This document shows, piece after piece, positions 1-64,000 of a stretch of 64,000 bases of DNA. The notes beneath the pieces are model-generated. The model saw only the letters and a program-made list of their open reading frames with translations. It searched no databases and was not told where the DNA came from. Location: NCBI RefSeq assembly GCF_900142515.1, contig NZ_FRBC01000004.1, positions 107,272-171,271 on the forward strand, given 5' to 3'. This DNA is from Pseudoselenomonas ruminantium (lineage in GTDB: Bacteria; Bacillota; Negativicutes; Selenomonadales; Selenomonadaceae). The translations under genes were made by a program, and so were the position numbers. Position 1 is the stretch's first letter. Every line of letters starts with the position of its first letter.

Positions 1-758
1 TTGCCCAGCTTCAAGTCGATAAGGACAAAGCATTTAAGGATATAGTTGTAAAACACCAGGTCAATATAAAAATGGTCTCCATCAATATCAATATGCTTCT
101 GCCTGGCCACAAAGGAAAAGCCGCGCCCCAGCTCCAGCAGGAACTGTTGCAAATGCTCAATAATCCCCTGCTCAATATCCCGCTCGTAAAACTCCGGCGA
201 AGGCTTTACTTCCAGAAACTCCAACACATAAGGATCACGGATAAAATCCCGATATGGTGCCATTCCCTTATCCGTTCCTGTCTGCGGCAGTCTTTCGCCT
301 GCCTTTTGCTGGGAAACGGTGCGCTGATAAGCAAAGGTCGTAATCTGCCGTTCCAGTTCCCGACTGCTCCATCCCGCCGCAGCACATTCCTCGGCATAAA
401 ACTCCCTAGCCTTGGTATCTGCCACCCGCATCAGCATACGGTAGTGCGTCCAGCTCAAATCGCTACGCAGTGCGTAGCGATTTGGAAAACACCGATAAAA
501 CTGCCGCATATTCTTCAAATTTGCGTAGGAATATCCTTTTCCGAATTCAGCCGTCAATTTGGCTGAAACCTGATGCAAAAGTCCTTTGCCGTATTCGTCC
601 TGCTTTCCATCACAAGCCTTATCCAACTGCTGACCAATTTCCCAGTATATCTGCACCATGCCAGCATTTACAGTCTGCTGTACCTTATGCTGTACATGAA
701 TTATGCTTTGCCTGATTTCGCCGTAAATATCCTGTGATACCTTCTCGATTTCATTCAT
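1..758 (-). CDS. YhcG/DUF1016 family PD-(D/E)XK nuclease, 3' part cut by window edge
   Basis: The first 252 codons lie in the window and the gene runs off the left edge. The product starts MNEIEKVSQDI. It shows the helical DUF1016 N-terminal region (motif YANLKNMRQFY, about residues 75-85) and then the beginning of a PD-(D/E)XK nuclease domain near the edge, where FYIDLVFYN and FVLIDLKLG supply the acidic and D-x-K residues. The start ATG at 758-756 is preceded by a GGGGGG ribosome site, and the reading frame holds from there to base 1 with no break. It follows hsdS by about 20 bases, so it is probably in the same transcript. Family members often sit inside type I restriction loci; their role there is not settled. 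An hsdR gene, absent here, probably lies further left. Confidence 0.85.
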   Translation of the reverse strand, partial: MNEIEKVSQDIYGEIRQSIIHVQHKVQQTVNAGMVQIYWEIGQQLDKACDGKQDEYGKGLLHQVSAKLTAEFGKGYSYANLKNMRQFYRCFPNRYALRSDLSWTHYRMLMRVADTKAREFYAEECAAAGWSSRELERQITTFAYQRTVSQQKAGERLPQTGTDKGMAPYRDFIRDPYVLEFLEVKPSPEFYERDIEQGIIEHLQQFLLELGRGFSFVARQKHIDIDGDHFYIDLVFYNYILKCFVLIDLKLG

Positions 759-779
759 ACCAATTCCCCCCCAACACCT

Positions 780-1931
780 TTATTTCTTAGGAAACATATT
801 TTGCAACATATATTTCTTGATTTCTTTAAGTGTGTCATACTTACGCTGGTGAAGGGCGATACGGTTATCGAGGTTGGATAGATAAGCACCAATCTTAGCC
901 TGTTCATTTACATCATGCGGTAATAATACCTGCTTATCTTCCATTCCTGCCTTGGTCACATGAATCATCGTAGAACCATTTGTATTGGCAAGAAGTGTAG
1001 CTTTGTCTTGTTCCAGTAGTTGCAAAGCAAACACCTTATCCAACTTTTCAGAGAGGTCTACCTTCCAAATGTGATAATGGTATATAACTTTGTCTCCATT
1101 CCATATATGGGGTCCGAAGGTAGCAGACCATGTATAGAGCAGGTCACCTTTGTTAGCGTAGTATTTTTCACCTAGCTCCATATCAGAATAATACCATGAA
1201 TCGTTAGTGTAAAAGTTTCCAACTCTAAGAACTTTATATTTACCCTCATCAAGTAATTCATCCTGTGAATAGGCACGTCCATTTATAAAGGTAGCAACAT
1301 CACCCAACTTCTGCTGTTCCCAATCGCCAGTAAATCCAGCAAAGCGAATCTCTGGAACTTTTTCTCCTTTTTTCGGAAACATTTTTTGAAGCATATACTT
1401 CTTTACTTTTTGCAGTTTATCACATTTTCGCTGTTGTAGAGCAATAAGATTGTCGAGATTGCGGAAATAATCTCCAATCTTCTTCTGTTCCTCATACTTA
1501 GGGCAGTACAAGGGAATTCTCTTACAAACTTCCTTGTTAAGCTTTGGCATGGCCATACCAGAGTTGTATTGGTTAAAATCCTTACGCTCCAAGGAATTAC
1601 AAATAAAATTGTTCTCATTACCAGGTTTTACTTTAAGGACATGTGCGTGGTTGTTGACCCAATATTTACCTGAAGCTAGGAAACATACAGGATAATTACG
1701 GTCTGTGATATTGGCGCCATCTTCACTTAGCAGTACCAACTCTTCGTCAAATATATATCCATCTACATAATCAACAATTCCAGAGGCTCCATAGTAAGGA
1801 TAAGGCCCTGCCACCCGTACAGCTTCTTCCAATGGCTTACGCATTGTATCAAGGAAATCAACAACATCATCTAACTTCCTCTGTTCCCAATCATCCGTAA
1901 ACCCATTAAATCTAATTTTAGGTGTGCTCAT
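780..1931 (-). CDS. hsdS: Type I restriction-modification specificity subunit HsdS
   Basis: HsdS gives a type I restriction-modification complex its DNA target. The product (about 383 residues) has the usual two half-subunits. Each opens with a near-identical motif (PKIRFNGFTDDWEQ and PEIRFAGFTGDWEQ), carries a target-recognition domain, and closes with a conserved helix (KKYMLQKMFPKK and KKYMLQNMFPKK). This two-fold repeat is typical of HsdS and lets half-sites be exchanged by recombination. The gene starts right after hsdM: GTG at 1937 overlaps the hsdM stop, but ATG at 1931 sits 7 bases behind an AGGGGG ribosome site and is the better start. It is coupled to hsdM upstream and a YhcG-type gene downstream. 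The half-gene containing the first recognition domain is AT-richer than hsdM, as is usual for recently exchanged recognition domains. Confidence 0.93.
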   Translation of the reverse strand: MSTPKIRFNGFTDDWEQRKLDDVVDFLDTMRKPLEEAVRVAGPYPYYGASGIVDYVDGYIFDEELVLLSEDGANITDRNYPVCFLASGKYWVNNHAHVLKVKPGNENNFICNSLERKDFNQYNSGMAMPKLNKEVCKRIPLYCPKYEEQKKIGDYFRNLDNLIALQQRKCDKLQKVKKYMLQKMFPKKGEKVPEIRFAGFTGDWEQQKLGDVATFINGRAYSQDELLDEGKYKVLRVGNFYTNDSWYYSDMELGEKYYANKGDLLYTWSATFGPHIWNGDKVIYHYHIWKVDLSEKLDKVFALQLLEQDKATLLANTNGSTMIHVTKAGMEDKQVLLPHDVNEQAKIGAYLSNLDNRIALHQRKYDTLKEIKKYMLQNMFPKK

Positions 1932-1933
1932 CT

Positions 1934-3547
1934 TCACACCCCCTGAATGATTTTTCTAAGTTCTACCAATGCCGCTTTTGCTTCCGCATCATCACTGGTC
2001 AAATCATCCAGCATGGCCAACAATTCATTATTAGCCGCTTTGATTTCGGCATCAATCCCCTGCAAATTGGCGCAAACAGCTTTGAGGTCAACCTCCGGCT
2101 CGGGTTCGCTGGTATCCACATAGCGGGGAATATTGAGGTTGTAATCATTTTCCTTGATTTCTTCAAAGGTGGCCAGATGGGCGAACTTATCCACATCCTT
2201 GCGCTCATCATAAGCCGCCATAATCTTGTCAATATGCTCCGCATCCATGAAGTTCTGCGCCTTTTCCTTGCGGAACTCTTTTGACGCGTCAATGAAGAGC
2301 ACATCACGGTTCACATGGCCTTTTTTCAGTACGATAATGCAGGTCGGTATACCCGTACTGAAGAAAATCCCCGCTGGCAGGCCGATAACGGCGTAAATAT
2401 TGCCATCTTCCAGCAGGTGCTTGCGGATTGTCCCCTCCGCCGCCCCACGGAACAGAACGCCATGAGGCAGGACAATGCCCATGGTGCCGTTTTCCTTCAG
2501 ATGATAAAAACCATGGAGCAGGAAAGCAAAATCCGCCTTTGACTTCGGCGCCAGCTTTTCATAGCGCTGGAACCGCGGGTCAGTCAAGAACCCTGCCGCC
2601 GCGCTCCAATGCTGGCTGTATGGAGGATTCATCACAGTAGCATCATAGTTTGTCGGCTCCTCCGTAGGCCAGTCAGCCCCCAGGGTATCGCCATTGCGGA
2701 AATGCTGATACTGGAAGGGCACATTATGCAGAATCATATTCATGCGGGCCAAGTTGTAGGTGGTATGGGAGATTTCCTGCCCGAAGAACTGAATGCCATT
2801 GCGGCAGTCCTCATTGATATAGCTGCGGGCATGCAAAAGCAGGGAACCCGAACCCATACACGGGTCATAGATGGAAAAAGCAGGCTCCCCTTCTTTGCCT
2901 TTGGTCACGATGCGGGTGATAAGCTCCGAAACCGCCTGCGGAGTATAGAACTCGCCCGCCTTCTTCCCGGAACCGGCAGCAAACTGGCCAATCAGATATT
3001 CGTAAGCATCCCCCAAAGCATCCGCGCCATACTGGGTGAAGTCGATATGAGCCAGCTCCTTCATCACATCCGAAAGCATGGCATTGCGCTTTGCCGGAGT
3101 GGTGCCAAGGCTTTTGGAGTCAATATCAAAATCCTCGAACAGGTCTTCATAGAGCCTCTGCCCACGGATTGCCTCGCCCCCCTGCTCAATATCCCGCATG
3201 GCCTGACGCAGATGGTCGGTGGTAAAGGTCTTGTTGTTGATTTCATTGTACAGCGCCGTAAAGGTATACTGGGGCTCAATGGCAAAACTGTAATTTTCCT
3301 CCAGCTCGGCCTTCAGGTCATCCCAATCCTCACTCTGACGAGCTTCCTCATACAGCTTCTGCGCCTCATCAAGGCTTTCCGGCTGACGGTCTTCCAAAAG
3401 GTCAACCACCGCATAAAGCTGACGGTCAGACAGATACTTGTAGAAAATCATGCCGAGAAGATAATCCTTGTATTCGTCCGCGCTCATGGTGCTACGCATA
3501 ACATTAGCGGCGTTCCAAAGCGCCTGATTCAATTCCTGTGATGCCAT
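1934..3547 (-). CDS. hsdM: Type I restriction-modification DNA methyltransferase subunit HsdM
   Basis: The modification subunit methylates adenine in the target set by HsdS, using S-adenosylmethionine. At 537 residues it has normal length. The N-terminal HsdM helical domain (1-160) is followed by the N6-adenine methylase core: AGEFYTP near 197-203, the AdoMet-binding motif DPCMGSGSL at 228-236 and the catalytic motif NPPY at 307-310. A short coiled tail (about 480-537) is the usual contact with HsdS. ATG at 3547 has a GGAGG site. It lies about 105 bases downstream of herA, and its codon use is more GC-rich than that of the SIR2-HerA pair, which suggests the two systems were joined separately. 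Confidence 0.95.
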   Translation of the reverse strand: MASQELNQALWNAANVMRSTMSADEYKDYLLGMIFYKYLSDRQLYAVVDLLEDRQPESLDEAQKLYEEARQSEDWDDLKAELEENYSFAIEPQYTFTALYNEINNKTFTTDHLRQAMRDIEQGGEAIRGQRLYEDLFEDFDIDSKSLGTTPAKRNAMLSDVMKELAHIDFTQYGADALGDAYEYLIGQFAAGSGKKAGEFYTPQAVSELITRIVTKGKEGEPAFSIYDPCMGSGSLLLHARSYINEDCRNGIQFFGQEISHTTYNLARMNMILHNVPFQYQHFRNGDTLGADWPTEEPTNYDATVMNPPYSQHWSAAAGFLTDPRFQRYEKLAPKSKADFAFLLHGFYHLKENGTMGIVLPHGVLFRGAAEGTIRKHLLEDGNIYAVIGLPAGIFFSTGIPTCIIVLKKGHVNRDVLFIDASKEFRKEKAQNFMDAEHIDKIMAAYDERKDVDKFAHLATFEEIKENDYNLNIPRYVDTSEPEPEVDLKAVCANLQGIDAEIKAANNELLAMLDDLTSDDAEAKAALVELRKIIQGV

Positions 3548-3567
3548 GTATTATAAAATCCTCCATA

Positions 3568-3681
3568 CTATTCGTGCATTTTCTGATTAATTACCTTCAC
3601 TTCTTCATCTGTAATATAATCATACCTCCTTATATATTTTTTCTTACGGTAGTCATCGACTTTGTTTTCGCAATGCTTCAA
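3568..3681 (-). CDS. Possible 37-residue ORF between herA and hsdM
   Basis: This frame opens at TTG (3681), inside the last codons of herA in a different frame, and ends at TAG (3570-3568), 20 bases before hsdM. A GGAG lies 6 bases upstream of the TTG. The predicted peptide is highly charged (starts MKHCENKVDDYRKKK, ends VKVINQKMHE) and reads like the tail of a real protein. It could be a tiny gene that couples herA to hsdM translation, the decayed end of a lost gene, or chance. I recognise no family. Confidence 0.3.
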   Translation of the reverse strand: MKHCENKVDDYRKKKYIRRYDYITDEEVKVINQKMHE

Positions 3682-5347
3682 CCGCTACTCCAATGCCATC
3701 TTCTACACTTTCTCTCGACCATTCATCCCAAAATTCTACAGTTGCACTATTCGGTTTGTTATTCGGCTCATCTACCACAATCCTACTTGGAAGAAGACTT
3801 GCATCCCCGACTACTATTGCTTCACCCACATCAAGAATTGGCAGAATGTCCGCATAGTTTCCAAGATTATCCGGAAGAAGCCGTTTTATTACATTTTGGT
3901 CATCAACATTTGTAAGCCTCATCGCTATGAAATTATTAGCCTGGCTTAAAACAGTGCGATTCACCTCCGATGGACGCTGCGTAATCACAACTAATGATAC
4001 CCCATATTTTCTTCCTTCCTTTGCTACCCTTTCAAAACTAGACAAACTTGACACTTCCACTCCATATCTTGCTTTTTCTGGAATATACAAATGCGCTTCA
4101 TCGCAAAACAAAGCAACGGGATTAATTACTTTTCTGTCCATCCACTGTTGTACAGAAAAAATAACCCTTGCTATTAGAGAAACAATCAATGGCAGTACAT
4201 CGGAAGGGACTTCTGAAAAGTCAATAATCTTGACTCCACCACCTTTTGAGGTTGGTGCTAAAAGCATTTCGCACAATTTTTCCATGTAATCGTATTCTAA
4301 AAGTACACGTTCACTTGAAAACATAAAATTAAGTCTTTTATCCGCTATCTTATTTTCAAGTCGTTGAATAAAACGAGAAAGTTTTCCGAAGTAATCTCCC
4401 TGTTTAGGCCTTGTTGCCCCTGGTACCATTTCCGTATCTTTTATTTTCAAAGCGTTAATCAACTCTGATATATTATAGGGAATTGGACTATCAATAGTGA
4501 ACTGAGCTTCTACCTCTTTCTTTCCCTTTGAAACTAAATATGTTTTTTTCCCTTGAAGGACATATTTACTAAGCATTGCTGCCTGATTGGGTGCATTATT
4601 GTCACTCCTATCAAGAAGCATAGATGTCATTTCTTCATACGACAACAACCAATATGGAAGGAACATTATGCCTTCATTAGCAGAATCCCCCGGTCCAGCA
4701 ATTTTATAATGCTTAATTCCCGCCCCTTTTATACTCCCATATTCTCCATGAATATCAAAAAGGATGGCATTAGCTGACTTCAGTTTAGCAACCTGTTCGA
4801 CCAATGATGCAACAGTATATGATTTACCCGAACCTGTACACCCTGTAATAACAGCATGACGTTGAAAAAACTTATTTCCATCAAGATAAGCCTGCGCTTT
4901 TTCATTCAACGTAAACTTGCCAATCTTTAGTGGATTTTCAGACAAAACACTTCCCTGTGAAATCATATTCATAAAAGCAGAGAGCGTTTCAGCTGACATT
5001 GTAAAACAATCTGCATCGATATCCGCCACCGATTGTAAAGTTCTCTTAAAAACATTATTTTGCGTCCCCGCCTTTTCAATAAGTGTTCCGACCAAAGTAA
5101 TCTTGACAATATCATATGTATTTATTTCTTCATCTGATAACTCCATGTTCTGCGAATCATACTTTCTCACTATTTTATTAACCATCCCTATTAGATACTG
5201 CCCCATCTTTGACGATCTGATTATAACCAAGTTATTTACCTGTACAACTGATAACAAATCAGAGTCTTCTACGTGAACTATAACGGTAGCAGTATCAACG
5301 CTCTCAACCTTCCCAATTATTTTTTCATTTTCAAGGTTAATTATCAT
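3653..5347 (-). CDS. HerA-type ATPase (DUF87) of a SIR2-HerA defence pair
   Basis: HerA ATPases are hexameric P-loop motors of the FtsK/HerA group. This one (564 residues) has an N-terminal HAS-barrel-like region (about 1-110) and then a RecA-type core with Walker A GCTGSGKS near 169-176. The Walker B region is LFCDEAHLY, followed by the HerA signature block EGRKYGVSLVVITQRPSE. ATG at 5347 follows a GGGGAG site, and a GTG lies one codon earlier. The SIR2-domain gene ends 16 bases upstream, so the two are certainly co-transcribed. Paired SIR2 and HerA genes are an established anti-phage system in which the ATPase and the NAD-consuming SIR2 subunit form one large complex. Both genes are visibly AT-richer than their neighbours, consistent with transfer as a cassette. 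Confidence 0.9.
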   Translation of the reverse strand: MIINLENEKIIGKVESVDTATVIVHVEDSDLLSVVQVNNLVIIRSSKMGQYLIGMVNKIVRKYDSQNMELSDEEINTYDIVKITLVGTLIEKAGTQNNVFKRTLQSVADIDADCFTMSAETLSAFMNMISQGSVLSENPLKIGKFTLNEKAQAYLDGNKFFQRHAVITGCTGSGKSYTVASLVEQVAKLKSANAILFDIHGEYGSIKGAGIKHYKIAGPGDSANEGIMFLPYWLLSYEEMTSMLLDRSDNNAPNQAAMLSKYVLQGKKTYLVSKGKKEVEAQFTIDSPIPYNISELINALKIKDTEMVPGATRPKQGDYFGKLSRFIQRLENKIADKRLNFMFSSERVLLEYDYMEKLCEMLLAPTSKGGGVKIIDFSEVPSDVLPLIVSLIARVIFSVQQWMDRKVINPVALFCDEAHLYIPEKARYGVEVSSLSSFERVAKEGRKYGVSLVVITQRPSEVNRTVLSQANNFIAMRLTNVDDQNVIKRLLPDNLGNYADILPILDVGEAIVVGDASLLPSRIVVDEPNNKPNSATVEFWDEWSRESVEDGIGVAVEALRKQSR

Positions 5348-5365
5348 CACATCATTCTCCCCATC

Positions 5366-6355
5366 TTATATAATTTTCAAAAGACCTTCCATATCCCAAA
5401 TTTTTTCATCCAGGCACGTTTCACCATCCGGGAAAATTATTCTACTTTTGGAATCATTACTATCTTCCGCCTCTACGATGATATATTCTTTCCCCGCTTT
5501 TTTTATTATATCTAAAGCCCTATGAGATAACTTCTTAGTCCACACCGTAATTGGTTTTCCCATTTTTATGCCTCCAATAATATTTTCCTGAATCTGGCTA
5601 TCATTAAACCCATAACCTATACACAGAAATCCAGGAGCTTTTGAAATCAAGTCATCCGCTACATGTATCACATCTCTAAAAGGTAGCTTTAATACTCTTT
5701 CATACTTTTCCGTTCCTGGTGTTACTATTGCAGGAAATAAATCTGTCGGAATATTCTTCTGCAACGGCAATGATATTACCTGAGATGAATCATCGAAAAA
5801 CCAATCTAACGACCCATGTACTTTTAGAATATTAACTATCTGGGATTTCTTGATTTTATCTGTAGAAAAGTACTTATAGTATTCCCCATAAAATAAGGTA
5901 TTTATAGGAATTCTAAATTTGTCACATGCATACTCGATTACCCTATCATAATTTGTCGTTATTATATTCACACATTGCGGATTTGCTTCATAAAATTTAT
6001 GTATAATTTTACCAAGTTCAGGTCTATAATTTGACGCCGCCCACTTATGCATAAGTTTTATATCATCTCTACTTACAAGTTGCCATGTCACTTCAACAAT
6101 AGATTTCTTAATCTCTTCCGACAATTGAAGATTTGTAAGTGCGTTCTCCAAATCAATTCCTCTTGCAAGTCTTGAAGAAAACTCCTGCCATGCTTTGTCA
6201 CTTGAGTATTTATTATCAAGTTTTGACTTAAGTTCATCCGCTAAAACCCACATTCCAGATATACCATATGGAATTGTTCCACCTGTACCAATTAGTATTA
6301 ATGGCACATCCCTTAACTGATTTTGAATTCTTGTGTATATTTCATCTTTATTCAA
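5366..6355 (-). CDS. SIR2-domain NADase, partner of HerA
   Basis: SIR2-fold proteins in defence loci break down NAD+ when triggered by phage. The 329-residue product has the NAD-binding start LIGTGGTIPYGISGMW (about 21-36), the motif TTNYD (133-137), and KVHGSLDW, whose His180 sits where SIR2 catalytic histidine lies. The C-terminal part includes an LCIGYGFNDSQ block typical of SIR2_2-like defence proteins. Translation starts at TTG (6355) behind AAGGGATAG; no better ATG exists. It is directly followed by herA. The leader between this gene and the AlbA-type gene upstream (6356-6473) is AT-rich with TATAAT-like sequences, so the pair may have its own promoter. The pairing with HerA makes the defence role likely; the trigger is unknown. 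Confidence 0.88.
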   Translation of the reverse strand: MNKDEIYTRIQNQLRDVPLILIGTGGTIPYGISGMWVLADELKSKLDNKYSSDKAWQEFSSRLARGIDLENALTNLQLSEEIKKSIVEVTWQLVSRDDIKLMHKWAASNYRPELGKIIHKFYEANPQCVNIITTNYDRVIEYACDKFRIPINTLFYGEYYKYFSTDKIKKSQIVNILKVHGSLDWFFDDSSQVISLPLQKNIPTDLFPAIVTPGTEKYERVLKLPFRDVIHVADDLISKAPGFLCIGYGFNDSQIQENIIGGIKMGKPITVWTKKLSHRALDIIKKAGKEYIIVEAEDSNDSKSRIIFPDGETCLDEKIWDMEGLLKII

Positions 6356-6473
6356 TTACTATCCCTTCTTATTGTATGTATTATATAATCTCACAATCTG
6401 TACGATTTTTCTCCCTCACCATAAACACTTCACACCTCATGGGTATATGAAGTTGCAAAAGAAGAGCTATCCC

Positions 6474-7892
6474 CTATACTTTAAGGTTCCACCAGCCACC
6501 ACGAGCTGCCCCCTGTCTTTCCAATAATCCCTTCTCTCGCAATTCTTTAATATATCTTTCTGTTGTCCTCTTGGAAACGCCTAGTAACTCTGCTAATTGT
6601 GTCGCTGAGATGGTATTGTCGTTTTTTATGGCTTCAATAATTTTCTCCCGTATATTACCGCCAATCACCGCCATTTCACCGCCAATCACCGCCATTTCAC
6701 CGTCATCTGCAGTATTATCCCCCTGCTCCTGTCCCTCAACGTAATTCAAATTATACAACGTCAGCAAGAAATCCCTATGCTCTGCCATAAATTTCGGCAT
6801 CAGGGCTTCGGTCGTGTGCTCCTGGAAGTCATAATCTTCCAGTATTTTCTTGAAGCCACTGCCTCTGCGCTCCATGAGTTGCAGTCTACTGAAAACATCT
6901 GCCAGCACTGGATTTCTGCGCTGTGATGAGATATTCCGCAAGTCACGGCCTTCCAGCGATGAGCCATCCACCATACCGCCAGGGGAATAAATCTCCAGAC
7001 GGTCATCAAAGATGTCAATATGGACTTCACTGCCAACAATTAGGTAATCCCGATGAATCAGGGCATTGACTAGCCCCTCCATCACGGCACGCTGGGGATA
7101 ATCTGGGTATTCAATCCTGTGGGTGGGTGTTTTCCGCCACGCCTTCCGATTATGGCGCATGATGAAACTTAGGCCATCCTGATAAAGGGAAATAAGGCCA
7201 CCTGAATACTCCTCATCATCAATAGCATCCATCAAGCCAGACGCTTTGCTCAAGCCATTCCATCTAGTACAGAATACCCGGGAATGTCTTACCGGCGATT
7301 CATCGGCTAGAAGTGCACCAGCATTGGTCAAATTACCATTATGGTCAACCAGCCCAAAGGATTCAAAATCCGTTTCCTCAAAAGATTTGCCCGTTCTTTG
7401 CTTATATACGGAGCGCAGCTTCGTAAAGGCCATATCTTCAAACTTGAACCGGGATGGCAGGCTGTCATAGCTCTGTCCGCTGCCCCGAATTACCAGCTCA
7501 CGCAGTTGCATGGGATTTGCGGGTACACTTTCATTCCCCAAACGTACAAAGGCAACCAGCTGCCCCTCACCAGAATAATAATACGGCGTCTCATCACCGG
7601 TCAGAACTTCAACAATTATCAGTTCTTTGCCTTCCACGGCTTCAAACGATAATTTGAATTTCGGGATAGGATTCATGCGATTTTTGATTGTCTCACTAAT
7701 CAGTTCCGCATCTGCTCTGGCATTTTCCAGTCCCACTATTGTATCATCATCACAAATGCCAAAAATCAACTTACCGCCAAAGGTATTGGCAAATGCGCTG
7801 ATGCTTTTCAACCAGCTCTTTGGCTTCTTCACTTCCAAAGACTGTTTTTTGTCATATTCCGTTGCTTCTCCAATTAAATCTATGATATTCAT
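6474..7892 (-). CDS. AlbA_2 (Schlafen-like) DNA-binding / ATPase-like regulator
   Basis: The 472-residue product belongs to the group annotated as RNA-binding or ATP-binding transcriptional regulators. The N-terminal AlbA_2 (Schlafen AlbA_2) domain covers about residues 10-130 (EVKKPKSWLKSISAFANTFG), followed by a GHKL-like ATPase C-terminal fold (about 265-380, with VNALIHRDY and RRGSGFKKI). A C-terminal winged helix (about 410-472, SATQLAELLGVSKRTTERYI) could bind DNA. Between the last two lies a perfect tandem heptapeptide duplication, GGEMAVI. ATG 7892 has a GAGGACGAG site. It heads the minus-strand defence block, and such genes are common in phage-defence and mobile regions. Whether it regulates the SIR2-HerA pair or acts by itself cannot be told from sequence. 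Confidence 0.82.
   Translation of the reverse strand: MNIIDLIGEATEYDKKQSLEVKKPKSWLKSISAFANTFGGKLIFGICDDDTIVGLENARADAELISETIKNRMNPIPKFKLSFEAVEGKELIIVEVLTGDETPYYYSGEGQLVAFVRLGNESVPANPMQLRELVIRGSGQSYDSLPSRFKFEDMAFTKLRSVYKQRTGKSFEETDFESFGLVDHNGNLTNAGALLADESPVRHSRVFCTRWNGLSKASGLMDAIDDEEYSGGLISLYQDGLSFIMRHNRKAWRKTPTHRIEYPDYPQRAVMEGLVNALIHRDYLIVGSEVHIDIFDDRLEIYSPGGMVDGSSLEGRDLRNISSQRRNPVLADVFSRLQLMERRGSGFKKILEDYDFQEHTTEALMPKFMAEHRDFLLTLYNLNYVEGQEQGDNTADDGEMAVIGGEMAVIGGNIREKIIEAIKNDNTISATQLAELLGVSKRTTERYIKELREKGLLERQGAARGGWWNLKV
6658..6701. repeat. 21-bp tandem duplication inside the AlbA-type gene
   Basis: Two perfect head-to-tail copies of a 21-base unit (about 6659-6679 and 6680-6700) encode a repeated heptapeptide in the linker ahead of the winged helix. 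The unit is a multiple of three, so gain or loss of copies keeps the frame. Confidence 0.85.
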
Positions 7893-8034
7893 AAAACTCG
7901 TCCTCTATCTTTCATCCTGCCCATTATTTTATCATATTTCCATGTAATATAACACCTTACCGCCAGCATATAGCCTAAAAGCACAACCTCAGAACTATGT
8001 TCATAAAAATCTTTCGCACTTTTTCGACATCTTG

Positions 8035-8040
8035 TATAAT
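8035..8040 (+). promoter_or_regulatory. -10 element for the secreted-protein gene
   Basis: A perfect TATAAT lies 24 bases upstream of the ATG at 8065. The matching -35 region (around 8012-8017, TTTCGC) is weak. The ribosome site GGGAGGTGAT follows at 8048-8057. Confidence 0.5.
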
Positions 8041-8064
8041 AGAGGCAGGGAGGTGATCTGTATC

Positions 8065-8943
8065 ATGAATAGAAGAACTCTGTGGAAAACGTTTCGTCCG
8101 GCGCTGGCCGTAGGTCTTGCGGCTTGTCTTGTCGGGGGTATTGCGGGGGCGGAGCCTGTCTTGGCCACGGATGGTCATGCGGTCAGTGCTCAGGCTGGCA
8201 AGGCGGTCAGGAAAGGCAGTCTTCAGCCCATTGCCGGTATTTGGCGGGAGGCAGGTGCAACTGCTCCTCAAACGCTGACCATCTATGCGGATGGTGCTTA
8301 TACGTTGGTTTCTCCCGACAGGAAAGCCTTTGGCAAAGTCCGAGTGACTGCGGAAAAGCATCCGGATGGCTCAAAATCCCTTTGGTATTCTTTTTATGAA
8401 GACGGCGGTGTGACCCTTGAGGATAAGGACACAGCTTCGCCCTGGTATGCTGCCTTCAAGAGTGCCAATGAATTATGGGCTGCTTTCCCCAAAACCGAAA
8501 AGGCGGCAACACAGACGGACATGCGTTCCGGACATGACGGTGCCATCCATTTTGTGCGCTATGCCGAGAACAACTATGCGGCAACCAGTGAAGGCGTACA
8601 GGCCGATGATTATCTGGGTGTCTGGGGCTGTGGCCGCTGCACTGCGGTAATCAGCCGGGAGACCTCTGGCGGTTATCTCGTCGAAGTCCAATGGGCCAGC
8701 AGTGCCGCTGAGGGCAGCCGTTGGACCTATCACTGCACCTATGATAATTTTGGTGCACTGCTCTTCAGTGATGACAACGGGACACGCACGGACTATACCT
8801 ATACGGAAAAAGGCACGAGCACGAACAAGAAGATTTACAACGACGGCTCCAGCACGTTCGTATTACGCGAAGGCGTCCTGACCTGGCAGGACAAAAAGGA
8901 AAACAGCGGCACCCCTCTGGAATTCATGAAATCCCCTCAATAA
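8065..8943 (+). CDS. Secreted protein of unknown function, two beta-rich domains
   Basis: I do not recognise a family. The 292-residue product begins with a Sec signal peptide: basic MNRRTLWKTFRP, a hydrophobic stretch LAVGLAACLVGGIAG, and a likely cut after about residue 30 near EPVLA. The mature part seems to hold two similar beta-rich segments, each opening with a tryptophan motif (IAGIWREAG near 58 and YLGVWGCGRC near 180), which recalls small lipocalin-like barrels. A Cys pair sits in the second. ATG 8065 is chosen over an in-frame ATG at 8032 because GGGAGGTGAT lies directly before it and TATAAT before that. The gene stands alone between the divergent defence island and the phytase island. 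Codon use fits the host rather than the phytase block. Confidence 0.7.
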   Translation: MNRRTLWKTFRPALAVGLAACLVGGIAGAEPVLATDGHAVSAQAGKAVRKGSLQPIAGIWREAGATAPQTLTIYADGAYTLVSPDRKAFGKVRVTAEKHPDGSKSLWYSFYEDGGVTLEDKDTASPWYAAFKSANELWAAFPKTEKAATQTDMRSGHDGAIHFVRYAENNYAATSEGVQADDYLGVWGCGRCTAVISRETSGGYLVEVQWASSAAEGSRWTYHCTYDNFGALLFSDDNGTRTDYTYTEKGTSTNKKIYNDGSSTFVLREGVLTWQDKKENSGTPLEFMKSPQ

Positions 8944-9011
8944 CCATGTTTCCCTGTATGATATCTCAGCCCTATTCGTTGTAAACCAGCTGGATGAAAA
9001 ACTGCATAAGC

Positions 9012-9025
9012 AAGGGGCTGTTGCA
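9012..9025 (+). repeat. Left copy of a 14-bp inverted repeat bounding the phytase block
   Basis: AAGGGGCTGTTGCA here is matched perfectly, in reverse orientation, at 11155-11168. Similar sequences occur at ends of IS1182-like elements as far as I recall, and a transposase stub lies just inside, so these may be remnants of element ends. They could also just be arms of similar terminators. Confidence 0.5.
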
Positions 9026-9053
9026 CGTAATGTGACGTGCAGCAGTCCTTTTT
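9014..9053 (+). terminator. Hairpin with T-run after the secreted-protein gene / IS-end-like sequence
   Basis: A long stem (GGGGCTGTTGCACGT pairing, with G-T wobbles, to ACGTGCAGCAGTCC) is followed by TTTTT. It would terminate the gene ending at 8943. Its left arm is also one copy of the 14-bp inverted repeat shared with 11155-11168. Confidence 0.65.
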
Positions 9054-9113
9054 CATGTACAAAAAGATAATCCCGGGGCTTGAATGCCTCGGGATTAGGT
9101 GTAGAATTTAGAT

Positions 9114-9287
9114 ATGCAAAAACTAAATTCACAGAAAGATTATATGTCTTTCGGAGGAAGTTATCAAGTATTTCTTCCTTTTAATCTTGAATTTCAGATT
9201 AGCAAAGATGACCCCGTCCGCCTGTTTCGCCATTGTATTGGGGGTATGGATATTACGGCACTGGAAAATCATTTAAGGAAGCGCTGA
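9114..9287 (+). pseudogene. IS1182-like transposase N-terminal stub (57 codons)
   Basis: The frame from ATG 9114 to TGA 9287 encodes 57 residues containing VFLPFNLEFQISKDDPVRL and HCIGGMDITALENHL, which match the conserved first 50-60 residues of IS1182-family transposases (normally about 450-550 residues). The reading then stops and the sequence changes character, so the rest of the gene is gone. A ribosome site is not obvious. Another hairpin (about 9070-9097, AATCCCGGGGC paired with GCCTCGGGATT) lies just upstream, as often found ahead of IS genes. The junction with the phytase DNA is at about 9287. Confidence 0.75.
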
Positions 9288-9439
9288 TGAAATGAGGTGC
9301 CTTGAATTTGCGAATTTGTGCTGAGGATTTTAGGGCGACGAGAGGATCGTGCAGATACGCAAAGGCAGGGGGGCTAATGAATCAGTGCTTCCTAACTATT
9401 GGGATTCCGCGCAGACGCGCGGATGGAGTAAAGGAGTAA

Positions 9440-10486
<1,047 letters not shown>

Positions 10487-10595
10487 AAGCGCAGACGGCG
10501 GCCCGGAGTCAGGGAAATGGCGCTGCCAGCACGGGACGCGCGGCGGCGGATGCTGCGCCGGTCAGGGATGATTGACGGCAGCAAAGGAAGAAAGG

Positions 10596-11036
10596 ATGGT
10601 TTTTATGGGGTGGATCAACGACATCAAGGTATCATTCAAGATCCTCATTCTTGCGGTTATCGCGGCGGTCGCGCTGCTCTCCGTCGGCTATACGGGGTAC
10701 AGTATGCTCGACCAGGCGAACTACCGCATGAGCAAGATGTATAACCAGAAGCTCAAGAACATGCAGTCGGTCGATGAGATGAAGTATCTCATGCGCGACC
10801 TGCAGACGCATGAGCTGAACCTCGCGGACAGCAAGGACGCGGAGGCGCAGCAGAAGAACATCAAGACCATCGAGGGTATCAACAGCCGTTTCCGTGACCT
10901 CATGGACGGTTATACGGAGACAGCAAAGGGGGTCGAGGGCGTACCGGAGCGCGTCGAGGCAGCGAACAAGGCTTGGGACGATTTCTACCAGACGGGCAAG
11001 CAGATCGAATCGCTCGTCAAGGAGCGCAAGAAACAA
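10596..11036 (+). pseudogene. Methyl-accepting chemotaxis protein, N-terminal fragment
   Basis: About 145 codons encode the start of a chemotaxis receptor: a short N-terminal helix, one membrane segment (ILILAVIAAVALLSVGYTGY) and most of a four-helix-bundle ligand-binding domain (with NYRMSKMYNQKLKNMQSVDE). The homology breaks off near 11031. From there the open frame runs on by chance through non-coding sequence and antisense to the next gene as far as 11537. The HAMP and signalling domains are missing, so it cannot signal. ATG 10596 follows AAGGAAGAAAGG (ATG 10605 is also possible). Codon use matches phyA, implying both came together and the insertion broke this gene at its right end. Confidence 0.8.
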
Positions 11037-11125
11037 AGACGATTTTCAGACCGTCTAGTGTCTTGCGCTCAAAATTCCTGTATTTTGCTCTTACTTTTAA
11101 GATATCGTCAAGTTGAAAAGCTAAT

Positions 11126-11168
11126 GGGGCTGTGCATAAGTAATTTCTCACTCATGCAACAGCCCCTT
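11126..11168. repeat. Hairpin carrying the right copy of the 14-bp inverted repeat
   Basis: The segment GGGGCTGTGCATAAGTAA can fold onto TCACTCATGCAACAGCCCC, and its right arm (11155-11168) is the perfect reverse complement of 9012-9025. It may be an element end, or a terminator for the minus-strand gene ending at 11183, since it lacks only a strong T-run. Confidence 0.5.
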
Positions 11169-11182
11169 ATTACCAATCAGAA

Positions 11183-11575
11183 TCATGCGTCCAAGTGTTT
11201 CTCCAGCACGATCACGCCATGTCTGACACAATCATCGCAGGAACAGAGCATCTTGCCGGTCTTGATTCCCTTGAGGTCACCGCAGATGGTGGCACCGCCG
11301 GACATGTCCTCGAATTCCTGCATCATTTCCTTGGCAATCATCTTGCTCGGTTTGTCGGATTTATTGAGCATCCCCAATGCCATGACGGCTCCACAGAAAG
11401 CACCGCAGGTACCTTCCATACCGCCCATGCCGCTGCCGAAACCGGACCCCAAAGCCATGAGTTCCTCTTCGTTCTTGCCGGTTTCTTCAGCAAAGGCCAG
11501 CAATACTGCCTGTGCACAGTTGCATTTGCGCTTGTAAACTACAGCCTGTTCTGCTCTCGTCATCGTATTTTCCAT
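11183..11575 (-). CDS. C_GCAxxG_C_C family protein
   Basis: A 130-residue cysteine-rich protein of the C_GCAxxG_C_C family (also called split-soret cytochrome-like or redox-active family). It shows CNCAQAVLLAF near the start, the core GTCGAFCGAVMALG, and a C-terminal C-x-C-x2-C pattern (LCSCDDC). These cysteines suggest metal or redox binding; the function of the family is not established. ATG 11575 is chosen because AGGAGG lies about 10 bases before it, whereas the longer frame to 11605 has none. The radical SAM gene amrS ends 33 bases upstream in the same direction, so they may be one transcript. Confidence 0.85.
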   Translation of the reverse strand: MENTMTRAEQAVVYKRKCNCAQAVLLAFAEETGKNEEELMALGSGFGSGMGGMEGTCGAFCGAVMALGMLNKSDKPSKMIAKEMMQEFEDMSGGATICGDLKGIKTGKMLCSCDDCVRHGVIVLEKHLDA

Positions 11576-11607
11576 TCTGCTGTTTCCTCCTAAAATATAA
11601 TCCATAT

Positions 11608-12441
11608 CTAACGCACATTTCCTAAATGCACATATGTCAGCTTCTTTTGGGCAATATCCCGGAATTCGTAAAGTTTTTCCAGCGGAGTTGCTGGTGCATC
11701 ATAGCGATAGCGCGGAAAGTAGCGTGACAAATGCAGGGGCAGCTGCTCACTGACTGCAGCCAGCCAATCCACTTCCGCACGGAATTCACCTGTATCATCG
11801 CTGATTCCCGGGACAACCAGCGTCGTAACTTCCACATGCACACCATTTTCCACGGCCATCTTGATGGTACTTTGGGCCAATGCCAAATCGCCGCCTAATT
11901 TCTCATAGGTCAGCGCCGAAAATGTCTTGAGGTCAATATTCATGGCATCCACATAGGGAAGCAACGCTTGCAAAGGTTCGGCCTCAATCTGCCCGTTGGT
12001 CACCAGCACCACTTTCTGGCCTGCCTGCCGCAAGCGGGGTGCCGTATCCAGCAGGTATTCATAGCTCAAGAGCGGCTCATTATAGGTAAAGGCCACACCG
12101 ATGCTGCCATGTTTCACCTTCGTTTCTTGTGCCAGCTCTACCAATTGTTCCGGGCTGATCTGCCATCGGACTTCCTCGGCCCCACCCTGCGAAATCGTAT
12201 AATTCTGACAGAAGCAGCAAGCCATATTGCAGCCAAAGGAGCCCATTGACAGGATGGCACTGCCCGGATGGAAATGATACAGTGGCTTTTTCTCGATGGG
12301 ATCAAGGGCCAGAGACGTGACCTGACCATAGTTGAGGCTCTGTATCATACCCGCCTGATTGCGCCGCGTACGGCAAAAGCCAGTTTGTCCCTCACTGAGC
12401 TGGCAATGGTGGGAACAAAGCCTGCATTCTGCTTTACTCAT
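11608..12441 (-). CDS. amrS: AmmeMemoRadiSam system radical SAM enzyme
   Basis: This 277-residue radical SAM protein has the cluster-binding motif C71-x3-C75-x2-C78 ([11 protein letters not shown]) after an N-terminal Cys set (C6, C9, C13, C23). It resembles pyruvate-formate-lyase activators ([11 protein letters not shown]). It belongs to the set that repeatedly co-occurs with Memo/LigB-like and AMMECR1 proteins, named AmmeMemoRadiSam; the reaction catalysed is not known. ATG 12441 overlaps the end of the LigB-AMMECR1 gene by 8 bases, so the two are translationally coupled. That is strong evidence of joint action. Confidence 0.9.
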
Positions 12442-13819
12442 GTCTGGTCACCGTAAAACGCCATAGTTTCACGGCCTCCTGTGGCCCGATATTGCCCTTG
12501 CGCCGGGCGATGTCCACCTGCTGCTCCACGGTATCCACACCGGCCAAATCCGGCAACAGCAGCCCCCGCCTGTCTCCAGCTTCGACAATCACACCATAGC
12601 GCTTGACGTCGAGTTCATCAATACCCTTGATGGGCTCTGGCACAGACAGCACATCCACATCATAGACAAGATCCGGCAATTCATCTGCGGTGACCGGCGA
12701 AAATCTAGGATCTCCTGTCCCGGCCGATACCGCATTATAGAGGATTTCCTCGGCCAGATTATTTCTCGCTGGCAAGATCGTACCGATACAGCCGCGCAAC
12801 TGACCGTCTTTTTTGATACTGACAAAGGCCCCTGCTTTTTGACCGGCCAATTCCGGCAGCAGCTTATCCGGCAGTGGTGCGCGTTTGCCATGCCGCACAT
12901 AGTATTCCAAAGAATAACGGGCCAGAGCCAGATACGCATCCTCACGCTCGCGCCGTTCCTCCATCTCTGCCCGATGCAGCTGCGCCGCCTGTTCCCCGAT
13001 ATTACGTCTTTCGTCATGATCTGACAGGTCAAATGTCGCCACGGCGTAGCCCACGCCGAAAGGCCCTTCCTGCGCCAGCAGTCTTGCCTCTACCTGATGG
13101 CGGTCCAAGGCACCAGCCATGATCCAGAAGGAACGCAAGCCGCACTCTGCCGCCGAATCTGCCAATTCTGCGGGTGTGGTCAAAAGCTGCAAAAAGTCAC
13201 CAGTTTTAAAGCACGCACCCATGCGTTCATCAAATACCGGCCCAGCAGGATCGAAACCATAAGGGCCATCGGCCTTCAGTTTATGCGACAGGTCGCCACT
13301 GGCCACGAGCACCGCCCGCCGGTTCAATTTGGCCGCCGTTTGGGCAATCAGCACGCCCAAGGCATAGTGTGCATCCCGGGACAGCCCCGACAGGCCAATG
13401 CGGACAATCCTGCCTTTGAACCCCGCCTTTTGCATGAAATACAAGGGAATCATGGTGCCGTGGTCAAGGCCGCCATCCTGTTTCCCCAAGGTGCCGGCGG
13501 GCAGTTTGATTTCATCTGCCATTTTGGTCAAATGGTGGACAAAATCTTCATCATAAGCCGCCCGAAAACGCAGTTCCGGATGAGCAAAGGCCGCAAAGCT
13601 CCCTTGCCCTCCAGGGCCTGACGAAATCTGCAGATAGTCGGCATACATTTTCGCATGAGGGCTGGTGATGATGATGGTTTCGGGTTCTTTGGCCACCACC
13701 CAGGCAGCTGCTTCCTGATAAGCATCAATCGTCGCCTGAATCCCCTTCTCTTCACCGCGCCCAATCTCAGGGATGATGAGCGGCGGATGAGGTACTACAC
13801 AAGTTCCTGACAATGCCAT
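12434..13819 (-). CDS. AmmeMemoRadiSam fusion: LigB-like domain plus AMMECR1 domain
   Basis: The 461-residue product has two parts. Residues about 1-270 form a class III extradiol-dioxygenase (LigB/Memo-like) fold, starting [16 protein letters not shown] and with [20 protein letters not shown] and ASGDLSHKL carrying candidate metal-binding histidines and acids. Residues about 285-461 form the AMMECR1 domain with the invariant LRGCIG motif and [14 protein letters not shown]1 and Memo-like proteins are conserved from bacteria to humans, but the bacterial role is unknown. ATG 13819 has a GAGGTG site. It heads a minus-strand operon with amrS; the opposite-strand permease gene starts 133 bases away, so the two share a divergent promoter region. 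Confidence 0.9.
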
Positions 13820-13952
13820 AGCCTACACCTCGTTTTCCATAAATATAGGGAAATGCACGTTATCCATCAAGTAAATTCTATCATTCACCCTGTCATTACG
13901 CAATGAATTATGTTATACTTTGTTTTTGATTACGGACGAAGGGAGCTTTCCT

Positions 13953-15065
13953 ATGTTTATTTACCAAAAACTGCGCCAGAATCCGGATTTGTCCGTGGCG
14001 CTTGTTTTTGCCCTGTTGACTAGTTTTATTGCCCCGCCGAACCTGGTAGAAATCAGCCAGCGTATCAATATCCCTCTGTTGGGGCTGCTGCTTTTCCTGA
14101 TGTGCATCGTGGCCGGCCTGCGGCTCAGCGGTTTCTTTGCAGCAATCTTCCAGCAGCTCTTCAAAGGCAGTGCTTCAGGACGGCCTTTGGGACGTTTCTT
14201 CATTTTCAGCTGTTATTTCAGTTCCATGCTGATTACCAATGATGTGGCCTTGATCATTTTCGTGCCGCTGGCCATCATGGTCTTCACCGAGGCCCGGCGC
14301 ATCCGACTCATCGTGCCCACAGTCTGCTGGCAGACCATTGCCGCCAACCTTGGCAGCATGCTGACACCGATTGGCAATCCGCAGAATCTCTTCATCTATT
14401 CCCATTATGGACTGGAACCGACGGATTTCCTTGCCATCACAGCGCCCATCGTCCTGCTGAGTGGTGCAGCCATCTATCTGGCCACCTTCCTGCTGCCAGA
14501 CTGTGATGTGCCCTTGCCAGCCCGTCAGGAGGCAGGACTTCCCTGGAGGAAAATCCTGCCACTTCTCGTCCTCTTCGCCCTTTGCTTGCTCCATGTGGTG
14601 CATCTGCTGGACTTCCCTGTGCTGGCGGCAATCGTCCTGCCGGGACTGCTCCTGCTGAACCGCCAGCTGTTCAGGGAAGCGGATTATAAGCTGCTCCTGC
14701 TCTTTGCCCTGCTCTTCATCGGCGTGGGCAACCTCAGCCATATCGAATTCTTTCAGAGCTGGCCGGCAAAGATGCTGGCCGGACATGAGTTCTGGGTATC
14801 CCTGCTCCTGAGTCAGCTCTTGAGCAATGTTCCCGCCACGGTCCTTCTGGCCAGCTATACCGATGCCTATACGCCACTGCTTTTGGGTGTGAATATCGGC
14901 GGGCTTGGCACCATCATCGCCTCCATGGCCAGCGTGATTTCCTTCAAGGCTTACTTGCAGACACGCTTCAGCAAGCCGGGCTATTACCTGTTGACTTTCA
15001 CGGGCAGCAATCTGGCAGTGCTGGCCCTGCTGCTGGGTTATTATTATCTCTATATTGCCGGATGA
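13953..15065 (+). CDS. SLC13 / ArsB-NhaD superfamily anion permease
   Basis: An inner-membrane transporter of about 370 residues with roughly 10-11 hydrophobic segments. The pattern is that of the ion-transporter superfamily: ITNDVALIIFVPLAI in the first half and ANLGSMLTPIGNPQN as the conserved substrate loop, then LSNVPATVLLASY in the second half. These three motifs define the group that includes SLC13 dicarboxylate/sulfate and ArsB-like permeases; the substrate cannot be named from sequence. ATG 13953 sits behind GAAGGGAGC, and TATACT at 13914-13919 is a likely -10. A hairpin with a short T-run at 15077-15105 ends the gene. It is a single-gene transcript. Confidence 0.85.
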   Translation: MFIYQKLRQNPDLSVALVFALLTSFIAPPNLVEISQRINIPLLGLLLFLMCIVAGLRLSGFFAAIFQQLFKGSASGRPLGRFFIFSCYFSSMLITNDVALIIFVPLAIMVFTEARRIRLIVPTVCWQTIAANLGSMLTPIGNPQNLFIYSHYGLEPTDFLAITAPIVLLSGAAIYLATFLLPDCDVPLPARQEAGLPWRKILPLLVLFALCLLHVVHLLDFPVLAAIVLPGLLLLNRQLFREADYKLLLLFALLFIGVGNLSHIEFFQSWPAKMLAGHEFWVSLLLSQLLSNVPATVLLASYTDAYTPLLLGVNIGGLGTIIASMASVISFKAYLQTRFSKPGYYLLTFTGSNLAVLALLLGYYYLYIAG

Positions 15066-15076
15066 CCGGACATGCA

Positions 15077-15106
15077 AAGCCTCTCCCTGACGGGAAGGCT
15101 TGTTTG
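15077..15106 (+). terminator. Terminator after the anion permease gene
   Basis: AAGCCTCTCCC pairs with GGGAAGGCTT, followed by TGTTT. Confidence 0.6.
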
Positions 15107-15177
15107 CTGCCGGATTTCCTTAAGCGGGTATTCTCGTGTATAATAATAGAGTAAAATTATAAGAGGAGCTGATTCTT

Positions 15178-15633
15178 TTGCATATCGAATATATTACCTT
15201 GATTGCCGTACTGTTGCTCAGTTATGTGGGGCATAATATGACAGTGGTCTATGCCACAGCAATCGTTTTGGGTCTGAAGGTCCTGGGGCTGACCTCGGCG
15301 CTGAATGCGCTGGGTTCGCAGGGCCTGAACTGGGGCATCATCATCCTGACTGCCGCCATCCTCGTGCCCATTGCCAACGGCACCATCACCATCCAGACCA
15401 TGCTCGATGCCTTCCGCACCCATGCGGGCATCATTGCCATAGTGGCCGGGCTTCTGGCCGCTATTGCCGGTGGCGGCGGCGTGGAACTCTTAAAAAATAC
15501 GCCGGATGTGATTCCGGCGCTGATTATCGGCACGATGGCAGGCGTGCTCCTATTCCACGGTGTAGCCGTAGGCCCGCTTATCGCAGGCGGCCTGACCTAT
15601 TTCATTCTCTGGCTGATGAAGTCATTCAGCTGA
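15178..15633 (+). CDS. DUF441 (UPF0756) membrane protein
   Basis: A 151-residue integral membrane protein of the DUF441/UPF0756 family, function unknown. It consists almost wholly of four to five hydrophobic segments, with the conserved loop GLNWGIIILTAAILVPIANG and a glycine string AIAGGGGVELL. Translation starts at TTG 15178, supported by GAGGAG nine bases upstream and TATAAT at 15139-15144; no ATG is suitably placed. The gene converges with ruvC, which ends directly after it with no visible terminator between them. Confidence 0.88.
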   Translation: MHIEYITLIAVLLLSYVGHNMTVVYATAIVLGLKVLGLTSALNALGSQGLNWGIIILTAAILVPIANGTITIQTMLDAFRTHAGIIAIVAGLLAAIAGGGGVELLKNTPDVIPALIIGTMAGVLLFHGVAVGPLIAGGLTYFILWLMKSFS

Positions 15634-16128
15634 TCAAAGGCTGTTGCGGAAAGCAGCATTGCCCATGCAATAGGTCGTGCAGATGGCTACCGCCAGAGCA
15701 TCGGCGGTATCATCGGGTTTAGGCGGCTCGGGCAGGTGCAGGAGCTTAGTCACCATGTAGATGACCTGTTTCTTGTCTGCCTTGCCATAGCCTGTCACAT
15801 CCTGCTTGATCTGCATCGGCGTGCGCTCCACGATGGGGATATTGTTTTTCGCCGCTGCCAGCAGCACCACACCACGGGCCTGGCCTACGGGGATTGCCGT
15901 GGTGACATTGCGGTTGAAGAAGAGTTTCTCAATGCCCATGATATCGGGCTTATACTCTTTCATCAGCGCATCCAGTTCATCATATATCTTGACCAGCCGG
16001 TCTTCCATGCGCATCTTGGGCGAAGTGAAGACAGAACCATACTTGATGGGAATCAGGCGGCTGCCGCGGGATTCCACCAGGCCAAAACCGCAGATGGCAG
16101 TACCGGGGTCAATTCCTAGTGCTAACAT
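15634..16128 (-). CDS. ruvC: Holliday junction resolvase RuvC
   Basis: RuvC cuts Holliday junctions made by RecA and migrated by RuvAB. The 164-residue product has the RNase H-like core: GIDPGTAICGFGLV with catalytic Asp7, GIEKLFFNRN with the second acid, and the C-terminal DDTADALAVA with the last two. ATG 16128 (MLALGIDPG) is chosen over the in-frame ATG at 16149 because GGAAAGG lies 6 bases upstream. It follows yebC, an arrangement (yebC-ruvC) common in bacteria; ruvA and ruvB are not adjacent. A hairpin between the two genes suggests partly separate transcription. Confidence 0.96.
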   Translation of the reverse strand: MLALGIDPGTAICGFGLVESRGSRLIPIKYGSVFTSPKMRMEDRLVKIYDELDALMKEYKPDIMGIEKLFFNRNVTTAIPVGQARGVVLLAAAKNNIPIVERTPMQIKQDVTGYGKADKKQVIYMVTKLLHLPEPPKPDDTADALAVAICTTYCMGNAAFRNSL

Positions 16129-16150
16129 AAAAATCCTTTCCGTGAACAAG

Positions 16151-16178
16151 AAAATGGGCTCGTAACGAGCCCATTTTT
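16151..16178 (-). terminator. Terminator between yebC and ruvC
   Basis: ATGGGCTCG pairs with CGAGCCCAT, with T-runs on both sides, so it can act after yebC. Confidence 0.8.
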
Positions 16179-16188
16179 GTGCGTTCTA

Positions 16189-16920
16189 TTAGTCTTCGTC
16201 GGTTTCGTAGTTGCTGTATACGTTCTGGACGTCATCATTGTCTTCCAGAGCGTCTTCGAGCTTCTGCATCTTTTCTGCATCTTCGCCGGAAAGTTTTACG
16301 GTGTTTTCCGGAACCATGGTGATTTCAGCGGAAGCAGTCTCAATGCCCTTTTCAGCCAGAGCAGCTTCGATGGCATCGAAGGCATCCGGTTCAGCGGTGA
16401 TTTCGAATACATCGCCTTCGTCCTTCATGTCGTCAGCGCCAGCTTCCAGCACGATTTCCATGAGCTCGTCTTCGTCGCCGAAAACTTCTTTTTCTACCAC
16501 GAAAATAGCCTTCTTGTTGAACATCCAGCCTACGCAGCCATCCTGACCGAGGTTGCCGCCGAACTTGGAGAACAGGTGGCGCACGTCAGCAGCCGTACGG
16601 TTGCGGTTATCCGTGAGGATGTCCAGCATGACAGCCGTACCAGCCGGGCCATAACCTTCGTAAGTGAGTTCTTCGTAGTTGCTGCCCTCAGAAGCACCGA
16701 GGCCCTTCTGGATAGCACGGTTGATGTTGTCCTTCGGGATGTTGTTGGCCTTTGCCTTGGAAAGAGCCAGCTTCAGACGCATATTACCCGTCGGGTCACC
16801 GCCGCCCATGCGTACGGCAATGGTGATTTCACGGCCGATTTTCGTGGTGATACGGCCACGGATGGCATCATTGGCACCCTTCTTACGTTTAATGTTGGCC
16901 CATTTAGAATGTCCTGACAT
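16189..16920 (-). CDS. yebC: YebC/PmpR (TACO1) family protein
   Basis: A 243-residue member of the YebC/TACO1 family. The N-terminus GHSKWANIKRKKGANDAIRG is diagnostic, followed by the middle domain (YEGYGPAGTAVMLDILTDNRNRT) and an acidic C-terminal domain. Members were long called transcription regulators; more recent work ties them to helping ribosomes through difficult peptide stretches. ATG 16920 is preceded by AAAAGGAGC. It lies just upstream of ruvC on the same strand, separated by a hairpin. Confidence 0.96.
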   Translation of the reverse strand: MSGHSKWANIKRKKGANDAIRGRITTKIGREITIAVRMGGGDPTGNMRLKLALSKAKANNIPKDNINRAIQKGLGASEGSNYEELTYEGYGPAGTAVMLDILTDNRNRTAADVRHLFSKFGGNLGQDGCVGWMFNKKAIFVVEKEVFGDEDELMEIVLEAGADDMKDEGDVFEITAEPDAFDAIEAALAEKGIETASAEITMVPENTVKLSGEDAEKMQKLEDALEDNDDVQNVYSNYETDED

Positions 16921-17042
16921 GCAGAATTCGCTCCTTTTGCTTATCTACCCTCAAAAAGTGAGGAAATTTTCGTTAATAACTCTAACAGTATACTACGATT
17001 CCCCCTTTTCGTCAAATTCGCACAGCATACTATCATGAGCTG

Positions 17043-18137
17043 TCAGCGCGGAATATTTTCCTGCTTTTTCCGGAAAATCTCCTGCAGGCTTTCCCGGAAG
17101 GGTGGTCTGGCAATGCCATATTCCGTGACAATACCGGCAATCAGGGCATTATCGACAACGTCAAAGGCAGGATTGTAGACTTTTACTCCCTGCGGTGCCA
17201 TACGCTGCTGATACCACATTTCCGTCACTTCCTCAGGGGGACGCTGTTCAATCACGATGTCCTCACCTTTTTCGATGCTCATGTCAATCGTAGATGTCGG
17301 CCCCAACACATAGAAGGGGATGCCATAATACTTAGCTAAGATTGCCACGCCGGAGGTTCCAATCTTGTTGCAGGCATCTCCGTTGGCCGCCACGCGGTCA
17401 CAACCGACAAACACGGCATCAATCCAGCCGTTCTTCATGACCTGCGAAGCCATATTGTCACAAATCACGGTGGTATCCACACCATCGGCCAGCAGTTCGA
17501 AGGTTGACAGGCGGGCCCCCTGCAGCAAAGGGCGCGTCTCATCACAGAACACCTTGATGTTCATGCCCCGTTCCCGTCCCAGATGAATCGGTGCCAAGGC
17601 CGTACCATACTTGGATGTAGCCAATTGCCCCGCATTGCAATGCGTCAGGATACCATCACCATCTTTGATCAACGTCAGGCCGTGTTCCCCAATCTGCCGG
17701 CACATCCAGACATCCTCAGCCTTGATGGCCACCGCTTCCTTCCGCAGCAACTCCTTGATTTCCGGGATGGATTTTTCCTTGTTGGCTTCAGCGATTTTTG
17801 CCATCCGGTTCAGCGCCCAGGAAAGATTCACAGCGGTCGGACGGGATGAATTCAAATAATCCTTTGCCTGCTGGAAGGCCGGATAGAATTGCTCCCAGGT
17901 ATCGGCCTGAATGTCTTTGGCTGCCAGATACAGGCCGAAAGCAGCCGCCACGCCGATTGCAGGTGCACCGCGTACCTGCAGGAGATAGATTGCCTGCCAG
18001 ATATCCTTCTGCTCCTTCAAGTGCAGGATGTTTACTTCTCCCGGCAGTCTTGTCTGGTCGATGATCAGCAAAGCGCCTTCCTGCTCATCCAAGGCCACCG
18101 TCTCATATTGCATGATGCTTTTTCCCTGTTCCGCCAC
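17043..18137 (-). CDS. mtnA: S-methyl-5-thioribose-1-phosphate isomerase
   Basis: MtnA converts 5-methylthioribose-1-phosphate to 5-methylthioribulose-1-phosphate in salvage of methylthioadenosine. The 364-residue protein has the eIF2B-like fold, with RGAPAIGVAAAFG, the active-site cysteine block THCNAGQLATSKYGTA, and GCDRVAANGDACNKIGT with the catalytic aspartate. GTG 18137 follows GGAGGGAG. A class II aldolase gene ends 36 bases upstream in the same direction. No mtnB-mtnC-mtnD or mtnK is visible here, which favours an aldolase-based shunt over the full methionine salvage cycle. Confidence 0.93.
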   Translation of the reverse strand: MAEQGKSIMQYETVALDEQEGALLIIDQTRLPGEVNILHLKEQKDIWQAIYLLQVRGAPAIGVAAAFGLYLAAKDIQADTWEQFYPAFQQAKDYLNSSRPTAVNLSWALNRMAKIAEANKEKSIPEIKELLRKEAVAIKAEDVWMCRQIGEHGLTLIKDGDGILTHCNAGQLATSKYGTALAPIHLGRERGMNIKVFCDETRPLLQGARLSTFELLADGVDTTVICDNMASQVMKNGWIDAVFVGCDRVAANGDACNKIGTSGVAILAKYYGIPFYVLGPTSTIDMSIEKGEDIVIEQRPPEEVTEMWYQQRMAPQGVKVYNPAFDVVDNALIAGIVTEYGIARPPFRESLQEIFRKKQENIPR

Positions 18138-18172
18138 GATTATCTCCCTCCATTAAGTGAACCATTCCTCGC

Positions 18173-18895
18173 TCAGACCATATCCTTGAGATTGCTGGGT
18201 GTATCCGCACTGGATGGCATCCCGCCAGAGGTGATGCCCAGCTTTTCCCGAATCCGGATGACCTCATCAACCTGCTCATGGGAAAGCACATTCGCCTTGC
18301 CGATAATATTCTGCGTGTACATGACGATTTTGGCGTAATGCTCCAAAGCCTCCAGCCGATACCAGGCTTCCATCAGCGAGGTTCCCCAGGTCACAGCCCC
18401 ATGGTTGGCCAGCAGCGCAGCATTGTAGTCCCGGACATAGGGCGCAATGGAATCCGGAATACCCTGCGAACCCGGTGGCTCATAATGCACGCAGGGAACC
18501 ACGCCTAAGTTCACCAGCGCCTCCGGATAAATCGCCTGATTCAGCGCCATGCCCGCGATGGCAAACGCCGTCGAAACAGGCGGATGGGCATGGCATACCG
18601 CCGCAGCATCTTCCCGTTCCTGATAGATGCGCAGATGCATCTTTACCTCGCTGGAGGGCGCCCGTTCCCCCTGCTCGAGGATTGTTCCATCCAGACGCAT
18701 CCTGACCAGCTCGTCTTCCGACATAAAACCTTTCGAAACGCCCGTGGGCGTTGTCCAAAGCGTTTCTGCATCCACCTTGCAGGAAATATTGCCATCATTG
18801 GCCGCTACGAAATCCTTCTGATACATACGCCGTCCGATTTCCACAATCAGCCGCTTCGCTTCCGCATCCGTAGGATACTGTTTTCCTTTCCCCAT
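18173..18895 (-). CDS. Class II aldolase/adducin family protein, candidate methylthioribulose-1-phosphate aldolase
   Basis: The 240-residue protein shows the class II aldolase pattern: ANDGNISCK (phosphate and substrate binding), the zinc histidines in AVCHAHPP, and ALLANHGAVTWG with another zinc histidine. The family includes fuculose-phosphate aldolase, MtnB dehydratase and the methylthioribulose-1-phosphate aldolase (Ald2) of the DHAP shunt. Its position next to mtnA, with no other mtn genes, points to the last two, and the shunt aldolase is the simpler reading: the product split would be DHAP plus 2-methylthioacetaldehyde. ATG 18895 has GAGGTGATG upstream. It follows the alanine dehydrogenase gene by 28 bases on the same strand, so all three may be one transcript. 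Confidence 0.8.
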   Translation of the reverse strand: MGKGKQYPTDAEAKRLIVEIGRRMYQKDFVAANDGNISCKVDAETLWTTPTGVSKGFMSEDELVRMRLDGTILEQGERAPSSEVKMHLRIYQEREDAAAVCHAHPPVSTAFAIAGMALNQAIYPEALVNLGVVPCVHYEPPGSQGIPDSIAPYVRDYNAALLANHGAVTWGTSLMEAWYRLEALEHYAKIVMYTQNIIGKANVLSHEQVDEVIRIREKLGITSGGMPSSADTPSNLKDMV

Positions 18896-18923
18896 GAAGC
18901 ATCACCTCATAATTTTCCGTCCA

Positions 18924-20045
18924 TTATTTCAGATATCCTGCTTTGTCCACATACTCAATTCCCAATGCTTCTGACACGGGGAGATTTGTCAGCTTGCCTT
19001 CTATGGTATTGAGCCCTTGCGCAAGGCCTGCGTCTGCCTTACAGGCCTTGCACCAGCCTTTTTCTGCCAATTTCAAGGCATAGGGAAGCGTAGCGTTGGT
19101 CAGGGCCAGCGTGGAGGTTCTGGCTACGGCCCCAGGGATATTGGCCACCGAGTAATGCAGCACGCCATGTTTCACAAAGGTAGGATTCTCATGGGTGGTC
19201 ACATGATCGCAGGTGGCAATGCTGCCGCCCTGGTCAATGGCTACATCCACGATGACCGAGCCCGGCTTCATTGTCTTGACCATCTCTTCTGTTACCAGCT
19301 GGGGCGTTTTGGCTCCGGGCACCAGCACGGCGCCGATGAGCAGATCCGCCTCCCGCACCCATTGGGCGATGTTGAAGCTGTTGGAACTAACCGTGGCGAT
19401 GCGCCCGCCGAACACATCATCCAGATAGCGCAGCCGCTCGATTGAAAGGTCAATGACCGTCACTCTGGCACCCAAACCTGCGGCCATCTTGGCGGCATTT
19501 GTGCCTACGACACCGCCGCCAATGATGACCACCTGTGCCGGTGCCACGCCACTGACACCGCCCAAAAGGACACCCGCCCCACCATAACGGCTTTCGAGGA
19601 ACTGCGCACCAATCTGTACAGACATGCGGCCAGCAATCTCACTCATCGGCGCCAGCAAAGGCAGGGACCGTCCATCCCGGCCTACCACTGTCTCATAGGC
19701 CACAGACGTAACCTTATGCTTCAGCAGAGCCTCTGTCAATTCCGGTTCGGCGGCCAGATGCAGATAGGTAAAGAGCAGCTGCCCTTCATGGAACAAGTCA
19801 TACTCGGATGGCAGCGGTTCTTTCACCTTGACAATCATTTCAGCCTCATCGAAAAGCTGCTTCTTATCCGGGAAAAGTTCGGCGCCCACAGCAGCGTAGC
19901 TTTCATCTGCAAAGCCGCTGCCCAGGCCACTGCCCGTCTCGACCAGCACCCTATGTCCCGCCTTGACCAGCGCCTCTGCCCCCGCCGGCGTCAACCCCAC
20001 ACGATTTTCATTGTTCTTGATTTCCTTGGATACACCGATAATCAT
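18924..20045 (-). CDS. ald: Alanine dehydrogenase
   Basis: Ald reversibly makes pyruvate, ammonium and NADH from L-alanine. The 373-residue product has the family N-terminus [20 protein letters not shown], the substrate-binding block around [11 protein letters not shown], and the Rossmann loop [22 protein letters not shown] near 170-190. [10 protein letters not shown] and the conserved [16 protein letters not shown] follow. Full length is present. ATG 20045 follows GGGGGTTAT. The gene is divergent from a DMT transporter starting at 20261 and runs toward the aldolase-mtnA pair, with only 28 bases to the next gene. A metabolic link between alanine and methylthioribose salvage is not obvious. 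Confidence 0.96.
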
Positions 20046-20260
20046 AATATAACCCCCTTACCATAAAGCATTTTCTCTTCAATATGTTCTTCCTCCAGCC
20101 CTGAATTCCTGCCGTCAATTGAAGCGAATGTCCAATCAATCGGTTCTGATAAAAAGAAAACTGCATACATATTGCCAGCAACTTTGACTGTCAATATGCC
20201 TGCTTTCATGGTAAGATAGTGGACATACCGATAATGCAATCAAATAAAGGAGCTAAATCA

Positions 20261-21154
20261 TTGAACCAACGTAAAAAAAGCCTGCTGATGGTCTGTCTTG
20301 GCGCCTCTATGTGGGGCGGCAGCGGTGTGGCCGGACAATATCTGCTGCAGGATTGCAATTTCTCAACGGCCTGGCTGGTCGTCTCGCGGATGCTGCTGGC
20401 CGGCGTAATCCTGCTGGCCATCGACTACTGGCGTTATAAAGAAAACATCCTCCTTATCTGGCATGATAAGAAGGATACTATCGATTTGCTGTTATTCGCG
20501 GTCTTCGGCCTGCTGGCCGTGCAATATACCTACTTTGCCTGCATAAAGCTGGGAAATGCCGCCGCCGGTACGATATTGCAATATCTGATGCCAGTAATCA
20601 TTGTGGGCTATACTGCCCTGACTACCCGCAAACTGCCTCAACATCTTGAACTCATCTGCGTGGCCATGGCGGTGGGCGGAACCTTCCTGCTGGTAACCCA
20701 TGGCAGTTTGGAAACATTATCCATTCCTTTTGCCTCCTTGCTATGGGGGCTGTCTTCGGCAGTAGCTGCCGCCTTTTACACCATGAAACCCAAACGCCTG
20801 ATCCGCAAATGGCGGCCTACCCTGATCATTGGCTGGGGCATGCTGGCAGGCGGCCTGATTCTGACACCGTTCTGCCCGCCCTGGCAATTCACGGGCATCA
20901 TAACCCCATTGTCTGCGGTTATTTATGCCTACGTCATCATCTTCGGCACCGTGATGGCCTTCGGCTGTTATCTCGGCAGCATCCGTTATATCCAGCCATC
21001 CGAAGCCAGCATCTTAGGCTCGGTGGAACCATTGTCTGCCATTGTCCTGTCTCTCCTCTTCCTCAACGCCAACTTCGGCCTGATAGATATATTGGGCACC
21101 GGCCTTATTCTAGGCACAGTTTTCCTGCTGTCCCGCCGCAAAAGCAATCCCTAA
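20261..21154 (+). CDS. EamA/DMT family transporter
   Basis: An inner-membrane protein of about 297 residues with ten hydrophobic segments in two EamA repeats. The first begins LLMVCLGASMWGGSGVAGQYLL and the second LLWGLSSAVAAAFYTMKP, ending ASILGSVEPLSAIVLSLLFL. DMT exporters of this type move amino acids or metabolites; no substrate can be assigned. The start is TTG 20261, eight bases behind GGAG, rather than the ATG at 20219, which lacks a ribosome site. Promoter and regulators are shared with the divergent ald gene. The gene ends 4 bases into the stop of the convergent gene at 21151. Confidence 0.85.
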   Translation: MNQRKKSLLMVCLGASMWGGSGVAGQYLLQDCNFSTAWLVVSRMLLAGVILLAIDYWRYKENILLIWHDKKDTIDLLLFAVFGLLAVQYTYFACIKLGNAAAGTILQYLMPVIIVGYTALTTRKLPQHLELICVAMAVGGTFLLVTHGSLETLSIPFASLLWGLSSAVAAAFYTMKPKRLIRKWRPTLIIGWGMLAGGLILTPFCPPWQFTGIITPLSAVIYAYVIIFGTVMAFGCYLGSIRYIQPSEASILGSVEPLSAIVLSLLFLNANFGLIDILGTGLILGTVFLLSRRKSNP

Positions 21155-21471
21155 CACGACTCTGCTTCCTCATCCATGGTTTCCAGCAGGAAACTGACCG
21201 GTCGAAAGCCGTCGTTGCAGGAAATCATAGCCGAGCGGGGATTTTTCATCCAGCCATCGTAAAAATCTTCTGCACCATGGGCCAGCCCCATGACAAAAGG
21301 CGACATGGATTCCCAGGCACTTTCGCACATGCCCTCCGGCCGCTGCCAGCCGTTGGCGATGAACACTGCCCCTTCCTCAATATCACAGGCATGCTCTATG
21401 GGGTTTTCGTATTTTGCCATCAAATCAGGATAGCAAGCCTTCCTCACCACCGTTATCCGTACTTTTTTCAT
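21151..21471 (-). CDS. TIGR04076 family protein
   Basis: A 106-residue protein with the conserved pattern of the TIGR04076 family: KVRITVVRKACYPDLMAKY, then GAVFIANGWQRPEGMCESAWESM, and a final Cys-containing ISCNDGFRPVSF. The spaced cysteines suggest a metal or redox site, but no function is established. ATG 21471 sits behind GAGGAGGTG; the longer frame to 21558 lacks a site. It is convergent with the DMT transporter, overlapping it by 4 bases. Confidence 0.85.
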   Translation of the reverse strand: MKKVRITVVRKACYPDLMAKYENPIEHACDIEEGAVFIANGWQRPEGMCESAWESMSPFVMGLAHGAEDFYDGWMKNPRSAMISCNDGFRPVSFLLETMDEEAESC

Positions 21472-21600
21472 GCCAGCACCTCCTCTTTTCACTACCATAA
21501 GTTTAGCATATTTCCCCAGCCAGCAGGAAATCATTTGCTTCGTGTGGAACCATGGCAATGAGTCAATTTACCTTGAATGTGGCAGAAAGGGTTGATGGAT

Positions 21601-22167
21601 ATGAAGTACAGGAAGTTATTTTTATCGGTGGCGATTGCCGCTGCCTTCGCCTGTCCTCTGGGAACAAATGGCCTGTATTGGCAGGACGGAGGCGTGGCCC
21701 AGGCGGCTGCCAAGGCTGACTTCAGCCAGACGGTTGTCTATGAGAATCAGGGCCTGAAACTGGAAATCCCGGCTGCCTATGACCAGCGGTTGATAACGGA
21801 AACCACCAGCAAGGAAGAGGGCATCCTCTTTGCCGTCTATGAAAAGGCGTCTGTGGAGGCGGGCAAAAAGGATTATCCGGCAGACTCCGGAATAGGCTGG
21901 CTGTTCAGCATCGGCTATGTATCGAAGGAGAAAATGCAGGAACTCCTGCGCGATGATATCCCGGGAGCAGAATTTTTCGCGCAGGACGACAAGGGGCATT
22001 ACTACATCTTCTACCATCCCACAGACGTGCGCTATATGCGGAAAAGCGTCAAGGCCATGAAGCGTGACCAGAAACAATGGCAGGAACTTTGCGAATGGGC
22101 CTATTCTCAGGTGAGGGAATCCTTCCTCAAGAATAATCCCGGGGTTGTAAAAAAATCCACCACATGA
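21601..22167 (+). CDS. Secreted protein of unknown function
   Basis: No family recognised. The 188-residue product has a Sec signal peptide (KYRKLFLSVAIAAAFACPLG, then GGVAQAAAKA as the likely cleavage region near residue 37). The mature domain begins QTVVYENQGLKLEIPAAYDQ. That pattern resembles small periplasmic domains that describe a stress or lipoprotein-like fold, but I cannot name one. ATG 21601 sits 9 bases after AGAAAGGG; ATGs at 21577 and 21595 are in frame. A strong bidirectional terminator (22166-22213) separates it from the convergent methyltransferase gene. Confidence 0.7.
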   Translation: MKYRKLFLSVAIAAAFACPLGTNGLYWQDGGVAQAAAKADFSQTVVYENQGLKLEIPAAYDQRLITETTSKEEGILFAVYEKASVEAGKKDYPADSGIGWLFSIGYVSKEKMQELLRDDIPGAEFFAQDDKGHYYIFYHPTDVRYMRKSVKAMKRDQKQWQELCEWAYSQVRESFLKNNPGVVKKSTT

Positions 22168-22213
22168 CAAACAGCCTTTGACCAGTCAATTATCTGGTCA
22201 AAGGCTGTTTGTC
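22166..22213. terminator. Bidirectional terminator between convergent genes
   Basis: GACAAACAGCCTTTGACCAG pairs perfectly with its complement at 22194-22213 around an 8-base loop; this is the strongest hairpin in the area. Confidence 0.92.
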
Positions 22214-22215
22214 AT

Positions 22216-23010
22216 TTATAGTTTCATCACGCCATAGCGGACTTTGCTGTATCGGCCGCCAGCCATGTCAGGAAAGCCCAGGCGGGCAAATTCCCGGCTC
22301 TTGCTGGATTCCTTGAGCACTACTCTATGCCGGGCCACGCGGCGGGCCTCGGCAATGGTCTCCAAGGTCAGCGGATTCTTATTGGCCACAGGGCGCAGAG
22401 GTGCAATATTCTTGCTTTCCGCAAAGGGATGTCGGAACATGGGGTCAAAGTAGATGACGTCCACGGAATTATCTGGCTGAGCCTTGAGGTAATCGTAAGC
22501 TTCAATGCAATGAGTCTTTACCCGGCGCATAGCGGCGATAACCGTATCGGTATCCTTATCGTAATTGGCCAGGCCATGGCCCACCACCGCTTCAATCAGG
22601 GGTTGGGATTCAAGGCCCGTGACGCTGCCGCTGTCTCCTACCACAGAACTGGCCACGATAGCATCGGCGCCAAAGCCCAAAGTGCAGTCCAGCACATCCA
22701 TGCCGGGCTTCAAGTCCATGGCTTCGGCCATGCGGTCGCCATCGCCAAAGCGCAGGTTCTTGAGCCGCAGATGGGCCATATTGGGATGGAAGAAGAGCTC
22801 TGCTTCTGGTGTCACCAGCGTCAACAGGCCCTTTTTCGCCACCAGGGCAAATCTGGCATCATAGCTCTGGCAAAGGTCGGGGATTGCCTCCCGCCCGCGC
22901 TCGGCATAGGGAATCCCCAATTTTTCTGCCATCTCCCGGGCCAGCTTCTCGCTGGGCCGGTTCCATTTACGGCCGGTAGTGGCAATAGCCTGCAATTTGT
23001 TTTCGTTCAA
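22216..23010 (-). CDS. RsmJ-like class I SAM-dependent methyltransferase
   Basis: The 264-residue protein resembles RsmJ/YhiQ, the 16S rRNA m2G1516 methyltransferase group. It has MDVLDCTLGFGADAIVASS as the AdoMet-binding motif (near 104-122) and VIYFDPMFRHP as the catalytic motif equivalent to the usual D-P-M-F-P. The N-terminal GRKWNRPSEKLAREMAEKLG is also conserved in Firmicute relatives. It starts at TTG 23010 with only a weak GGAT-type site. mutL ends 18 bases upstream, so it is probably the last gene of the mutS-mutL transcript. The RNA target is inferred from family only. Confidence 0.82.
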   Translation of the reverse strand: MNENKLQAIATTGRKWNRPSEKLAREMAEKLGIPYAERGREAIPDLCQSYDARFALVAKKGLLTLVTPEAELFFHPNMAHLRLKNLRFGDGDRMAEAMDLKPGMDVLDCTLGFGADAIVASSVVGDSGSVTGLESQPLIEAVVGHGLANYDKDTDTVIAAMRRVKTHCIEAYDYLKAQPDNSVDVIYFDPMFRHPFAESKNIAPLRPVANKNPLTLETIAEARRVARHRVVLKESSKSREFARLGFPDMAGGRYSKVRYGVMKL

Positions 23011-23028
23011 TATCTATCCATCACTTTC

Positions 23029-24969
23029 TCAAAAGCCAAAGCCTGTCCGCTTGAACATCTTGGCTAAATCTTCACTGCTGAATTTCAAAATGGTCGGCCG
23101 GCCATGCGGGCAGGTATAGGGGAAAGCCGTTGTGGAAAGTTCCTCGAGCAGGATTTCCATCTGCCGCATATTGAGTTCCTCGCCAGCCTTGATGGCGGCC
23201 CGGCAGGCAGTTGTTGCCAGGCAGGCCTGACGGATTTCCTTGGCGGTGGTTTCGTGCATATTGCTTAAATCCGTCAGGATTTCCCGGATGATATCCTCAG
23301 CCTCACTGACGGGCACATCGGCAGGCACTTCCATCAGACGGTAGTCCAAATCCCCTGCCGCCTCCATATGAAAGCCCAGCTGGGCAAACAAATCCTTGTT
23401 CTCCTCCACCATGGCCGCTTCCTTCCGGTCGAAGGTCAAAAGCTGATGCACCAATAGCTGCTGGGAGGGAATGCCGTCCGCCATGGCGGAGAGCTTGTCG
23501 AACAGGATGCGCTCATGGGCAGCGTGCTGGTCGATGATATAGAGCCCCTTCAAGTCCTGGGCGATGATATAGGTCAAATCCACCTGACCGATGGGAATCA
23601 TCCGGCCTGACCAGTCAGCATCTGACATGTCAACAGTTGACTGGTCAGATTTTGACACGTCAACTGTTGACATATCAATCTGACAGTCAGTTTGGCTGTC
23701 AGCTACCTGTTCCCTGCGCTCCGGCTGATTGTAATGGACTTGCCGTTCCTTCTGCAGTTCCGCCTGGGCTTCGGCAAAGCTGACTGCCGGCTTCACGGCC
23801 GGACGGTTGACCGCTTCATAGATGGTCTTCGGCTGGTAATTGCCCTGGGGCCTGCTGCTGGCAGGAGCCGCGGCAGCAGTTACCGGCGCCGGTGCACTGG
23901 CGGGCACGAACTGCATGGGCTCCATGCTATACTCCACCTTCGGCTTTTCCACCACGGCCGCCACTTCCGTGAGCCTGCCCGTACTAGGACGGATGGCGTC
24001 CAGCACGGATTTATATACGGCCTTGAAGATGCGGCTTTCGTCCTCGAACTTCATCTCGCTCTTCTGGGGATGCACGTTCACATCGATGGTGCGCTGAGGC
24101 ACCTCGATGTTCAGCACCGTGAAGGGGAAGCCGCTCTTGGGAATCAAGGAGCGGTAAGCGTTATCGATGGCCTTGGCAATGGCCCGGTTCTGGATGATGC
24201 GGCCATTGACGATATAGGTCTGCCAGCTGCGGGAGCTCTTGAGCATAGAGGGCTTGGTGATGAAACCGGAAATTTTCAGGTCCTCATCCTCCAATTTCAG
24301 GGTCAGCAGGGAGTCAGCTACCTGCCCGCCGTAAATGGCCTGCACCGTATCGAAGAGATTGCCATTACCCGGTGTCACCACCGAAGTCTTGTTGTTGTTG
24401 ATGAACTGGAAGGCAATATCGGGACGGGACAGGGCCAGCTTGACGATGAAATCGTTGATTTTGCCGCCCTCGGTATGATTTGTCTTGAGGAATTTCTTGC
24501 GGGCAGGCGTGTTGAAGAACAAGTCCTCCACCTTGATGCTGGTGCCGATATTACAGCCCGTTTCGATAATATCCGGCGCCTTGCCGCCGCTGATTTCCAC
24601 CTTTGTGCCCAAATCACTGCCCGGCTCCCGCGTCAGCATGGTAAAGCGGGACACAGAGGCAATGGTGGGCAAAGCTTCGCCACGGAAGCCCATGGTGGAG
24701 ATGTTGTTGAGGTCCGAAACCTCCTGAATCTTGCTGGTAGCGTGGCGCAGGATGGCCACGGAAGCATCTTCCTTGCTCATGCCCTTGCCGTTATCCGTCA
24801 CCCGCATAAAGGAAGTGCCTCCCGCCATGATTTCCACTTCGATGCGGGTGGCTCCCGCATCCATGGCGTTTTCAATCAATTCTTTGATAACCGATGCCGG
24901 ACGTTCCACCACTTCGCCTGCGGCGATTTTGTTGATGGTATTGTCGTCAAGCACATGAATCCTGGTCAT
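23029..24969 (-). CDS. mutL: DNA mismatch repair protein MutL
   Basis: MutL links MutS mismatch recognition to strand cutting. The 646-residue product has the GHKL ATPase domain (1-330) with GEVVERPASVIKELIENAMD, DNGKGMS and GFRGEALPTIAS, then a long low-complexity linker (about 335-450), and the C-terminal endonuclease/dimer domain. In the latter, DQHAAHERILFD is the metal motif, with the final acid D instead of the usual E; ACRAAIKAGEEL and CPHGRPT complete the site. These show an endonuclease-type MutL. The linker contains a Ser/Asp-rich stretch encoded by an inverted repeat (23605-23690). It overlaps mutS by 4 bases. Confidence 0.97.
   Translation of the reverse strand: MTRIHVLDDNTINKIAAGEVVERPASVIKELIENAMDAGATRIEVEIMAGGTSFMRVTDNGKGMSKEDASVAILRHATSKIQEVSDLNNISTMGFRGEALPTIASVSRFTMLTREPGSDLGTKVEISGGKAPDIIETGCNIGTSIKVEDLFFNTPARKKFLKTNHTEGGKINDFIVKLALSRPDIAFQFINNNKTSVVTPGNGNLFDTVQAIYGGQVADSLLTLKLEDEDLKISGFITKPSMLKSSRSWQTYIVNGRIIQNRAIAKAIDNAYRSLIPKSGFPFTVLNIEVPQRTIDVNVHPQKSEMKFEDESRIFKAVYKSVLDAIRPSTGRLTEVAAVVEKPKVEYSMEPMQFVPASAPAPVTAAAAPASSRPQGNYQPKTIYEAVNRPAVKPAVSFAEAQAELQKERQVHYNQPERREQVADSQTDCQIDMSTVDVSKSDQSTVDMSDADWSGRMIPIGQVDLTYIIAQDLKGLYIIDQHAAHERILFDKLSAMADGIPSQQLLVHQLLTFDRKEAAMVEENKDLFAQLGFHMEAAGDLDYRLMEVPADVPVSEAEDIIREILTDLSNMHETTAKEIRQACLATTACRAAIKAGEELNMRQMEILLEELSTTAFPYTCPHGRPTILKFSSEDLAKMFKRTGFGF
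23605..23690. repeat. Inverted repeat inside the mutL linker
   Basis: ATGTCAACAGTTGAC (23627-23641) is repeated in reverse complement at 23659-23673, flanked on both sides by further CTGAC/GTCAG elements. It encodes the Ser/Asp-rich peptide with two STVD motifs. Confidence 0.8.
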
Positions 24970-27563
24970 GCTTGTCCTGCCTCCCTTTTCGCCTGCTCCT
25001 GCAGTTTATAGAGTTCGTTCATGGCCTCCAATGGCGTCATGGTCATTACATCAAGCGACATCAGCTTATCGCTCAGGCTGTTCGCAAAGAGCGAGCCCAT
25101 CATGTCCATAGGTGCAGGGCTACTCTGCGCTGCAGCCGCCTTGGTATTTTCCGCTGCCGGCACTGCCGTTGCAGCTTCCGATTCCAATTCGGCAAGAATA
25201 TCCTCCGCCCGCTTGGTCACGGTCTTGGGCAGGCCAGCCAGGCGCGCCACATGGATACCGTAGGATTTATCCGCCGCCCCGGGCACGATGCGCCGCAGGA
25301 AGGCCACCTGCGTGCCCCGCTCCTTTACGGCCACGCAGTAGTTCTTGACGATATCATCTTCCAGATCCGTGAGTTCATGATAGTGCGTCGCAAACAGCGT
25401 CTTGGCATGAACCTTCTGCTCGATATGTTCAATCACGGCCCGGGCAATACTCATGCCGTCGAAGGTACTCGTACCGCGGCCGATTTCGTCGAGAATCACG
25501 AGGCTGTTCTTGGTGGCATATTTTAATATCTGAGCCACCTCGTTCATCTCCACCATAAAGGTACTCTGCCCGCTGACCAAATCGTCGCTGGCGCCGATAC
25601 GGGTAAAGATGCGGTCAACCGGCGAAATGGCGGCTTCCCTTGCGGGGATGAAGCTGCCAATCTGTGCCATCAGTGTCAGCAAAGCCGTCTGCCGCATATA
25701 GGTGGATTTACCTGCCATGTTAGGGCCGGTAATCAGCATGATTTCGCAGTTACTATGATTGAGCTTCGTATCATTGGGCACGAATAAATCCCGCGTCAGG
25801 ATGCGTTCCACCAGCGGATGACGGCCGTCCTTGATGTCAATCTCGCCGTTATTCACCATGCGGGGCCGCACGTAGTTATAAGATACGGCGGCTTCGGCCA
25901 GGCTCGTGAGCACATCCACGATGGCAATCTCATGAGCCGTGCCCTGAATTTCCGTCAGGCGGCTCTTGATGACTTCCCGCACCTCGGTAAAGAGATTGTA
26001 CTCAATGCTGACAATCTTTTCCTGCGCACCGAGAATCTTGGTCTCAAACTCCTTGAGCTCCTCGGTGATATAGCGCTCGGCGTTGGCCAAAGTCTGCTTG
26101 CGGATGTATCTATCCGGCACCAGATCCGCACCGCTATGGCGCACTTCGATATAGTAGCCAAAGACCTTGTTGTAGCCGATTTTCAAGGAGCGGATGCCTG
26201 TCTCTTCTTTCTCTCGCTCCTCGATTTCCTGCAGCATGGATTTGCTGTCATGGGCAATGCGGCGGTATTCGTCCAAGTCCGCATTGTAACCGTCCTTGAT
26301 GATACCGCCATCCCGCAGGGAAATCCCCGGTTCATCCACGATGGAACGCTGCAGGAGATCCACCAAATCGTCAAAGACATGGATATTTTGCTGACAGTTG
26401 ACCAGCACATTGGCCTGCACATCAGCCATCTTATTTTTTATGGAAGGCAGGCTCATCAGGGAAATCTTCAGGGCAATCAAATCCCGGGCATTGGCCGTGC
26501 CCACCTCAATGCGCGTCAACAGGCGCTCGAAGTCATGGATATCCTTGCAGGCTTCCCGCAGGCCGCCCCGCAGGGCAAAGTCCTTCGTAAGCTCTTCCAC
26601 GGCATCCAGCCGCTGATTGATGGGCAGGATGTTCAAAAGCGGATATTCCAGCCATTTTTTCAGCAGGCGGCTGCCCATGGCGGTATTGGTGAAGTCCAGC
26701 ACATCGAGCAGGGTATCCTTCTTGCCCCCATCCCGCAGATTCCGGGTGATTTCCAGATTGCGCAGGGTATAGGTATCGATGACGAGATTTTCCGAAGCAT
26801 CCAAGAAGCTCAGCTGATTGAGATGCGTCAGATCCGTCATGACGGTAGCATGCAGATAATCCAGCAGAGTGGCCACCGCTTCCTTGGCACCTTCATCGCT
26901 GGGGCGCACATCGGCCGCAAAATGCTCAATGATCCTATCTTCTACCGCCGGAGAAACCTCGGGAATATTGGTATAGGAAGTGTTGGGCAGGCGCAAATCC
27001 GTGAATTCCTGCAGCTGCTCCCGGAAGGAAGGCGTCCCCACTACCAAAAGTTCCGGCATGGCCAGACGGTAGAGCTCGTCATAGAGCATCTGTTCCCGGC
27101 TGCCGCCGCCATAGATGCCATAGAAGCATTCGCCCGTAGAGATATCGGCACCAGCTAAGATAATCTGCTCGCCTTTCTCATGAATCAGGGCGATATAGTT
27201 ATTGGCCGAATCCTTCAGGGCGGACTCGGAGAGCACCGTACCCGGCGTGATGATCTTGATGACTTCCCGTTTGGTCAGGCCCTTGGCCTTAGGATCGCCA
27301 ATCTGTTCGGCAATAGCCACCTTGTAGCCACGGCTGACCAACTTATTGATATAGCCCTCAGCGGCATGATAAGGCACGCCGCACATCGGCGCTTTATCCG
27401 TACTGCCATTGCGGCTGGTCAGCGTCAGGCTCAGTTCCTTGGAAACGATACGGGCATCATCAAAGAACATCTCATAAAAATCGCCTAAACGGAAAAAGAG
27501 AATGGCCTCAGGATGCTGTTCCTTGGTGGCCAGATATTGCTGCATCATGGGCGTAAGTTCCAT
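24966..27563 (-). CDS. mutS: DNA mismatch repair protein MutS
   Basis: MutS recognises mispaired bases. The 865-residue protein is of standard length. The N-terminal mismatch-binding domain contains LFFRLGDFYEMFFDDA, with the mispair-contacting Phe and Glu of the F-x-E motif. Connector, lever and clamp domains follow, then the ATPase domain with Walker A GPNMAGKSTYMRQ near 610-620 and Walker B LVILDEIGRGTSTFDG. The C-terminal helix region (about 800-865) is present. ATG 27563 has GGAGG. It overlaps mutL by 4 bases and heads the mutS-mutL-methyltransferase transcript. Confidence 0.97.
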   Translation of the reverse strand: MELTPMMQQYLATKEQHPEAILFFRLGDFYEMFFDDARIVSKELSLTLTSRNGSTDKAPMCGVPYHAAEGYINKLVSRGYKVAIAEQIGDPKAKGLTKREVIKIITPGTVLSESALKDSANNYIALIHEKGEQIILAGADISTGECFYGIYGGGSREQMLYDELYRLAMPELLVVGTPSFREQLQEFTDLRLPNTSYTNIPEVSPAVEDRIIEHFAADVRPSDEGAKEAVATLLDYLHATVMTDLTHLNQLSFLDASENLVIDTYTLRNLEITRNLRDGGKKDTLLDVLDFTNTAMGSRLLKKWLEYPLLNILPINQRLDAVEELTKDFALRGGLREACKDIHDFERLLTRIEVGTANARDLIALKISLMSLPSIKNKMADVQANVLVNCQQNIHVFDDLVDLLQRSIVDEPGISLRDGGIIKDGYNADLDEYRRIAHDSKSMLQEIEEREKEETGIRSLKIGYNKVFGYYIEVRHSGADLVPDRYIRKQTLANAERYITEELKEFETKILGAQEKIVSIEYNLFTEVREVIKSRLTEIQGTAHEIAIVDVLTSLAEAAVSYNYVRPRMVNNGEIDIKDGRHPLVERILTRDLFVPNDTKLNHSNCEIMLITGPNMAGKSTYMRQTALLTLMAQIGSFIPAREAAISPVDRIFTRIGASDDLVSGQSTFMVEMNEVAQILKYATKNSLVILDEIGRGTSTFDGMSIARAVIEHIEQKVHAKTLFATHYHELTDLEDDIVKNYCVAVKERGTQVAFLRRIVPGAADKSYGIHVARLAGLPKTVTKRAEDILAELESEAATAVPAAENTKAAAAQSSPAPMDMMGSLFANSLSDKLMSLDVMTMTPLEAMNELYKLQEQAKREAGQA

Positions 27564-27590
27564 GTAAGCGTTACCTCCAATTAAAAGTCA

Positions 27591-27620
27591 GAAAGGCTCC
27601 CTCGCACAGTGAGGGAGCTC
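27591..27620 (-). terminator. Terminator between miaB and mutS
   Basis: GGCTCCCTC pairs with GAGGGAGCT around a short loop; on the minus strand a short T-run follows. Confidence 0.65.
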
Positions 27621-27634
27621 TCCATTACAAATGA

Positions 27635-28975
27635 TTATACACGAATACCCTTCAACACCCAGGTCTGCGGATGGGTAATCTTTACGTTGATGAAATCACC
27701 GGGCTGCTCATCCTGATGATCAAAGAGCACAATCTTGTTCGTGCGGGTATGGCCCGTCCAAACCGTCTCGTCGTTCTTGCTGGGACCTTCCACCATGACT
27801 TCCATCACGGAATCCAGCAGGGACTGATTGATTTCCAGACTGATTTGGTTCTGCACGGCCATCAGAGCGTTGAGGCGCTCCTTCTTCACGGCGTCATCCA
27901 CCTGGTTCTCCATCGTGGCCGCCGGCGTGCCGGAACGCTTGGAATAGATGAAGGTATACGCCGAATCATAGCGGATTTCCTTCAGGAAGTCCAGCATCTG
28001 GGCAAAGTCATCTTCCGTCTCTCCCGGAAAGCCCACAATTAGGTCCGTGGTCAGGGAAGCCTGCGGAATCCGCGCCCGGATCTTCTGCACCAGTTCCTTA
28101 TAGCTTTCCACCGTATAGACGCGGTTCATGGCCTTCAGCAGATGGTTGCTGCCATACTGCACCGGCAGATGGATATGCTCGCAGAGGTGCTCGCCTTCAG
28201 CAATGGCATCGATGACCTCATCGCTCAAGTCTTTCGGATGAGAGGTCATGAAACGCACCCTCTTGATGCCTTCTACCTTATCCACCATCTTCAGGAGTTC
28301 CGCAAAGGTGGCCAGCTTGTGATCCTTGCCGTAGGAGTTGACGTTCTGGCCCAGCAGGGTAACTTCCTTATAGCCCTGCGCGACAGCCTGCTCCACTTCC
28401 TTTACCACATCCTCGGGACGGCGGCTGCGCTCCCGGCCGCGCACATAAGGCACGATACAATAAGTACAGAAATTGTTGCAGCCATACATGATGGGAATCC
28501 ATGCCGAGAGTTTGCCCTGACGGGCAATAGGGCCGCCATCGGGCAATTCCGTCTCCGTTAGGTCAGTATCTACGATGTGACCGCGTTCCTGCTCAATTTC
28601 CTGCACGACTTTCGTCAGCTCATGCACCTTGCTGGTTCCCAGCACAAAGTCGATATGGGGTGCCCGCTTGATAAGGCTGTCGCTTTCCTTCTGGGCCATG
28701 CAACCCGTAATGCCGAAAATCAGCTGTGGATGCTTGCGCTTGAGACCCTTGATCTCACCAATCTTGCCATAGACCTTGTCTTCTGCCGTTTCCCGCACTG
28801 CACAGGTGTTGATGATGAGCAGATCCGCCTCATCCATAGCCGCATCATCAGATAGGCGCTCATAACCAATGGCAGCCAGCTGTCCCGCCATGCGCTCAGC
28901 ATCGGAAACATTCATCTGGCAGCCATAAACCAGGAATTTGACATAGTGATGTGCTTTGCCATCTATTATCTTCAT
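27635..28975 (-). CDS. miaB: tRNA-2-methylthio-N6-dimethylallyladenosine synthase MiaB
   Basis: MiaB adds a methylthio group to i6A37 of tRNAs. The 446-residue protein has the N-terminal UPF0004 domain with VYGCQMNVSDAE, INTCAVRETAE and GCMAQKES supplying three auxiliary-cluster cysteines. The radical SAM core has C-x3-C-x2-C in YGCNNFCTYCIVPYVRG, and the C-terminal TRAM domain contains VWTGHTRTNKIVLF. Full length is present. It precedes mutS on the same strand, a common Firmicute order, but a hairpin separates them. Confidence 0.96.
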   Translation of the reverse strand: MKIIDGKAHHYVKFLVYGCQMNVSDAERMAGQLAAIGYERLSDDAAMDEADLLIINTCAVRETAEDKVYGKIGEIKGLKRKHPQLIFGITGCMAQKESDSLIKRAPHIDFVLGTSKVHELTKVVQEIEQERGHIVDTDLTETELPDGGPIARQGKLSAWIPIMYGCNNFCTYCIVPYVRGRERSRRPEDVVKEVEQAVAQGYKEVTLLGQNVNSYGKDHKLATFAELLKMVDKVEGIKRVRFMTSHPKDLSDEVIDAIAEGEHLCEHIHLPVQYGSNHLLKAMNRVYTVESYKELVQKIRARIPQASLTTDLIVGFPGETEDDFAQMLDFLKEIRYDSAYTFIYSKRSGTPAATMENQVDDAVKKERLNALMAVQNQISLEINQSLLDSVMEVMVEGPSKNDETVWTGHTRTNKIVLFDHQDEQPGDFINVKITHPQTWVLKGIRV

Positions 28976-29072
28976 ACTTGCTTATTCAGTCCTTTTGTAA
29001 AATATAACTCAATAAAATATTGTAACAAAAGAACCCTCTTTTGTCCATGAAAAAAGAGCATACCATCTTCTT

Positions 29073-29801
29073 TTACGATAGCATTTGCCAGTGCATTTTT
29101 TTCATCAGCCAGGCAATGATCTTATCCGATGCCGGTGTAAGCAGCATCCAGCTGAGCACGATAAGATTCACACTGGCTGCTCCCACTGCGATATCCGTAA
29201 ACCAGTGGGCCCCGGACATGACTCTGGGCAAAGAGAACAGCACGACAACCATGAGCCCGGCCATGAACGTGCGCCAGCCAAAATAGCGCAGCATGTAGAA
29301 ACAGAAAATAAGCAGGCACATGCCATGGTCTCCGGGAAAGCTGGAACTTGACCAATCCTTGGCTGGCCAGCCGGTAAGCTCCGACACCCGCAGCACAGGT
29401 GTCCCCAAATCCGTGAAGAACATGGTAGGACTGGGCCGCTCCACATTCCAGGCCAGATCGAACTGCTTGCCGATAACCGCCGTCAGCAGGATAACCACTC
29501 CCATGCATAGCATCCACCGCCGCCCGGCCTTGTCCATCTTCCGGTAATGCCAGCCAAAGATAGCCAGCATGCTCAGGAAACTGATGGTGTCAAAAACGCG
29601 CAGATTGGTAAACGCTACCACATAACGGAAAGCCAGATTCTCCCCCAACCATCCATTGAAAAAGAAAAATACGTTCTGGTCGATAACCGGCCAAAAGCCC
29701 TGCATGTCCCCCCCATACCGGCAGACGCTCCAACTGAAAAACAGCCCCATCCCCAACAGATTAAGCATGATGATCAGTGGTATTCGTTTCGTAGGAAACA
29801 A
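29073..29801 (-). CDS. PAP2-family membrane phosphatase
   Basis: A 242-residue membrane phosphatase with about six hydrophobic segments. The three PAP2 motifs are KQFDLAWNVERP (K-x6-RP type), SFPGDHGMC in place of the usual P-S-G-H, and LPRVMSGAHWFTDI (R-x5-H-x3-D). The catalytic histidines and aspartate are kept, but PGDH is an unusual spelling of motif 2. Substrates could be undecaprenyl pyrophosphate or phosphatidate; context does not decide. The annotated start is TTG 29801, which is too close to its GGAG site, so the true start may be ATG 29768 or another nearby codon. It lies downstream of the propionate cluster behind a hairpin. Confidence 0.85.
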   Translation of the reverse strand: MFPTKRIPLIIMLNLLGMGLFFSWSVCRYGGDMQGFWPVIDQNVFFFFNGWLGENLAFRYVVAFTNLRVFDTISFLSMLAIFGWHYRKMDKAGRRWMLCMGVVILLTAVIGKQFDLAWNVERPSPTMFFTDLGTPVLRVSELTGWPAKDWSSSSFPGDHGMCLLIFCFYMLRYFGWRTFMAGLMVVVLFSLPRVMSGAHWFTDIAVGAASVNLIVLSWMLLTPASDKIIAWLMKKMHWQMLS

Positions 29802-29842
29802 CTCCTTTAAAGTTTTTTTGTTTTATCAGTATAACATAAATC

Positions 29843-29872
29843 AGCGGCAACGGAAAATCTACCGTTGCCGCT
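29843..29872 (-). terminator. Likely terminator of the propionate cluster
   Basis: AGCGGCAACGG pairs with CCGTTGCCGCT around eight bases. The T-run on the minus strand is poor. Confidence 0.55.
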
Positions 29873-29898
29873 AAATCTTATCATAACCGACCGTTCAA

Positions 29899-30315
29899 TC
29901 AGTCGCGCTGGCAAAGTTCCAGCAGTACGCCATGAGAAGCTTTCGGATGAACGAAAGCAATCTTAGCGCCGCCAGCACCTTTGCGAGGCTTTTCGTCAAT
30001 CAGGCGCACACCTTTTTCCTTGAGGTCAGCCAGAGCTGCTTCGAGGTTATCCACACGCAGGGCAATGTGCTGGATGCCGCCGCGGCCGCCATTCTTTTCG
30101 ATGAACTTGGCAATCGGGGAATCATCAGCCGTAGCTGCAAGCAGTTCAATCTCACTGCCATTCGGGGTCGGGAAGAAGCCCGTGGTCACTTTCTGCTCCT
30201 CAACGGTTTCCTCACCATTGTTGGGCAGGCCCAGCATATCGCCCCAGAAGGAACCCACTTCCTTGAGGTCACCAACAGCAATACCGATATGGTCTACACC
30301 TAATACCTTAAACAT
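29899..30315 (-). CDS. mce: Methylmalonyl-CoA epimerase
   Basis: The enzyme interconverts (R)- and (S)-methylmalonyl-CoA between mutase and decarboxylase or carboxylase steps of propionate formation. The 138-residue protein is a glyoxalase-fold member with VDHIGIAVGDLKE at the start, GGRGGIQHIALRVDN in the middle and a C-terminal HGVLLELCQRD. The histidines and glutamate of the metal site lie in these three blocks. ATG 30315 follows GGAGG. It is the last gene of a minus-strand run CoA-transferase, mutase large subunit, B12 subunit, meaB, mce. Confidence 0.95.
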   Translation of the reverse strand: MFKVLGVDHIGIAVGDLKEVGSFWGDMLGLPNNGEETVEEQKVTTGFFPTPNGSEIELLAATADDSPIAKFIEKNGGRGGIQHIALRVDNLEAALADLKEKGVRLIDEKPRKGAGGAKIAFVHPKASHGVLLELCQRD

Positions 30316-30345
30316 GATTCATACCTCCTAAAATAATCGATTACA

Positions 30346-31287
30346 TTATTTTTTCAACATCTCGTCCATCAAATCCCCTACTACCGTATAGGGATCGGTA
30401 TCATGAGCGCGAATCTTTTCCACAAAGGCATCCAAACGGCCGCTATCCACAATCTGTCTCTTGACGTGATTGTTGATGCCGCTGTTCAGGATGTCGAGCA
30501 TTTCATCACGGGTGCGCTTCGTGCGGCGCTTGGTGAGTTCACCATTGCCTTCGATATACGCCCTGTGCTTTTCTACAGTACCAATCAGCTCTTCAATGCC
30601 CTCATTCTGACTGGCAATCACCTTGGTAATGGGCGGCCGCCAGTCGGTCATGAAGCTGTCCAAATCCAGCATCATATTGATTTCCCGCACCAATTTGTCC
30701 GCCCCGTCAAGGTCAGATTTATTGATGCAGTACAGATCACCAATCTCTAAGATACCAGCCTTGATGGCCTGGATATCATCCCCCATGCCGGGAATCAATA
30801 CAACCATCGTGGTGTCGGCGGCTTTGACGATATCCACCTCCGACTGGCCTACACCAACGGTCTCGACGATGATGATGTCCTTTCCGAAAGCATCCATGGC
30901 CTTTACGGCATCAGCAGTCTTATGGGATAACCCTCCCAGACTGCCACGGGTGCCCATACTACGGATAAAGACTCCCTCGTCAAGTGTCAGGTCATTCATA
31001 CGGATACGATCCCCTAAGATGGCACCGCCGGTAAAGGGGCTGGTTGGATCCACCGCCACAATGCCCACGGTCTTGCCCTGGGCTCGATAAGCCCGGGTGA
31101 TCTTATCCGTCAGGGTACTCTTGCCTGCTCCTGGTGGCCCGGTAATCCCCAGCACATACGCATGTCCGGTATGTGAATAGATTTCCTTCATAATTTCCGT
31201 GGCTTCAGGATATTCGTTTTCAATGGCGGTAATGGCCCTTGAAAGCGCCAGACGATTGCCCTTGAGTAATTCTTTTGCTATATCCAA
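30346..31287 (-). CDS. meaB: MeaB, mutase-associated GTPase chaperone
   Basis: MeaB protects and reloads the B12 cofactor of methylmalonyl-CoA mutase, using GTP. The 313-residue protein is a G3E/SIMIBI GTPase with the P-loop GITGPPGAGKST near 46-57, VDPTSPFTGGAILGDRIRM as switch region, and ETVGVGQSEVD in the switch II/Walker B area. NKSDLDGA is the guanine-specificity motif. It starts at TTG 31287, with GAGGTGGTG upstream. It sits between the B12-binding subunit and the epimerase, as expected for its role. Confidence 0.95.
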   Translation of the reverse strand: MDIAKELLKGNRLALSRAITAIENEYPEATEIMKEIYSHTGHAYVLGITGPPGAGKSTLTDKITRAYRAQGKTVGIVAVDPTSPFTGGAILGDRIRMNDLTLDEGVFIRSMGTRGSLGGLSHKTADAVKAMDAFGKDIIIVETVGVGQSEVDIVKAADTTMVVLIPGMGDDIQAIKAGILEIGDLYCINKSDLDGADKLVREINMMLDLDSFMTDWRPPITKVIASQNEGIEELIGTVEKHRAYIEGNGELTKRRTKRTRDEMLDILNSGINNHVKRQIVDSGRLDAFVEKIRAHDTDPYTVVGDLMDEMLKK

Positions 31288-31387
31288 CTTGTCACCACCT
31301 CTCGGTAGTAATGCAAGAAAATAGTGTCAGGGAGGAAAGCTCATCTCAGCCAGCTTCCCCCTCCTAACACTTACTTGTCCCGCTTAA

Positions 31388-31783
31388 TTAGAGCTTTACA
31401 TTTTCCTTGATGAAGTTGACCACATCGCTGGTCGGGGTGCCCGGCGTGAATACTTCGGCTACGCCAGCTTCCTTGAGGGCCGGGATATCGCCATCAGGAA
31501 TAACGCCGCCGCCGATGATGAGTGTATCGGTCATGCCATTGCCACGGATGAGGTCAACGACTTTCGGGAAGAGGTGACCATGTGCACCAGACAGGATGCT
31601 CATCGCAACAACATTGACATCTTCCTGCAGGGCAGCTTCGGCAATCTGTTCCGGAGTCTGGCGCAGGCCCGTGTAGATAACTTCAAAGCCGGCATCACGC
31701 AGGGCACGGGCAACAACTTTTGCACCGCGGTCATGGCCATCAAGGCCCGGTTTGGCAACAAGAACTCTGATTTTCTTTTCCAT
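31388..31783 (-). CDS. Methylmalonyl-CoA mutase, separate B12-binding subunit
   Basis: A 131-residue stand-alone cobalamin-binding domain with the motif D-x-H-x-x-G in [10 protein letters not shown] (the histidine ligates cobalt), the [12 protein letters not shown] loop and [10 protein letters not shown]. It is the C-terminal domain of classical mutases split into its own polypeptide, so the active enzyme should be a two-chain complex with the neighbouring 549-residue subunit. ATG 31783 has GGAGG; a TTG five codons earlier is less likely. It lies between the catalytic subunit and meaB. Confidence 0.94.
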
Positions 31784-31828
31784 TTTGTATTCCTCCAAGC
31801 TAAACGCTATATTACGATTTGCTTTTAA

Positions 31829-33478
31829 TTACAGGCTGACATGAGCTTCGTATTCGCCGAAGACTTCACGCATGACGTTGCAGATTTCACCGAGCGTTGC
31901 GTAGGTCTTGACAGCGGCGAGAATGTGCGGCATAAGGTTTTCGTTTTCGTCCTGGCAAGCCGTCTTGAGGTCAGCCAGAGCAGCTTTAACAGCCTCGTTG
32001 TCGCGTTTTTCCTTCATGGCGTTGACTTTAGCCTTCTGGCGTTCGCCAACAGCTTCATCAACCTTCAGCAGATCTTTTGGAGGTTCTTCATTTTCCATCT
32101 GGAATTTGTTGACACCAACGATGGTGCGGGCACCGGATTCAACATCCATCTGCCATTTATAAGCGGAATCCTGGATTTCTTTCTGGATGTAGCCCTTTTC
32201 GATAGCAGCAACAGCACCGCCCATATCGTCAATCTTCTTGATGTAATCCCAAGCTTCAGCCTCGATCTTATCCGTCATAGCTTCTACATAGTAGGAACCA
32301 GCCAGCGGGTCGATGACATCAGCCAGACCGCTTTCATAAGCCACGATCTGCTGCGTGCGCAGAGCAATCGTAACGGATTCCTGCGTCGGCAGAGCCAGAG
32401 CTTCATCGCGGGAGTTGGTGTGCAGGGACTGCGTACCACCCATAACAGCAGCGGCCGTCTGCAGAGCAACACGGACAATGTTGTTGTTCGGCTGCTGAGC
32501 CGTCAGCATGGAGCCGGCAGTCTGAGTGTGGAAACGCAGCATCATGGATTTATCTTTTTCAGCATGGAAGCGTTCCTTCATGACTTTCGCCCAAATACGG
32601 CGGGAAGCACGGAACTTGGCAACTTCTTCGAGCACGTTGTTGTGTGCGTTCCAGAAGAAGGACAGGCGGCCAGCGAAATCGTCGATTTTCAGGCCAGCTT
32701 TGATAGCAGCTTCGCAATAAGCGATACCATCAGCGATGGTGAAAGCGATTTCCTGCGCTGCCGTGGAACCTGCTTCACGGATATGGTAACCGGAGATGGA
32801 AATCGTGTTCCATTTCGGTACGTTCTGGGAGCAGTATTCAAAGATATTCGTGATCAGACGCATGGACGGGCGCGGAGGGAAGATATACGTGCCGCGGGCT
32901 GCGTATTCTTTCAGGATATCGTTCTGAATCGTACCACGGAGCTGGTCAGCAGGAACCCCCTGCTTCTCAGCCACAGCGATATACATGGCCAAAAGGACCG
33001 AAGCCGGTGCATTGATGGTCATGGACGTGGAAACCTTGCCCAGATCGATCTGGTCAAAGAGCGTTTCCATATCAGCCAGGGAGTCGATGGCTACGCCAAC
33101 CTTACCGACTTCACCTTCGGAAATCGGGTCAGTGGAATCATAACCGATCTGCGTCGGCAGGTCGAAGGCGCAGGACAGGCCCGTAGCACCGTTCTCGATC
33201 AGCATGCGATAGCGCTTGTTGGATTCTTCTGCCGTGGAAAAACCGGCATACATACGCATGGTCCAAAAACGACCACGATACATCGTCGGCTGTACACCAC
33301 GGGTGAAAGGATAAACGCCCGGGAAGCTGATCTCGTCCGCATAGTCATCACCTTTGATATCCAGCGGCGTATAAAGACGCTGCTCCGGCAGATGGGGACG
33401 TTCCGGGAAACGTGCTACTGCTTTTTCGACTTTAGCCTGGTATTTGGCCAGCTCAGCCTGAATTTTTTCCGTGCTCAT
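31829..33478 (-). CDS. Methylmalonyl-CoA mutase, catalytic (large) subunit
   Basis: The TIM-barrel subunit converts succinyl-CoA to (R)-methylmalonyl-CoA, on the way to propionate. The 549-residue protein has the N-terminal [20 protein letters not shown] block, [19 protein letters not shown] with CoA/substrate contacts, [19 protein letters not shown], and [20 protein letters not shown]. It lacks its own B12 domain, which the adjacent gene supplies. The two-gene arrangement is known from archaea and various Firmicutes. ATG 33478 has GGAGG. Confidence 0.95.
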
Positions 33479-33528
33479 TAGGATATACCTCCTGCTTCAT
33501 TCAGTTAAATCTATCTATATATTTTGTA

Positions 33529-35034
33529 TTAGTCTTTCATCATGCTGCCATTGGCCACGAATCTCTCATGGAAAGACAGAGCCTCTTCGAGGATATGCGG
33601 CGTATTGGCATGATGGGTTGCTTCGGTTGCTCTCTCGAAGTAATCCAGCAGAATCGGACGATAGTCCGGATGGGCGCAGTTATTGATGATTTCCAAAGCG
33701 CGCTCACGCGGAGCCTTGCCACGGAGATCGGCAATACCCTGTTCCGTGATGATGATGTCCACATCGTGTTCCGTGTGGTCGATATGGGAGCACATCGGCA
33801 CAACTGCGGAAATCTTGCCGCCCTTGGCAATGGACGGCGTATAGAAGATGGTAAGATATGCGTTGCGGGCAAAGTCGCCGCTGCCGCCGATACCGTTCAT
33901 CATCTTGGTACCCGTGATATGCGTGGAGTTGACATTACCGTAGATATCCACTTCGATAGCCGTGTTCATGGCGATAACGCCGAGACGGTGAACGACTTCC
34001 GGGCTGTTGGAGATTTCTTCCGGACGCAGCAACAGATACTTCTTGTATTTGGCCACATCCTTATAGAAACGTGCCATGCCTTCCGGCGATGGGCTGAAAG
34101 CCGTACCAGAGGCAATCAGCAGCTTGCCGGCATCGATGAGGTCGAGCATGCCGTCCTGGATTACTTCGGTGTAGACCGTCAGATCCTTGAGGTCGGAATC
34201 TACGAACCCTGCCATAACAGCGTTGGCTACGTTGCCGACACCAGACTGCAGCGGCAGCAGGTTCTTCGGCATGCGGCCGGCTTCCACTTCCTTCTTGAGG
34301 AAGTCCAGCGTGAACTGGCTCATCTTGCGGGAATCCTCATCAATCGCCTTCAGCGGACGCGTATGGTCAGGAATATCGCAGGGAACGATGTATTTGATCT
34401 TATCCGGCGTGCAGGGGATATAAGGCGTACCTACACGATCCGTAGCCTTGACGATGGGAATGGGCAGGCGGTTTGGCGGATCCATCGGGATATACACATC
34501 ATGCATGCCCTCAAGTTCCAGCGGCTGGGAAGTATTGACTTCCACGATGACCGTATCGGCGCTCTGCACATAGGAAGCAGCATTGCCTAGGGATGTCGTC
34601 GGGATAATATTGCCTTCTTCCGTAATGGCACAGGCCTCTACCACTGCCACATCCACTTTGCCAAGATAGCCGCAACGGCTGAGCTGGGCTGACTCGGAAA
34701 GATGCAGATCCAGATAATCTACAGAACCGTCGTTGATTTCATTGCGCAGATCCTTATCCGTCTGGTAGGGTAAACGCTTCTTGATACCATGAACTTTGGC
34801 CAATGCCTCATCCAGCTCTGGGCCTGTGGAAGCTCCCGTCCAGAGGTTAATGGTGAACGGCTCTTTCTTCATCCGTTCAGCTAATGCCAGTGGAATGGCT
34901 TTCGGATATGCCGAGGCTGTAAAACCACTGGTTGCAACATTCATGCCTTCTTTGAAAAAAGCTGCTGCTTCTTCCGCCGTGACAATCTTGCTCTGCAACT
35001 CTTTGTTGCGCACGCGGTCGAGAATATCAATCAT
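33529..35034 (-). CDS. Succinate/acetate-type CoA-transferase (acetyl-CoA hydrolase/transferase family)
   Basis: Moves CoA between propionyl-CoA (or acetyl-CoA) and succinate, saving the energy of the thioester at the end of propionate production. The 501-residue protein belongs to the acetyl-CoA hydrolase/transferase family. It shows AYPKAIPLALAERMKKEPF, a middle domain with PMDPPNRLPIPIVKATDRVG, and the acyl-CoA-binding block MNGIGGSGDFARNAYL. The start ATG 35034 has GAGGGAGGA just before it; an in-frame ATG at 35121 has none. It is the first gene of the propionate cluster, so it probably receives the promoter in 35122-35245. Confidence 0.92.
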   Translation of the reverse strand: MIDILDRVRNKELQSKIVTAEEAAAFFKEGMNVATSGFTASAYPKAIPLALAERMKKEPFTINLWTGASTGPELDEALAKVHGIKKRLPYQTDKDLRNEINDGSVDYLDLHLSESAQLSRCGYLGKVDVAVVEACAITEEGNIIPTTSLGNAASYVQSADTVIVEVNTSQPLELEGMHDVYIPMDPPNRLPIPIVKATDRVGTPYIPCTPDKIKYIVPCDIPDHTRPLKAIDEDSRKMSQFTLDFLKKEVEAGRMPKNLLPLQSGVGNVANAVMAGFVDSDLKDLTVYTEVIQDGMLDLIDAGKLLIASGTAFSPSPEGMARFYKDVAKYKKYLLLRPEEISNSPEVVHRLGVIAMNTAIEVDIYGNVNSTHITGTKMMNGIGGSGDFARNAYLTIFYTPSIAKGGKISAVVPMCSHIDHTEHDVDIIITEQGIADLRGKAPRERALEIINNCAHPDYRPILLDYFERATEATHHANTPHILEEALSFHERFVANGSMMKD

Positions 35035-35146
35035 GAAAAATCCTCCCTCATCAGTGCCGACCCATCTTCGGTTCCGGCAACAGATTTTAATAACACGGGC
35101 TCGACATAATAGATAAATCATAACTATGATTACCTTTTTTTCATCA

Positions 35147-35172
35147 ATGATAACACAAGGTTATCGTTATCA
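35147..35172. promoter_or_regulatory. Candidate operator upstream of the propionate cluster
   Basis: TGATAAC and GTTATCA form an inverted repeat 11 bases apart in the AT-rich stretch 35122-35220, which also contains several further ATGAT/ATCAT repeats. It lies about 115 bases upstream of the CoA-transferase start. No regulator can be assigned; it does not match the usual Rex box (TTGTGAAnnnnnnTTCACAA). Confidence 0.35.
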
Positions 35173-35243
35173 TGAATTATAATCATAGATTATCGTACTA
35201 CTATGTATTGATTATGCCCCACGACCTATGTTAGCACGAAAAG

Positions 35244-35275
35244 AAAACGCCGTCAAGATAACTTGACGGCGTTTT
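35244..35275. terminator. Terminator after rex
   Basis: AAAACGCCGTCAAG pairs with CTTGACGGCGTTTT around four bases; T-runs exist on both sides. Confidence 0.88.
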
Positions 35276-35296
35276 TGCCACATTTATGAAAATTTC

Positions 35297-35929
35297 TTAT
35301 TGCTTTCTCGTGATGTGATAGGAAAGGCTGCTGAGTCCTACCGACAGATCTTCGTTGACAATATGCATGGAACTTGGCACTTCCATCTTGATGGGGGCAA
35401 AATTCCAGATACCCTTGACACCGGCAGCCACCAGCTTATCCGCCACTCCTTGGGCAAAGGCTGCAGGCACGGCAATGATGCCGATATGGATATGGCGCTC
35501 CTGCACGATCTGTTCCAAATTCGCCACATCCTCCACCTTGATATGGTTCACCGTGGTACCGATAACCTCCGGGTCTTCATCAAAGAGAGCCACCAAATTG
35601 AAGCCTAATGTAACAAAATTATGGAAGTTCGCCAGTGCCGCCCCCAGATGACCGATACCTACAATGGCGATATTCCAATGGTTATCCAGCCCTAAAATAT
35701 CGCCCACATTACGCTTGAGTTCGTTGACATAATAGCCCACACCCTTTTTGCCGAACTGGCCGAAGGATGCCAGATCTTTGCGGATCTGTTCCGGGGTGAT
35801 TCCCAAGCGGCGTCCCAGCTCATCCGAGGAAATGATATCCTTGCCCTCATCCTGCGCCAGCCGCAGTGTACGGAAATACAGGGGCAGCCGGTCAATGGTC
35901 GCCTTTGATATGTTCACCTGACTTTTCAT
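35297..35929 (-). CDS. rex: Redox-sensing transcriptional repressor Rex
   Basis: Rex represses fermentation and respiration genes until NADH builds up. The 210-residue protein has a winged-helix DNA-binding part (about 10-80: ATIDRLPLYFRTL, RLGITPEQIRKDLA SFG-type recognition region) and a Rossmann domain with VGIGHLGAALA, which binds NAD(H). A C-terminal swapped helix follows (LSSLSYHITRKQ). ATG 35929 follows AGGCAGAGG. The start lies 38 bases inside the end of the O-antigen ligase gene, in another frame, so rex is translationally coupled to it. The same frame stays open 62 codons further upstream, but that part antiparallels the tail of the ligase and has no ribosome site. Confidence 0.95.
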   Translation of the reverse strand: MKSQVNISKATIDRLPLYFRTLRLAQDEGKDIISSDELGRRLGITPEQIRKDLASFGQFGKKGVGYYVNELKRNVGDILGLDNHWNIAIVGIGHLGAALANFHNFVTLGFNLVALFDEDPEVIGTTVNHIKVEDVANLEQIVQERHIHIGIIAVPAAFAQGVADKLVAAGVKGIWNFAPIKMEVPSSMHIVNEDLSVGLSSLSYHITRKQ

Positions 35930-37640
35930 GAACCTCTGCCTCCTTTTCGTCTTTGATATCGTCCTGCTGTTTCTCTTCGCTGCTGTTCTTTGCTTCTTCA
36001 TCAGCAGCTGCTGCCGCTTCTCCCTCCGCAGCTTTTTCAACAGTTTCGCCCGCTTCCGCAGGTTCTGCAGCAGATTCTGCAGCGGATTTGCTCTCTGCCG
36101 CCTGCTGTGCTTCATCCATATCAGCCTTCATCTTCTCAGCTAATGTCGGCTCTGCAGCGATTTCCTCACCAGCAGGCTCCTCTTCCGCCGCAGCCACAGG
36201 AATCTCTTCCATCTCATCATCCTGTGGTGGATTAAAGGCAGCCAAAGCAGCAATGAAAGCCATCAGCATCCATAGGAACATAGAGGACGGGATATTGAAC
36301 AGCAGATCATCGGTAATACCATTAAGGGCCACCGAAATCAACGCGAGTCCCAGACCTAAGGAAGCGCCGCTGAAAAGACGCCAATCCTCCCAATGGATGA
36401 AATCCTGCCAAAAGGGAATCTGTGGAGCCTCTTCCGGCCGCTGTACGCTGTCGCTGATTTTCTTGAGTTCTGCATCCACGGCCCCATCCTCATTGTAATC
36501 AAAGGGCGTGGGAGCAGATACCGCCGGCTCTGCCGGCAGGAATCTTTGCTGCAAAGCCAGCCACAGGGAACCGAAGAACAGCCACATAAAGGAAAGCATT
36601 CCAGGAATACCGATTTCTGCCGCATAATTCAAATACATATTATGCGCATGCACAATGAGGATATCGGCACCCTGCAGATAAAAATCATACTCAGGATAAA
36701 CCTTCCAATAAGCGCCCCAGCCAATGCCCAGGAACGGATGGTCCTGAATCATGGCTATGGTGCTTTCCCAGAAGGCCAGCCTCATTTCCGAGGATGTATC
36801 GACCTTAGTGAAGACCGAGGACAGGCGCTCATAGAGCACTGGATCGGCCAGCAGCAATCCCGCCGCCACCACAGCACAGACCAGCAATACCCGCCAGTCC
36901 TTGAGCATGCCATAAGCCACGAAAATCACGGCAATCACCAGACAAGCTCCCCGGGCATAGGTCATGGCCAGGCAGGCAGCGGCAGCGGCCAGCAATCCGC
37001 CCAGAACCATGCGTTTCTGCTTCGTGCCCGCCTTGATGAACAGGCCAAAGGCCAGACAAATGATGATATCGAGGTAGCCTGCCAGGATATTAGGATTCTC
37101 CCAAGTTGAGAACACACGCTTCCTAAGTTCCGGGAAAGCATCGCCATCCACCCATTTCATGGCACTGATATCGATACCGAACAGGAACTGATAGAAGCCA
37201 TAAAGCAGGACAAGCACTGCCGCAGCGCCCACGACCACCAGCAGTTCCTTGACCTGCTGGCGGCTGCGCAGATTCTGGCCCACGACCAGATAGGTCAATA
37301 CATAGACCCCCACCAGATTATACCAGTTGTAGAAACTGAAAGCCCTGTCCGGCGATACCAGGATGGACAGCGCACTTAGCAGGACAAACAAGCCCAAGGG
37401 CACATCAAAGGGCAGATGCCGGAAGGTGAATTCCTTATCCGCACGGAACCGCAGGATGGTCAGTATCGTGGCCAGGACCAGCGCCGCCGTTGCAGCCGGC
37501 GGCACGAGCGCCAGCAGGAAGGCTTCGGCCAGCACAAACTGCCAGGACCATTTGATATACCTTGCCCTCCATTTCTCTTTGTTCGCCGCCCGCCGTCTGG
37601 CATTGACGGCCCTCATTTCGGAGGATTCTTCCGCACTCAT
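35892..37640 (-). CDS. O-antigen ligase/Wzy-type membrane protein with acidic tail
   Basis: A 582-residue inner-membrane protein with about eleven hydrophobic segments and the Wzy_C region (NILAGYLDIIICLAFG and the loop WGAYWKVYPEYDFYLQGADI with VHAHNMYLNYAAEIG). This family polymerises or ligates polysaccharide to lipid carriers in the envelope; the substrate is unknown. After the last membrane segment comes a roughly 105-residue cytoplasmic tail (about 478-582) of Ala/Glu-rich low-complexity sequence, unusual for the family. ATG 37640 (GGGAGGAG) overlaps the folC stop by 4 bases, and rex starts within its last 38 bases. A housekeeping folC-rex context is odd for a cell-surface ligase. Confidence 0.85.
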   Translation of the reverse strand: MSAEESSEMRAVNARRRAANKEKWRARYIKWSWQFVLAEAFLLALVPPAATAALVLATILTILRFRADKEFTFRHLPFDVPLGLFVLLSALSILVSPDRAFSFYNWYNLVGVYVLTYLVVGQNLRSRQQVKELLVVVGAAAVLVLLYGFYQFLFGIDISAMKWVDGDAFPELRKRVFSTWENPNILAGYLDIIICLAFGLFIKAGTKQKRMVLGGLLAAAAACLAMTYARGACLVIAVIFVAYGMLKDWRVLLVCAVVAAGLLLADPVLYERLSSVFTKVDTSSEMRLAFWESTIAMIQDHPFLGIGWGAYWKVYPEYDFYLQGADILIVHAHNMYLNYAAEIGIPGMLSFMWLFFGSLWLALQQRFLPAEPAVSAPTPFDYNEDGAVDAELKKISDSVQRPEEAPQIPFWQDFIHWEDWRLFSGASLGLGLALISVALNGITDDLLFNIPSSMFLWMLMAFIAALAAFNPPQDDEMEEIPVAAAEEEPAGEEIAAEPTLAEKMKADMDEAQQAAESKSAAESAAEPAEAGETVEKAAEGEAAAAADEEAKNSSEEKQQDDIKDEKEAEVHEKSGEHIKGDH

Positions 37641-38950
37641 GCTTCTCCTCCCTTCTTATCCAGCAGCATCTGCCTGAGGCCGCCGACCAGATAGAGGGAA
37701 CCTGCCATCACCAGCAATTTTTCACCATTGGCCAGTTCCAATGCCCGATTCAGAGCTTCGTCATTATCAGCCATCGTCTCCACATGCTGTACGTATCGGG
37801 CCACCTGCCCCGTCAGGATCTGTGGATCGCTGGCCCTATCCGAATGCGGTACGGTGACAATCACCGTATCATTCGGGCGCAGCAAGGTGCCAAGCATATG
37901 TTCGATATCCTTGTCCTTGAGGATGCCCAGCAGATAAACCCGTTCATCCACCGGATAGTAAAGGTCGAGGCTTTCCCGCAGTGCCTGCATGCCCGCAGGG
38001 TTATGGGCACCATCGATGATGATTTTCTGGCTGCCCATGTCCACCCGTTCGAACCGGGCCGGCCAGCTCACGAGACTCAGAGCATCATCGATGGTCTTAT
38101 TGGTGATGCGGCTGTCCAGGTTATGAATGAGTTGGGCCGTCATCACCGCCACAGCGGCATTCTCGATCTGATGCTTGCCCATCAGATGCAGGGTAAAAGG
38201 TACCTTCACCGCCCCCAACAACCCCGAGGAAAACTCCAACCGTTGGAAATTGCTTTCACAGCTGATGAATTCCGCACTGAAATCCTCGCCGGCCACAAAG
38301 ATATCGGCGTTTTTCTCCTCTGCCGTCTGCCGGATGATTTCCAGTGCTTCTCCCTGAGCCGCCGTCACCACGGGCACATCATCCTTGATGATGCCCGCCT
38401 TATGATGGGCTACCCCTTCCAGCGTACCGCCACAGCGGTCCGCATGTTCCAAGGTCACATTGGTGATGACAGAGACTTCCGGCACGATGACATTGGTGGA
38501 ATCGAGGAGTCCCCCGAGTCCCACTTCAATCACCGCATACTCTACATGTTTGATGGCAAAGTAAACGAAAGCCAGCGCCGTGAGCACTTCAAACTGCGTC
38601 GGACATTCCTCGCCTTCGGCCACCATCTGATCCACATAGACCTTGATGGTACTCAGGCAGTCGGCAAATTCCTGTTCACTGATGGGCTGGCCGTCCACCC
38701 GTATCCGCTCCGTATAGGAAACGAGATGGGGCGAACTATAGAAGCCCGTGCGGATGCCCGAATGGCGCAGGATGCCCGCCAGCATGGCGGACACGGAGCC
38801 TTTGCCATTGGTTCCCGTCACATGGATCGTGCGATAGCGTTCCTGCGGTAATTCCAATCTTGCGAGTAATTTTTGAATGCGTTCCAAGCCAAGTCTAATG
38901 CCAAATATATTGAGGCTTTCCAGATAATCCAGAGACTCCTCATAGTTCAT
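37637..38950 (-). CDS. folC: Bifunctional folylpolyglutamate/dihydrofolate synthase
   Basis: FolC adds glutamate to folates (and joins dihydropteroate with glutamate). The 437-residue product is a Mur-ligase-like enzyme. It has the P-loop VTGTNGKGSVSAML near 40-53, ERIRVDGQPISE, the Mg-binding TNVTLEHADRCGGTLE, and IIIDGAHNPAGMQAL at the start of the C-terminal domain. ATG 38950 is chosen because AGGGG lies 8 bases before it; a TTG at 38968 overlaps the valS stop. It is coupled to valS upstream and to the O-antigen ligase gene downstream. Confidence 0.94.
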   Translation of the reverse strand: MNYEESLDYLESLNIFGIRLGLERIQKLLARLELPQERYRTIHVTGTNGKGSVSAMLAGILRHSGIRTGFYSSPHLVSYTERIRVDGQPISEQEFADCLSTIKVYVDQMVAEGEECPTQFEVLTALAFVYFAIKHVEYAVIEVGLGGLLDSTNVIVPEVSVITNVTLEHADRCGGTLEGVAHHKAGIIKDDVPVVTAAQGEALEIIRQTAEEKNADIFVAGEDFSAEFISCESNFQRLEFSSGLLGAVKVPFTLHLMGKHQIENAAVAVMTAQLIHNLDSRITNKTIDDALSLVSWPARFERVDMGSQKIIIDGAHNPAGMQALRESLDLYYPVDERVYLLGILKDKDIEHMLGTLLRPNDTVIVTVPHSDRASDPQILTGQVARYVQHVETMADNDEALNRALELANGEKLLVMAGSLYLVGGLRQMLLDKKGGEA

Positions 38951-38964
38951 ATAGGACACCCCTA

Positions 38965-41640
38965 TCAAAGTTTAGCCAAGTCCTGCATACGGCTTTCCAC
39001 AGATTTTTTCTTTTCCTCGTAACCAGCCAGTTTCTCCTTCTCACCTGCTACTACATCAGCAGGAGCCTTGGCCAGGAAGCCTTCATTGCCCAGTTTCTTG
39101 GCCAAACGGCTGATTTCCTTTTCCAATTTCTCCAGTTCCTTCGTGAGGCGGGCAGTTTCCTTTTCCACGTCAATGAGGCCCTTGAGCGGCAGGAATACCT
39201 CCACGCCGCTGACCACACCGGCCATAGCGTTTTCCGGTTTTGCGGCACCAGCCGGCAGGATGGTGATGGGTTCAGAGGAAGCCAGCTTGTCCAGATAGCT
39301 CTGGTTTTCCGTAAATACGGAACGCAGGGACTCATCGGTGAAGCTCAGGATGAGCTCGCTCTTCTTGCTCGGAGCAGCACCGACTTCCGCGCGCATGTTA
39401 CGGACAGTCTTGATGGTTTCCATGATGGCGGTCATCTGCGCTTCGATATCCTCGCTGATGCAGCCTTCATCACCATGGGGCCATTCCGTTTCCATGATGC
39501 TCTTGAGGGCTTCGTCATGAGGAACCTTCTGCCAGATTTCTTCCGTGAGGAAGGGCATGAAGGGATGCAGCAGGCGCAGGGTGCCTTCCAGCACATAGCT
39601 CAGCACGTAGAGGGCCGTGTTGCGGGCACGGACATTTTCCTTGTCATAGAGACGGGACTTGGTGAGCTCGATGTACCAATCGCAGAACTCGTTCCAGATG
39701 AACTCGTAAATCATGCGGCCAGCTTCACCCAGCTCGAACTTGTCGAGGTTTTCCGTCACGTCGCGCACCGTGCGGGCATAACGGGAGAGAATCCAGCGGT
39801 CAGCCAGCGTATAATCCGCCTCTTCCGGCTTGAAGCTCTTATCAAAGCCTTCGAGGTTCATGAGCATATAGCGGGAAGCGTTCCAAATCTTGTTGGCAAA
39901 GTTGCGCGCAGATTCCACGCGTTCCCAATAGAAGCGCATGTCGTTGCCCGGAGTGTTGCCCGTAATCAGCATGAAACGCAGGGTGTCAGCGCCATATTTT
40001 TCGATGACTTCCACCGGGTCAATACCATTGCCCAGGGACTTGGACATCTTGCGCCCCTGGCTGTCACGTACGAGACCGTGGATGAATACATGCTTGAAGG
40101 GAATGTCCTTGCCGAATTCGAGGCCCATCATGACCATGCGAGCTACCCAGAAGAAGATGATGTCGTAGCCGGTTACGAGGGTTGCCGTGGGATAGAAATG
40201 CTTGAGCTCTTCCGTCTCTTTCGGCCAGCCCATGGTTTCAAACGGCCAGAGACCAGAGCTGAACCAGGTATCCAGCACATCTTCATCCTGATGGATATGC
40301 TTGCTGTGGCAGTGCGGACACTCCGCCAGGTCCGTGCGGGACACGCTGGTCTTGCCGCAGTCATCGCAGTACCAGGCCGGAATGCGATGGCCCCACCAGA
40401 GCTGACGGGAGATGCACCAATCGCGGATGTTTTCGAGCCACTGCAGGTAAATCTTGCTGAAACGTTCCGGCACGAACTTGATGCGGCCATCCTGCACAGC
40501 TTCCATAGCCGGTTTGGCCAGGCCTTCCATCTTCACGAACCACTGCTTGGAAACCAGCGGCTCGATGGTGCTGTGGCAACGGGAGCAATGGCCAACAGCA
40601 TGTTCATGTTCCTCTACGGATACCAGCACGCCCAGCTCTTCCAGTTCCTTCACGAGGGCCTTGCGGCATTCGTAGCGATCCATGCCCTCATACTTGCCAG
40701 CGCCTTCCAGCATATGGCCGTCATTGCCGATGACCTTGATCTGTTCCAGATTGTGGCGCAGGCCCATCTCAAAGTCGTTGGGGTCATGAGCCGGCGTTAC
40801 TTTTACGGCACCAGTACCGAATTCCTTGTCTACATATTCATCGGCGAACAGCGGAATGCGGCGATTCACGATAGGCAGGATCAGCGTCTTGCCGACAATG
40901 TCCTTATAGCGTTCATCTTCGGGATGAACAGCCACGCCCGTATCACCAAACATGGTCTCAGGACGGGTGGTAGCGATTTCCACGTACTTGTCCGTGCCCT
41001 CTACCTGATAGCGCAGATGCCAGAGATGGCCGGCTTCATTTTCGTGCTCCACTTCGATATCGGAAATGGCCGTGTTGCAGTTGGGGCACCAGTTGGTGAT
41101 GCGGGTGCCCTGATAGATCAGGCCCTTTTCATAGAGGCTTACGAAAACCTCACGGACAGCCGCAGAGCAGCCCTCGTCCATGGTGAAACGCTGACGGTCC
41201 CAATCACAGGAGGAACCCAGGGAGCGCAGCTGGGACATGATGCGGTTGCCATACTGTTCCTTCCAGTCCCAGACGCGTTCCAGGAATTTCTCGCGGCCCA
41301 ACTCATAGCGGTTGGTGCCTTCCTCACGCAGGGAAGCCTCCACCTTGGCCTGGGTAGCGATGCCGGCATGGTCGCATCCCGGAATCCAGACGGCGTTGTA
41401 GCCCTGCATGCGGCGGAAGCGAATCAGGATATCCTGCAGCGTATTGTCCAGCGCATGGCCCATATGGAGCTGGCCCGTGACGTTTGGCGGCGGGATTACC
41501 ATGCTGTACGGCTTCTTGCTCTTGTCCACTTCTGCGTGGAAGAGTTTGTTGTCCTCCCAGAACTTATACCATTTCTTTTCAAACGACTGCGGGTCATAAA
41601 CCTTCGGAATATTATTTTCCTGCTCCAAAACTTCGCTCAT
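38965..41640 (-). CDS. valS: Valyl-tRNA synthetase
   Basis: Charges tRNA-Val with valine. The protein of about 891 residues has the class I signature HMGH ([17 protein letters not shown], near 50-65), the editing domain (about 220-350), and KMSKSLGN near 540. The anticodon-binding domain and the C-terminal coiled-coil arm (about 825-890, rich in [13 protein letters not shown]-type heptads) follow. Two ATGs (41643, 41640) follow AAGGAGG; the second has better spacing. A T-box leader lies upstream, and folC, the O-antigen ligase and rex follow without gaps, so their transcription may respond to valine starvation. Confidence 0.97.
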
Positions 41641-41664
41641 CATTATCCTCCTTACGAAACCTAC

Positions 41665-41930
41665 AAAATAAAAAGCGCCTTCGCCCCAAAGGACGAAAGC
41701 ACATACTCTCGTGGTACCACCAATGTTCCTGACCGGTCAATCACCTGCTGACAAGCCAGCTCAAAGCCTTAACGCGGCGAACGTCCACACCTACTGCCGT
41801 TCAATGCAGAAGCTCCAAAGCGACCTTCAGACCTGTCACACGAAAACTTTCACCAACCGTTTTCTCTCTACGCTGCAACACCAGCCCTACTCCTCTTTGT
41901 CATTGCCATGCTATTCACTTGATACGGCGT
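41665..41930 (-). promoter_or_regulatory. T-box riboswitch of valS
   Basis: The 5' leader of valS carries the conserved T-box core GGTGGTACCACG (41712-41723 on the minus strand), and then the terminator GCTTTCGTCC/GGGCGAAGGC with TTTTT at 41674-41670. Upstream a large Stem I region starts with AGAGGAGTAGGGC. Uncharged tRNA-Val should pair with the specifier and T-box and open the terminator. The specifier codon was not resolved by eye. A TGACCGGTCA palindrome lies between core and Stem I. Confidence 0.9.
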
Positions 41931-41932
41931 TA

Positions 41933-41961
41933 ATTCTACCACAAAAACCTATACTTGACAA
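41933..41961 (-). promoter_or_regulatory. Promoter of valS/T-box transcript
   Basis: TTGTCA (-35, 41961-41956), a 17-base spacer, and TAGAAT (-10, 41938-41933) on the minus strand. Confidence 0.8.
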
Positions 41962-42057
41962 TGGCAAAACGGCATAACAGGCAGGAAAAACCATTCCTTT
42001 GCCGAAATAACATGTTAGTTTCAGCAATTCATTCTATCACCAATGAGGAGGAGTATC

Positions 42058-43218
42058 ATGCAGGCATTAGAAATACAAAAAGGCATTTACTGGGTAGGCG
42101 CCATCGACTGGTCCATGCGCAGTTTCCACGGCTACCAGACAGGACGCGGCACCACCTATAATGCCTATCTCATCATCGACGACAAGATCACCCTGATCGA
42201 TACGGTGAAGGAATCGTTCGCCGAAGAACTTCTAGCGCGCATTCAATCCGTAATCGATCCGTCCAGGATTGACTATATCATCTCCAGCCATGTAGAGCCC
42301 GACCATTCCGGCGCCCTTCCCTTCATGATGAAGCATTGCCCCCAGGCAAAGATTGTCACGAGCCTGCCCAACGGCGCCAAGGGCCTCAAAGCCCATTACG
42401 GCGACCTGCCCTATCAGGGGGTCAAAGCCGGTGACAGCCTGAGCATCGGCAGCCGCACTCTGCAATTCGTGCCCACACCTATGCTTCACTGGCCTGACAG
42501 CATGGTAACCTACTGCCCCGAAGAGCAGATCCTGTTCTCCAACGATGCCTTTGGTGAGCATCTGGCCTCCAGCCAGCGCTTTGATGATGAAGTGGATTTG
42601 TCCACGCTGATGTACGAATGCCAGAAATACTACGCCAACATCCTGATGCTCTATGGCCGTCAGGCCCAGACCGCCCTCAAAGCATTGAGCACCCTGGACA
42701 TCAAACTGATTGCCACAGGACATGGCATCATCTGGCGTTCCCATATACCGGAAATCATGGCCAAATACCAGCAATGGTCCAGCTGTGAAAGCGAGGACCG
42801 GGCTGTGATTGTCTTTGACAGCATGTGGCATTCCACGGAAAAGATGGCGCGCGCTATCGCAGAAGGCTTTGCGCAAAAGAATATTCCGGTCGGCTTCTAC
42901 GATATCAAGGAAAACCATCTTTCTGATATTCTCACCGATATCCTGACCGCTAAGTATCTGGCTGTCGGTTCACCCACCATCAACAATCAGATGATGCCCA
43001 CGATTGCCAGCTTCCTCTGCTATCTGAAAGGCCTGGCTCCCAAGAATAAAAAGGCCTTTGCCTTCGGCTCCTACGGCTGGGGTGGCCAGAGTATCGGGCT
43101 GGTAGAAGAAGAACTGAAGGCCTGCGGCTGCGAGATCATCCTCGACAAGATCCGCTTAGCCAATGTGCCCACGGCAGAACAGCTGACAGAAGTCACCAAA
43201 CAGCTCCAGGATATCTGA
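42058..43218 (+). CDS. FprA-type flavodiiron protein
   Basis: Flavodiiron proteins reduce O2 to water or NO to N2O, protecting anaerobes. The 386-residue protein has an N-terminal metallo-beta-lactamase domain with the diiron motif SSHVEPDHSG (H-x-E-x-D-H), PTPMLHWPDSM and a C-terminal His in ATGHGIIW. A flavodoxin domain follows (about 250-386: DSMWHSTEKMARAIAEG, GSPTINNQMMP, GSYGWGGQSIG for FMN). ATG 42058 follows GAGGAGGAG. It stands alone on the plus strand, opposite the valS leader. A rubredoxin partner is not fused and none is visible here. Confidence 0.93.
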   Translation: MQALEIQKGIYWVGAIDWSMRSFHGYQTGRGTTYNAYLIIDDKITLIDTVKESFAEELLARIQSVIDPSRIDYIISSHVEPDHSGALPFMMKHCPQAKIVTSLPNGAKGLKAHYGDLPYQGVKAGDSLSIGSRTLQFVPTPMLHWPDSMVTYCPEEQILFSNDAFGEHLASSQRFDDEVDLSTLMYECQKYYANILMLYGRQAQTALKALSTLDIKLIATGHGIIWRSHIPEIMAKYQQWSSCESEDRAVIVFDSMWHSTEKMARAIAEGFAQKNIPVGFYDIKENHLSDILTDILTAKYLAVGSPTINNQMMPTIASFLCYLKGLAPKNKKAFAFGSYGWGGQSIGLVEEELKACGCEIILDKIRLANVPTAEQLTEVTKQLQDI

Positions 43219-43265
43219 ATAAAGACAACGCTGATGAACCCATGCTCATCAGCGTTGTCTTTATT
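43219..43265. terminator. Bidirectional terminator after the flavodiiron gene
   Basis: AATAAAGACAACGCTGATGA and its reverse complement at about 43246-43265 form a long perfect stem with T-runs on both sides. Confidence 0.92.
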
Positions 43266-43701
43266 TTATCACTTTGAAATTCTTCAGAAGCTCCTTCTTC
43301 TCTTCCTCAGTCAATGCCGAGGATTTATTTTCGCCCTTGACCATCTGCAGCTGCACCTTATTCAGCTCCGGCTGCCGCTTCAGCGAAGGTACCACAGTCT
43401 TGATGCGCGTTTCCTTCTGCAGCAGTTCCGCCATGTTCAGCTCGTCCAAAGCCTCTTTGAGATACCCCCGCTTACGTGCCTTACGCAGGCAGTAAGCCAT
43501 GGCAACCGCCGCATCGTCCTGAAGATCCAGCAGGCTGCCCTTCAACAGTTTTTCCTCATCGATATACTTAGCCAGACCAATCCGGTCTAAATACTTGGTC
43601 AGATTCCCGCGAAAATAGGCTAAACGCATCCGCTCTTCCAGCCGCATAGCCGCCCGTACCAAGATGGGATCCAGTCGGTCATCCAGGCCCGAGTGTTTCA
43701 T
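43261..43701 (-). CDS. Hypothetical protein with helical charged sequence
   Basis: No family recognised. The 146-residue product is soluble, helix-rich and charged. It contains two arginine-rich blocks (RLEERMRLAYFRGNLTKYL) and a Lys/Glu-rich C-terminus (ALTEEEKKELLKNFKVIK). No signal peptide, cysteines or membrane segments. ATG 43701 sits 6 bases from GGGGGG; an ATG at 43707 is too close. It follows the histidine kinase gene on the same strand with a gap of about 72 bases, so it could be the last gene of that unit only if transcription reads through; the terminator at 43219-43265 closes it. Confidence 0.6.
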   Translation of the reverse strand: MKHSGLDDRLDPILVRAAMRLEERMRLAYFRGNLTKYLDRIGLAKYIDEEKLLKGSLLDLQDDAAVAMAYCLRKARKRGYLKEALDELNMAELLQKETRIKTVVPSLKRQPELNKVQLQMVKGENKSSALTEEEKKELLKNFKVIK

Positions 43702-43773
43702 ACACATCCCCCCGGAAATTTTCCTTTATTTAGAATTATATTCGTTATCTACGGCAAATTTCCTGCTATAAGC

Positions 43774-45093
43774 TTAAAACATATGCAAATTTTTTCCCTT
43801 TGTCTTAGTCTTCAAAGTCACCAGAAAAGTTGTTCCTTGTCCCAGCTTACTGTCAATATCAATACGCCCATGATGAAGTTCCACGATTTCCTGCGCAATG
43901 GCCAATCCTAGTCCATTTCCCCCCATCTCCCGGGAACGGGCTTTATCTACCCGATAGAAACGATCGAATATTTTTTCCTGATCCTCCTCGGCAATGCCAA
44001 TACCTGTATCCTGCACAGCCAAGACTGCTTTTCCCTTTTCAGCAGAACGGATCTCCACTGTGACCTTGCCGCCATCCGGCGTGTATTTAACCGCATTATC
44101 CACCAATATCAGCACCAGCTGACGAATCTTTTGTTCATCTGCATGAATCACGGTCTTAGGCAGATTATCCGCCACAATGCTGATTTTCTTTTGTTCAGCC
44201 AGCGGCTGCATCATACGGGCAGTCTGCGCTGCCACCGCCCCCAAGTCGAATTTGGAGGGCTTCAGCTTCAAGGCCTTGTTATCACTGCGTGCCACCACCA
44301 GCAAATCACTGACCAGCTTGGTCATCTTCTTGACTTCATCGTGAACATCTTCCACTATCTGCTTGAGGAACGGCGACTTGATCTCCGGATCATTCTGCAG
44401 GATCTCTGCTGAAGCCATGACTACAGCCAAAGGCGTTCTAAGCTCATGGGATGCATCGGCGGCAAATTGCCGCTGCTTTTCATAAGCGGCCTTTAATGGC
44501 ACCATTGCCTTGCCCGAAAGAATATGCCCCACAATCGTGGCAATAACCAGTGCCAGCAGCCCCAATCCCGCCATGATACTGGTAGCTTTCTCCATACCGT
44601 TATAGAGAGCCGTGACATCCTTGCCCACATAAACCATCTGCACGGTGCCATTAGGGTCCGTGATTTTTTGCGTGGTCATCATGATTTCCGATTTATGTCC
44701 ATTTTCCTTCGGTTTGGTCACCACAACCACATCGCCCTCCGGCGCCTTCCATTGGGCCATTACATCCAGGATGAACGGCTCAATGCGAAAAGATGCCCGT
44801 GAAAAATTCAGCAGCCGGCCATCTTCTGCAAAAACATAAAAAAACAGGCGATCATTCGTATTCTTATAGGCCAGCGTGTCATCAATCACCAATTCTGGAT
44901 GCTGATTCAGATACTTCTGCGCTTCTGCTACATTATCTGCAGTATCCCAAAGCTCCCTTGCCTGTTCCGAACGGATAGACCAATCCATCGACTGATGCAT
45001 GGCAAAAATCAGGATAGCCAAAAAGATGATCATAACCAAGGAATATAACGTGGTGAGCCGCTTACGGCTCTTCCCAAAAAGATTTTCTGTCAC
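43774..45093 (-). CDS. Sensor histidine kinase of a two-component system
   Basis: A 439-residue membrane kinase. Two membrane segments (LYSLVMIIFLAILIFAMH at about 16-33 and IMAGLGLLALVIATIVGH near 176-193) flank a periplasmic sensor of about 140 residues. The dimerisation region with phospho-His in FAADASHELRTPLA follows, and the ATPase domain has NAVKYTPDGG, DTGIGI and GGNGLGLAIA. No HAMP region is obvious. The signal cannot be predicted. It overlaps the response regulator stop by 4 bases. Confidence 0.92.
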   Translation of the reverse strand: MTENLFGKSRKRLTTLYSLVMIIFLAILIFAMHQSMDWSIRSEQARELWDTADNVAEAQKYLNQHPELVIDDTLAYKNTNDRLFFYVFAEDGRLLNFSRASFRIEPFILDVMAQWKAPEGDVVVVTKPKENGHKSEIMMTTQKITDPNGTVQMVYVGKDVTALYNGMEKATSIMAGLGLLALVIATIVGHILSGKAMVPLKAAYEKQRQFAADASHELRTPLAVVMASAEILQNDPEIKSPFLKQIVEDVHDEVKKMTKLVSDLLVVARSDNKALKLKPSKFDLGAVAAQTARMMQPLAEQKKISIVADNLPKTVIHADEQKIRQLVLILVDNAVKYTPDGGKVTVEIRSAEKGKAVLAVQDTGIGIAEEDQEKIFDRFYRVDKARSREMGGNGLGLAIAQEIVELHHGRIDIDSKLGQGTTFLVTLKTKTKGKNLHMF

Positions 45094-45770
45094 TGCCCGC
45101 CGACCTCCAGCTTATAGCCAATGCCACGGACAGTCTTGATGACAGTTTCCCCATCACCTATATCAAGTTTTTTCCGCAAGATCTTGATATAGGAATCGAT
45201 GTTATTGGAACTGACATCTGCTTCCATGCCCCAGATGCGATCGAGCAGGATATCCCTTGGTACCACGATGCCCAGATTCTGCACCAGCAAATCAAATATC
45301 TGGAATTCACGCGGTGAAAGCTGGATGACTTCATCATTTTTCTTCAGCACCTTCGTCGTGCGATTCAGCGTAAAGTCACCGACTTCCACCTTGTCCTGCT
45401 GGATCTGCTGCGTGCTGCGGCGCCCCAAAGCCCGCAGCCGGGCCATCAATTCGGCAAACTCAAAAGGTTTGACCAGATAATCATCCGCGCCGGCATCCAG
45501 TCCGGAAACCCGGTCCTCCACAGAATCACGGGCTGTCAGCATCAGGATAGCCTTGGCATAGCCATCCGTGCGCAAGCGCTTGCAGATATCAATACCATTC
45601 TCCCCCGGCATCATCCAGTCCAGGATCAGGATATCATAATCCGTGAACATGGCATACTCATAGACCTCACTGCCATTGGTCACCCAATCTGCCTTTATCT
45701 TATTCTGCTCCAGCATGTATTTCACTAATTTGCCCAAGCGGCGATCGTCTTCTGCTAATAAAACACGCAT
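45090..45770 (-). CDS. OmpR-family response regulator
   Basis: A 226-residue regulator: receiver domain (about 1-115) with acidic pocket LLAEDDRR, phospho-acceptor LILDWMMPGENG (Asp near 52) and Lys in VKPFEF. The winged-helix OmpR output domain (about 125-226) has LSPREFQIFDLLVQN and IWGMEADVSSNNIDSYIKILRKKL. ATG 45770 is preceded by GGAGGTGCGG; the frame opens further upstream without a site. It is coupled to the kinase gene. The target genes are unknown. Confidence 0.94.
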   Translation of the reverse strand: MRVLLAEDDRRLGKLVKYMLEQNKIKADWVTNGSEVYEYAMFTDYDILILDWMMPGENGIDICKRLRTDGYAKAILMLTARDSVEDRVSGLDAGADDYLVKPFEFAELMARLRALGRRSTQQIQQDKVEVGDFTLNRTTKVLKKNDEVIQLSPREFQIFDLLVQNLGIVVPRDILLDRIWGMEADVSSNNIDSYIKILRKKLDIGDGETVIKTVRGIGYKLEVGGQ

Positions 45771-45831
45771 AACCGCACCTCCAAAAATTTTGTCTTTCTC
45801 TATTATAAACACGTTTTCTTGAAAAAGGAAT

Positions 45832-45867
45832 GAAAAAATAGAGCTTGTAAGCATTTACAAACTCTAT
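45832..45867 (-). terminator. Terminator after tatA
   Basis: ATAGAGTTTGTAA pairs with TTACAAGCTCTAT on the minus strand, followed by a TTTTTT run. Confidence 0.85.
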
Positions 45868-45876
45868 TCTCACTCT

Positions 45877-46251
45877 TTATGCTTCTGTCTTTTTCGCCTT
45901 TTCTGCAATCTGCTGGCGCACCGACTCCTGCGTAGGAGCTTCATATGCGGGTTTAGGTGCCGCAACGGCCGTCTGCGCGCCATCAGCAGGTGCGCTCTGC
46001 GCAGGCTGCACATTCTGCGTGGGCTGTGCAGGTTGTGATTGCGGTTGCGGCTGCGGCTGCTGCGCGGCCTGCTGCTGTACCGGAGTCTCCAACGGCGCAT
46101 TGATTGCCTGTGAAAAAGCATTGGTGGCTTTTTTGAATTCCCGTATCCCTTTGCCTAAAGTCCGAGCCATTTCCGGCAATTTACCTGGGCCAAAAACCAC
46201 CAGGCCTACCACCAAAATCAAGATAAGTTCTGGTACACCGATTCCAAACAT
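45877..46251 (-). CDS. tatA: Sec-independent translocase TatA/TatE family protein
   Basis: Forms the pore part of the twin-arginine translocase. The 124-residue product has a single N-terminal membrane helix (IGVPELILILVVGLVVFGPG), the hinge with a conserved Phe-Gly-Pro, then the amphipathic helix KLPEMARTLGKGIREFKKA. A long Gln/Pro/Ala-rich soluble tail follows (about 55-124). The latter is longer and more repetitive than in E. coli TatA, but similar tails occur. It could function as TatA or TatB. No tatC is in the window. Confidence 0.92.
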   Translation of the reverse strand: MFGIGVPELILILVVGLVVFGPGKLPEMARTLGKGIREFKKATNAFSQAINAPLETPVQQQAAQQPQPQPQSQPAQPTQNVQPAQSAPADGAQTAVAAPKPAYEAPTQESVRQQIAEKAKKTEA

Positions 46252-46279
46252 GGTGAATCTCCTCTCCTCATCGCAATTG

Positions 46280-47251
46280 TCAAAAATCCCGATTGCCGAT
46301 AAAATCAGCTACCTGCACAAATGCTTCCCGGATATCCGTGGGCAAAGAATCCGGTATTATGCTACGTGCCCGATCCAAATATTCATCGGCCTTAGCCTTA
46401 GCTACCTCTACACCATCTGTTGCCCGCACGATATTCAAAGCACGATTGACCATCTGACTGGTCATCTCCGGATTCGTGACAATATCCGCCAGTTCTCCAG
46501 CATCCGGACTGACATTCAATGCATGGATTACCGGCAAGGTCACAATCCCCTGGCGGATATCATTGCCTGCCGGCTTACCGATCTGCTCAGATGTCTGCAT
46601 GATATCCAATACATCATCCGTGATCTGAAAGGCCATACCAATGCAGTGACCATATTCAGCCAGTTTTTCCGTATCCACTTTAGACAAGCCGCCAACCAAT
46701 CCACCTAGTTCACAGCAGATTTCCAAAAAGTCCGCTGTTTTTTTCTGGATGCGATTATAATAATTATCCAGATCCATCACAGCCTGATAAATCGTATGAT
46801 CCTGAATGATCTCACCAACGCTCAGATTGCAAACCAGCTCAGCCAGCCGCTTGGACACATAATCACCATAACCGCCTTCGGCAATCAACATAAAGGCCTT
46901 GGCAAAAATATAATCCCCGCCTAAAATAGCAATCTGATTATCCCATTTGGCATTTGCCGTAGGTTCGCCCCGCCGGGTACCAGCTTCGTCAATCACATCA
47001 TCATGTACCAATGAAGCCGTGTGAATCAGTTCCAGAGCCTCTGCTAATGGCAATATCTTCTCCAGCGAAAAATCCTGACCGCCTCGTGCTGACAAAAGGC
47101 AAAGTGCAGGACGGATCCTCTTGCCTCCTGCCGTCACCAAATGGGTTCCTACCTCATTTACCAACTCCACTGATGAAGAAACTGCCCCGATCAGTCCTTC
47201 ATTCAGTAATTCCAAATCACTCTGTATTACATCAAACATGGGGTTTGACAC
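46280..47251 (-). CDS. Polyprenyl diphosphate synthase
   Basis: Extends isoprenoid chains from isopentenyl diphosphate, for quinone side chains or carrier lipids. The protein of about 323 residues is an all-helical synthase with the two Asp-rich motifs: DDVIDEAGTRRGEPTAN (first, D-D-x-x-D type) and FQITDDVLDIMQ (second). TAGGKRIRPALCLLSA is the IPP-binding loop. GTG 47251 sits 7 bases after AGGTG. It lies just upstream of tatA, with 28 bases between the two genes. Chain length cannot be read reliably; heptaprenyl or octaprenyl is usual. Confidence 0.92.
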   Translation of the reverse strand: MSNPMFDVIQSDLELLNEGLIGAVSSSVELVNEVGTHLVTAGGKRIRPALCLLSARGGQDFSLEKILPLAEALELIHTASLVHDDVIDEAGTRRGEPTANAKWDNQIAILGGDYIFAKAFMLIAEGGYGDYVSKRLAELVCNLSVGEIIQDHTIYQAVMDLDNYYNRIQKKTADFLEICCELGGLVGGLSKVDTEKLAEYGHCIGMAFQITDDVLDIMQTSEQIGKPAGNDIRQGIVTLPVIHALNVSPDAGELADIVTNPEMTSQMVNRALNIVRATDGVEVAKAKADEYLDRARSIIPDSLPTDIREAFVQVADFIGNRDF

Positions 47252-47345
47252 ATTTATCACCTACAAAACATAGTCTTTATGCCGTTACACGCATTCTTTA
47301 ATTGTACTACATTTCTACGCATTTGTCATTGCCTATATTTATTGT

Positions 47346-48122
47346 TTAGAGCATATTCTGCAAAAACGCCTTTGTCCGCTCTTCCTTCGGTGCTGCAAAG
47401 AACACCTCCGGCTCACCCTGTTCCACGATGTTGCCCTCAGCCATAAAGATGACATGGCTGGCTGCCTCCCGGGCAAAAGCCATTTCATGTGTTACCACCA
47501 CCATGGTCATATGTTCCGCTGCCAATTCCCGCATGGTCTTCAACACTTCTCCGGTAAGTTCCGGATCAAGCGCTGAAGTCGGCTCATCAAAGAGCATGAT
47601 ATCCGGCTTCATGCACAATGCTCTGGCGATAGCCACCCGCTGCTGCTGACCACCAGAGAGCTGGGAAGGATAATAATCCGCCCGATCAGACAGACCTACC
47701 TTATCCAGCAGCTCACGAGCATAAGGTTCCACCTCACTGCGTTTCAATCCCTTCACCTGCATAGGCGCCTCCAACAGATTTTCCAGAACGGTCATATGCG
47801 GGAAAAGATTGAACTGCTGAAACACCATACCTGTGCTGGCCAGGATTTCCCGTTCTTCTTTGCCATTAGCATACCGCGCCTCTCCATCTTTGGTCTGCAC
47901 CAGAAACCTGTCCTTGATGGCAATACTGCCCTTGTCGATAGTTTCCAGTTTATTGATACAACGGAGCAACGTGCTTTTCCCTGAGCCTGAAGGCCCGATA
48001 ATAGCCAGGACTTCTCCCCGGCGCACTTCCAGATCGATGCCCTTCAAAACATCCAACTGATCATAGGACTTATGAATATCTGTCATTTTCAGCATGACTT
48101 CGCCTTGGTTAGTATTTGCCAT
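47346..48122 (-). CDS. Polar amino-acid ABC transporter ATP-binding protein
   Basis: The 258-residue ATPase has Walker [13 protein letters not shown] near 45-54, signature [15 protein letters not shown], Walker [15 protein letters not shown] and the D-loop. It is closest to the GlnQ/ArtP-type import ATPases by the LEAPMQVKG and [13 protein letters not shown] motifs. ATG 48122 has GGAGG. It overlaps the permease gene by 14 bases. The matching binding protein is not beside it. Confidence 0.9.
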
Positions 48123-48747
48123 AATATGCCTCCAATTTCTTAAAGCCCCAGGTCAGGACAAAGGTCATCACCAAGTAAAAGATTGCCGCAAACAGGAATG
48201 GTGTCATATCAAATTCCCGCTGCACAATGGTACGGGCTACACGCAGCAGATCATTCATGGCCAGGATGTAGACCAGCGATGTATCCTTGACCAAATTGAT
48301 GGTCTCATTGCTCACAGGCGGCAGTACGATACGGATAACCTGCGGCAGGATGATACGGCGCATCGTCTGCGGATAGCTCATCCCCAACGTCTTAGCAGCC
48401 TCATACTGCCCTTTGGGCACAGCCTGAATCCCCGCGCGGAAAATCTCAGCAAAGTAAGCGGCATAATTAAGCGTAAACGCCAATAATGCCGCAGCAATGT
48501 CCGGCAGGCGGATGCCAATCATCGGCAGGGCAAAGTAGACAAACAGCAACTGCAGCATGAGCGGTGTTCCCCGCATGATCCAGATATAGAATTCCACCAG
48601 CCGGCTCACCAGCTTGAAGGTGGACAAGCGGCCCAAAGCTGCCAGCATCCCCAAGGGTAAAGCCAGTATCAAGGTAACAAAAAATATTTCTAACGTTATT
48701 TCTGAACCATCCAGCATCAGCAGGAACGTGTCCCAAAGTTTTTCCAT
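48109..48747 (-). CDS. Polar amino-acid ABC transporter permease
   Basis: The 212-residue inner-membrane protein has five hydrophobic segments. The conserved HisMQ-type sequence is [22 protein letters not shown] near the beginning, and the ATPase-contact EAA loop is [21 protein letters not shown]. The permease works as a homodimer with the ATPase encoded next to it. ATG 48747 follows AAAGGAGAAAG. The gene lies upstream, so it leads the pair. No substrate-binding protein gene is found nearby; it may lie elsewhere. Confidence 0.9.
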
Positions 48748-48896
48748 GTAGCTTTCTCCTTTAGTGTCGTAAAGTATTAATACATTAGATTATACACAAG
48801 AACGTCAGAACTGTAAAGGAAATTCCTGTCAGCAAAAACATAGTTTCCCTCTATTCGCTATAAAAAATTTTTATGGTAAATACTTTGAAAAATTAC

Positions 48897-48924
48897 TTGC
48901 AAAAATGATTTTACCTGCTATAAT
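48897..48924 (+). promoter_or_regulatory. Promoter of the 50-residue gene
   Basis: TTGCAA (48897-48902), 16-base spacer, TATAAT (48919-48924). The ATG follows 59 bases later. Confidence 0.75.
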
Positions 48925-48983
48925 AAGTTTCTGTTAGCAGGTACTAAGATGTACCATTAAGTTTTGGGAGGTGTACTTTACTC

Positions 48984-49136
48984 ATGCGTGATTGCGAAAA
49001 GATTCTCGATCAGAAACTGGGCAGCCGTGAATTTCAGGAAGCTTTTGAAGCTACTTCCATGGAATATGATTTCATCGACCGTATTGCTGCCGCTTGCGCC
49101 AAACTGGCCAAAGCTGATAGCTGCGACAAGAACTAA
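48984..49136 (+). CDS. Small protein, 50 residues, similar to N-termini of XRE antitoxins
   Basis: Frame ATG 48984 to TAA 49136, with GGGAGGTG upstream and a strong promoter at 48897. The peptide starts MRDCEKILDQKLG. The segment REFQEAFEATSMEYDFIDRI resembles the short helical start of XRE/HigA-type antitoxins (typically ending at a helix-turn-helix), but the DNA-binding domain is absent and the protein ends DSCDKN. It contains three cysteines. A strong hairpin terminator (49163-49200) follows, so it is a complete transcription unit and very probably a real gene. No toxin gene is adjacent. The antitoxin likeness is only a memory-based impression. Confidence 0.7.
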   Translation: MRDCEKILDQKLGSREFQEAFEATSMEYDFIDRIAAACAKLAKADSCDKN

Positions 49137-49162
49137 TCTGGATTCCATTAATATATCGAAGC

Positions 49163-49200
49163 AAAAAATTGACCGGTCAGATTCTGACCGGTCAATTTTT
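49163..49200. terminator. Terminator after the small gene
   Basis: AAAAAATTGACCGGTCAG pairs perfectly with CTGACCGGTCAATTTTT; it can serve both strands. Confidence 0.93.
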
Positions 49201-49247
49201 ATGCCTTTCTCTCCCTAAAGCGCTTCAGCGAAAATAGCAGGACTCAA

Positions 49248-50612
49248 TCAGTAGCGCTTGCGTTTTACGGAAGATGGATATCCCAATTGTTCACGGTACT
49301 TCATCACCGTGCGGCGGGACAGTTCCATATTTTTTGCTTTCAACAGTTCACAAAGCTTTTGGTCGCTCAAAGGCTTCTGGGGATTTTCCCCCTTGATCAG
49401 CGCTTCGATAGCGGCCTTGGCCTGACTGGCGATGAAGTCCTCTCCGCTGCTGCCCTTTTTGAGGCTGGCGGTGAAGAATTTCCGCAAAGCCATGATGCCG
49501 TTGGGCAGTTCCACATATTTGTTGGCTACCGCACGGCTGACCGTTGACTCATGTACGCCGATGGCCTCGGCCACATCCCCCATCGTCAGGGGGCGGAGGC
49601 TGGCCCGGCCTTCCTCCAGGAAATCACGCTGCACGCGGATGATTTCCTCCACCACTTTCTTGATGGTACTGCGGCGCTGCTCAATGCTGTTGATCAGCCA
49701 GGAAGCAGCACTCAGGCGTTTGCTGATATATCTCTGGGTATCCTTGTCAAAATCTGCCGCCTCCTTGTATAAGGGGGCAATCCTGAGTTTGGGGATATAG
49801 GTGTCGTTAAGACTTACCTGATAACCTGTAGGCGTTTTCTGGACCAATACATCCGGCGTGATATAATTGGCTGCTTCGCCACCATAGACACTGCCAGGTT
49901 TGGGATTGAGCTTGCGCAGGATATCTACAGCCATCTGCACTTCAGCAGGCTTGCAGCCTTCCGCTGCGGCAATCTCTTTGATGCGGGCATCGGCCACATC
50001 CGTCAGATGCTTGTCAATCAAAGCGGCTACCAGACCATCATAGATGCCCAGCTTCTGTGCCTGCAGGCGCAGGCATTCGCTTAGATTCCGGGCACCGACG
50101 CCCACCGGTTCAAAGCCCTGCACCACGGTCAGCACCTGCTCAACCTGTGCAGGCTCTGCCGCCATGGTCCTGGCAATATCTTCCAGGGGCAGCGTCAGAT
50201 AACCCCAATCATCAATGGAACCGATGATAAAGGTAGCAATGGCCAGTTCTTCCTCATCATCAAAGGCGAATTCAGCCTGTTCCAATAACTCATTTTCCAG
50301 CGTGGTGCTTACAGGCGCTGCTGATTCAAAGACATGTTCCCGCTCGCTGAATCCGCCGCTGAAGTCATTGCTGTCATCGCCCAGATAATCAGCCAAAGCG
50401 GAGAGGTTATCCGCCCGGAAGAGTTCGCCCTGATTTTCTTCGGCGCCATCACCATATTCCATCTCCAGCGCAGGATTTTCCAAATATTCTTTTTCAATTT
50501 CATTTTTCAGATCCTGCGCGGATAACTGCAAGATCTGAATCGCCTGCTGCAGCTTCATGGTCATGGCCAGATGCTGCGAGAGGTTCATATTTAGGGATTG
50601 TTCCTGCTGCAT
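49248..50612 (-). CDS. rpoN: RNA polymerase sigma-54 factor
   Basis: Sigma-54 directs transcription that needs an enhancer-binding activator. The 454-residue protein has the N-terminal activator region (MTMKLQQAIQILQLSAQDL), the acidic spacer (about 55-95), and the core-binding domain (about 100-300). The helix-turn-helix region is TMGDVAEAIGVHESTVSRAV. The C-terminal RpoN box is SRRTVMKYREQLGYPSS, which binds the -24 element. ATG 50612 has AAGGAGC. It is followed by the gene-free region before the small ORF. No sigma-54 activator is in the window. Confidence 0.96.
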   Translation of the reverse strand: MQQEQSLNMNLSQHLAMTMKLQQAIQILQLSAQDLKNEIEKEYLENPALEMEYGDGAEENQGELFRADNLSALADYLGDDSNDFSGGFSEREHVFESAAPVSTTLENELLEQAEFAFDDEEELAIATFIIGSIDDWGYLTLPLEDIARTMAAEPAQVEQVLTVVQGFEPVGVGARNLSECLRLQAQKLGIYDGLVAALIDKHLTDVADARIKEIAAAEGCKPAEVQMAVDILRKLNPKPGSVYGGEAANYITPDVLVQKTPTGYQVSLNDTYIPKLRIAPLYKEAADFDKDTQRYISKRLSAASWLINSIEQRRSTIKKVVEEIIRVQRDFLEEGRASLRPLTMGDVAEAIGVHESTVSRAVANKYVELPNGIMALRKFFTASLKKGSSGEDFIASQAKAAIEALIKGENPQKPLSDQKLCELLKAKNMELSRRTVMKYREQLGYPSSVKRKRY

Positions 50613-50642
50613 GGAGATGCTCCTTCATTACTTTGATGTTAC

Positions 50643-51932
50643 TTATTTCTGAGACATTGCTGCTGCAATAGCTGCGCCTAAACCACTGCCGCCATTTTCC
50701 AGCACGGTGTCCACAACGCTGGCTTCTTCGCCCAGAAGCTCAGACAGCGCACGCATGATATTTTCCTTGGCCAGCGGCATCTTTTCGTAGACAGAACCAT
50801 CCACAGCAATATGCTGCTTGGGTGCCTTGCCTTCACCAGCCAGCTGCCAGATGATACCCACAAAGGATGCCGTAACGAGACGGGCCGAACGGACAACCAA
50901 TGCACTGGCCAGGTCGCGAACCATTTCAGCATCAGCCGTTTCAATGGTCTTGCCCGTCTTATCGGCCACGATTTTCACGACTTCAGCCTTATCAGCGGTT
51001 TCATCCAGGATGATATTGCTCATATCGATGCTGGTAAAACCGTAGTTCTTGCCCTTCTCATCCAGGAGTTCAGCAAGGGCCATGCCGAAGAGCTCACCCA
51101 TATAACGGCCGGATACCATTTTTTCCAGGCGCTGTTCACCCGGTTTTTCGGAGGCCTTGTCAAATTCGATGTCCAGACGGCTGGGCACGAGCTTCATGAA
51201 GCCGCCGGATTCCAGATTCAGGATCATGGGTGCATCCGCGCTGTCGGCGTATGGTTCAAGATAGCAGGTATTATGTCCCGTCGCATAGATAGAACCGATG
51301 TAGATATCCGGCTGCTTGTAGGCAGCAGCCAGCAGCACCGCTACCGTATCATTGATGACAGCCGTCGGTTCCACATTGTCAATGCCCTGACGGTGCAACG
51401 CTTCCTTGAGCAGGTCATTGACCACCTTGCCCTCAACCCCCGGCGTAGCGAATTCCTTCGTCCAGATAATCAATTTGGCATTGTAAAGGTCAGTCTGCTC
51501 GGACGGGAAAGAGAACGTATGACCTAAGAGATACTTCGTCGTATGGTCGCCTTCCACGGCTTCATCCACGAGTTCTGCGATGAAATCAAACATCTCTTCA
51601 GCGGTAGAGTCTGCACCGATGAAATCATAGACGCCTTCCACCTTCAGCGGTTTGGCTACTTTCTTGAGCACTTCAAACTTACCTTCCCCTAAAAGTTTGA
51701 TGCGCAGGACACGCAGGTTCGTGCCACCGAAATCCAAGGCCAGATATTCACCGGTTTCCTTGCCCGTGGGCAGGCCCACATAGGATTTGAGCATGCGCAG
51801 GGAGGACTGTTCCGGATCTTTGAGCCCCAGACGCAGGTCATAGCGGAAATCAGCAGCGATTTCCCGCAGCTGTTCGGTGCTGACCGTGAATTCCCCAATC
51901 AGATTTGCAAATTGTTCCTTGTTGAATGCCAT
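50643..51932 (-). CDS. Eukaryotic-type hexokinase
   Basis: Phosphorylates hexose with ATP. The 429-residue product is of the two-domain hexokinase_1/hexokinase_2 type, not bacterial GlcK/ROK. It has YLALDFGGTNLRVLRI (phosphate-1, near 64-79), LGHTFSFPSEQTDLYNAKLI (sugar binding), NDTVAVLLAA (catalytic Asp) and the C-terminal IAVDGSVYEKMPLAKEN and ENGGSGLGAAI blocks. ATG 51932 has AAAAGGGGAAAAG upstream; the longer frame (51983) has none. It sits between rpoN and the ABC-F gene. Bacteria with this type are few, though Negativicutes and some clostridia are known to have it. Confidence 0.9.
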   Translation of the reverse strand: MAFNKEQFANLIGEFTVSTEQLREIAADFRYDLRLGLKDPEQSSLRMLKSYVGLPTGKETGEYLALDFGGTNLRVLRIKLLGEGKFEVLKKVAKPLKVEGVYDFIGADSTAEEMFDFIAELVDEAVEGDHTTKYLLGHTFSFPSEQTDLYNAKLIIWTKEFATPGVEGKVVNDLLKEALHRQGIDNVEPTAVINDTVAVLLAAAYKQPDIYIGSIYATGHNTCYLEPYADSADAPMILNLESGGFMKLVPSRLDIEFDKASEKPGEQRLEKMVSGRYMGELFGMALAELLDEKGKNYGFTSIDMSNIILDETADKAEVVKIVADKTGKTIETADAEMVRDLASALVVRSARLVTASFVGIIWQLAGEGKAPKQHIAVDGSVYEKMPLAKENIMRALSELLGEEASVVDTVLENGGSGLGAAIAAAMSQK

Positions 51933-52024
51933 TTTCTTTTCCCCTTTTTTGTATATTAAGCAAAATAATGCTTGAAACCTCATCCATCAGCCTGCCGGCT
52001 GCATCCTTCCCCCAGTGGAAGGGC

Positions 52025-53932
52025 TTATTGTTCTTCGGCGATGGCCTCGAGATATTCCCAACGCTCCATCAACTGTTCGAGTTCAGCGTTCAGCCGTGTT
52101 TCTTCCCTGGCCAGTTCACTCAGCTTGCCGAAGTTGGTGGCATTTTCAGCCATCTGCAGCTGCACCACCTTGAGTTCCCCTTCCTTGCTGGCGATGATAC
52201 CCTCAATCTCTGCATATTCCTTCTGCTCCTTGAAGGTAAAACGCCGCTTGGCAACTGGCTCATGGTCATTGCGGGCAGCTTTCGGTCTGTCCTCAGCTGT
52301 CTTTTCACTTTTGGGTGCCGGCTCTGCTCCAGCCTGTTCCTCAGCCAGCTTTTCCTTGTAATAGGAATACCCGCCGGTATACATCCGCAGCTTTCCGCCC
52401 GCCTCATAGGCAAAAACCTTGTCGGCCAGCCTGTCCACGAAGAAGCGGTCATGAGATACGAAGATGATTGCGCCCTGAAAATCGTCGATGAAACTTTCCA
52501 GCACGGCCATGGTCTCCAGATCCAGATCATTGGTCGGTTCGTCCAACAACAGGACATTCGGTTCCTCCATCAGCACCCGCAACAGATAAAGCCGCCGCTT
52601 CTCGCCGCCGGAAAGGCGGGCAATGGGCGTCCACTGCAAATCCCCCGGGAACAGGAAGCGTTCCATCAGCTGGGAAGCCGAAATCCGTGTGCCATCTGCC
52701 AGCGTGATATAATGAGCGGCCTCCTGCACGTATTCAATGGCCCGCAGACGCTCGTCCATCTCCCGGGCCTGCTGGGCAAAGTAACCGATTTTGACCGTCT
52801 GGCCAATGGTCACGGTACCGGAAGTCGGCTGCTGAAGCCCCGCGATGATATTGAGCAAGGTGGTCTTGCCGGTGCCATTGGCCCCTAAGATGGCCACCCG
52901 GTCATTGCGCAGCACCGTATAGGTAAAGTCCTGCACAATGGTGCGACCATCTACCTCGTAGTGCACATGGTCGAGCTCAATAACCGTACGACCAAGGCGG
53001 CTGCCTGCCAAACCGATTTCCACCGTGTCATTGCTGATATTGACACTCTGGCTCTTGACCTCCTCATAGCGCTGGATGCGGGCTTTCTGCTTGGTCGAGC
53101 GGGCCTGCGCGCCGCGGCGCAGCCATTTGAGCTCGTTGCGCAGGAAATTCTGCCGCTTGGCCTCGGTGGCCTGCAGGCGCTCCAGCCGCGCCGCCTTCTG
53201 CTCCAGGAACTCCGAATAATTGCCCGTATAGGTATAGGCAGAACCCTGGTCAAGCTCCAATATCTTATTGGCGGTATTATCGAGGAAATACCGGTCATGT
53301 GTCACCATCAAAAGTGCACCCTTGAGCCCCCGCAGATACTCTTCCAGCCAGGCAATGGTCTCACTGTCCAGATGGTTGGTAGGCTCGTCAAGGATCAACA
53401 GGTCACAGGGCTGAATCAAAGCCGTGGCCAGAGCCAGACGCTTCTGCTGCCCACCGGAAAGGCTGCCCACCGGAGCAGTGAAGTCATTGATGCCCAGTTT
53501 GGTGAGCACGGTCTTGGCAGAACTTTCAATCTGCCAACCGTCATTCTCATCAATCACGGCAGTATAACGCATGATTTCCTGCTGCAAAGCCTTATCATCA
53601 GGATTATCCGCCGCCTTTGCCATAGCCAGCTCATACCCGCGCAAAGCCTGCATCAGCGGGGAAAGCCCACGAAAGACTTCCATCAGCACGGTATTTTCCG
53701 GAGCAAAAGCCTTATCCTGCGCCAGATATTCCAGCTGCAGCCCCCGCATGGTGGTCATCGTTCCATCATCCACGGGAATCAGGCCAGCCACCGCCTTCAG
53801 GAAGGTGGATTTGCCGGTACCATTGACACCGACAATCCCCACCTTATCCCCGGCCTCCATGCTGAAGTCAATGCCCGAGAACAAGACCTTCTCGCCATAA
53901 CTCTTGGTAAAATTTTCGATGGTGATTATCAT
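52025..53932 (-). CDS. ABC-F family ATPase (EttA/Uup type)
   Basis: ABC-F proteins act on the ribosome and have no membrane part. The 635-residue product has two ATPase domains: Walker A VGVNGTGKSTFLK with signature LSGGQQKRLAL, and Walker A LGANGTGKTTLLN with LSGGEKRRLYL. The linker between them (about 245-310, rich in Arg/Lys) is the P-site tRNA-interaction motif; a C-terminal coiled coil (about 550-635) follows. ATG 53932 has AGGAC. It is a single gene, with its own terminator not obvious. It could give antibiotic resistance or only ribosome help; housekeeping is more likely. Confidence 0.92.
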   Translation of the reverse strand: MIITIENFTKSYGEKVLFSGIDFSMEAGDKVGIVGVNGTGKSTFLKAVAGLIPVDDGTMTTMRGLQLEYLAQDKAFAPENTVLMEVFRGLSPLMQALRGYELAMAKAADNPDDKALQQEIMRYTAVIDENDGWQIESSAKTVLTKLGINDFTAPVGSLSGGQQKRLALATALIQPCDLLILDEPTNHLDSETIAWLEEYLRGLKGALLMVTHDRYFLDNTANKILELDQGSAYTYTGNYSEFLEQKAARLERLQATEAKRQNFLRNELKWLRRGAQARSTKQKARIQRYEEVKSQSVNISNDTVEIGLAGSRLGRTVIELDHVHYEVDGRTIVQDFTYTVLRNDRVAILGANGTGKTTLLNIIAGLQQPTSGTVTIGQTVKIGYFAQQAREMDERLRAIEYVQEAAHYITLADGTRISASQLMERFLFPGDLQWTPIARLSGGEKRRLYLLRVLMEEPNVLLLDEPTNDLDLETMAVLESFIDDFQGAIIFVSHDRFFVDRLADKVFAYEAGGKLRMYTGGYSYYKEKLAEEQAGAEPAPKSEKTAEDRPKAARNDHEPVAKRRFTFKEQKEYAEIEGIIASKEGELKVVQLQMAENATNFGKLSELAREETRLNAELEQLMERWEYLEAIAEEQ

Positions 53933-54035
53933 AAACTATCGTCCTATCTGTAAACATTCCTTCTTATTATAGCGTTTTTACCTCTATTTTCCTAGTACCT
54001 AATGAGGAACAAATTTCTTTCATTTTCGAAACGAC

Positions 54036-54066
54036 CAAAAAACCGGCCATCATTGGCCGGTCAAAC
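54036..54066 (-). terminator. Terminator after the small membrane protein gene
   Basis: TTGACCGGCCAATG pairs with CATTGGCCGG-like CCATCATTGG sequence on the minus strand (ACCGGCCA against TGGCCGGT) and is followed by TTTTTT. Confidence 0.75.
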
Positions 54067-54438
54067 ATGTTTATTCATTTGTTCCCCCACGGATTGCCGC
54101 TTACCGAACCATAACCAGAACAATAGAGGAAAAACTACCAGTTCAAAGACAATGATGATCGCAAACAGGGCATTGATGAAATTCCAACTGAGGAACATCA
54201 AACCATCACGTCGGGGCTCCTCCCCATCGTAACGTTCCGGTACAAAGCCTCCCACAATCCGCGGGCCTTCTGTATCGCTGCTGCCACCATTCGCTGCCGT
54301 CATCACAGGACGCGGCTCCAGCGCGTAATCACCATCCGACTCACATACAATACCAATCAGACAAAATGACACCAACAGCAAAACGAGGATGACCAGCAAA
54401 GTCAGATACTTTTCGCCATTGCTCATCCGTTGTCCCAT
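54061..54438 (-). CDS. Small membrane protein of unknown function
   Basis: I do not recognise a family. The 125-residue product has two hydrophobic segments: LTLLVILVLLLVSFCLIGIV (about 10-30) and FINALFAIIIVFELVVFPLLFWLWF (about 85-110). About 50 residues between them form an external loop with acidic and Arg residues (DTEGPRIVGGFVPERYDGEE). It probably sits in the inner membrane. Start unclear: GTG 54450 is in frame; ATG 54438 is preferred because GGTGG lies 8 bases before it. It converges with nothing close; the NlpC gene starts on the opposite strand at 54629. Confidence 0.6.
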   Translation of the reverse strand: MGQRMSNGEKYLTLLVILVLLLVSFCLIGIVCESDGDYALEPRPVMTAANGGSSDTEGPRIVGGFVPERYDGEEPRRDGLMFLSWNFINALFAIIIVFELVVFPLLFWLWFGKRQSVGEQMNKHV

Positions 54439-54556
54439 CAATTTCACCACCAGCAGCTTCTAAGAAATCTCTCATCAAAATCTAATCCTTTTATAATACT
54501 GTAACCGTTCTCTTTAGTTTTGTCAAATTCTTTCCCGGTAAGAGATTAGTACCAGG

Positions 54557-54586
54557 TTGACCTCCCAGCTACTAATATGCTATAAT
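54557..54586 (+). promoter_or_regulatory. Promoter of the NlpC/P60 gene
   Basis: TTGACC (54557-54562), 18-base spacer, TATAAT (54581-54586). It overlaps the false upstream start, which supports the TTG start at 54629. Confidence 0.85.
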
Positions 54587-54628
54587 CATTCTAGTTTTGT
54601 GTCTACAAGTTTAAGGGAGGTTTTTTAC

Positions 54629-55306
54629 TTGCGTTTGGCAAAACCCGGTTGCCTGCTTGTAGCGGCAACATTTTTTTTAGGTTCCGTAAATTTCGCAGAA
54701 GCCGCCAGCTTCCACCTCGGCGACACCGGCCATGAAGTCAGCGAGATACAACAGGCCTTGGCCAGCCGTGGTTATGATGTACCAGTGGATGGTGATTATG
54801 GCCCGGCCACAAAAGCAGCTGTAGCAGATTTCCAAAAAGACAATAATCTCGAAGTAGATGGTGAAGTAGGTGTGCATTCTTATCAGGTGCTCCTGCATCG
54901 CTCTCTGCCCAATATCGAACACAAATCTTACTTCGCCGATGGCAATGGTATCATCCACCTGGCCCAGCAGTTCCTGGGTGTCCCCTACGTTTGGGGTGGC
55001 AGTTCACCTAACGGTTTTGACTGCTCCGGTTTCGTGCAGTACGTATTTGCCCAACGAGGCATTCATCTGCCACGCACAGCTGATATCCAGATCACCGCCG
55101 GACGGCCTGTCGCAAAATCTGAATTGCAGCCTGGCGATCTAGTTTTTTTCGCCAGTGACTATGTGAACATTTCCCATGTAGGCATCTATGTCGGCGACGG
55201 CCGTATGATCCATGCCTCCAGCGGTGAGGGAATGATCGCTTATGATTCTCTTTATCGTGACTATCGTGTATCTCACTATGTAGGAGCCTGTCGCGTGATT
55301 GGCTGA
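54629..55306 (+). CDS. Secreted NlpC/P60 peptidase with peptidoglycan-binding domain
   Basis: Cuts peptide stems of peptidoglycan. The 225-residue product starts at TTG 54629, nine bases behind GGGAGG. It has a signal peptide (RLAKPGCLLVAATFFLG, cut near AEA-A), a PG_binding_1 domain (about 30-85, LGDTGHEVSEIQQAL), and an NlpC/P60 domain (about 105-225). The catalytic Cys is in GFDCSGFVQYVF and the His in ISHVGIYVGDGRMIHASS. All three catalytic positions appear intact. The gene has its own promoter and terminator. Confidence 0.93.
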   Translation: MRLAKPGCLLVAATFFLGSVNFAEAASFHLGDTGHEVSEIQQALASRGYDVPVDGDYGPATKAAVADFQKDNNLEVDGEVGVHSYQVLLHRSLPNIEHKSYFADGNGIIHLAQQFLGVPYVWGGSSPNGFDCSGFVQYVFAQRGIHLPRTADIQITAGRPVAKSELQPGDLVFFASDYVNISHVGIYVGDGRMIHASSGEGMIAYDSLYRDYRVSHYVGACRVIG

Positions 55307-55316
55307 TTTCCTCTGA

Positions 55317-55341
55317 GTCCTCCCTTGCGGAGGGCTTTTTC
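55317..55341 (+). terminator. Terminator after the NlpC/P60 gene
   Basis: CCTCCC pairs with GGAGGG around TTGC, followed by TTTTT. Confidence 0.85.
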
Positions 55342-55409
55342 TATTTGACAGGAACATGACGTTGTTATATAGTAGTCCATATGCAATAAATCAAAGGATG
55401 TGTCTTGCT

Positions 55410-56255
55410 ATGACAACATGGTTTAAACGGCTGGCTCTTACAGGTCTGGCCGCTATATTAGCGTGCATCGCTATCTGTTCCTACATTTTGCATGGTGCAG
55501 CTACTTCTGTTCCCGTGCTCAATTATCACCAGATCAATGACCGGGATGAAAATGCCCTGACGGTTCACACCGATCAATTCGAAGCACAAATGAAGTATCT
55601 GGTCGATAACGGCTACCACGTAATCACACCTCAGGAAATGATTGATGCCTGGGATAATGATACGCCCCTGCCGGAAAAACCGGTCATCATCACCTTTGAT
55701 GATGGGTATGCCGATAATTACCGCAACGCATTCCCCATTCTGCAGAAATACCAGCTCAAGGGAACCATATTCCTCATCTCAGATTACGTCAGCACGTATC
55801 CGAACTATCTGACCTGGACACAAATCAATGAAATGCAGGACAGTGGCCTGATTGATTTTGAAAGCCATACACTTTCCCATGAGCAGCTGGACAGTACCAG
55901 TCCGGAAGAAACATGGAATCAGCTCGCCGGTTCTAAAAAGGCCTTGGAATGGCATTTGGGCAAGGAAATCAAATTCCTCGCATATCCTTGCGGCTCCTAT
56001 GACAATGAGTTGCAGCAATTGGTGAAGAAAGCCGGCTATCAGGGAGCCTTCACCGTCAACTATGGACTTGCTGATAAAGGTGAAAACCATTACATTCTGG
56101 ATCGGGTTCCTATTTTCGGTTGTACCAATCATACTTTGCTGCGTTTTAAGCTGCGCCTGCAGTACACACCTATATTTGCCCCATTAGCTAAACTGAACAG
56201 AGATTTATTGGCCAACGACCATACATTCCTGGCCAGATTCATTCCTACACCATAA
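55410..56255 (+). CDS. Polysaccharide deacetylase family protein
   Basis: Carbohydrate esterase-4-type enzyme that removes acetyl groups from peptidoglycan or another glycan, outside the membrane. The 281-residue product has an N-terminal membrane anchor/signal (LALTGLAAILACIAICSYIL). Conserved blocks include VLNYHQIND (with His), FDDGYADNY (catalytic Asp and metal Asp), ESHTLSHEQLD (two His of the metal site), and LAYPCGSYDNE. ATG 55410 has AAAGGATG about 12 bases upstream; ATG 55398 is too close. It follows the NlpC gene but behind a terminator. Confidence 0.9.
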   Translation: MTTWFKRLALTGLAAILACIAICSYILHGAATSVPVLNYHQINDRDENALTVHTDQFEAQMKYLVDNGYHVITPQEMIDAWDNDTPLPEKPVIITFDDGYADNYRNAFPILQKYQLKGTIFLISDYVSTYPNYLTWTQINEMQDSGLIDFESHTLSHEQLDSTSPEETWNQLAGSKKALEWHLGKEIKFLAYPCGSYDNELQQLVKKAGYQGAFTVNYGLADKGENHYILDRVPIFGCTNHTLLRFKLRLQYTPIFAPLAKLNRDLLANDHTFLARFIPTP

Positions 56256-56285
56256 AAGGGAGCCGCAAATCGCGGCTCCCTTTTT
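56254..56285. terminator. Bidirectional terminator after the deacetylase gene
   Basis: AAAAGGGAGCCGC pairs with GCGGCTCCCTTTTT; T-runs on both strands. Confidence 0.9.
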
Positions 56286-56300
56286 GCATGACCCCCGAAC

Positions 56301-56570
56301 TCATGAGGGCATTCCCAGATTGATTTCCTTGACAATCTTCGCCTCTTCTCGGCCCATGCACCATCCTAACGTCTTAATCTCCGCATAGAGCATCACTCGC
56401 TGCTCCCGGTTATCCACATCAGCCTGCATAAGAATCCGATATTGCTGTATAGCCTGCCCATAACGAGCACTTATTTCATGGTAGCTGCGTGGCTTCTCAG
56501 GTCGATCTCCTTTATGACGGCGAATCAAATCTTCTGCAGCACTTACCGTTTCATTATCGGTCACGATCAT
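56301..56570 (-). CDS. Hypothetical small soluble protein
   Basis: No family recognised. The 89-residue product is soluble and helical: an N-terminal MIVTDNETVSAAEDLIRRHKG followed by YHEISARYGQAIQQYRILM and a C-terminal GWCMGREEAKIVKEINLG. ATG 56570 follows GGAAAGGAGG (spacing about 9), so it is well placed to be translated. It lies between the convergent deacetylase gene and trpF. The gap from the trpF stop (56650) is about 80 bases. Confidence 0.65.
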   Translation of the reverse strand: MIVTDNETVSAAEDLIRRHKGDRPEKPRSYHEISARYGQAIQQYRILMQADVDNREQRVMLYAEIKTLGWCMGREEAKIVKEINLGMPS

Positions 56571-56649
56571 GATGTTCCTCCTTTCCAACAAAACCATTTC
56601 CCGATGTTACTAAAATTCGTCATGAAGTATACAATGTCCTCTAAATCTG

Positions 56650-57252
56650 TTATTTTATTCGTCGCAAAAAAGCCCGGATCTTTTCCAGAGACTTTTCTTT
56701 GTTTTCTTCCAAACCACTGGATACGTCTACAGCATATGGGTGCAAAAGCTTATTTACCTGCTTCACATTTTCCCTATTGATCCCGCCAGCGACCAACACG
56801 GACTTATGGATCTGCACAATGTCATCAGCCGCCCGCCGCCAGTCAAAACGCTCCCCAGTGCCTCCAGGAAGCAGCGGATGCGGAGTATCCAGAAGAATCA
56901 TCTCTGCGGGATAATCATTCGCTTCTGCCACAGAAAAATTTTCATCATAGCGAAAAGCCTTGATAACAGGACATACCACCTGCTTAGCATAGCTTGCCGG
57001 TTCATGACCGTGCAGCTGCACATAATCGAGCCCCACCTGTTCGGCAATCTCATTCACCCTGGACAGATCTTCATCCACAAAAACCCCCACGCAGCGGGAT
57101 TCTTTGATCTGCTGCCGAATGACAGCAGCGCGTTCCGGATTGATATAACGGTGGCTGGGTTCGTAAAACACAAAACCAATAAAATCTGCTCCCGCTTCCT
57201 CAGCCACTTTGGCAGCAAATAAATCCTTGATACCGCAAATTTTCGCTCTCAT
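56650..57252 (-). CDS. trpF: Phosphoribosylanthranilate isomerase
   Basis: Third step of tryptophan synthesis. The 200-residue TIM-barrel protein has the start RAKICGIKDLFAAK (catalytic Cys7), FVFYEPSHRYINP, VGVFVDE, YVQLHGHEP (with Asp/His region), and LLDTPHPLLPGGTGERFDW with the catalytic Asp. LVAGGINRENVKQ and VDVSSGLEENKEKS bind phosphate. ATG 57252 has AAAAGGGGAA; the longer frame has none. No other trp genes are nearby, so it is a solo gene. A promoter lies at 57318-57346. Confidence 0.94.
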   Translation of the reverse strand: MRAKICGIKDLFAAKVAEEAGADFIGFVFYEPSHRYINPERAAVIRQQIKESRCVGVFVDEDLSRVNEIAEQVGLDYVQLHGHEPASYAKQVVCPVIKAFRYDENFSVAEANDYPAEMILLDTPHPLLPGGTGERFDWRRAADDIVQIHKSVLVAGGINRENVKQVNKLLHPYAVDVSSGLEENKEKSLEKIRAFLRRIK

Positions 57253-57317
57253 ATTTTTTCCCCTTTTAACCACTTTATCGTAACAAATTTTATCACTTTC
57301 CTCCATTAACGACTATT

Positions 57318-57346
57318 ATGTTACATTCTTTTGTCCTCATTGTCAA
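57318..57346 (-). promoter_or_regulatory. Promoter of trpF
   Basis: Perfect TTGACA (57346-57341), 17-base spacer, TAACAT (57323-57318) on the minus strand. Confidence 0.75.
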
Positions 57347-57392
57347 TACAAAAGTACAAATCATGCTTAAAAATCATGTACATTTTCCATAT

Positions 57393-57422
57393 AAAAAATC
57401 AGCCGATTCACATCGGCTGATA
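57393..57422 (-). terminator. Terminator after the two-repeat secreted protein gene
   Basis: ATCAGCCGATG pairs with ATCGGCTGAT, followed by TTTTTT on the minus strand. Confidence 0.85.
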
Positions 57423-57442
57423 AGACAGAGCAAATACAATCT

Positions 57443-58150
57443 TTATTTTTCCACTTCTTCATTCATTTCTGCCGGAGGCCCGCCCTGAGGGCCATCGCCC
57501 ATCGGACGTTCCGGACGGAGCTGGGATTGGTCGACACCTAATTGCTGAGCTACATCACCCCAACGGTTGTTGATTTTTTTCATATCCAGTACAGACTGGA
57601 TATCCTTACCACTGAGTTTGGCCAGCTTGGCAGCCATGCCGATATCATGCGGACGATAACCATTGTTCATGAGTTTCAGCGCCGTATCCTTATCCACATC
57701 GCCATGTTCTGCCATGCGTTCAGCCGTCAGTTCATTCATCTGAACATGGATCTGTTCCCGGGTAATGCCCAGTTCCTGTTCTACCTGCGGCCATTGCTTA
57801 GCCTCCGTCTTCATGGACAATACATCTGCAAAGGATTTGCCACTGATCTTTGCCAGCATGGCAGCCTGACCGATATCACGGAAATCTTTCTTTTCCTCTA
57901 TAGCAGCTTTGACTTCTTTCTCGCTCACACCAAAGGTCTTGTTGATCTGCTTGGCCATGTCGTCTGCACTCATTCGCATCATCGGCGGTTGTCCGCCACG
58001 ATGGCCTTTCATCATGGGCGGCGGGCAGGGCTGGCCATTCTGTACATTCTTATCTGCAGCCTGTGCCTGCGCCCCCAACATGCCAAAGCCCGTTCCTGCC
58101 ATCAGGACACCAGCCATGATACCTGCTAACATTTTCTTATTCTTACGCAT
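57443..58150 (-). CDS. Secreted protein with two internal helical repeats
   Basis: Not recognised as a named family. The 235-residue product has a signal peptide (MRKNKKMLAGIMAGVLMAG, cut near AQA-A about residue 31). It shows a Met/Pro/Gly-rich segment (PCPPPMMKGHRGGQPPMM) and then two related repeats of about 60 residues. Repeat 1 contains FRDIGQAAMLAKISGKSFADV with a following KQWPQVEQELGI. Repeat 2 contains PHDIGMAAKLAKLSGKDIQSV with NRWGDVAQQLGV. The tail is again Met/Pro/Gly-rich. ATG 58150 has GGAGG. The repeats recall sensory/stress periplasmic proteins but I cannot assign one. Single gene with its own terminator. Confidence 0.75.
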   Translation of the reverse strand: MRKNKKMLAGIMAGVLMAGTGFGMLGAQAQAADKNVQNGQPCPPPMMKGHRGGQPPMMRMSADDMAKQINKTFGVSEKEVKAAIEEKKDFRDIGQAAMLAKISGKSFADVLSMKTEAKQWPQVEQELGITREQIHVQMNELTAERMAEHGDVDKDTALKLMNNGYRPHDIGMAAKLAKLSGKDIQSVLDMKKINNRWGDVAQQLGVDQSQLRPERPMGDGPQGGPPAEMNEEVEK

Positions 58151-58388
58151 AATATTTACCTCCATTCGGAATTCCTATTGTTTGTTTTCATCTGCTATGG
58201 TTATAATATAAAACATTATTCTTATAGTTGCCTTAGATTACTATTAATTTTTCGTAAAATTTTGCTGAAAAAAAACTGAAGCATTGCAGGTATAAATATT
58301 TTTTATTTTATTTAAAGAAAAAGCAGGATAATTTTACCATAATGTCGTATAATATATTGTGTGATAATTATGGAAAGAGGTGGATTCG

Positions 58389-58595
58389 ATGACAGAACAG
58401 GAAATCGAGAAACTCGTGCAGGATAAACTCAACGAGGCTTATCAGGCTGAAGAACATCCCAAGAAGTTCTTCATTACGGAAAATGGCCGTGGTGTTTGCG
58501 ATGGCGGCGACCTTTACAATGCGTTGCTCGGCGACATGATGCGCATTTCCCAGAAAGCCCTGACTGGCATTCTCAAAGAAGCTCTGAAGAAATAA
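58389..58595 (+). CDS. Small hypothetical protein (68 residues)
   Basis: ATG 58389 with AAAGAGG 8 bases upstream; GTG 58380 is an alternative. The 68-residue product starts MTEQEIEKLVQDKLNEAYQA, has FFITENGRGVCDGGDLYNAL in the middle and a Lys-rich end. One cysteine. TATAAT at 58348-58353 is a likely -10. A strong terminator follows (58606-58640), so it is a complete small gene. I do not recognise a family. Confidence 0.75.
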   Translation: MTEQEIEKLVQDKLNEAYQAEEHPKKFFITENGRGVCDGGDLYNALLGDMMRISQKALTGILKEALKK

Positions 58596-58605
58596 GGCAT
58601 GACAA

Positions 58606-58640
58606 GACAGCCTCCCGCTATTCCTGCGGGAGGCTGTTTT
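58606..58640 (+). terminator. Terminator after the 68-residue gene
   Basis: ACAGCCTCCCGC pairs with GCGGGAGGCTGT and is followed by TTTT. Confidence 0.88.
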
Positions 58641-58646
58641 CATGTC

Positions 58647-59486
58647 TTATTTTATTTCACCGATATCCATGCTGATATCCAATGCCTTGACACTATGTGT
58701 CAGCGCTCCAACGGATATCACATCCACACCGCTTTTCGCCGCAGCAGCCAGGGTCGTCTCATCAATGCCGCCGGAGGCTTCCACAACTGCCCGATGGTCG
58801 ATCAGGCGCACGGCTTCAGCCATCATCTCCGGTGCCATATTGTCCAGCATGATCACATCTGCCTTGCCAGCCAGCGCTTCCTCAACACCAGCCAGGTCTT
58901 CCACCTCAATCTCAATCTTCGTCATATGGGAAGCATAGCTCCTGGCCCGCTCCAAAGCCGCCGTGATACCGCCAGCTACCTGGATATGATTGTCCTTGAT
59001 CAGGATGGCATCATAAAGGCCCAGACGATGGTTGGCACCGCCACCGACTTTCACCGCATACTTATCCAGCAACCGCAGGCCCGGCGTTGTCTTGCGGGTG
59101 TCCACGAGCTTTGCCCCATAGGGCGCGGCAATAACGGCCAGTTTGTGCGTACGGGTGGCCACACCGGACAGATGCTGCAACAGGTTCAAGGCCAGCCGCT
59201 CACCGGTCAGGATGGCCTGTGCTGAACCATCCAACGTCGCAATCACGGAAGTCGGGGTGAGTTCAGCACCATCTTCCAGTACCTTGTTGAACTTGATATC
59301 AGGATCAAGCAGGGCAAACACCCGCTCTGCTACATCCACACCAGCCAGGATTCCCGTATCCTTGGCATGGATAATCGCATGTGTCGTGGCCGCGGTCGGC
59401 ACCGTAGCCAAGGTTGTGATATCGCCGCTGCCCACATCTTCCTGCAGCCAGCCTTTTATCTTTTCATCCAAACCTAATATATTCAT
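58647..59486 (-). CDS. nadC: Nicotinate-nucleotide pyrophosphorylase (carboxylating)
   Basis: Third gene of de novo NAD synthesis: turns quinolinate and PRPP into nicotinate mononucleotide. The 279-residue protein has the start LQEDVGSGDITTLA, LTGERLALNLLQHLSG with the PRPP and quinolinate contact residues, the triad around DTRKTTPGLRLLDKYAV, and KVGGGANHRLGLYDAILIKDNH. ATG 59486 has GGGAAGG upstream. It is the last gene of nadA-nadB-nadC, 25 bases after nadB. Confidence 0.95.
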   Translation of the reverse strand: MNILGLDEKIKGWLQEDVGSGDITTLATVPTAATTHAIIHAKDTGILAGVDVAERVFALLDPDIKFNKVLEDGAELTPTSVIATLDGSAQAILTGERLALNLLQHLSGVATRTHKLAVIAAPYGAKLVDTRKTTPGLRLLDKYAVKVGGGANHRLGLYDAILIKDNHIQVAGGITAALERARSYASHMTKIEIEVEDLAGVEEALAGKADVIMLDNMAPEMMAEAVRLIDHRAVVEASGGIDETTLAAAAKSGVDVISVGALTHSVKALDISMDIGEIK

Positions 59487-59511
59487 GAATCTGACATCCT
59501 TCCCTTTTTAA

Positions 59512-61155
59512 TCAAGCCATCCCCAGCACTGCCGCAGCGGCAATATTCTCATCCCCGAATCGCTCTGCTTCATCATAAACTTTACGCCGATCCCCAAAAT
59601 GCTGGCGCAGGGATTCATCCTTATCGGGATAATCCGAACGATAATGCGCTCCGCGGCTCTCCTGACGGCGCTGTGCTCCACGGAAGATCAGATCACCGCA
59701 GATAAGCCCAGCCCGCAGATCCAGTTCTGCAGCAGACGCGGCACTGCAGCCTTCATACCTGGCCGCCAGCTCACGCAACTTTTCTTCCCCTACTGCCATC
59801 TCCCCGGCTTCACGGACAATTCCCAAATAGCGGCTCAGGATTTGCTGGCTCGCCTTCCGGTCTGCCATCATACCGGCATGGCTTTCCTCCGCCAACTTTT
59901 CCTCCCGCCAGAAAAGCCCTGCTTCCGCCTGCGGCAGTCTCGTCTTGCCAATGATTGTTGCCACCCGACGGCCAAAGACCAAGCCTTCCAACAAGCTGTT
60001 GCTGGCCAGCCGGTTTGCCCCCTGCAAACCAGTGCAGGCCACTTCGCCACAGGCATAGAGTGCTTCAATGTTCGTGCGTCCCCAGATATCCGTATGCACG
60101 CCCCCCATCATGTAATGGGCTGCCGGTGCAATCGGAATCAGATCCTTGGCAATATCCACGCCATACTCCCGGCAGGTTGCCGCAATCATCGGGAACTTCT
60201 CCGCCACATTCTCGATATGCCGGGCATCCAGCCAGATATGGCTGACTTCAGCTTTGGTCATTTCCCGGAAAATGCAGCGTGCCACCACATCACGCGGCGC
60301 CAGTTCCGCCATAGGATGACATTCCGGCATAAACCGCTTGCCCTCACTGTTCAGCAGGTATGCACCAGCTCCGCGCACGGCTTCGGATATCAGGAAGTTC
60401 GGACAGCCTGCAAGTGCCAGCGCCGTGGGATGGAACTGCACGAATTCCATATCGGCAAGTTCCGCCCCCGCCCGGGCTGCCATGGCCATACCACTGCCCG
60501 TAGCCCCATCCGGATTGGTGGTATGCTGGAACAGGCGTCCCAAACCGCCAGTTGCCAGCACGGTATGCCTTGCCCGCAGGCAGATTTTTTTTCCATGCCA
60601 GAGCGCCGTTGCTCCATAACAACGTCCCTGATGCACCAACAGATCCACCACATAACAGCCCTCCATGGTGCGGATGTTCTTCTCCCTGGCCACCATCTCA
60701 TTCAGTGCCCGGGCTACCTCTGCCCCGGTGGCGTCCCCATGACTATGGACAATGCGGTTGCGGCTATGGCAGCCCTCTCTCCCCAAAGAAAGCGTGCCAT
60801 CTGCATAGCAATCGAATTCAGCTCCATTTGCCGCCAGCCAGCGAATATCTGCCAGCCCTTCTGTCACCACCATGCGTGAGACGGATTCATTGCTGAGCCC
60901 GGCTCCCGCCACCAATGTATCTGCCAGATGAAGCTGTGGATTGTCATCTTTTCCCAAGGATGCCGCAATGCCTCCCTGGGCTTTGCTGGTATTACTGTCC
61001 TGCAAGGTATCCCGCACCACCAGTAACACATGATGGCCATGACGTGCCAACTGGCAGGCTGCAGTAAGACCGGCCACACCACTGCCAATCACCAGACATT
61101 CTTCCTGACGATTTTCCATCCGGCGCGTATCAAAATTCATCAAATAACGTTGCAT
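59512..61155 (-). CDS. nadB: L-aspartate oxidase NadB
   Basis: Oxidises L-aspartate to iminoaspartate for NAD synthesis. The 547-residue flavoprotein has the FAD dinucleotide motif CLVIGSGVAGLTAACQL near 22-38, SKAQGGIAASLG with the conserved flavin-contact loop, QFHPTAL, and AAHYMMGGVHTDIWGRTN. TGLQGANRLASNSLLEGLVFG follows. ATG 61155 has AAGGGGGAAAC upstream; the frame is open 48 codons further, but that lies inside nadA. It overlaps the nadA stop by 16 bases. Confidence 0.95.
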   Translation of the reverse strand: MQRYLMNFDTRRMENRQEECLVIGSGVAGLTAACQLARHGHHVLLVVRDTLQDSNTSKAQGGIAASLGKDDNPQLHLADTLVAGAGLSNESVSRMVVTEGLADIRWLAANGAEFDCYADGTLSLGREGCHSRNRIVHSHGDATGAEVARALNEMVAREKNIRTMEGCYVVDLLVHQGRCYGATALWHGKKICLRARHTVLATGGLGRLFQHTTNPDGATGSGMAMAARAGAELADMEFVQFHPTALALAGCPNFLISEAVRGAGAYLLNSEGKRFMPECHPMAELAPRDVVARCIFREMTKAEVSHIWLDARHIENVAEKFPMIAATCREYGVDIAKDLIPIAPAAHYMMGGVHTDIWGRTNIEALYACGEVACTGLQGANRLASNSLLEGLVFGRRVATIIGKTRLPQAEAGLFWREEKLAEESHAGMMADRKASQQILSRYLGIVREAGEMAVGEEKLRELAARYEGCSAASAAELDLRAGLICGDLIFRGAQRRQESRGAHYRSDYPDKDESLRQHFGDRRKVYDEAERFGDENIAAAAVLGMA

Positions 61156-62069
61156 GACGTTTCCCCCTTTATTGCCAGCATCCGTTCCAAGGCAGCTACA
61201 GATTTCAGGCGGATATCCTCGGGTACCACTACCTGTGGCTCCATGGTCAGAAGGGCATCCCGCACTTTCTCCAATGTCGTTTTCTTCATATTCACGCATA
61301 ACAGCCGACGGGAAGCAAGATGGAACTTCTTCTGCGGGCAGCGTTCCGTCAGTTCATACATGACACCTTCCTCGGTGGCAATGATAAACTCATCAGCGGG
61401 ATTTGTTTCAGCAAATTTGATGATGCCGCTGGTGCTACCCACATAATCGGCCAGCGCACAAAGTTCAGCCCGGCACTCCGGATGCATCAACACCAGTGCC
61501 TGCGGATACCTTGCCTTGGCCGCCTGGATTTCCTCCACGGTAAGATTGCCATGAATAGGGCAGCCTCCCTGCCATTTCAACAGCTTGCGGCCGCATTGTT
61601 CCTCTGCCCATGCTCCCAAATTAGCATCGGGTACAAAAATGACTTCTTTATCCCGCGGCAAGGAAGCCACAACCGCAGCAGCATTGGAAGACGTACAACA
61701 GATATCACTCATTGCTTTGACAGAAGCCGGCGTATTGACATAAGAAACAATCAATGCATCCGGATGTTCCGCCCTGGCCTTGCGCACCTCTCCGGTAATG
61801 GCATCGGTGAACATCTGGCAGCCAGCATCCACAGCGGGCAGCAGCGTGACCTTATCCGGTGACAGGATATTGGCCGTCTCTGCCATAAAGCGCACGCCAC
61901 AGAACACGATAACTTCTGCATCCGTAGCTGCTGCCTTCTGGGACAGGCCAAAAGAATCCCCGCTGAAGTCCGCAATCTCCTGAATCTCCTCTGGCTGATA
62001 GACATGCGCCAGGATAATCGCTTTGCGCTCCTTTTTCAGCCGCATGATTTCTTCAATGATATCTTCCAT
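61140..62069 (-). CDS. nadA: Quinolinate synthase NadA
   Basis: Condenses iminoaspartate with DHAP to quinolinate, using a [4Fe-4S] cluster. The protein of 309 residues has IILAHVYQPEEIQEIADFSGDS, the cluster cysteines in VIVFCGVRFMAET, DICCTSSNAAAVV and LVLMHPECRAELCALAD, plus NMKKTTLEKVRDAL at the end. This is the long cluster-bearing class. ATG 62069 follows GGGGAG; a run-on to 62177 is excluded by the promoter at 62128-62156. The operon is nadA-nadB-nadC. Confidence 0.95.
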   Translation of the reverse strand: MEDIIEEIMRLKKERKAIILAHVYQPEEIQEIADFSGDSFGLSQKAAATDAEVIVFCGVRFMAETANILSPDKVTLLPAVDAGCQMFTDAITGEVRKARAEHPDALIVSYVNTPASVKAMSDICCTSSNAAAVVASLPRDKEVIFVPDANLGAWAEEQCGRKLLKWQGGCPIHGNLTVEEIQAAKARYPQALVLMHPECRAELCALADYVGSTSGIIKFAETNPADEFIIATEEGVMYELTERCPQKKFHLASRRLLCVNMKKTTLEKVRDALLTMEPQVVVPEDIRLKSVAALERMLAIKGETSCNVI

Positions 62070-62090
62070 ACATAACTCCCCATAAAAAGT

Positions 62091-62130
62091 AATAGCATCG
62101 ACTACTGTCATGACAGTAGACAATGCTATT
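62091..62130. promoter_or_regulatory. 40-bp palindrome, likely repressor operator of the NAD operon
   Basis: AATAGCATCGACTACTGTCA is mirrored, with 18 of 20 positions matching, by the next 20 bases, and contains the perfect core CTACTGTCATGACAGTAG. It lies directly downstream of, and overlapping, the -10 box of the nadA promoter, where a repressor would block transcription. NAD operons in Firmicutes are controlled by NiaR-type (and in other groups NrtR) repressors; which one acts here is inferred only from position. Confidence 0.8.
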
Positions 62131-62156
62131 ATAAACTCAATTAAAACATCTGGCAA
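62128..62156 (-). promoter_or_regulatory. Promoter of nadA-nadB-nadC
   Basis: TTGCCA (-35, 62156-62151), 17-base spacer and TATAAT (-10, 62133-62128) on the minus strand. Confidence 0.85.
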
Positions 62157-62234
62157 GTAAAATGAAAAAATATACAAAAAGGGACTTGCTCTGCTTCACA
62201 GAGCGTCGCGGCCTGACTGACTAAGATTCCATAG

Positions 62235-62265
62235 CAAAAAACCCGCCAGCAAGATGCTGACGGGC
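62235..62265 (-). terminator. Terminator after rpsI
   Basis: CCCGTCAGCA pairs with TGCTGGCGGG on the minus strand, followed by a TTTTTT run. Confidence 0.9.
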
Positions 62266-62286
62266 TTGTACCCAACGATAATGAAA

Positions 62287-62679
62287 TTAACGCTTGGAGA
62301 ACTGGGAAGCCTTGCGGGCTTTCTTGAGACCGTACTTACGACGTTCTTTTTCACGCGGGTCACGCGTAACGAAACCAGCTTTTTTCAGAGCCGGACGGAG
62401 TTCAGCGTCCATCTCCATGAGCGCACGGGTGATACCGTGACGGATTGCGCCTGCCTGACCAGATACGCCACCACCAGCTACGTTAGCGATAACGTCATAC
62501 TTGTCAACAGTTTCCGTAAGGTTCAGAGGCTGACGAACGATGAGTTCGAGAGTCTTCAGACCAAAATATTCTTCCATGCTACGACCGTTGATCGTAACTT
62601 TGCCTTCGCCTGGAACCAGACGAACACGGGCAACGGAAGACTTTCTGCGGCCAGTGCCGTAATAGCTTACTTGTGCCAT
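62287..62679 (-). CDS. rpsI: 30S ribosomal protein S9
   Basis: S9 sits on the small-subunit head, its C-terminal tail reaching the P-site tRNA. The 130-residue product has [17 protein letters not shown] at the start, [19 protein letters not shown] in the middle, and ends [12 protein letters not shown] with the conserved final K-R. ATG 62679 has GGAGGAGG. It is co-transcribed with rplM, 20 bases upstream. Confidence 0.98.
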
Positions 62680-62699
62680 TTATATGTTCCTCCTCCAGA

Positions 62700-63140
62700 T
62701 TAGCGAATGTTCAGCTCGAGCTTTTCCGGCTTCTGAGCTGCATGCGGATGCTCGCTGCCAGCGTAAACGCTGAGCTTGCGGTACATCTGAGCACCGAGAC
62801 GGTTATGCGGCAGCATGCCTTTTACAGCGTGCTCAATAACGCGTTCCGGGAACTTTTCGAGCATCAGGCCAGCGGACGTGAACGTCGTGCCACCCTGATA
62901 ACCGGAATGACGGAAGTACGTCTTATCCGTAAGCTTCTTACCCGTAAATTTAACCTTCTCTGCATTGATGACGATGACATAATCACCCGTATCAACGTGC
63001 GGAGTAAAGGTCGGTTTATTTTTACCGCGAAGAACTTTAGCAACTTCAGCTGCGAGACGGCCGACAGTCTGCCCTTCAGCGTCTACAACATACCATTTAC
63101 GCTCAACGTTGGATGCATTTGCCATAAACGTTGTCTTCAT
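62700..63140 (-). CDS. rplM: 50S ribosomal protein L13
   Basis: L13 is an early-assembly protein of the large subunit. The 146-residue product starts [20 protein letters not shown] and shows [19 protein letters not shown]-type and [14 protein letters not shown] blocks, [19 protein letters not shown] and a C-terminal [20 protein letters not shown] 63140 has GGGGGGAAA. It is first in the rplM-rpsI unit, with a structured leader upstream (63141-63240). Confidence 0.98.
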
Positions 63141-63240
63141 GCGTGTTTCCCCCCTAATAAGTTCAAATAAATATTCGATATGTGATACTCTCGTGACTGG
63201 CTTCCGGGGCTAATGGATGCCATGCCCGTAACATCACATA
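63141..63240 (-). promoter_or_regulatory. Candidate L13 leader (autoregulatory hairpin)
   Basis: Just upstream of rplM, TATGTGAT (63240-63233) pairs perfectly with ATCACATA (63186-63179) on the minus strand and encloses a GC-rich branched stretch with GGGCATGGCATCC. Firmicute rplM leaders bind L13 and shut down the operon. I have not checked the Rfam model, so this is a structural guess. Confidence 0.45.
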
Positions 63241-63335
63241 AAAAAATTCTACACAAAATCGAGCGGCAAGTCAAGGACTTTTTTTGATTTTGCGCAGAAT
63301 TTTTTTACGGTTTGATTGTCAGAGCAAAGTGGGCA

Positions 63336-64000
63336 TCAGCAGCCCTTGAAATAGGAGATGGTTCGGGACAGGCCTTCCGCCAGATCCATCTGCGGCTGCC
63401 AGTCCAGATTCTGCACAGCTGCCTCATGACAGAGAACCGAACGGTTGATATCCCCTTCCCGGGGGGCAGCAAACTTCGGCTCTACAGTCCTGCCCGCGGC
63501 TTTGCCCATCAGTTCAATCAGCTCCAGCAGGCTGGTTTCCGTCTGAGTGCTGAGGTTGTAGACTGTATTGGCCTTGCCCGTGATCATGGCCGCGATGATG
63601 CCGGCAGCGATGTCCCCGGCATAGATGAAGTCACGTGTCTGCCTGCCATCGCCAAAGACCGTGATATCCTGCCCTTTGGCAATGCGCTTGGCAAAGATGC
63701 TGATCACGCCGCCTTCACCGGTATCGCCCTGACGTTCGCCATAGACATTAGCAAAACGCAAGGCCACATAATCCAGGCCATACAAGTCATGATAAAGCTT
63801 CAGGTATTTTTCCACCGTCACCTTGGTCAATCCATAAAAAGACATGGGGGCCAGTTTTTCACTCTCGCGAATTGGCAGCCTATCCTCGGTAACATCACCA
63901 TAAGCCGCCGCCGTAGAAGCAAAGATTACCCGCTTCACACCACTATGACGGGCTGCTTCCAGAATATTTACCGTCCCCATGATGTTTTCGGACGCATCGA
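63336..64000 (-). CDS. NAD-dependent sugar-nucleotide epimerase, 5' part cut by window edge
   Basis: About 221 C-terminal codons are visible; the start lies beyond the right edge. The protein is an extended short-chain dehydrogenase. NIMGTVNILEAAR, FASTAAAYGD (with catalytic Ser region), PMSFYGLTKVTVEKYL (catalytic Tyr-x3-Lys: YGLTK) and FGDGRQTRDFIYAGDIAAGI are typical of UDP-glucose 4-epimerase/GalE-like enzymes. The nucleotide-binding N-terminus with G-x-x-G-x-x-G is outside the window. No terminator is obvious after the stop. The exact sugar cannot be given; UDP-galactose or UDP-N-acetylgalactosamine are candidates. Confidence 0.9.
   Translation of the reverse strand, partial: DASENIMGTVNILEAARHSGVKRVIFASTAAAYGDVTEDRLPIRESEKLAPMSFYGLTKVTVEKYLKLYHDLYGLDYVALRFANVYGERQGDTGEGGVISIFAKRIAKGQDITVFGDGRQTRDFIYAGDIAAGIIAAMITGKANTVYNLSTQTETSLLELIELMGKAAGRTVEPKFAAPREGDINRSVLCHEAAVQNLDWQPQMDLAEGLSRTISYFKGC

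Follow-up and report, generated by a model that had tools for sequence, protein, structure and literature searches.

Which of the three genes at positions 11183–13819 of the window, the 64,000-nucleotide stretch of Pseudoselenomonas ruminantium DNA analyzed here, form one system, and what could the products of that system do? ORFs and profile searches place a LigB–AMMECR1 fusion, the radical SAM enzyme AmrS, and a C-GCAxxG-C-C protein in the same direction on the minus strand. The original prediction had described a fusion gene, an overlapping radical SAM gene, and a C-GCAxxG-C-C gene, and had read them as an AmmeMemoRadiSam-type locus of unexplained chemistry. The three genes are borne out by the ORFs and by profile scores far above chance, and the assignment is supported by matches that exceed the cut-offs of the AmrS and protein A models. 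The same prediction saw a candidate for an undescribed pathway, which holds for the chemistry only, as the system already has named NCBIfam models (TIGR04335, TIGR04336, and TIGR04337).

The host group is regarded as anaerobic. To our knowledge, no reaction is accepted for the AMMECR1 and Memo families, which are found from archaea to humans. In the portions of the literature that were searched, where the abbreviation AMRs is a confounder, we found no experimental function for AmrS or a bacterial AMMECR1 protein. In a table of PMC13386939, AMMECR1 has the top listed value among the Pfam domains that mark anaerobes.

Gene content of the locus

The fusion gene (12434..13819, minus strand) encodes a 461-aa protein that carries a LigB match (PF02900, 122 bits, residues 7–260) and an AMMECR1 match (PF01871, 146.6 bits, residues 298–458) in a single chain, with the LigB-fold domain extending over residues ∼1–270 and AMMECR1 over residues ∼293–461. 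It scores 121.3 bits against the AmmeMemoRadiSam protein A model TIGR04335 (cut-off 99) and 17.9 bits against the protein B model TIGR04336 (cut-off 26). Elsewhere, TIGR04336 gives 46.4 and 42.2 bits with the fusions L180 and L172 and 28.7 and 25.8 bits with the unfused proteins L174 and L207. The Memo family PF01875 has no match in the window genome (G000) and matches some fusions of other genomes at 28–44 bits (cut-off 27). An AlphaFold2 model of the fusion (pLDDT 94.1, pTM 0.87) aligns with the uncharacterized protein 5hee_A (Z 33.3, 254 residues aligned, rmsd 2.1), the iron-bound extradiol dioxygenase 3vsh_B (Z 28.5, 264 residues, rmsd 3.0), human MEMO1 (7kq8_A; Z 20.2, 230 residues, rmsd 3.1), and the AMMECR1 structure 1vaj (Z 21.7, 167 residues, rmsd 1.8).

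The AmrS frame (11608..12441, minus strand, 277 aa) overlaps that of the fusion by 8 nt, and its product scores 240.1 bits against TIGR04337 (cut-off 220). The radical SAM CxxxCxxC motif (C71/C75/C78) and four N-terminal cysteines (C6, C9, C13, and C23) are invariant in 29 of 29 AmrS sequences. The window protein is a short form that lacks the C-terminal two-CxxC tail, which is found in none of 62 family-group AmrS sequences versus 54 of 59 from outside the family; these counts cover distinct, complete AmrS frames whose profile match reaches position 265 or beyond, and the family group takes in all loci up to L162, including L030 and L054, which are titled as other groups. The tail is also missing from G222 (L240), a genome of the same class. 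Among the papers listed in the literature searches, we saw no account of this short form.

The third gene, annotated as 11183..11605 (minus strand, 140 aa), encodes a C-GCAxxG-C-C redox-type protein (PF09719, 87.6 bits; TIGR01909, 58.3 bits, cut-off 47.4). Its start is more likely at 11575 than at the annotated ORF end of 11605, because an AGGAGG stands 5′ of the ATG there (judged by eye) and the homologue at L161 has a matching in-frame MENT start; the gap to AmrS would then be ∼32 nt. The same three-gene order is present in two relatives of the window's genus, one genome represented by L003 and L162 and another by L161. The nearest named relatives are Selenomonas ruminantium genomes, and the fusion protein of strain S137 (L003) is 91% identical to that of the window.

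Consensus scans, the one basis for both calls, gave a weak σ70-like promoter match 5′ of the fusion (13842..13870, minus strand; 4 sites in 11000–14000 versus 2.6 expected) and a terminator-like stem-loop 3′ of the C-GCAxxG-C-C gene (11037..11056, minus strand; 3 found versus 3.0 expected). Just beyond the 3′ end of that gene, a plus-strand frame (10572–11035) that starts as a 4HB_MCP_1 methyl-accepting chemotaxis protein passes into unrelated sequence at ∼11035, which is probably a rearrangement point. L161 has a methyltransferase-like gene (by eye) at the position of this chemotaxis-protein fragment. A stretch of ∼56 bp with inverted-repeat ends (by eye) occupies 11116–11171, and the whole or part of it is repeated, at 89–92% identity, elsewhere in the genome (contigs C29, C32, and C14). 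Positions 9446–10486 (plus strand) encode a PTP-like cysteine phytase (PF14566), for which the sole NCBIfam match is XopH, at 182.2 bits versus a cut-off of 500.

Joint retention of AmrS and the fusion

The distribution of the genes was followed in 107 genomes of the family and 119 genomes of the phylum, two samples that have G000 and G126 in common. The threshold for AmrS was a minimum of 200 bits; this brings in G116, G117, and G119 (family) and G253 and G223 (phylum) from below the curated 220. Weaker and fragment matches, such as those of G087, G088, and G186, were not counted. AmrS is present in 87 of the 107 family genomes, and all 87 contain AMMECR1; five genomes have AMMECR1 alone and 15 have neither (Fisher p = 2.1e-14, with kinship ignored). 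In the phylum sample, both are present in 90 genomes and neither in 28; AMMECR1 stands alone in one (G177), and AmrS never does. Among the control genomes, Haloferax volcanii has AMMECR1 and no TIGR04337 match, and Thermus composti has a TIGR04337 match, possibly under the cut-off, and no AMMECR1.

Within the family, this co-retention is observed for linked and unlinked pairs. When genes within 4 kb of each other on one strand of a contig are taken as linked, the fusion precedes AmrS in 47 genomes, the order is reversed in three, and the pair is unlinked in 37 of 87, a figure in which contig ends may have split some pairs. Four genomes (G127, G149, G120, and G138) have the two genes 30–371 kb apart on one contig. 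AmrS adjoins the fusion in 24 of 80 fusion loci, several of which end before it could show, and exceeds the cut-off in 48 of 50 genomes (50 of the 80 loci). In each of genera g1, g3, and g8, some genomes have both genes and others have neither. AmrS is interrupted by ∼1.8 kb of extra DNA in G088 of g8, and in G087 of the same genus, a genome without AMMECR1, it lies in two adjacent pieces. At L159 (G153), two full AmrS genes and a fragment are found within ∼9 kb, and the fusion is on another contig.

Retention without linkage in the family, together with joint loss within genera, points to one shared function of AmrS and the fusion in trans, and the expectation that these two proteins belong together is upheld by the presence of AMMECR1 in every AmrS-containing genome of both samples. 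In the phylum, AmrS is directly downstream of the fusion in 86 of 90 pairs, upstream in two, and elsewhere in two, one of them in G126 of the window's genus. Because 88 of these 90 pairs are adjacent, co-retention in the phylum may in part be inheritance as one block, and it is only the Selenomonadaceae sample that tests co-retention free of linkage.

The arrangement in the window is the ordinary one for its phylum. All listed full-length AMMECR1 matches of the 107 family genomes are in frames of at least 394 aa, four frames of 52–70 aa being partial matches. Among the 91 of 119 phylum genomes with AMMECR1, the best match is in a fusion-sized frame (at least 380 aa) in 81, and this count and the downstream position of AmrS make the earlier description of a compact form misleading. 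Second, low-scoring AMMECR1 proteins (85–99 bits, frames of 250–372 aa) occur in G157, G200, G228, G238, G261, and G268. Unfused neighboring LigB-like and AMMECR1 genes were found as two pairs, L174 and L207. It had also been claimed that the fusion shows its domains to act on the same or successive substrates; the fusion makes this likely, but the unfused neighbors mean that "shows" was too strong.

The C-GCAxxG-C-C gene, proposed earlier as a companion and as a redox partner or substrate, is distributed differently from the pair. Its family occurs in 78 of the 107 family genomes and shows no association with AmrS (p = 0.58), being present in 62 of the 87 AmrS genomes and in 16 of the 20 others. 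A co-occurrence search among these genomes found it within 1 kb of AmrS in only three of 87 (the window genome, G124, and G128), all of one genus. The original prediction had named a lack of linkage elsewhere as one half of its refutation, and within this family that half holds. Close orthologues of the window protein (11 matches, 61–72% identity) had neither AmrS nor the fusion beside them in the loci read; one, at 63%, is in G125, a genome without AmrS and without AMMECR1. Those of four g1 genomes (L260–L263) share a neighborhood with a two-component pair (by eye), and the others differ. From the orthologues elsewhere, G125 included, and the rarity of linkage, we conclude that this gene, which within the family is neither generally linked to nor co-retained with AmrS, is a lineage-specific neighbor and not part of the system. 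The AmmeMemoRadiSam identity of the pair and the bystander status of this gene are, in our judgment, very probable. The notion that the C-GCAxxG-C-C protein stands in for the lost AmrS tail was rejected as a general idea because the tail is missing from every family-group AmrS while the gene is so seldom linked.

Predicted metal site of the LigB domain

In an alignment that combines 52 sequences of the family with 37 of the phylum, H11, H55, D119, H179, and C226 are invariant (52/52 and 37/37) and D176 is conserved in 88 of 89. Residue 225 is Glu in 80 of the 89 sequences, His in five, Gln in three, and Asp in one, and H120 is replaced by Lys in three, all of them among the 52 family sequences. 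H11, H55, and E225 align with residues 13, 62, and 251 of 3vsg_B (profile alignment, positions counted by hand), and PMC11081632 lists these three residues as the ligands that bind iron there. The alignment and the published ligands indicate, therefore, that the fused domain has the dioxygenase triad positions with an adjacent invariant Cys, in place of which two dioxygenase alignments have Gly and Val.

By fold and alignment, the domain has the LigB fold and 2-His-1-Glu ligand positions of an extradiol dioxygenase, metal binding itself being predicted. The likeness to class III extradiol dioxygenases (2-aminophenol 1,6-dioxygenase, 3vsh) thus lies in the fold and in the positions of H11, H55, and E225, whereas the window protein differs in its fusion to AMMECR1, in the invariant Cys beside the Glu, and in coming from bacteria taken as anaerobic. 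Human MEMO1 shares the fold and the PH, SPH, (D/E)H, and DxxH motifs. Its iron ligands are given as H49, H81, and C244 in PMC11081632, with Cys in the third position, whereas the window protein has Glu there and Cys beside it; the window genome also differs in its lack of a PF01875 match.

A Memo-type His-His-Cys site was favored at first for the invariant C226; it then lost its place as the leading interpretation, since the residue matched to the dioxygenase iron ligand is E225 and not C226. Six standalone Memo proteins (L163–L168) have Asp in the third-ligand region (by eye), a comparison that did not settle the choice between a Memo-type and a dioxygenase-type site. These proteins look like a different, secreted Memo subfamily, to judge from their sequences; each has a hydrophobic or lipoprotein-like start and is preceded by a similar-looking gene (both by eye).

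Second fusion copies in genus g5 have His at position 225 in all seven read (L143–L145, L148, L150, L154, and L156), and no AmrS was found in the fetched loci. In three of the His-225 genomes (G065, G066, and G074), no AmrS match approaches the family score. In a separate alignment of 98 sequences, Cys-344 of AMMECR1 is missing from two: it is Arg in a Glu-225 copy that G074 also has, and Thr in the AmrS-linked copy of G067, where a second copy is present. At L144, the His-225 paralogue is just 3′ of a cassette matching Shango SngA, SngB, and SngC and 5′ of a methyltransferase gene, and L150 has a similar frame layout.

Candidate functions of the pair

The locus holds a known system in its usual phylum form, with one component rejected and a few new details, namely the triad positions and invariant C226 in the LigB part and the tail-less AmrS. 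Like AmmeMemoRadiSam, it matches the AmrS and protein A models, and the A and radical SAM components are co-retained; unlike it, the B component is a fused LigB-type domain, below the TIGR04336 cut-off in the window protein, and the window AmrS has no C-terminal tail. At a probability of about 0.55, we favor a two-protein AmmeMemoRadiSam-type system in which AmrS and a LigB/Memo-fold metal domain joined to AMMECR1 serve one substrate. Several findings stand against it: AMMECR1 occurs without AmrS in five family genomes, G177, and H. volcanii; T. composti has its TIGR04337 match without AMMECR1; residues 225 and 120 vary; and the window protein falls short of TIGR04336.

A specific mechanism for this two-protein system can be offered tentatively, and we hold it to be possible at somewhat less than even odds. 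The LigB domain would hold Fe(II) through H11, H55, and E225, beside C226, and AMMECR1 would present or select the substrate. AmrS would then generate a 5′-deoxyadenosyl radical that acts on the substrate of the LigB domain or on its immediate product. Elsewhere, the LigB fold draws on O2 for redox modification of a kind that the pair might carry out in its absence. The C-GCAxxG-C-C gene would be a clade-specific operon neighbor, dispensable for the pair.

Neighboring genes were clustered for 80 fusion, 21 AmrS, and seven paralogue loci of the family, with the many clusters of shadow frames left uncounted, and no third gene adjoining either the fusion or AmrS was found to recur from genus to genus. 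As read, these neighborhoods reflect lineage-specific synteny only, so that they give no pointer to a substrate. Some Selenomonadaceae fusions adjoin fmt-like or other translation-related genes (named by eye). In 40 phylum loci, ribosomal-protein and truA-like genes are upstream in 15–17 and argC-J-B-D-like genes downstream in 12–19 (also named by eye). These loci were picked mostly for linkage, and a simple gene caller missed the fusion in two of them (L227 and L250); the unbiased linkage figure is the 90-pair phylum count. Because of the naming by eye and the way the loci were picked, the phylum neighborhood is not proof of function.

Modification of an RNA or nucleobase, in which the pair would act on a base of tRNA or rRNA, draws on these ribosomal-protein, truA-like, and fmt-like neighbors. 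A connection of the Memo clade with the modification of nucleotide bases and isoprenoids is attributed to Burroughs et al. 2019 (J Biol Chem). PMC7159879 supports this account, and a table in PMC6393860 links archaeal AMMECR1 to a PIN/Zn-ribbon protein. Ribosomal neighborhoods are, however, kept for many reasons, and no neighbor recurs across genera in the family; we regard this alternative as unlikely.

AmrS could instead be an activase that modifies the fusion itself, for example at the LRGCIG loop of AMMECR1 or at C226, after which the fusion would be the working enzyme. The nearest PDB sequence match of AmrS is pyruvate formate-lyase activating enzyme (E = 3.6e-11), and its fold is also closest to that enzyme (3c8f and 8fo0; TM 0.69–0.70, versus at most 0.61 for the rest among the 50 matches listed), with which it shares the radical SAM core. 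An activase would be expected never to occur without its target, and AmrS at 200 bits or more is never without AMMECR1 (87/87 and 90/90, in samples that share two genomes); all 52 family sequences have R342, G343, and G346. However, archaeal AMMECR1 structures (1vaj and 1zq7 alignments) share the LRGCIG loop, so that it need not be tied to AmrS, and C344 is lost both from AmrS-less G074 and from the AmrS-linked copy of G067. Compared with pyruvate formate-lyase activating enzyme, AmrS has an extra N-terminal four-Cys motif and a family model of its own, and it scores 51.5 bits against TIGR02493, the PFLA model for glycyl-radical activases, far below the cut-off of 231.75. We consider the activase proposal quite unlikely.

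A bolder version of the favored two-protein system takes the fusion as an extradiol-dioxygenase-fold iron enzyme re-fitted for anoxia, in which the AmrS radical replaces O2 at a 2-His/Glu/Cys center and human MEMO1 and AMMECR1 are the O2-using counterpart. This version is speculative and, on balance, improbable; if true, the His-225 paralogues, with no AmrS nearby in 7/7 loci and three AmrS-less genomes, would be a version freed from the radical partner. A three-gene system with the C-GCAxxG-C-C protein as redox partner or substrate of AmrS, suggested by the co-directional, closely spaced genes in the window, G124, and G128, can be set aside as very improbable given, within the family, the linkage in one genus, the presence irrespective of AmrS, and the orthologues elsewhere.

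For the two-protein system, H11, H55, E225, and C226 of the fusion and the N-terminal cysteines of AmrS are named as targets for mutation. The genomes with unlinked pairs, those with His-225 paralogues, and the joint losses within a genus provide natural comparisons. One bacterial family is thus seen to retain AmrS and the AMMECR1 fusion jointly without needing linkage, and a false third component is removed from the system.
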